A stretch of 22,574 nt of DNA from a virus. The stretch lies in IMG/VR virus record IMGVR_UViG_3300022748_000332, positions 1-22,574 of that record. One strand, 5' to 3'. Shown in pieces: positions 1 through 22,574 of this stretch. Position 1 is the first letter of the stretch. Every line of letters starts with the position of its first letter. The notes below the pieces were generated by a model, which saw only the letters and a program-made list of their open reading frames with translations, was not told the DNA's origin and made no database searches. The position numbers and the translations under genes were made by a program.

Positions 1-2
1 TT

Positions 3-1763
3 GACAGCCCTCTTACACAACTTGTAGGTAAGAATGGTCACGGTAAATCTAGTGTAGCTTTGATTTTGGAAGAAGTGCTATTTAATAAGAATAGCAAGGG
101 TATCAAGAAAGCTGATATCTTAAATCGTTACATTAAAGATAAAAGCTACACCATAGAATTAGATTTTGACAAAGACGGTGTAGATTATCAAATTAAGAGT
201 ACCCGTGGCACTACACAAGGTGTCAAGCTGTACAAAAGTGGCAATGATATTTCAGCACATACAGCCACAGCAACTTACAAAATGATCGAAGACGTTCTCG
301 GCTTCGATCATAAAACGTTTGCACAAATTGTTTACCAATCAAGTGCATCCAGCTTAGAATTCTTAACTGCGCCAGACACGGCTCGGAAAAAGTTCCTTAT
401 TGAGTTACTGAACCTAGGTAAATATACTAGAGCACAGGAAACTTTCAAAGAAGTTGCACAGGAACTTAGTCGCGAAATTTCAGTAGTAGAATCTCAAATT
501 AAAACTGTCAATAGCTGGTTAGATAAATATGGCAGTACGGATCTTACACATAGAGACTATGTGGAGGTTCCAGTAGTTAAAGATGATCTGATTAGTGGGC
601 AAGCAGAGATTACTAATAAATTAACTAATCTAGATCAGACCAATAGAAAAATTACAAATAATAATACCTACAAACAAGTACAGAGTGGCCTTAAATTATT
701 TCCAGTACCACCTGAACCAGTTGTAGAAGATCTAACAGCTAAAAAGGCTGTTTTCGTAAAAGAGCAAGTAGAAAATAATAAGATTATCAAAGATTCCCAA
801 GCGTTTATTAAGAAAATGCATGGCTTATCAGGTACTTGCCCAACTTGTTTACAAGCAATTGATGGAAGCAAAATTGCTGCATTATTAGCTGAACAGGAAG
901 AACTACAAAAACAAGCTACAGAAAAGTTAGAAGAAGTTAATGCAGCTTTAGATAATTATAAAAAGCAAGAAACTAAAATGGCTGCTGAAGTTTCTGAGTG
1001 GAATAAGGCTATCAAGTCTAAAGAAGAATGGGAGAAATACCATTCTCTAATTGATACCACTCTACCAGAAGATATTTTAGATAAGCATGACTTACAGCGT
1101 CAATTTGACGAATTACAGAATAAGATTACAGAGCTAAAGGCTGCTATTACTAAAGCTGAAAAGCATAATCGTGAAGCAGAAGCTCATAATGCTAAAGTAG
1201 AGATAGTATCCAATCAGTTAGTAGAAATGAACGAAGACTTAGAAAAGCACTCTGGTGTTCTTCATGAGTTATCAGAAAAGATGGGATTAATTAATATCCT
1301 GACTAAAACATTCTCTACTACAGGATTGGTAGCGTATAAGATTGAGTGCTTAGTAAAAGACTTAGAAGAACTTACTAATAAGTATTTAGTCGATCTGTCT
1401 GACGGCAGATTCCAAATAGCTTTCCGTATTAGTTCTAGTGATAAACTAAATGTAGTTATCACAGACAATAGCAAGGATATTGATATTCTTGCACTGAGTG
1501 GTGGTGAAAGAGCTCGTGTAAACGTAGCAACACTACTAGCCATTCGCAAATTAATGCAATCACTATCTAGTTCTCGCATTAATTTACTAATTCTGGACGA
1601 AACTGTTGAAACACTAGATGTAGACGGTAAAGAAAGATTAGTAGAGGTTCTTCTAAAGGAAGAATACTTAAATACGTTCCTAGTATCGCATGGGTTTACC
1701 CATCCGTTATTAGAAAAAATCCACGTTGTTAAGAAAAACAACATATCTCAAATAGAGGCATAA
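3..1763 (+). CDS. sbcC: SbcC/Rad50-type recombination ATPase, 5' end cut off by window edge
   Basis: The large subunit of an SbcCD/Mre11-Rad50-type (T4 gp46, T5 D13) nuclease complex, which uses ATP to process DNA ends and recombination intermediates in the cytoplasm. The frame is open from base 3, and the Walker A loop (GKNGHGKSS, bases 27-53) lies ahead of the first possible start, so the true start is outside the window. Next come a coiled-coil arm, a zinc hook CPTC at about 837-848, a second coiled coil, the ABC signature LSGGE near 1494-1508, Walker B (LLILDE) near 1585-1602 and the H-loop SHG near the end. The visible part is about 586 residues, close to phage SbcC length minus a short N-terminus. 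The SbcD/gp47 partner would be expected just upstream. A nuclease and a flap endonuclease follow, as in the T5 D12-D15 block. The family assignment is certain; the symbol names the family. Confidence 0.93.
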   Translation, partial: DSPLTQLVGKNGHGKSSVALILEEVLFNKNSKGIKKADILNRYIKDKSYTIELDFDKDGVDYQIKSTRGTTQGVKLYKSGNDISAHTATATYKMIEDVLGFDHKTFAQIVYQSSASSLEFLTAPDTARKKFLIELLNLGKYTRAQETFKEVAQELSREISVVESQIKTVNSWLDKYGSTDLTHRDYVEVPVVKDDLISGQAEITNKLTNLDQTNRKITNNNTYKQVQSGLKLFPVPPEPVVEDLTAKKAVFVKEQVENNKIIKDSQAFIKKMHGLSGTCPTCLQAIDGSKIAALLAEQEELQKQATEKLEEVNAALDNYKKQETKMAAEVSEWNKAIKSKEEWEKYHSLIDTTLPEDILDKHDLQRQFDELQNKITELKAAITKAEKHNREAEAHNAKVEIVSNQLVEMNEDLEKHSGVLHELSEKMGLINILTKTFSTTGLVAYKIECLVKDLEELTNKYLVDLSDGRFQIAFRISSSDKLNVVITDNSKDIDILALSGGERARVNVATLLAIRKLMQSLSSSRINLLILDETVETLDVDGKERLVEVLLKEEYLNTFLVSHGFTHPLLEKIHVVKKNNISQIEA

Positions 1764-1764
1764 T

Positions 1765-2037
1765 ATGAAATGTTACATTGTCAGAGAAACTACTGGGTAC
1801 CCTACAGTTATTCGTGATGGACAAGCAGTTGTGTTGTCTTTAGGTGATCAGTTCACAGAAGACGAATTAGCTAGCTTAACAGTTGAAACATATGTTACTT
1901 ACCTGTGTACAGAAGATAATTCTATCACAACTAAGACAGCAGATGAAACAACTCCAGCACCTGCACCTGCTGCAAAACCAGCAGCTAAAACTGCTCCAGC
2001 TCCTAAAGCTCCAGAAGAACCAGCAGCTGAAGAGTAA
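1765..2037 (+). CDS. Small acidic protein with Ala/Pro-rich tail, unknown function
   Basis: A 90-residue protein I do not recognise. Residues 1-60 look like a small folded domain (KCYIVRETTGYPTVIRDGQ at the start, then a THR/VAL-rich segment). The last 30 residues are a low-complexity Ala/Pro/Lys/Glu tail, probably disordered. It starts one base after the SbcC stop codon, with an AGAGG ribosome site inside the end of sbcC, and its own stop overlaps the next start (TAATG). That tight coupling suggests it is made together with the recombination proteins. No signal peptide or membrane segment is seen. Confidence 0.75.
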   Translation: MKCYIVRETTGYPTVIRDGQAVVLSLGDQFTEDELASLTVETYVTYLCTEDNSITTKTADETTPAPAPAAKPAAKTAPAPKAPEEPAAEE

Positions 2038-2495
2038 TGGTTGTTGATGCAAGAGCCAAGGGCGCAAGAACCGAAACTACAGTAAGAGATCTACTTAGAA
2101 AACATACACAGCTAACGTGGGAACGAGTACCTGGTTCTGGTGCCCTTGACCCTAAACATCAGCTTAAAGGCGACTTGTACGTACCAGGGAGAACTAATCT
2201 CTGGTGCGTAGAAGTTAAAGGCTATAAAGAAGATCATCTTACATCACATTTACTAACGTCTAAAACGCCGCAATTAGTGGAATTTTGGGAACAGACAACT
2301 CGTCAAGGTACGCAAGTAGGTAAAAAACCTCTGCTAATCTTCAAGTTTGACCGAAGCAAAGTCTTCGTAGCTTTTGACGATATGCCTAATAGCCAAAATT
2401 ACCGTTGCATCTACTATAACCATGAAAGCCACGAGTTCTATGTAGCTCTGCTGGAAGATTGGCTAAAGTGGGAGCAACCACAATTTGTGACTTGA
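2037..2495 (+). CDS. PD-(D/E)XK nuclease, Holliday-junction-resolvase (Hjc)-like
   Basis: A 152-residue putative endonuclease. The first 65 residues follow the archaeal Hjc-type resolvase pattern: KGARTE with Glu13, the GSGA motif near residues 33-36, Asp46 in KGDLYVP, and the EVK pair Glu59/Lys61. Together these form a complete PD-(D/E)XK metal site. It may resolve branched DNA made during recombination-dependent replication, but the fold is also used by other phage nucleases, so the substrate is inferred. The gene sits between SbcC and the 5' exonuclease, the place D14 holds in T5-like phages. Its start overlaps the previous stop by one base and has only a weak GAAGAG ribosome site, which suggests translational coupling. 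Confidence 0.75.
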   Translation: MVVDARAKGARTETTVRDLLRKHTQLTWERVPGSGALDPKHQLKGDLYVPGRTNLWCVEVKGYKEDHLTSHLLTSKTPQLVEFWEQTTRQGTQVGKKPLLIFKFDRSKVFVAFDDMPNSQNYRCIYYNHESHEFYVALLEDWLKWEQPQFVT

Positions 2496-2527
2496 AACAA
2501 GTAGTTGAAAAGTGTATAATATACACT
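2492..2527 (+). promoter_or_regulatory. Sigma70-type promoter with palindrome on the -10 box (P1)
   Basis: The -35 box TTGAAA (2492-2497), a 17-base spacer and a perfect -10 TATAAT (2515-2520) lie just before the flap endonuclease gene. A perfect inverted repeat with 8-base arms around one central base (AGTGTATAATATACACT, 2511-2527) is centred on the -10, which suggests an operator. Transcription would start near 2527, leaving a leader of only about 19 bases. It would drive the flap endonuclease, dUTPase, ribonucleotide reductase and the following small gene. Confidence 0.75.
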
Positions 2528-2545
2528 TAACCACGAAAATATATA

Positions 2546-3391
2546 ATGAAATCATTTCAACAAATTACACAAGCTAATAACACTTTGCTTATTGTGGACG
2601 CACTAAACTTGGCGTTCCGCTATAAGCATAGTGGTGCTACAGATTTTGCAGAAGACTACTTGCGTACAGTTAATAGCCTCAAGAAAAGTTACAAGGCTTC
2701 TCACGTTATTATCGCTAGTGATCAGGGATCTTCTACATACCGTAAAGCTATTTATCCTGAGTATAAACAAAACCGTAAAGATAAACAAGCCGAACAAACT
2801 GAAGCAGAAGCCGCAGCCTTTGAACTTTTCTTTGAAGATTTCTTGGCTACGCTAGAACATATCAAAGCTAACACAGATTATCCAGTTATTCGATTCCAAG
2901 GCGTTGAAGCTGACGATATTGCAGCTTACATCGTTTCCAAGAAAAAATCACTCAAGTTTGACGAAATTTGGCTAGTCTCCTCCGATAAGGACTGGGACCT
3001 GCTTATCGAACCTAAAGTTAGTCGTTTTTCGTATGTTACTCGTAAAGAAACAACTTTCGAGAACTGGAACGATCACTACGATTGGAGTCCTGAGGATTAT
3101 ATCTCTATTAAGTGTCTAACAGGCGATACGGGCGATAACGTATTTGGAGTTCCAAGTATCGGCCCTAAACGGGCAGCCTCCTTAGTTGCTGAGTATGGTT
3201 CTACATGGGATATTATTGCCAGCATCCCACTAAACGGCAAGTATAAATATATTCAAGAGCTGAATAAATGCAAAGATCAGCTTATGCTCAATTATCAACT
3301 AATGGACTTGGTTACTCATTGTGAGGAAGCTGTTGGTGAAGATAATTGTAAAGAAATTGATAACATCTTAGAAACTTATACAAATGAATAA
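2546..3391 (+). CDS. T5 D15-type 5'-3' exonuclease / flap endonuclease
   Basis: A structure-specific nuclease that removes 5' flaps and RNA primers during phage DNA replication; 281 residues, similar in length to T5 D15. Metal-binding residues are visible in order: Asp18 (LLIVDALN), Arg66/Lys67 of the active-site arch, Glu121-Asp123-Asp124 (EADDIAAY), Asp147 and Asp149 (SSDKDWD), and Asp194/Asp197 (LTGDTGDN). The helix-3-turn-helix DNA clamp follows (GVPSIGPKRA, residues 201-210). It is the first gene after promoter P1. The ATG at 2546 has no clear Shine-Dalgarno sequence and a leader of only about 19 bases, so start efficiency may be modest, but no better start lies upstream. It overlaps dUTPase by 8 bases. 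Confidence 0.93.
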   Translation: MKSFQQITQANNTLLIVDALNLAFRYKHSGATDFAEDYLRTVNSLKKSYKASHVIIASDQGSSTYRKAIYPEYKQNRKDKQAEQTEAEAAAFELFFEDFLATLEHIKANTDYPVIRFQGVEADDIAAYIVSKKKSLKFDEIWLVSSDKDWDLLIEPKVSRFSYVTRKETTFENWNDHYDWSPEDYISIKCLTGDTGDNVFGVPSIGPKRAASLVAEYGSTWDIIASIPLNGKYKYIQELNKCKDQLMLNYQLMDLVTHCEEAVGEDNCKEIDNILETYTNE

Positions 3392-3851
3392 CGCAATTTT
3401 AGTAAGCACTGGTACTATAGGGCAATATACCTATTCGACACTGGATTGCTTAGTATCTCCTGGAGCTAAACTTCCACAACGTGCACATCGTACCGATGCC
3501 GGAGCCGATTTGTTCTCATATGAACAACACGAAATTTATCCCGGTGAGCAAAAACTTGTTGATACAGGTATAGCGATTAAAATTCCGGAAGGCTTTGTTG
3601 GCCTTATTTATAATCGCAGTTCGCAAGGGAAAAAAGGCATTACAATCCCACATTCTGTTGGAGTCATTGATTCCGATTATCGTGGAAATTTAAAAGTATT
3701 GCTAAAAAATATTTCAGAAGACCCATATAAAATTGAGGTCGGAGACAGAATTGCCCAGTTAGTTATTCAGCGAGTTGAGTTATTCGGATTTAAAGATACA
3801 TGGAATGATACTGCACGAGGCACTGGTGGTTTTGGTAGTACAGGACAATAA
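3384..3851 (+). CDS. dut: dUTP diphosphatase (trimeric dUTPase)
   Basis: Hydrolyses dUTP to dUMP and diphosphate, keeping uracil out of phage DNA and supplying dUMP for thymidylate. All five trimeric-dUTPase motifs are present in 155 residues: DAGADLF (38-44), NRSS (77-80), GVIDSDYRG with catalytic Asp96 (93-101), GDRIAQLVI (120-128) and the C-terminal glycine-rich flap RGTGGFGSTG (145-154). A short N-terminal extension of about 20 residues precedes the core. The start overlaps the flap endonuclease by 8 bases and lacks a good ribosome site, suggesting coupled translation. It belongs to a nucleotide-supply pair with the next gene. Confidence 0.96.
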   Translation: MNNAILVSTGTIGQYTYSTLDCLVSPGAKLPQRAHRTDAGADLFSYEQHEIYPGEQKLVDTGIAIKIPEGFVGLIYNRSSQGKKGITIPHSVGVIDSDYRGNLKVLLKNISEDPYKIEVGDRIAQLVIQRVELFGFKDTWNDTARGTGGFGSTGQ

Positions 3852-3860
3852 AGGAATTAA

Positions 3861-5825
3861 ATGGCAGTCAGCACACGAGCACAAGTAATTACACGTCGTA
3901 CATACAATCGTCCTATTTCAGACGACGGAAAAGAATTTGAAACATGGCAAGAAACAGTTGCCCGAGTTATTGATCATCAAGAATGGTTGTGGCAACGAGC
4001 AGTCGGACGCGACTTAAATGACGTAGAGTATGCAGAACTGTATGATCTAGAACAGCTAATGCTAGATCGTAAAGTTCTAATGAGTGGTCGTACACTATGG
4101 CTTGGCGGCACTAATGTTGCTAAGACTCGTGAAGCCTCTCAGTTCAACTGTAGCTTCACACACGTTGAAACAATCTATGACGTAGTAGACGTTCTATGGC
4201 TACTGCTACAGGGTTGCGGTGTTGGATTCAAACCAGTTGTGGGTACATTAAACGGCTTCTCTAAGCCTATTAAAAATATCAAAGTAGTACGCTCTACTAG
4301 AACCGATAAAGGTGGTAAAGAGCATAACGCAGAGTGGTTCGATGAAAGTACAAAAACTTGGACAATTCAAGTTGGCGACTCAGCCGAAGCATGGGCAAAA
4401 TCCATTGGCAAGTTATTGGCTGGCAAGTATCCAGCGGATACTCTTGTTCTTGATTTTAGTCAGCTTCGTCCTGCAGGTGAAAGGTTAAAAGGTTATGGAT
4501 GGATTTCGTCAGGTGATTCTGCAATTAGTATTGCTTATACTGCTATTGCCAATATTCTTAATGGCCGTGCTGACAGTTTACTTACTAGGATGGATATTCT
4601 GGACATTGTTAACCATCTCGGCACTATTCTATCCTCTCGTCGCAGTGCTGAAATCGCGCTATTCGATTACGGTCAACCAGAGTGGGAAGAATTTGCTGTA
4701 GCCAAGAAAGATTGGTGGTTACATAACAATGCACATCGTACGCAATCTAACAACTCTCTAGTATTCAAAGAGAAGCCACTTAAAGCAGACCTAGAACGTA
4801 TCTTTGATATGATGGTTAAAGCAGGCGGCAGTGAACCAGGTTTTATTAATGAAGTCGAAGCACTTAGGAGAGCCCCTTGGTTTAAGGGAGCCAATCCATG
4901 CGTTGAAATCTTACTCGGTAATAAGGCTTTCTGTAACCTTACCGAAACTGACATTGCCAAGTTCAAAGGCGACACTGCCGGTTTGCACAACGCTATACGA
5001 CTTGCAGCTCGTGCCAACTACCGACAAACGTGTGTTAACCTTCAGGACGGTATACTTCAGGAATCTTGGCATCTTAACAACTATTTCCTTAGACTCTGTG
5101 GTGTGGGGCTAACTGGTATCGCTATGCGTCCAGATATGGGTTCTTATGACTATGAGTACCTAAAGCGTACAGCCACTGGCGCAGCCATCGGAATGGCTCA
5201 AGAGTTGGGACTACCAGCACCTAAGAACGTTACCTGTATCAAACCATCCGGTACATTGTCTAAGATTATGGACACTACAGAGGGCGTACATAAACCTCTA
5301 GGAAAGTACATTTTCAACAATGTTCAGTTTAGTAAGCATGACCCTGTAGTGGAGAAGTTGCGTGACGCTGGTTATCGTGTTATTAATCATCCTGTGGATG
5401 ATAGCGGAGTTCTAGTAACATTCCCTGTTATGTGGGACGGAGTTCCATTTGATGAAGTTGACGGTAAGGAAGTTAACCTTGAATCTGCCATTGTGCAGTT
5501 AGAGCGTTATAAGTTGCTGCAAACTTCTTGGAATCAGCAAAACACTTCTGTAACTATCTCCTATGATCCTACTGAAGTACCAGAAATTATTGACTGGTTA
5601 CTAGATAACTGGGATTGTTATGTTGGTGTTTCGTTCATCTACAGAACAGATCCGACTAAGACAGCTAAAGATCTTGGCTACTTATATCTCCCACAGGAAG
5701 TTGTAACTGAACAAGATTACAACGACTACGTTAAAACATTAAGCACTGTTGACCTTAACAACACTAACTCGTTTGACGAGATTACTGATGCTGAGTGCGC
5801 TACCGGTGCCTGTCCAATTAAGTAA
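3861..5825 (+). CDS. nrdJ: Adenosylcobalamin-dependent class II ribonucleoside-triphosphate reductase
   Basis: Reduces ribonucleoside triphosphates to dNTPs using a B12-derived thiyl radical; a single-chain enzyme of the Lactobacillus leichmannii RTPR type. The chemistry residues line up: Cys97 (NCSF) and Cys358 (FCNLTE) as the redox pair, Cys347 as the radical cysteine, Asn345 and Glu349 in NPCVE, and a C-terminal CX4C relay Cys646/Cys651 for thioredoxin or similar reductants. At 654 residues it is somewhat shorter than the 739-residue Lactobacillus enzyme. An AAGGA ribosome site precedes the ATG. It needs no oxygen and no second subunit, but the host must supply adenosylcobalamin. Together with dUTPase it supplies dNTPs for replication. 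Confidence 0.95.
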   Translation: MAVSTRAQVITRRTYNRPISDDGKEFETWQETVARVIDHQEWLWQRAVGRDLNDVEYAELYDLEQLMLDRKVLMSGRTLWLGGTNVAKTREASQFNCSFTHVETIYDVVDVLWLLLQGCGVGFKPVVGTLNGFSKPIKNIKVVRSTRTDKGGKEHNAEWFDESTKTWTIQVGDSAEAWAKSIGKLLAGKYPADTLVLDFSQLRPAGERLKGYGWISSGDSAISIAYTAIANILNGRADSLLTRMDILDIVNHLGTILSSRRSAEIALFDYGQPEWEEFAVAKKDWWLHNNAHRTQSNNSLVFKEKPLKADLERIFDMMVKAGGSEPGFINEVEALRRAPWFKGANPCVEILLGNKAFCNLTETDIAKFKGDTAGLHNAIRLAARANYRQTCVNLQDGILQESWHLNNYFLRLCGVGLTGIAMRPDMGSYDYEYLKRTATGAAIGMAQELGLPAPKNVTCIKPSGTLSKIMDTTEGVHKPLGKYIFNNVQFSKHDPVVEKLRDAGYRVINHPVDDSGVLVTFPVMWDGVPFDEVDGKEVNLESAIVQLERYKLLQTSWNQQNTSVTISYDPTEVPEIIDWLLDNWDCYVGVSFIYRTDPTKTAKDLGYLYLPQEVVTEQDYNDYVKTLSTVDLNNTNSFDEITDAECATGACPIK

Positions 5826-5826
5826 T

Positions 5827-6000
5827 ATGATTGCTAATAACACAGAAATTACACTTACTGTAACTATTGAAGAAGCAAACAATCTTCTAGCAGGTTTGCA
5901 AGAACTACCTGCTAGAATTTGTAACCCGCTTACGCTTAAATTACAAAAACAAGCGCAAGATCAACTTCCAGCCCAAGAGGTTGAGAAAAAAGCTAATTAA
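5827..6000 (+). CDS. Small hypothetical protein, 57 residues
   Basis: A short gene starting two bases after the ribonucleotide reductase stop codon and ending just before a strong terminator, so it is the last gene of the rightward DNA-metabolism operon. The protein begins MIANNTEITLTVTIEEANN and has a Leu/Gln-rich helical second half. It has no signal peptide, membrane segment or known motif that I can see. The frame is open further upstream inside nrdJ, but the ATG at 5827 is the only start that makes sense. The ribosome site is weak, so it is probably read by ribosomes finishing nrdJ. Confidence 0.65.
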   Translation: MIANNTEITLTVTIEEANNLLAGLQELPARICNPLTLKLQKQAQDQLPAQEVEKKAN

Positions 6001-6010
6001 TTTTAGCAAC

Positions 6011-6050
6011 AAAAAGCCCCCACATAGAAATATGTGGGGGCTTTTTTCTT
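6011..6050 (+). terminator. Rho-independent terminator after the nucleotide-metabolism operon
   Basis: A perfect 12-base-pair stem (6015-6026 with 6031-6042, AGCCCCCACATA arm) closed by a GAAA tetraloop and followed by a run of T. An A-run also precedes the stem, so it could work in both directions. It separates the replication operon from the strong promoter at 6145. Confidence 0.93.
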
Positions 6051-6144
6051 TTCCGGAACATAATTTCGAAACCATAAGTTTCTCCTGTTCCTCGTGCAAA
6101 AATGCTACGTAGTATAAATGCTCCTGGAACCCTAAAAGCTCTCA

Positions 6145-6174
6145 TTGACCAATTATAGCAAAAGTGCTATAATT
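6145..6174 (+). promoter_or_regulatory. Strong sigma70-type promoter with 10-bp inverted repeat (P2)
   Basis: The -35 box TTGACC (6145-6150), an exact 17-base spacer and a perfect TATAAT (6168-6173). A perfect inverted repeat with 10-base arms and a 4-base centre (AATTATAGCA, 6151-6160, with TGCTATAATT, 6165-6174) fills the spacer and covers the -10, so a bound regulator would block polymerase. Transcription should start near 6180 and read the 6240-7217 gene, with part continuing into dps and the collagen-like gene. Confidence 0.8.
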
Positions 6175-6180
6175 ATCTTA

Positions 6181-6199
6181 AGTCGAAAATTTTTCGACT
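6181..6199. promoter_or_regulatory. 19-bp perfect palindrome at the P2 transcription start
   Basis: AGTCGAAAA and TTTTCGACT form 9-base arms around one central T. It lies at or just after the predicted start of transcription from P2. As DNA it is a good candidate operator; as RNA it would give a hairpin at the 5' end of the message that could protect it from decay. A smaller repeat, TGATA / TATCA (6205-6219), follows. The sequence alone does not decide between these roles. Confidence 0.55.
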
Positions 6200-6239
6200 G
6201 CGCGTGATACGCATTATCATTTATATCCAAAGGATTATC

Positions 6240-7217
6240 ATGGCGGATACAATTGACGGCGTACCAGCAGATACAGCGACTACACAGCCAGAAGTGGCAA
6301 AGGCAGTTACTGATGATCTAATGAGTGCGCTAAATCAGCAAGCTGATCAAGCTCGTAGATATTACGAGAAATTGGCTAAACAAATTAAACAAGTCGCTAT
6401 AAATGCGGCAAATAGTACTACAAGTACAGGAGATACAAAAATGGCAGATATCGTAACACCAACCATGCCTATGATGATGGGCAATGCAGGCGGCGACGGA
6501 CTATTCGGAGCAGGAGGCGGCGGTTTAATCGGCGGTCTAATCTTAGGTTCTTTACTACGTAACAATGGCAACTTATTCGGCGGCGATGGTGCTGGCGTAG
6601 CGGGTGCAGTTCTACGTAACCCACCAGAACAAAACCAAGCTAATATGGATTTAATGGCCGGAATCGGTGCAGTAGACAAGGCAGTTGCCGTTTCTACAGC
6701 AGCCCTAGAAGGTTCAAATTCAGCACAAACAAATATGCTATCTGGACAATTAAGTCAAGTAGCAGCAGCAACTGTAGCCCAGATTACTGGCGTTAAAGAA
6801 GCTGTAACAAGCAATGCAATGGTTCTAGCTCAGCAATTAAATCAGCTAAATACTAATTTAATGGCTACAGCTAATGAAACACAGAAAACTGTAACTAATG
6901 ACGGCGATAAGACTCGTGCTCTAATCACTGCTCAGTATGAAGCTAACCTACAACGTCAACTAAGCGACGCTAATGCCGCTATTATTGAACTACGTAGCCG
7001 TGAAAATGCTTCTACTATTGGTCGCGGTGTTGAAGTTACTACAACTAACAACATTAACCAAATGCAACAACAGCAACAACAACAAGCTCAGTTTGCTCAA
7101 CTAGGTAACCTAATCTTAGGTCTTGGTCAAGCTATTCGTAGTACAAACGAAGCTATTAACGTTGGAAGCGGTACACTAACTGCTAACCCAACTAACACTA
7201 ACACTAACATTCGTTAA
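6240..7217 (+). CDS. Gly- and Gln-rich coiled-coil protein, probable virion protein
   Basis: A 325-residue protein of unknown exact role. Residues 1-60 are a short helical domain. About 70-135 is a Gly/Met-rich hydrophobic stretch (GGGGLIGGLILGSLL), and the middle is Ala/Gln-rich and likely coiled coil. A glutamine run near residue 280 and an Asn/Thr-rich tail close it. The ATG at 6240 has AAAGGA at the right distance; a GTG 36 bases upstream keeps the frame open but has no ribosome site. A second ATG at 6441 (MADIVTP) has AGGAG 8 bases ahead and could give a shorter form of about 258 residues. It stands alone between promoter P2 and a terminator, which fits a highly expressed structural protein. 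The structural role is inference. Confidence 0.7.
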   Translation: MADTIDGVPADTATTQPEVAKAVTDDLMSALNQQADQARRYYEKLAKQIKQVAINAANSTTSTGDTKMADIVTPTMPMMMGNAGGDGLFGAGGGGLIGGLILGSLLRNNGNLFGGDGAGVAGAVLRNPPEQNQANMDLMAGIGAVDKAVAVSTAALEGSNSAQTNMLSGQLSQVAAATVAQITGVKEAVTSNAMVLAQQLNQLNTNLMATANETQKTVTNDGDKTRALITAQYEANLQRQLSDANAAIIELRSRENASTIGRGVEVTTTNNINQMQQQQQQQAQFAQLGNLILGLGQAIRSTNEAINVGSGTLTANPTNTNTNIR

Positions 7218-7224
7218 TTAGTCT

Positions 7225-7257
7225 AAGCCCCGCAGCCACAAGTTGTGGGGCTTTTTT
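7225..7257 (+). terminator. Rho-independent terminator after the 6240-7217 gene
   Basis: The stem AAGCCCC / GGGGCTT extends inward through two wobble pairs and is followed by six T. It lies 8 bases after the stop codon and only 14 bases before the dps start, so dps and the collagen-like gene, which have no promoter of their own that I can see, probably depend on partial read-through. Confidence 0.88.
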
Positions 7258-7270
7258 ATAGGAGAATTAA

Positions 7271-8288
<1,018 letters not shown>

Positions 8289-8328
8289 GAAAAGCCCCAG
8301 TACGCTAGTACGTGGGGCTTTTCTTTTA
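8289..8328. terminator. Bidirectional terminator between convergent operons
   Basis: GAAAAGCCCC (8289-8298) pairs with GGGGCTTTTC (8314-8323), with inner pairs GTAC / GTAC. T-runs lie on the 3' side for both strands. It ends the rightward collagen-like gene and the leftward phoH-dps operon; its right edge touches the stop codon of the leftward dps. Confidence 0.92.
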
Positions 8329-8757
8329 CATGGAACTGCGCAACATCCAGCAGTGTTTTTCATGCGCATCAATGCGCTCTGCTAGGAAGTTCTCGAAACC
8401 ATATTTACCATAAATATCACATAGGTTATATGCTTCTTTTAGTGCAGTAATTAGGGTTTCACCGTCATTATATAGTTGAGTTACCATTTCATCTTTGCTA
8501 GGAGCACTGTTTTGCTCAGTAATAGCTGCGATAGAAATTAGTTCTGCTAAACTATTAGGTACATCGATTTGTAGTGTACGTGTCTTTTCTGCGAAATCGT
8601 CAACACTACCATATACTTCATCATAGATTTTCTCAAATAGAGCATGATACTCTTGGAAATCTTTATCCTTTACGTTCCAGTGAAAGGCGTGAGCTTTATA
8701 ATAGTATAGAACTGTTGAAGCAAATGCCTTAAGCACTGCTTTATTTAATTCTTCCAT
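8326..8757 (-). CDS. Dps-like mini-ferritin (second copy)
   Basis: A 143-residue paralogue of the 7271-7726 protein, sharing AFAST near the start, HWNV, FAE, DEM and the C-terminal NFL-ER-D-H-KH-WML pattern. The ferroxidase ligands His26, His38, Asp53 and Glu57 are in Dps register, so iron oxidation should be possible. It follows phoH by 8 bases, its AAGGAT ribosome site overlaps the phoH stop, and the operon is read from promoter P3. The gene ends at the shared two-way terminator. The two copies could form separate or mixed cages; the sequence does not tell which. Confidence in the fold is high, in physiological role moderate. Confidence 0.85.
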   Translation of the reverse strand: MEELNKAVLKAFASTVLYYYKAHAFHWNVKDKDFQEYHALFEKIYDEVYGSVDDFAEKTRTLQIDVPNSLAELISIAAITEQNSAPSKDEMVTQLYNDGETLITALKEAYNLCDIYGKYGFENFLAERIDAHEKHCWMLRSSM

Positions 8758-8765
8758 ATTAATCC

Positions 8766-9470
8766 TTAGTTATTGTACGCTAGGATGACTTGCTTACACA
8801 TAGGAGAGCGCACAATGTCTTCGTCGCGGAATTGAACCACTTCCACACCGGCGATATTAACTAAACGCTTACAAGCGTCCAGTAATCCCGAATCTGGAAT
8901 ATCTGTCTGTTTAGGGTCGCCTGAAAGAATAATCTTACAATTCTTACCAATACGACTCAAGAGCATCTTAAATTCTATCTTAGTTAAATTCTGAGCTTCG
9001 TCAACTAAGATAATGCAATTTTCAAAACTAGCCCCTCTCATGAACCCGATAGGTTTAGGTTCAATGTCTTTAGCTTTTAGTGAATATTCATAGAATCCTT
9101 TTCCTAGTGTTCTAGTGAATACTTGATCAAAAGGCTGAAGGTACGGTGCATATTTTTCATCCAGTTCACCTGGCAGGAAGCCTAGACCACGACCTGTTTC
9201 AACATTAGGACGTGTTAAGATGATTTTCTGGATTCGGCGATTATAAAGTTCTCCTGCTGCATATGAGGCTGCAACATAAGTTTTACCTGTTCCCGCTGAA
9301 CCTACACCAAATACAATATCTGACGCTTTAATAGCTTCTAGATACTCTCCTTGGATAAAATTTAGTGGTTTAACATCTCTGAAACCAAACTCTACTTGAT
9401 TTGGAGTGCTGCTTGGAGACTGTTTATGAACGAGAGCTTTACGGGCTTTTTTGCCTGAGGAACTTGCCAT
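8766..9470 (-). CDS. phoH: PhoH-like P-loop ATPase
   Basis: A 234-residue PhoH-family protein, a superfamily-1-helicase-like ATPase common in aquatic phages. It has Walker A GSAGTGKT (57-64), the TRPNVETGRGLGFLPGE family motif (85-101), Walker B LVDEAQN (154-160) and a SGDPKQTD motif III. The N-terminal 25 residues are basic and probably flexible. Host phoH belongs to the phosphate-starvation regulon; the phage protein's role is not settled, with RNA processing and phosphate stress both proposed. An AAGGA site precedes the ATG, about 30 bases downstream of promoter P3. It is the first gene of a two-gene operon with dps. Confidence 0.95.
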   Translation of the reverse strand: MASSSGKKARKALVHKQSPSSTPNQVEFGFRDVKPLNFIQGEYLEAIKASDIVFGVGSAGTGKTYVAASYAAGELYNRRIQKIILTRPNVETGRGLGFLPGELDEKYAPYLQPFDQVFTRTLGKGFYEYSLKAKDIEPKPIGFMRGASFENCIILVDEAQNLTKIEFKMLLSRIGKNCKIILSGDPKQTDIPDSGLLDACKRLVNIAGVEVVQFRDEDIVRSPMCKQVILAYNN

Positions 9471-9496
9471 GTATTTCCTTGTAGTAGATAAAAGTT

Positions 9497-9538
9497 ACGT
9501 GGTAGTGATATTATACACCACTACCACGTCCAGGTCAA
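9497..9538 (-). promoter_or_regulatory. Sigma70-type promoter for phoH-dps with 11-bp inverted repeat (P3)
   Basis: Read leftward: -35 TTGACC (9538-9533), a 17-base spacer and a perfect TATAAT (9515-9510). Perfect 11-base arms (ACGTGGTAGTG, 9497-9507; complement at 9519-9529) flank an 11-base centre that holds the -10. It shares GTGTATAATAT, then CACT, then ACCACG with promoter P1, and so looks like a second target of the same regulator. The hairpin might also slow polymerase arriving from the late operon, though no good T-run follows. Confidence 0.8.
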
Positions 9539-9547
9539 CAATAAATT

Positions 9548-9739
9548 TTACTTAGCTTTCTTAGCGTCAGTAACTGAAGTGCCTTCAAGTTTTTTATGAA
9601 TCTTGATAGTCTTGCAGGTTTCTTTAGTTTTACCAGTTTTAGCATCTTTGCTTTCTTGGCAAACTTTCTTTGTCTGAGGTTCTGCTAAAACAGCAGTAGA
9701 ACCAAAGGCTAGAGCTAGGGCTAGAATGATATGTTTCAT
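9548..9739 (-). CDS. Small exported protein with signal peptide
   Basis: A 63-residue protein starting with a clear Sec signal peptide (MKHIILALALAFGSTAVLA, cleavage before EPQ). This leaves a mature periplasmic peptide of about 44 residues that is Lys/Thr-rich with two cysteines, possibly a disulfide. I do not recognise a family. It begins one base after the holin-candidate stop codon and is the last gene of the leftward late operon, just before promoter P3. The ribosome site is poor, so it probably relies on coupling. A role in lysis or periplasmic conditioning is only guessed from position. Confidence 0.65.
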   Translation of the reverse strand: MKHIILALALAFGSTAVLAEPQTKKVCQESKDAKTGKTKETCKTIKIHKKLEGTSVTDAKKAK

Positions 9740-9740
9740 A

Positions 9741-10199
9741 TTAAATTAGAGGTTGAGGGCTTGGTGGAGGAGCTAACTTACCATTAAAGCCGGTTACTAC
9801 TTGTGGGGCGGGAATATCCGCGGCGGAAGTGCCGTTAAAGCCGGATGCTATCGGTTGTGGCATAGGAGCAGGAGTTGTTGGGCCTGCGCCAACTGGCCCT
9901 GCTGCAACTCCAGCAATCTTTTCCTGGCCGCGTGACCATGCAGTGATACCTAAAACAGCACCCATGGCCATGTGGAATAGTCCACCGCCTTGTAGTGTCA
10001 TTGGTGCCCACTGACGGAAAGCGTCATTAGCAGCTTGAGTCTCCCAAAATTGAACTATTGTCCACATAATCGGGAATAAAATAAAGTCACAAATACAAAC
10101 TGCCATGTACATCATGGCCATCATAGGACGCCATTTCTTGGTCATGAAGTCTTCTTGTGGCTTTTCTTCTTTTACAGAGTCATCGGTAGCCATAGCCAT
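9741..10199 (-). CDS. Putative holin, GTA/3-TM type
   Basis: A 152-residue membrane protein. Residues about 25-80 contain hydrophobic segments (WRPMMAMMYMAVCICDFIL, then a segment near GGGLFHMAMGAVLGITAW) like the three-TM holins of gene-transfer agents and many proteobacterial phages, where a W-R-P start to the first helix is typical. The last 60 residues are a Pro/Ala/Gly-rich tail with a repeated GFNG motif. The start is double, Met1-Ala-Met3: AAGGA is 2 bases from the first ATG and 8 from the second (10193), so Met3 may be the main start. It overlaps the upstream gene by 28 bases. If it is the holin, it works with the endolysin and spanins 4 kb upstream in the same operon. The assignment is from pattern memory. 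Confidence 0.55.
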   Translation of the reverse strand: MAMATDDSVKEEKPQEDFMTKKWRPMMAMMYMAVCICDFILFPIMWTIVQFWETQAANDAFRQWAPMTLQGGGLFHMAMGAVLGITAWSRGQEKIAGVAAGPVGAGPTTPAPMPQPIASGFNGTSAADIPAPQVVTGFNGKLAPPPSPQPLI

Positions 10200-10720
10200 A
10201 ATCCTTGTGACATTAGTAATGCAGCTAAACTACCTACTACGATAGAAGCCCAGTACAGGTTCATAGAAACTGCTAAAATAGATGCGGATAGCAGTACGAT
10301 AGAGATCTGAAATGCAGATCCGGCGAATGTCAGCCAAGGAGAAGTTTTACGGATTTGATCACGTTCAGCTTCCAGCGCTCTAGCTTTTGCCATAAGTTCT
10401 TTTTTACCCTCTCCAGACTGAGGGTCGCTTTCATAACGATCAATCTTAGCTTGCAGTTTTTTAACTTTAGCTGTATCTTTACGCGATTCAGCTTCATCTT
10501 TAGCAAACTCAGTAATAGATTGTTTGATGCTTTTTGCTTGGTAGAAGCTCCATGTATCATTTGCTTTTATGGTGTTGTTAAGTACCTTGCTAGAATTGCC
10601 GCTAGCAATATAGGTATTAATGGCCAAAAGAGCAGCCAAAACAGTGATAACCCAGCCTGCTTTATCTTTAATTTTTGCTTCTCGTTCGGATCGACTAATA
10701 GGTTTCTTTTCTTCTGCCAT
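10172..10720 (-). CDS. Membrane protein, DUF4337-like
   Basis: A 182-residue protein with one N-terminal membrane helix (about 27-45, AGWVITVLAALLAINTYIAS), a charged helical loop (about 60-125) and two C-terminal membrane helices (about 128-175). The loop start, NDTWSFYQAKSIKQS, matches the DUF4337 hallmark as I recall it. The function of that family is unknown. It abuts the preceding coiled-coil membrane gene with no gap (TAAATG) and overlaps the next gene, so three membrane proteins are made in series. It could be an alternative holin or a membrane-modifying protein. Confidence 0.65.
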   Translation of the reverse strand: MAEEKKPISRSEREAKIKDKAGWVITVLAALLAINTYIASGNSSKVLNNTIKANDTWSFYQAKSIKQSITEFAKDEAESRKDTAKVKKLQAKIDRYESDPQSGEGKKELMAKARALEAERDQIRKTSPWLTFAGSAFQISIVLLSASILAVSMNLYWASIVVGSLAALLMSQGLWLWLPMTL

Positions 10721-11245
10721 TTATTTTCCTGCTAAAGGGTTGTCAATAGCCTTTTGGATTTTTACGTCAACCTCTCTACGTAGTTTCTCCAGTTCGGCAC
10801 GGGTTCTGTCTTGATCAGCACGCAGTTCTTTTTGTACTGCTTTAAGATCAGCATCTGTTTCACGCTGAGCTTGTTTAACACTGCGCTCTACCTGCTCTGT
10901 AACAGTTTCATTTCTACGCAGATCTTGTTTAAGATCATTTTTAATGTCGCGAGTATAATCACTGGTCTTAGCACTATTTTGTTCGATTACAGCTAGTCGC
11001 TTATCAAACTCACTTAGATCAGGGGATACATACTCAGCAATCTTTTTCTTCATACCTTGGTAATCTTTGTAAACCTCAAAGGCTCCGTATAAGCCCCCAA
11101 GCATTGAAGATACTAGGGTAAAGGCCACCATAATTTTAGCTGGAGTAAACTCGTAGCCACCAATACTAATTACAGTATCTTTACTAGCATATTTTTTAGC
11201 TGCAGCTTCTAGATCGTCAATTTTCTTATCTATGTTTTCTGCCAT
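10721..11245 (-). CDS. Membrane-anchored coiled-coil protein, unknown function
   Basis: A 174-residue protein with a charged N-terminus, one membrane helix (about 36-58, KIMVAFTLVSSMLGGLYGAF) and a long C-terminal coiled coil (about 60-165) full of Glu, Lys, Arg and Asp. It is bitopic, with no signal peptide. The ATG has a strong AAGGAG site overlapping the stop codon of the gene before it. The shape resembles an inner-membrane spanin or a membrane-tethered scaffold, but a better i-spanin candidate sits beside the o-spanin at 14852-15262. No family recognised. Confidence 0.65.
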   Translation of the reverse strand: MAENIDKKIDDLEAAAKKYASKDTVISIGGYEFTPAKIMVAFTLVSSMLGGLYGAFEVYKDYQGMKKKIAEYVSPDLSEFDKRLAVIEQNSAKTSDYTRDIKNDLKQDLRRNETVTEQVERSVKQAQRETDADLKAVQKELRADQDRTRAELEKLRREVDVKIQKAIDNPLAGK

Positions 11246-11254
11246 AACAGCTCC

Positions 11255-12934
11255 TTATCGGTATTGGTCTTGAACCATTTGTTGATGCAACTTATCTGAG
11301 GACATCTGTCGTAAGGCACGAACATTGTCTACAGGGGTTTGCTTGGGATAAATATCTCTTGGTGCATAAAAATTTGCATCTTTTAATGCAAAGCTTGTAT
11401 AGCTGGCGTAACCTTGTGGTTGTGTGGCCAAACGATCTAAGGATACGCCCATAGCTAACTCGTTTGGTTGTGTATCACGTTTAACAGTGCTAGAGGTTTG
11501 CTCTTGCGCTGGTTGTTGAAATTGTTGTTGCTCTATTACATCTCGTAGCGGATTCGTACGATCTGTAAATAAATTTGCAACTTGTTGTGGTAGTTCTGGA
11601 TCTGTTTGCTTAGGAGGAACAAACATCGACTCACTAGTAGACTTAATACCTTGATTAGTCTCTAATACTTGTGGTGCAAGTATTGCTTGTTGCTGAGCCT
11701 GTTGCATACTAACACTACTAGACATAACTTGTTGTGGTGTTAGTATAATTGAGGTTATTTGCTGAACCTGAAGGCCCGGTGTTGTAAATAGTTTAGTGCT
11801 TGCTAGACTTGCCTGTAAGCCGGTACCAGTACCGCCCATAGTATTGGTTGTACTAGCTGCAACTGCTGCCCCTGCAACGCTTAGTGCTTGTTGCTGAGTT
11901 TTATCACTAGCGGCTTGTGCTTCGGCTGTTGCAGTGGCAACTGTTTGTTGCGCAATAGCTTTTTCACGTTCTGCATTCTTTGCAATTAGATTCATTGCAA
12001 AATTTAAGTTTACGGGGCTACCAGATGACTTCTCCTGAACTGCAGCACTTATTGTTGGTGCAGCTGCTGGTTGTGGCCCACTGCCTGCTGGTGGCGGTGC
12101 ACCTGGTGGAGGCGGAGGCAGTCCCGCAGAAGTTTGTTGTAGCGGAGGAGGCGGTGGCGGCGCATCTGGAGGTGGAGGAGGTGGTGCTACATACTCTGTT
12201 GTGGTTGTGGTAGGTGCCGGAGCTAGTTTAGCTAGCATGTCATAGTACCCTGCACAACTAGGAGAGTATAGTGCATTTGTTGCACAAGGGTCAACGCTAT
12301 ACTTTAGGTTAAAGTACGTATTCTGTACTTCAGGACCATAAGGTCCAACCCAATAATTACTATCCATGCCCACAAAACCAATACGCGCACTACCTAGATC
12401 GGGGACAGCATATGGAGTTTTAAACGTTTCCGAATAGTTAAAACTAGTCCAGTTATACTGCCAGTTCTGGTTATAGGTATAGCTTTCTAAAACTTTTGTA
12501 TTAGTATTATTATAAAAGTTAACATAAGCCATTAAATAGTCTTGTTGACCATTATCCCAACCATTACCGTTTTTAGCAGTAAATCCAAAGTTGAAACCAT
12601 TAACTTGTAAGCCAGTACCCGTATTAGGAAGTGCATTCTTAATATTAACTAGCTGATACAGATCCGTCATTCCATACGAGAAGTTAATAATATTAGTACC
12701 AGTACCCCATGCCGCTACACGAGGATTCGGACCACAATAGCCAGGATCTCCCCATGCCCAACAAGTAAGTGGCTGCCCAATTGTACCAGCATTTTGCCAA
12801 GTGCTGGTAACATCAGTAGGCTGAGTAGTAAAGTTTACTAAGTTACCTGTTGTACTTACGTCCTGCGCATTAGAATAGCTTGTGAACAAGAATACCCAAG
12901 ATAGCACCAATACCAACTTTCTTGTAAGTGTCAT
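11255..12934 (-). CDS. Large exported proline-rich protein
   Basis: A 559-residue protein with a Sec signal peptide (cleavage likely after residue 23, SNA/QD). An Asn/Tyr/Trp-rich globular domain follows (about 24-235) with two Cys pairs (LTCWAWGDPGYC; DPC and PSC). A polyproline tract lies at about 250-295, then a Gln/Ala/Ser-rich helical and disordered C-terminal half. I recognise no enzyme motif. The start overlaps the previous gene by 65 bases in another frame, but a strong AAAGGAG lies 7 bases ahead, which supports it. Size, export signal and place after the endolysin suggest a periplasmic or cell-surface role late in infection. It could also be a virion protein with a cleaved leader. 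Confidence 0.7.
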   Translation of the reverse strand: MTLTRKLVLVLSWVFLFTSYSNAQDVSTTGNLVNFTTQPTDVTSTWQNAGTIGQPLTCWAWGDPGYCGPNPRVAAWGTGTNIINFSYGMTDLYQLVNIKNALPNTGTGLQVNGFNFGFTAKNGNGWDNGQQDYLMAYVNFYNNTNTKVLESYTYNQNWQYNWTSFNYSETFKTPYAVPDLGSARIGFVGMDSNYWVGPYGPEVQNTYFNLKYSVDPCATNALYSPSCAGYYDMLAKLAPAPTTTTTEYVAPPPPPPDAPPPPPPLQQTSAGLPPPPPGAPPPAGSGPQPAAAPTISAAVQEKSSGSPVNLNFAMNLIAKNAEREKAIAQQTVATATAEAQAASDKTQQQALSVAGAAVAASTTNTMGGTGTGLQASLASTKLFTTPGLQVQQITSIILTPQQVMSSSVSMQQAQQQAILAPQVLETNQGIKSTSESMFVPPKQTDPELPQQVANLFTDRTNPLRDVIEQQQFQQPAQEQTSSTVKRDTQPNELAMGVSLDRLATQPQGYASYTSFALKDANFYAPRDIYPKQTPVDNVRALRQMSSDKLHQQMVQDQYR

Positions 12935-13982
12935 CTACCTTCTCCTTTTCAAGCTGTGGTAATTTATCTGGGTTTGCTTCCCAGTGTGCTTTGGCCTGTG
13001 CACCGATTAGCCCGTCTACGGGGCAAGGTGTGCCGGCTGCCATCATAGCATCGAATACACGACGATCTTGACACATTGTAGCAACTGCAGCCACTTTCAT
13101 ACCCATATCATATAGGGTCTTAGATAGCTTCAAGCGTTCACAGTTCATATCACGAATAGTTCCGCCACTAGAGACACCGAATACTTGTGTCTGTACACTA
13201 CCGCTACTACCAGTTGAACATAGATCAGCATTACCACCACTAATCATCGCAGGTGCTACAGCTGTTGGAGGTGGTTGAATAACCTTTTGAGTAATCGTAG
13301 TTTCATTAATATTACGATTAGTCATATCACCACTTTGAATATTTTGGTTCACATTAGTGCTAGCACTTGTATTCTGGTTAACGTTAGTATTAGCCGTTGT
13401 AGCGGTACTGGTGTTGATATTACGGTTAGTCATATCACCAGTCTGAACGTTATTATTCGTACTGGTTGAAGTGCTGGTGTTGATATTACGGTTAGTCATA
13501 TCACCAGTCTGAACGTTATTATTTGTATTAACATTGTTTGACGTACTAACGTTATTGTTATTATACGTCATTGTACCACTATTAATATTGTTATTAGTAT
13601 TAACGCTGGTACTTACATTATTATTATTGTAAGTCATTGTACCACTATTGACGTTATTGTTGTTATACGTCATTGTACCAGTATTAACGTTGTTGTTATT
13701 ATTGGTAACTGTACCGCTCTGAATATTGTTATTAGTATTCGTGCTGGTACTAGTGCTGGTATTATTATTGTTATTGGTGCTATTACTATTAACCGTACTT
13801 AAACTAGTACTGTTGGTATTGCTAGTAGTATTGCTATTGGTTGTTACATTGCTAGTAGATACCGACGTGCTGTTAGTGTCTACTAGACTTTTGGAATCAT
13901 AGGTGCCCTGATTAATCAGTGTTTGAGCCCCCACAGCGCTCGCAGCTACTAGCAGCAAGCTTGCTAAAACTTTCTTAATCAT
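12870..13982 (-). CDS. Exported Asn/Thr/Ser repeat protein with conserved C-terminal domain
   Basis: A 370-residue protein. The Sec signal peptide ends near residue 19 (AVGA/QT). About residues 30-230 are low-complexity Asn/Thr/Ser repeats built on two units, an NNNN-V-N-SGTMTY unit and a 22-residue NNNVQTGDMTNRN unit, suggesting a beta-solenoid or amyloid-like stack. The C-terminal domain (about 245-350) is different: four Cys (ADLCSTG, RDMNCERLK, TMCQDRR, GTPCPVDG) and a helical GMKVAAVATMC core. A short hydrophobic end (IGAILGILVHKLF) could anchor it. GGAG precedes the ATG, right after the endolysin stop. The function is unknown; curli-like surface fibre, periplasmic scaffold and fibre component are all possible. 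Confidence 0.75.
   Translation of the reverse strand: MIKKVLASLLLVAASAVGAQTLINQGTYDSKSLVDTNSTSVSTSNVTTNSNTTSNTNSTSLSTVNSNSTNNNNNTSTSTSTNTNNNIQSGTVTNNNNNVNTGTMTYNNNNVNSGTMTYNNNNVSTSVNTNNNINSGTMTYNNNNVSTSNNVNTNNNVQTGDMTNRNINTSTSTSTNNNVQTGDMTNRNINTSTATTANTNVNQNTSASTNVNQNIQSGDMTNRNINETTITQKVIQPPPTAVAPAMISGGNADLCSTGSSGSVQTQVFGVSSGGTIRDMNCERLKLSKTLYDMGMKVAAVATMCQDRRVFDAMMAAGTPCPVDGLIGAQAKAHWEANPDKLPQLEKEKVDDTYKKVGIGAILGILVHKLF
13408..13523. repeat. 66-base tandem repeat inside the Asn-rich gene
   Basis: Bases 13408-13457 recur exactly at 13474-13523, giving a period of 66 bases, or 22 codons. Weaker copies and shorter related units extend across about 13290-13880. The period is a multiple of three and the reading frame is kept, so the array evolves as protein repeats and can expand or shrink by recombination or slippage. 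Confidence 0.85.
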
Positions 13983-13983
13983 A

Positions 13984-14601
13984 TTATGCTCCGAAAATGT
14001 GTAAAGCGTGTTCGTAATGTTTCTTACGATCCTCTAAGCCAATAGTTCCGCCATTAATGCGTTTTGTTAAAGTTAAGATATCACCACGATCTGCCCATTG
14101 GTTTAAGTTGTTGGTTTCCCAGAACCAGCACGCGCTTTGGGCTGCACCTTCAAACGTTTCCATATAGGCGCTGGCTTCTTCAGGAGAGATTTCCAGGCTA
14201 GCTGCAAACCAAGAATAATTATCCTTACCAGTAAGCTGAATAAGCCCACGGCCACAATAACGATAGCCATCACCACTAGCCTCATCGCCATTACCCATGC
14301 GATTAGCATATACACGGTTAGCAATAGCCTCGGGCTTGCCCGCAAATTGTTGAGCCATTTCATCGGTTGGGAAATACTTAGGGAAGATCTTGCGTAGTGT
14401 AGCTGCACGATAGTTCAAGTTTTCCTTGATGGCGGTGAAACCGCCCGATTCGTGTGCACACTGCGCTAAAAACGCTGCCATACGTTGAGGCGTATCAATT
14501 TGATAATCAGGCAGTAGCTGTTCTAGTGCGTGATGCCAATACGTAACGTATGGGTTGCGTGGAATAATTTGTCTTAACTGCTCAAGTGTTAGTTGGGTCA
14601 T
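13984..14601 (-). CDS. GH19 (chitinase-like) endolysin
   Basis: A 205-residue glycoside-hydrolase-19 peptidoglycan hydrolase that cuts the cell-wall glycan at lysis. It shows AHESGGF with Glu51, Glu60 in KENLNY, ANRMGNGD, the strong motif YCGRGLIQLTG (115-125, Thr124) and RINGG-GLEDR. The Glu51/Glu60/Thr124 pattern has about the same spacing as the catalytic triad reported for SPN1S endolysin (Glu49, Glu58, Thr118). It has no signal peptide, so it needs a holin. GAGGAG lies ahead of the ATG, and the start overlaps the o-spanin stop (ATGA). The order i-spanin, o-spanin, endolysin is a complete wall and outer-membrane lysis set. Confidence 0.93.
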   Translation of the reverse strand: MTQLTLEQLRQIIPRNPYVTYWHHALEQLLPDYQIDTPQRMAAFLAQCAHESGGFTAIKENLNYRAATLRKIFPKYFPTDEMAQQFAGKPEAIANRVYANRMGNGDEASGDGYRYCGRGLIQLTGKDNYSWFAASLEISPEEASAYMETFEGAAQSACWFWETNNLNQWADRGDILTLTKRINGGTIGLEDRKKHYEHALHIFGA

Positions 14602-14855
14602 TTAAGCTCCTCGAATAGTTTTTTCTGCTTACTATACCAATCCTGCCAGCCTTCGACTAGTGCGGAGCAGTTGTAGTATTCAGTGTAGTTCTCGACTACA
14701 GTCTTAGTTAGGTCTGATAGCTTAGCAGTATCAGACGCTTGTTTAAGCGGAGGACATTGTGTTTGTAAAATACTGGGTGCTTCTGGAAATTTGGCAGTAA
14801 CTGGCACAGTAGTGCAACCTGCTAAAAGCAATAAAAGTACTAAAGCGTATTTCAT
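14598..14855 (-). CDS. Outer-membrane spanin lipoprotein (Rz1/LysC-like)
   Basis: An 85-residue lipoprotein: a hydrophobic signal followed by the lipobox LAGC with lipid-modified Cys14, then a mature chain of 72 residues. The segment CPPLKQASD followed by a helix with a second Cys and a Trp-rich end is the pattern of proteobacterial phage o-spanins. Anchored in the outer membrane, it joins the inner-membrane spanin to fuse the two membranes after wall breakdown. It overlaps both neighbours by four bases (ATGA), so the three lysis genes are translationally linked. Confidence 0.82.
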   Translation of the reverse strand: MKYALVLLLLLAGCTTVPVTAKFPEAPSILQTQCPPLKQASDTAKLSDLTKTVVENYTEYYNCSALVEGWQDWYSKQKKLFEELK

Positions 14856-15262
14856 TTCTTAGCTGCCTTATTTAAAGAGTCGATAACTTCGTGCGGTATT
14901 TCGCACTTAGAGTCATATTTTACTACTTCTCGGTCCACGTACTTAATTATATCGTTGGCTTTCTCACGCACAACTTCTCGCTTAGTGACAATTTTTTCGA
15001 CAACTTTTAAATTTTCATTGGCCGACTTAGCCTCTAGTTCGGAAACTTTCTTTTCCAAAACGGCTACTTTTTTCAGCCAAGCCTCGTTGTTCGATATTGC
15101 ACCGGTCATGTAGGTACCCAAAAAAACCAAAGCTATACCCGTATTTCGAATAATTCCACTATAAGGAATTTTCGAAAATGTTTTACCAACCAAATACCCT
15201 ACAATACCCAAAAAGAATACTGCTGAGAATATCCAGCCTGGTACAAATTGTAGAATCCACAT
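14852..15262 (-). CDS. Inner-membrane spanin (Rz-like) with two membrane helices
   Basis: A 136-residue protein with hydrophobic segments at about 5-26 and 38-57, a coiled coil at about 60-108, and a C-terminal CEIPHEVIDSLNKAAKK motif, a common ending of phage i-spanins. It directly precedes the lipoprotein o-spanin, the expected partner. Two membrane helices are unusual, because classic Rz has one; the extra one may indicate a different topology or a holin-spanin mix. AAGG precedes the ATG. The spanin call rests on the motif and the neighbour. Confidence 0.72.
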   Translation of the reverse strand: MWILQFVPGWIFSAVFFLGIVGYLVGKTFSKIPYSGIIRNTGIALVFLGTYMTGAISNNEAWLKKVAVLEKKVSELEAKSANENLKVVEKIVTKREVVREKANDIIKYVDREVVKYDSKCEIPHEVIDSLNKAAKK

Positions 15263-15263
15263 A

Positions 15264-15362
15264 TTATTTACCTTGTGAGTACGCAGCTAAATATTCTAAG
15301 AGTTCAGTTTCATACTTCTGGAAATAGCTCTTTATGTATGTACTCATGAACTTGGTCATCAT
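15264..15362 (-). CDS. Possible 32-residue small ORF overlapping the bilin reductase end
   Basis: An open frame beginning with two adjacent ATGs (15362, 15359), with AGGA a few bases ahead, running past the bilin reductase stop codon and ending two bases before the i-spanin ATG. The peptide is amphipathic (YIKSYFQKYETELLEYLAA). The part after 15310 fills the whole gap between the two genes in a coding-like way. It may be a real small protein, a coupling leader for the spanin gene, or chance. No family recognised. Confidence 0.35.
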   Translation of the reverse strand: MMTKFMSTYIKSYFQKYETELLEYLAAYSQGK

Positions 15363-15996
15363 TAAATCCTAGTGTTTTTAATACTCTTGGAGTATGTGGG
15401 TTACATTTCTGCTGTTGGCAGTAATAATTCTGCTGTTCGGTAAAGTCAAAACGCTTTACCTGATCGTCATAAGTCATATTAGGACGATGTTTCTTTATAT
15501 TGTCTAGGTAGTGTACAAGGGACTTTTTAGAAATCTCTAGTATTATGTCTAGTTCAAAATCTGTGTTAATATTACCAGCCGCTACCATTCGTGGGCTAAA
15601 TATATTACGAGCCCATTCGGGCAGTTCACGCGGTTTTGCCCACGATGTTGGTTCTACTAGTTCTTCAAACCACTTGCATAACGGATGCTCACGATCACCT
15701 GTAGGTGAGAAGTCTAAGAACGCTCCAGTTATCTTGCTTGTGCCTGCTACAATATCAAAACCGTAAATAGGAGCACTATCAAATACATGTGGAAATACAC
15801 ATAAGTGCATCATGTATAGCTTTTTGGATTCACTTACGTCAATAACGTCTAAGTTAGCACGTCGAAACCAACAGTTGCTAAAATTCTTGGTGTACCAATC
15901 CGAGGTGATTTCAGGAGGCGAAAAAAAAGCTCGTGCGCTAAGAATCGATTCCAATTCTAGCGCATGAGCTTTAAGTTTATTGAATATTGTGCTCAT
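15310..15996 (-). CDS. pcyX: Ferredoxin-dependent bilin reductase, PcyA/PcyX-like
   Basis: Reduces biliverdin from heme oxygenase to a phycobilin with electrons from ferredoxin. The 228-residue length fits the family. The core at residues 60-98 (MHLCVFPH, APIYGFDIVAG, ITGAFLDFSP) matches the PcyA substrate pocket: His64 and Asp81 are 17 apart, like PcyA His88 and Asp105. The C-terminal YYCQQQKCN and RVLKTLGF segments also match PcyA. The position of PcyA Glu76, needed for reduction of the 18-vinyl group to phycocyanobilin, appears to be Ile52. That fits PcyX, the phage branch reported to make phycoerythrobilin by four-electron reduction, better than true PcyA. The start overlaps heme oxygenase by 20 bases without a strong ribosome site, so translation is coupled. 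No ferredoxin is in the window, so the host would supply it. The exact product is inferred. Confidence 0.88.
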   Translation of the reverse strand: MSTIFNKLKAHALELESILSARAFFSPPEITSDWYTKNFSNCWFRRANLDVIDVSESKKLYMMHLCVFPHVFDSAPIYGFDIVAGTSKITGAFLDFSPTGDREHPLCKWFEELVEPTSWAKPRELPEWARNIFSPRMVAAGNINTDFELDIILEISKKSLVHYLDNIKKHRPNMTYDDQVKRFDFTEQQNYYCQQQKCNPHTPRVLKTLGFNDDQVHEYIHKELFPEV

Positions 15997-16522
15997 CTGC
16001 TAACTCGTCAAATAAGTTAAAGATTAGCTCAAAACAGTGATTAGCTTCAGGCGCTAAATCGTCACTAAGCTTTGTGCGCAGTGCTTTAATAGTATCGTTT
16101 CGATTTTCAAACTCATACATCTTGCCGCTACCAGGGATTACACGTTTGATCATCTGACCACCGTACATATCGCCCATATGACGAACGTATAAGTGTGCAA
16201 GCAAACCTTTGTCGTTTAGGGTATCTAAATGCTCGACATAAGCTGTGGTAGCTGGATACGTTTCTGCAAGTGGAGGAAATCCTAGACCGCGAATAAGTTC
16301 TTGTAGGTCTTCGTAGATGCCTGGTGTACGGCAGATACCTGGTAAGTCACCTAGCAATCCACGAGAGTTACATAACTGCTCTAGCTTCTTGTAAGCAGCT
16401 AGTTGATTAAATAAGTAATCGTAGTAAATCTTTTTGGATATAGCACCGCTAATTAATAAGCGAGTAAACCGGTGAGCTTCTGCAGCTTCATGATTGTTAT
16501 GGGTTAAATCTTTTAATGACAT
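15977..16522 (-). CDS. ho: Heme oxygenase (biliverdin-forming)
   Basis: Opens heme to biliverdin IX-alpha, CO and Fe(II). It has 181 residues, shorter than cyanobacterial HO1 (about 240) because the C-terminal part is reduced. The proximal heme ligand is His11 in the HEAAE motif. The distal-helix signature YVRHMGDMYGGQMIKR (112-127) matches the HO pattern, with Asp118 as the catalytic Asp of the GDxxGG turn. There is no membrane tail, as in bacterial soluble enzymes. It is the first gene of a two-gene cassette with the bilin reductase, placed between a tail-fibre chaperone and the spanins. It lacks the usual AAGGA site of its neighbours: the nearest AAGG is 20 bases away, inside a hairpin stem. 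It has no alternative start. Confidence 0.93.
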   Translation of the reverse strand: MSLKDLTHNNHEAAEAHRFTRLLISGAISKKIYYDYLFNQLAAYKKLEQLCNSRGLLGDLPGICRTPGIYEDLQELIRGLGFPPLAETYPATTAYVEHLDTLNDKGLLAHLYVRHMGDMYGGQMIKRVIPGSGKMYEFENRNDTIKALRTKLSDDLAPEANHCFELIFNLFDELADEHNIQ

Positions 16523-16529
16523 GGTTAAG

Positions 16530-16551
16530 AATAAGGGCCGAAGCCCTTATT
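16530..16551 (-). other. UUCG-capped hairpin before heme oxygenase
   Basis: Read leftward, AATAAGGGC, TTCG, GCCCTTATT form a perfect 9-bp stem with the very stable C(UUCG)G loop. It starts on the stop codon of the tail-fibre chaperone and ends 7 bases before the heme oxygenase ATG. No T-run follows, so it is a weak terminator at best. It more likely stabilises the upstream RNA end or controls heme oxygenase translation. Confidence 0.8.
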
Positions 16552-16999
16552 ATTTAGTTGGTTTAACAGGCCAAGTAATATCTTCAGCAACTACCGCAGT
16601 AGCAAATTCTGTAGTCATATTACGCAGGGCTTGGCGGTAGGCCGCCCATTCTGCCTTTTTAGGTGCAGTTAGGGGAGCATCTGCAGTTTGAGTCCAATCA
16701 CTTGCAACTAGTTCAAAATCACGTCTACGACGAATAAGTTCATCTAGAAGTTCGTTTTGATCAAGTGTAGTAACTGTCCAATCTATAGAATATTCTCCAT
16801 TATCCTTTTTGGAATAACCAGAGTACTCTGCACGCTGGTTAGGGGCTAATTCTGGTTTAGCTTCCAAAATAGGAACATAGCCAAAAGCAGCTACTTTTTC
16901 ATCGGAAAATTCACCTTCAATTAAAAAAACTAAATTTTCTTTTAATACAGGGTAACCAATAGCGTTACCAGATTCATCAATTTGAATATAATAATTCAT
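16550..16999 (-). CDS. Tail-fibre assembly chaperone
   Basis: A 149-residue protein of the gp38/Tfa-like type that helps fold or attach the preceding fibre tip. The C-terminal half has the family pattern: RRRDFELVASDWTQTADAP, then KKAEWAAYRQALR and a final DITWPVKP. The N-terminal 60 residues are a beta-rich cap. It follows the glycine-rich adhesin by 8 bases, with AAGGAT on the adhesin stop codon. It is the second such protein here; the other follows the 18542 fibre. The pairing suggests each fibre carries its own helper. Confidence 0.8.
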   Translation of the reverse strand: MNYYIQIDESGNAIGYPVLKENLVFLIEGEFSDEKVAAFGYVPILEAKPELAPNQRAEYSGYSKKDNGEYSIDWTVTTLDQNELLDELIRRRRDFELVASDWTQTADAPLTAPKKAEWAAYRQALRNMTTEFATAVVAEDITWPVKPTK

Positions 17000-17007
17000 A
17001 GTTATCC

Positions 17008-18144
17008 TTAAGATGCATTAAATGGGAAAGATTTACCTGTACCCCAAATAATTCGTACACCACCGTTACCGCCTCTGCATTGTTGAGGACTGCTGTTCAT
17101 AGAAGTACCGCCACCAGCTCCACCACCACCAAACTTACCGCCAGTACCGCTGTACGTACCGTTATCATTAGGATAGCCGTCTGCACCGTTTGAACCGCCT
17201 TTGCCACTATATCGCGTATCACTATAAAAAGTATTACCGTTATTATAGTCGCCTTTAGCTCCACTAGCACCTTGGCCAAACAAGCCTACACCGCCACCAC
17301 CGCCAAAAGAGTAGGTAGAAGAAGCGTATCCGCCACCACCACCACCACCACCACCGCTACCGTCAGTTTGGTCATTGCTGTATCCGCCAGTACCACCAGG
17401 ACCGCCGTACCCACCTGCGCCACCGCCACCACCGTAACTGCCACGAGAGCTGCCGCCACGACCACCAAGAGCAGTTACCGTTCCACTAGCTGGTACTGCT
17501 TGTGTAGTCCAGCCATTTTCTCCTCCGCTAGCGGAAAAGAAACTGCCCACAGAACTAGCATATCCAGTAGTTGTAGTATAATGTGCACCGTATCCACCGG
17601 CACCTACTGTAATAGTGATTGATTGGCCTGGAGTAACTGCAATATCATTAGCATAAGCCAAAGCTCCACCACTACCTGCAGATTGAGCCCAGGTTGCACC
17701 ACCACCACCGCCACCACCAACAGCAACTGCTGAGATTTTTGTAACGCCTGCTGGTACTACAAAGGTATAAGTACCTGGTGTGTCATAAAGAGTAGATCCA
17801 GGTGCTACTGCATTTAACTTAATTGTGTAATATCTATCTGTGTAATATACACCATTATAAAAACGTAAAGTAAAATAACGAATAGTACCTTCTGCTAAAC
17901 TAGATATAGCAGCATTAGTACCATCTATAGTTAAAACTCCAGCAGTAGTAATAGAAAAGCCAGCATCATCAGTTAATACACTAATAGAACTATATGGAGC
18001 TTTTGGCACTTCTATAGTAATTTTATTAATTGTATTTTTTGATGCTAAACCTAAATCAATAACAGTTGCGGCAGCTACAGCCGCTGCAGTAAATGAAGGA
18101 GCAGTACCTGTTGTAGTAAATTTTTCTGCTTGTAAGATTGCCAT
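17008..18144 (-). CDS. Glycine-rich tail-fibre tip / adhesin
   Basis: A 378-residue fibre protein. Residues 1-115 form an N-terminal beta domain for attachment. From about residue 116 (YDTPGTYTFVVPAGVTKIS) a jelly-roll-like segment leads into a domain that is extremely Gly-rich (runs of 5-9 Gly, with Gly-Tyr and Gly-Ser spacing). This resembles the stacked polyglycine-II helices of S16/T2 gp38-type adhesins, which carry receptor-binding loops between glycine strands. The end returns to a beta strand (GGVRIIWGTG). The chaperone gene follows directly. It is probably the host-range determinant; the receptor is unknown. The start has AAGGAT ahead. Confidence 0.78.
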   Translation of the reverse strand: MAILQAEKFTTTGTAPSFTAAAVAAATVIDLGLASKNTINKITIEVPKAPYSSISVLTDDAGFSITTAGVLTIDGTNAAISSLAEGTIRYFTLRFYNGVYYTDRYYTIKLNAVAPGSTLYDTPGTYTFVVPAGVTKISAVAVGGGGGGGATWAQSAGSGGALAYANDIAVTPGQSITITVGAGGYGAHYTTTTGYASSVGSFFSASGGENGWTTQAVPASGTVTALGGRGGSSRGSYGGGGGAGGYGGPGGTGGYSNDQTDGSGGGGGGGGGYASSTYSFGGGGGVGLFGQGASGAKGDYNNGNTFYSDTRYSGKGGSNGADGYPNDNGTYSGTGGKFGGGGAGGGTSMNSSPQQCRGGNGGVRIIWGTGKSFPFNAS

Positions 18145-18147
18145 ATT

Positions 18148-18540
18148 TTATCCTTCAATAACAGGAATTTCAGGCCACGTAATCTCTAAAGGGTAACCTT
18201 TTTGATTTTTAATGGTACGTAAAAAATCTCTGTATTCAGAAACTTTCTTCTTTTGTTCTTGAGTATAGTTATCCCAAGCATCTGGAAGCGCTAGCGCTTC
18301 CGATTGTTTTAGTAAATGCTCTGCTTGATTATTTACGGAAACTGCCATAGCTGCTGTAGCTACAGCTTTTAGCTTGTCTTCGGTTTCCATTTCTGTCATT
18401 TCACGAACAGAATCATTTTCTTTAATAAGGTGTTTACCCATCATATCATCCCCTAACTCTACATACTCTGTAGAGTTAGGGTTAACATTTGTCATTTCGA
18501 TGGAGTGACCTTCAGTATTGAATTTCACATAAATCGACAT
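18148..18540 (-). CDS. Second tail-fibre chaperone-like protein
   Basis: A 130-residue protein with a beta N-terminus (MSIYVKFNTEGHSIEMTNV) and an alpha-helical second half ending in YPLEITWPEIP. The W-P ending and YRDFLRTI helix are typical of tail-fibre chaperones. It starts one base after the 18542 fibre stop codon, so it likely serves that fibre. It is clearly a different protein from the 16550 chaperone, with only the ending in common. Confidence 0.68.
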   Translation of the reverse strand: MSIYVKFNTEGHSIEMTNVNPNSTEYVELGDDMMGKHLIKENDSVREMTEMETEDKLKAVATAAMAVSVNNQAEHLLKQSEALALPDAWDNYTQEQKKKVSEYRDFLRTIKNQKGYPLEITWPEIPVIEG

Positions 18541-18541
18541 A

Positions 18542-19546
18542 TTATCTATCTCCGAAAATCGTAGCGCAAGCGTTATAGATTTGATGTGGGTTAGCTACGG
18601 AGTTAGTAGCTTGTGTGCTACGAACCATAGACAATGCAGCTAACATACGCATATCACATACTAGACCTGTAGTGAAAGTACTGTCTAAACTATAGAACAT
18701 ACTGCAATCTGTGAAGTAATATGTTGTTTGATAGTTATGTGAAGTTACCAACATAACTAATACTGTAGTATTAGCAGGTACTGTAATACTCATACTACCC
18801 GTAGACATGGTATTAGATGTATTGGTAAAACCTTGTGTCCAGGTTCCGCCTGTTTGTGTAGAATACGTAGTACCTGTACCGCTTGGAGTAAATACACCAC
18901 AAGCCGCACCGTTATACGTATCGTAACTAGAATAACCGAAGTATACTGTAGTAGTAATTGGAGCACCTGTTGTGTTACGAATAGGTAGAACACGCCATGT
19001 TACGCCACCGTAGCCAGTACTATTTTGGTAGTAGAAATATGTTTTGTACCAATCACCAACACGAGATAAGTTAGCGTAGTGAATATCACGATAGTACTCG
19101 CCTGCATAATCGTGTGCATAGAAGTTTTGGGTAGTAGCACCTGCTTGTGGATAACCGTCACCTAAGAACATATTCCATGATTGTGCCGTGTAAGTAGAAT
19201 TACTACCAGCGGCAGTTGCGTTTTGGTATGTTGAGTTAGGGCCGCTGCTTGTCCAGCTACCGTAATAGCTGTTTTGGCGAGAAGAGCTAGTAGCTACAGT
19301 ACCAATAATTGTAGCACTGTCAGCAGGTACAATAACTGGCTTAACAAAACTTAAGTTACCACTACCATCATTTGTAAGTACTGAGTTTGCAGTAGCGCCA
19401 CCAGGGAGTAGGTTACCAATAGTACTGAAAGATAAATTGCCACTACCATCATTAACTAGCAGAGCGTTAGCCGCTCCGCTAGTTGTAGGTAATGTTAAGG
19501 CTGGGCCGCCTGATTTTTGGATTTGGTCTACAACTAATTTAGACAT
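18542..19546 (-). CDS. Tail fibre protein
   Basis: A 334-residue fibre. The N-terminal 70 residues hold two NDGSGNLSF repeats, a common phage-fibre shaft motif. The middle is Ser/Thr/Tyr/Asn-rich beta structure, and the C-terminal part (CDMRMLAALSMVRSTQ onward) is helical and ends in FGDR. The start MSKLVVDQIQKSGGPALTL resembles fibres whose N-terminus docks on a tail hub or on the big fibre upstream. AAGGA overlaps the upstream stop codon. A chaperone gene follows. Receptor specificity cannot be read from the sequence. Confidence 0.8.
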   Translation of the reverse strand: MSKLVVDQIQKSGGPALTLPTTSGAANALLVNDGSGNLSFSTIGNLLPGGATANSVLTNDGSGNLSFVKPVIVPADSATIIGTVATSSSRQNSYYGSWTSSGPNSTYQNATAAGSNSTYTAQSWNMFLGDGYPQAGATTQNFYAHDYAGEYYRDIHYANLSRVGDWYKTYFYYQNSTGYGGVTWRVLPIRNTTGAPITTTVYFGYSSYDTYNGAACGVFTPSGTGTTYSTQTGGTWTQGFTNTSNTMSTGSMSITVPANTTVLVMLVTSHNYQTTYYFTDCSMFYSLDSTFTTGLVCDMRMLAALSMVRSTQATNSVANPHQIYNACATIFGDR

Positions 19547-19556
19547 ATTTTATTCC

Positions 19557-22505
19557 TTAATTGAATAGAGCGAATCCATCAGGATTCATTGCAAAGTGGT
19601 AGGCTCCAGTATTAATTGTGTATACTGCAGAACCTGAAAGTGTTAATGTACCCATTGAAAAACTCATATTTCCTGCAGGTAGTGTTTTGTTAGCACTGAT
19701 TGTTGAAATAAATGGAATCTGGTTTACAGTAACGCCAGCTACACCTGCTGTTACAGTATTATCAACATAAGTTTTAACGGCATATTCTGTTGGTACAGCA
19801 GTATTACTATTACCGCTCATTGTAGCATCACTAGAGAACTCATTAATGGTTTCACCTAACTGAGCACCAATACTACCTAATTTCAAACTAGTTAAACCTG
19901 CAAGGTCAAACGCGCTAGCATTCAGGGTTGCACGGCCAGTGGCTTGGTCAATACGGAAATATTCACCAACACGGAAGTTACCATCTTGGTCTGTACTTAC
20001 ATAGAATACACGACCTGGGAAAGTTTCGTCAGTTTCGTTGCCTTGGGCGGGAGCTTGGGTAGGAGTACCGGGATAGTTAGTAGTAGATACGCCACCAGTG
20101 CCAATACTCAAGAAGTCGTGACCAGTTAAACGAATTTGTGAATACTTATAACGAATTGTTGTTGTTGTACCACTTGCGCTACCTGTTGGCTTTTCTTGAG
20201 CAAGCACAACTGCTATTACACTGGAAGTGTTAGCCCAAGAGCCACTAACACTTTGAATAACGTAGCTATAAGTATCGCCAGCTAAGCTAATAGAGGCACC
20301 TGGTACAGGTCTGGCTGTTAAGTTATTAAGTACAAGGATGAAACCTTTTTGGTTCTCTAACGCTGCTGAGCTTACCGTACCTGTACCGCCACTAGTAAAT
20401 GTTAAAGTATTACCGGAAGTCCAAGTTCCTGTTGCACCGGTAACATAAACTTTATTAGCAGTAGTTTGTACGTTAGTTACTGTTGCTGTAGCACCAGTAG
20501 TAGTATTGGTAACTGTGTCACCAACGTTAATATTTCCGCCTTGGTAAACAAAGTTTAGTTGTTGACCATATACGCTACCAGTTACCGGAGTCTCTGAAGC
20601 ATCAAATCCGCGAGATGCTGCACCCCAAGTACCGTAGCTATTATTACCGTTTAGTGCACGAATAAACCCACCGCCGCTGGCTGCATAACCGAAGTAAGCG
20701 TAGTATGTAAAGCAAGAAACGATCTCAGCCTTACCACCATCTTTAACCCAATAACCAACGCCGTTATCTGTAATAACTGTGAAACCGTGGAAGATCATCG
20801 TCTTCGCACCAGTTGCGTGTACACTGCCGTCGATTAAAGCACCGATACAACCACTACCAATTGCCGCACATTCTAATACGTAAGGCGACTTATACATAAT
20901 TGGGCTTGTTGGATTTAGTCTGACTACTACACCTTTAATTGTAGAAGTAGTAATATCCGAAGCTGTTGTACCAGGAACCCAACCAGTCATACCCTTAAAT
21001 GTCATTTTATTAAGGATAGAGCCATCGCTCATAAAGAACATGGTAGACTGTGCGTTAGGAGTTGTACCATCATCACTGTTACCAGTCTTAGGCTGTACAA
21101 TTACAGTACGCTGATTATCACCAACGATTGCAGTATTTGTTGGAATCGTAATAGGTAGCTGCTCATTATAAGTACCTGATTTAACAAAAATCGTACTTCC
21201 AGGTGCAGCATGTTGACAGGCATACTTAATACTGGCAAATGGAGCAGCTAAGTTTTTACCGTAGTTAGTGCTATCTACACCGTGTGGTGCAACATAATAT
21301 ACGTTAGCACTTTCAGTAGCACCGATCCAGTCGATACCGCTGCCATCACCTTTAACTGTTAAACTTTGGCCTGGATCTGTGTTTTGAATAGCTGGTAGCA
21401 CATCGCTTCCACCTATTACAAATACTTCCCACTTATCGGCAAGCTTATCTGTATTAAAAGCAGAACCTGCTACGTGTTCAGTTTTAGCAATATAAGCACT
21501 GCCAACTGCATCTTTTACAATGTCGTCTTTTAGATAGTTAGTACCTGAGGTCCAAGTACCCATCCAGCGAATACCGCTGTTAAATTTCTGCCACTTGCTA
21601 GCAGCTAGATCAGTTTCAAATACTGTGGAAGCGTGTGGTAGAAGCGCAATATAAGTATTACCGCCCCAAGAAACTACGTCATCTGTAATATACTGTGTAG
21701 TTGTAGACCAAGAACCACGATTACGGAAACCGTATGTTAGTTTATCCCACGTACCTGCATTAGTTGCAGGAATAATTGCTGTGTTATCTGTTTTGGCTTG
21801 GTAAGTAGAACCGCCATAAGTAACGATTTCACCAATCTTATAAGCAGCACCGCTAGACCAAGTACCTTTGCTAGAGAAACCATATAAGAAGGGATCCCAT
21901 TTGCTAGTATCAGTTGGTAGGTTGCCGGTTGTGTTGACTTTAGCGCGATAAATATTTGAACCGTAAGCTACTAAGTCACCAACTACATAAGCTGTAGCAC
22001 CGTTATAAATAGATTGTGGACTAATACCGTCTACTAATTTATCCCAGTATGTAGCATTTGTAGGGTTATTACCTGTTGTATCAACTTTAGCAATATAAAC
22101 TACGCCACCTAGTGTTGCAATATCGTTCTTTTGATATGCTTTAACATTGCTGTAAGCACCTTCGTACTGGATACCATCAGCAAACTGTGACCAGTAAGTA
22201 GTATTTGGAGGTGTTTGGCCTGTGCTATCTAACACAGCCACATAAACTTTACCACCATGAGCAATACCGTCACCAACTCTGTAAGCTACAGCAGGGTCAA
22301 ATACGCCCTTGAACTTAAAGCCTTCAATCATCAAAGCCCAGTATACTGTGTCAGTTGGTAAGTGTCCATCTGTTTTTAAACCGTAAGTGTAAACATACAC
22401 ATTACCGCCGTACTTAACGATATCGTTAGATTCGTAAGTTGTTGCCCCACTCCAGTCGCCAGCGAAGTGGAAGCGTAATTTTCCAAGATCAATTAATTGA
22501 CTCAT
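19557..22505 (-). CDS. Large tail fibre: seven CBM-like modules plus beta-helix
   Basis: 982 residues. Residues about 12-368 contain seven copies of a roughly 50-residue module with the pattern W/Y-x-x-Y-x-x-D-x-V-x-x-G-G-x-x-Y-x-A, then a Thr-rich stretch and Y/W-W, like carbohydrate-binding family 5/12 modules. At about 405 a right-handed beta-helix begins (NVYYVAPHGVDSTNYGKN, PFASIKYAC, GSTIFVKSGTY), of the kind found in cyanophage and T4-like tail proteins. The C-terminal third includes DQDGNFRVGEYFRID and SLKLGSIGAQLGETINE, which look like a trimer or attachment domain. It is probably a long fibre or baseplate-linked spike that binds surface sugars. No lyase catalytic residues could be confirmed. 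It is the first complete late gene here. Confidence 0.85.
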   Translation of the reverse strand: MSQLIDLGKLRFHFAGDWSGATTYESNDIVKYGGNVYVYTYGLKTDGHLPTDTVYWALMIEGFKFKGVFDPAVAYRVGDGIAHGGKVYVAVLDSTGQTPPNTTYWSQFADGIQYEGAYSNVKAYQKNDIATLGGVVYIAKVDTTGNNPTNATYWDKLVDGISPQSIYNGATAYVVGDLVAYGSNIYRAKVNTTGNLPTDTSKWDPFLYGFSSKGTWSSGAAYKIGEIVTYGGSTYQAKTDNTAIIPATNAGTWDKLTYGFRNRGSWSTTTQYITDDVVSWGGNTYIALLPHASTVFETDLAASKWQKFNSGIRWMGTWTSGTNYLKDDIVKDAVGSAYIAKTEHVAGSAFNTDKLADKWEVFVIGGSDVLPAIQNTDPGQSLTVKGDGSGIDWIGATESANVYYVAPHGVDSTNYGKNLAAPFASIKYACQHAAPGSTIFVKSGTYNEQLPITIPTNTAIVGDNQRTVIVQPKTGNSDDGTTPNAQSTMFFMSDGSILNKMTFKGMTGWVPGTTASDITTSTIKGVVVRLNPTSPIMYKSPYVLECAAIGSGCIGALIDGSVHATGAKTMIFHGFTVITDNGVGYWVKDGGKAEIVSCFTYYAYFGYAASGGGFIRALNGNNSYGTWGAASRGFDASETPVTGSVYGQQLNFVYQGGNINVGDTVTNTTTGATATVTNVQTTANKVYVTGATGTWTSGNTLTFTSGGTGTVSSAALENQKGFILVLNNLTARPVPGASISLAGDTYSYVIQSVSGSWANTSSVIAVVLAQEKPTGSASGTTTTIRYKYSQIRLTGHDFLSIGTGGVSTTNYPGTPTQAPAQGNETDETFPGRVFYVSTDQDGNFRVGEYFRIDQATGRATLNASAFDLAGLTSLKLGSIGAQLGETINEFSSDATMSGNSNTAVPTEYAVKTYVDNTVTAGVAGVTVNQIPFISTISANKTLPAGNMSFSMGTLTLSGSAVYTINTGAYHFAMNPDGFALFN

Positions 22506-22506
22506 A

Positions 22507-22574
22507 TTATATTAGCCTCATATGTAAGTGTCCTTTATTACCCCATTCGAACTGAACCGTATCTTTCGACCAAA
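22507..22574 (-). CDS. C-terminal end of an upstream gene, cut off by window edge
   Basis: The open frame entering from the right edge reads WSKDTVQFEWGNKGHLHMRLI and stops one base before the large fibre's ATG, the spacing seen throughout this operon. Only 22 codons are visible, too few to name the protein. A tail or baseplate gene would be expected from position. Confidence 0.6.
   Translation of the reverse strand, partial: WSKDTVQFEWGNKGHLHMRLI

Follow-up and report, generated by a model that had tools for sequence, protein, structure and literature searches.

The main finding of this study is a pair of overlapping genes, encoding a heme oxygenase (HO) and a ferredoxin-dependent bilin reductase (FDBR), in a 22,574-base viral fragment from IMG/VR, which at its full length is called the window below. 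The gene pair is accessory cargo of the phage. On balance, we favor its interpretation as an auxiliary metabolic cassette of two genes, carried by a T5-like phage with probable hosts among betaproteobacteria, in which the reduced bilin, likely phycoerythrobilin (PEB) made with the help of the host ferredoxin, would be the selected output. The features of the window considered here are listed in Table 1. The coordinates, strand, and 20-base overlap of the two genes in the initial annotation all agree with the ORF coordinates.

Table 1. Features of the window: the hemO–pcyX pair, its neighborhood, and the Dps/ferritin-like genes
Feature	Coordinates	Strand	Evidence
hemO, heme oxygenase, 181 aa	15977..16522	(-)	PF01126, HO matches in PDB, motif conservation over 86 HOs
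pcyX-like ferredoxin-dependent bilin reductase (FDBR), 228 aa	15310..15996	(-)	PF05996, 5OWG, AlphaFold, Foldseek, residues
20-base overlap of hemO and the reductase gene	15977..15996	(-)	ORF coordinates
Tail-fibre assembly chaperone, upstream neighbor	16550..16999	(-)	PF16778 (E=1.6e-15), phrog_4912
Terminator-like hairpin AATAAGGGC-TTCG-GCCCTTATT, junction of the tail chaperone gene and hemO	16530..16551	(-)	pattern scan (listed on the + strand)
Candidate Rz-like inner-membrane spanin, downstream neighbor (inferred)	14852..15262	(-)	adjoins the Rz1 candidate, one N-terminal hydrophobic stretch, phrog_4952 only
Candidate Rz1-like spanin lipoprotein	14598..14855	(-)	phrog_456 (E=2e-6); LysC 23.8 bits, below the cut-off of 27
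Endolysin	13984..14601	(-)	phrog_181 (E=4.6e-77)
Dps/ferritin-like protein	7271-7726	(+)	Pfam Ferritin, phrog_3636, HWN...H...D..AE pattern
Dps/ferritin-like protein	8326-8757	(-)	Pfam Ferritin, phrog_3636, HWN...H...D..AE pattern

The product of hemO matches the Pfam profile PF01126 (E=3.8e-16; 60 bits with a cut-off of 23), and its matches to HOs among the PDB sequences have E-values down to 2.9e-9. It possesses the proximal His11 and, in the distal helix, the motif GDMYGG at residues 117-122, that is, the features of HO-1 type heme oxygenases. All 86 aligned HOs have His11 and the two glycines of GDxxGG, and 85 of them also have Asp118. Hence the profile and the alignment bear out the assignment that had been made from His11, Asp118, and GDxxGG. 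The vHemO protein of the freshwater phage CB_2 was shown by assay to open heme to biliverdin IX-alpha (PMC11480375).

The reductase gene directly follows hemO on the same strand of this phage genome. Its product matches PF05996 (E=1.2e-20; 74.6 bits with a cut-off of 31), and the best PDB sequence match is the phage PcyX 5OWG (E=2.2e-53), with PcyA far behind (2e-13). The AlphaFold model, built on an alignment of the window and IMG/VR sequences only, has pLDDT of 90.9 and pTM of 0.90; in a Foldseek search with this model PcyA and PcyX rank first, and PebB, PebA, HY2, and PebS are also found. Both the profile match and the fold thus identify the protein as an FDBR. His64 and Asp81 are aligned with the catalytic H88 and D105 of PcyA, and Asp50 with Asp55 of PcyX. 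The latter is the PcyX-specific residue, replaced by Glu76 in PcyA (PMC11480375). Among 73 aligned reductases, Asp occupies this position in the phage PcyX-like group and PebS, whereas Glu is found in cyanobacterial, cyanophage, and Falsiroseomonas PcyA, in the L159 sequence, and in a subgroup of phages (L123, L132, L140, L141, L151, and L156). The reductases of this subgroup, to which L133 also belongs, sit among the phage PcyX-like sequences, and their Glu suggests a PCB-type product, like that of the CB_2 enzyme. The position of His74 in PcyA is occupied by Asn48 in the window reductase; Asn at this position is shared by the window lineage with one more subgroup, 17 of the 73 sequences in total. 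The site has been studied in PcyA, as His74 mutants are present in PDB (4eoc, 4eod, and 4eoe), and no report of Asn as a natural variant was found.

In the phylogenetic tree, the phage reductases lie together on one side of a branch with SH-aLRT of 97. The position of the long branch of cyanobacterial PcyA is not robust, and the AU test does not reject its joining the window lineage (p 0.6). A topology with the window lineage as a private sister of marine PcyX, grouped with Mosig and 5OWG alone, was rejected (p 1e-5). The protein therefore lies inside the FDBR family, as the initial annotation had proposed, and the label "PcyX-like" given there is fair, considering the match to 5OWG, the PcyX-type Asp50, and the location on the phage side of the tree. 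Since the PcyX-specific Asp is retained, PEB is predicted as the likeliest product, with the general proviso that products of FDBRs are not reliably predictable from sequence (PMC13193486).

The pair is on the same strand as the tail-fibre genes and is flanked by the tail chaperone gene on one side, and by the Rz/Rz1-like spanin genes and then the endolysin gene on the other. Its location between a tail-fibre chaperone and spanins had been claimed at the outset; PF16778 confirms the former, and the latter stand as Rz/Rz1-like candidates. The placement among late genes, also claimed, is supported by the position among tail and lysis genes of the same strand. Late read-through expression is not certain, however, as a terminator-like hairpin is situated just before hemO, with few bases left before the start codon. 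This hairpin is palindromic and hence readable on either strand, and it may insulate or attenuate the cassette. Comparable hairpins occupy the same place in L025, L034, and L058; the structure thus recurs in four loci, with differing sequences.

The possibility that the cassette is a core gene set of the lineage was rejected, as within 7 kb it is found in five of 62 endolysin-anchored loci with room (at least eight, if one counts contigs L199, L200, and L218, which carry it further away) and in one of 18 phoH-anchored loci. In the majority of close relatives that have room at this site, other cargo takes the place of the cassette. The slot upstream of the Rz-like gene (L182-L339) accommodates tail chaperones, glycosyl- and methyltransferases, TPR proteins, and one fatty-acid desaturase. 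Among the 25 families listed for this slot in cassette-free relatives, none is a further heme or bilin gene.

The two genes of the cassette are rarely separated. The FDBR has 58 IMG/VR relatives, and HO is encoded directly upstream in nearly all of them, which excludes chance. A search with HO only produced 76 viral loci, and the reductase gene, usually overlapping or abutting, is present in 71 of the 73 loci with room, redundancy between contigs included; the two loci without an FDBR within about 3 kb are L129 and L130. A similar overlap is seen in most relatives and in phage Mosig, and translational coupling of the two genes is possible. Both genes evolve under purifying selection, which is stronger on the reductase: in pairs whose synonymous sites are not saturated, the median dN/dS of the reductase is about 0.08, and that of HO about 0.18. 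Within the lineage, the reductase is better conserved than HO in 483 of 496 pairs. The greater variation of HO may be caused by recombination rather than weaker need.

The pairing and the stronger constraint on the reductase argue that the reduced bilin is the selected output rather than waste, and disfavor iron release as the sole function. Thus, of the roles originally listed for the pigment, that of a by-product of heme destruction becomes less likely. For the same reasons we consider it unlikely that the cassette serves to free iron from host heme for iron proteins of the phage or host, with the reductase merely clearing the product-inhibiting biliverdin. Such an iron supply has been discussed for cassettes of this kind (PMC11480375), and the window encodes two Dps/ferritin-like proteins; but HO almost never occurs without the reductase, and no gene for another iron-handling step resides in the cargo slot. 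Coupling of the cassette to iron through the Dps genes was itself rejected, as Dps homologs occur in relatives both with and without the cassette.

Several unusual loci were observed in the course of this comparison. In L112 (3584-4444), as well as L113 and L114, an unrelated 286-aa ORF is inserted between the HO and FDBR genes, breaking the usual overlap. Two very large viral contigs, L124 (381,886 bases) and L145 (222,055 bases), possibly from jumbo phages, carry the pair. In phage-like contigs binned with bacterial MAGs (L161:780-2861 and L163:3090-5131) the pair follows genes for small heat-shock protein- and ClpS-like proteins. FDBR matches in MAGs of Pirellulales, Halobacteroidaceae, Arcticimaribacter, and Neomarinimicrobiota appear to be phage sequence assigned to the wrong bin.

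The phage lineage was identified using G002, a near relative of 128 kb with an 85% identical reductase and 18 genes common to the window; the terminase gene terL and the DNA polymerase gene, absent from the window, are both present in it. TerL of G002 is 49-50% identical to that of Vibrio phages of about 114 kb, and the DNA polymerase is 48.7% identical to that of pVp-1, all of which we take to be T5-type. Of the 175 genes of G002, 16 have matches in Mosig. Judged by TerL and the polymerase of this relative, whose closest counterparts are those of T5-like phages, the window lineage is T5-like, not T4-like.

Full-length permuted tmRNA genes were found in 13 of 28 contigs, scoring 79-143 bits with the betaproteobacterial model and 29-68 bits with the alphaproteobacterial one; nine of them exceed the cut-off of the former. 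Eleven of these contigs are phoH- or cassette-linked relatives of the window, while the two largest (L197 and L198) share only lysis genes; the relative G027 is an exception to the betaproteobacterial-type pattern, and the window itself contains no tmRNA gene. The betaproteobacterial cut-off is exceeded in a single bacterium among 398 Pseudomonadota genomes (251 bits, tag ANDERFALAA), the others having at most 73 bits. Tags in this style, such as ANDSQFALAA and ANDETFALAA, are also encoded by the phages. A separate observation is that T5-like aquatic phages (L066:19473-19888, L343-L352) have tmRNA genes of the permuted, two-piece betaproteobacterial type. Assignment of the host by a DNA match to tmRNA was rejected, as only short tRNA-like pieces matched one-piece tmRNAs. 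From the tmRNA type, betaproteobacteria are the likely hosts, and a host with phycobilisomes is unlikely, with the proviso that the tmRNA of a phage does not always fit its host (PMC9004378). The suggestion that the window comes from a proteobacterial phage is therefore supported and narrowed to a T5-like lineage with betaproteobacterial-type tmRNA.

The resemblance of the tail fibre protein to its cyanophage counterparts could hint at a cyanobacterial host whose phycobilisomes are kept supplied during infection. We regard this as highly improbable, as TerL, the polymerase, and tmRNA suggest that the lineage is one of T5-like phages with proteobacterial hosts, and cyanophage PcyA has Glu where the window enzyme has Asp. 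Further, neither the window nor the 27 related contigs, most of which are fragments, yielded a phycobiliprotein over the family cut-off, the phycobilisome match in G437 being sub-threshold.

The same set of contigs, again mostly fragments, contains no ferredoxin, ALA synthase, or phytochrome (PHY) domain, and the reductase presumably uses the ferredoxin of the host. It is also quite unlikely, in our opinion, that a bacteriophytochrome of the host receives the bilin as its chromophore and signals differently during infection. This option, raised in the initial annotation, gains from Falsiroseomonas and Roseomonas relatives, alphaproteobacteria in which a phytochrome-like ORF adjoins the HO and FDBR genes and the genomes carry PHY domains, and from the CB_2 pair, which can load phytochrome in E. 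coli (PMC11480375). It loses from the lack of PHY domains in the phage contigs, from their occurrence over the cut-off in only 19 of 200 genomes of the order that includes the bacterium with the matching tmRNA, and from the presence of the pair in the SAR11 phage Mosig; the CB_2 enzyme, moreover, is a PcyA with Glu instead of Asp.

The function that we favor, that is, production of a reduced bilin, could proceed as follows. In the late phase of infection, HemO would open host heme to yield biliverdin IX-alpha, CO, and iron. The PcyX-type reductase, probably translationally coupled, would use host ferredoxin for a four-electron reduction of biliverdin, the likeliest route being through 15,16-dihydrobiliverdin to PEB. 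This bilin, rather than iron release alone, is probably what is selected for; without a use in light harvesting, it might be a ligand of a bilin-binding protein of the host or phage, or a redox or light protectant. We tentatively extend this to a broader proposal, which is possible but less secure: phages of non-photosynthetic betaproteobacteria may produce PEB at a late stage of infection and put it to a use outside photosynthesis (for instance, as a ligand of a bilin-binding protein, encoded by the phage or the host, or for protection against light or redox stress), and this pair would have been acquired by two or more phage lineages that are unrelated, one T4-like and one T5-like.

The hemO–pcyX pair as such is already known from marine phages, among them Mosig, an isolated phage of SAR11. 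New is its occurrence in a T5-like phage lineage and, probably, in a new host class; a literature search, though not exhaustive, found no published description of hemO–pcyX in T5-like phages. The known range of PcyX-type enzymes thereby comes to include a second group of phages. Why phages of heterotrophs carry genes for bilin synthesis is a question recognized as open (PMC11480375). The present lineage, with its many members, near-constant pairing of the two genes, and probable betaproteobacterial hosts, allows it to be tested by single-gene comparisons, for which close relatives devoid of the cassette provide natural controls.

Among known systems, PebS and cyanophage PcyA have the FDBR fold, and PebS, a single enzyme, also makes PEB, but their identity to the window reductase is 19% and 23-27%, respectively, and in P-SSM2 and P-SSM4 HO and FDBR are not encoded as such an overlapping pair. 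The alphaproteobacterial PcyA of Falsiroseomonas (L166-L170) neighbors HO, as in the window, but it has Glu, not Asp, is accompanied by the phytochrome gene bphP, and is 26-29% identical. Alphaproteobacterial PcyA and reductases of the window type belong to the same AX branch (PMC10151467).

In the freshwater phage CB_2, vHemO and vPcyA/X also combine an HO with an FDBR in a presumed non-cyanobacterial host; both enzymes are active, and their purpose was called enigmatic (PMC11480375). The PcyX Asp of the window reductase is missing from the CB_2 enzyme, whose product is PCB (PMC11480375), and the CB_2 pair is accompanied by an ALA synthase gene, for which the window and 27 related contigs have no counterpart. 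PcyX EBK42635 (5OWG), about 46% identical over the aligned part, coincides with the window reductase in the PcyX-type Asp, the His, and the second Asp, and differs from it at the PcyA His74 position, where the window has Asn.

Finally, the Pelagibacter phage Mosig EXVC030M (MT647606) is a T4-like SAR11 phage, with FDBR 43% and HO 34% identical to those of the window. Its cassette is followed by neck genes, not spanins, and has 2OG-Fe(II) oxygenases and ferrochelatase as neighbors; Mosig also encodes its own 2Fe-2S ferredoxin, whereas none was found in the window. Nevertheless, as in the window, its HO and FDBR genes overlap, have the same order, and are located behind tail-fibre genes, and the reductase carries the PcyX-type Asp.
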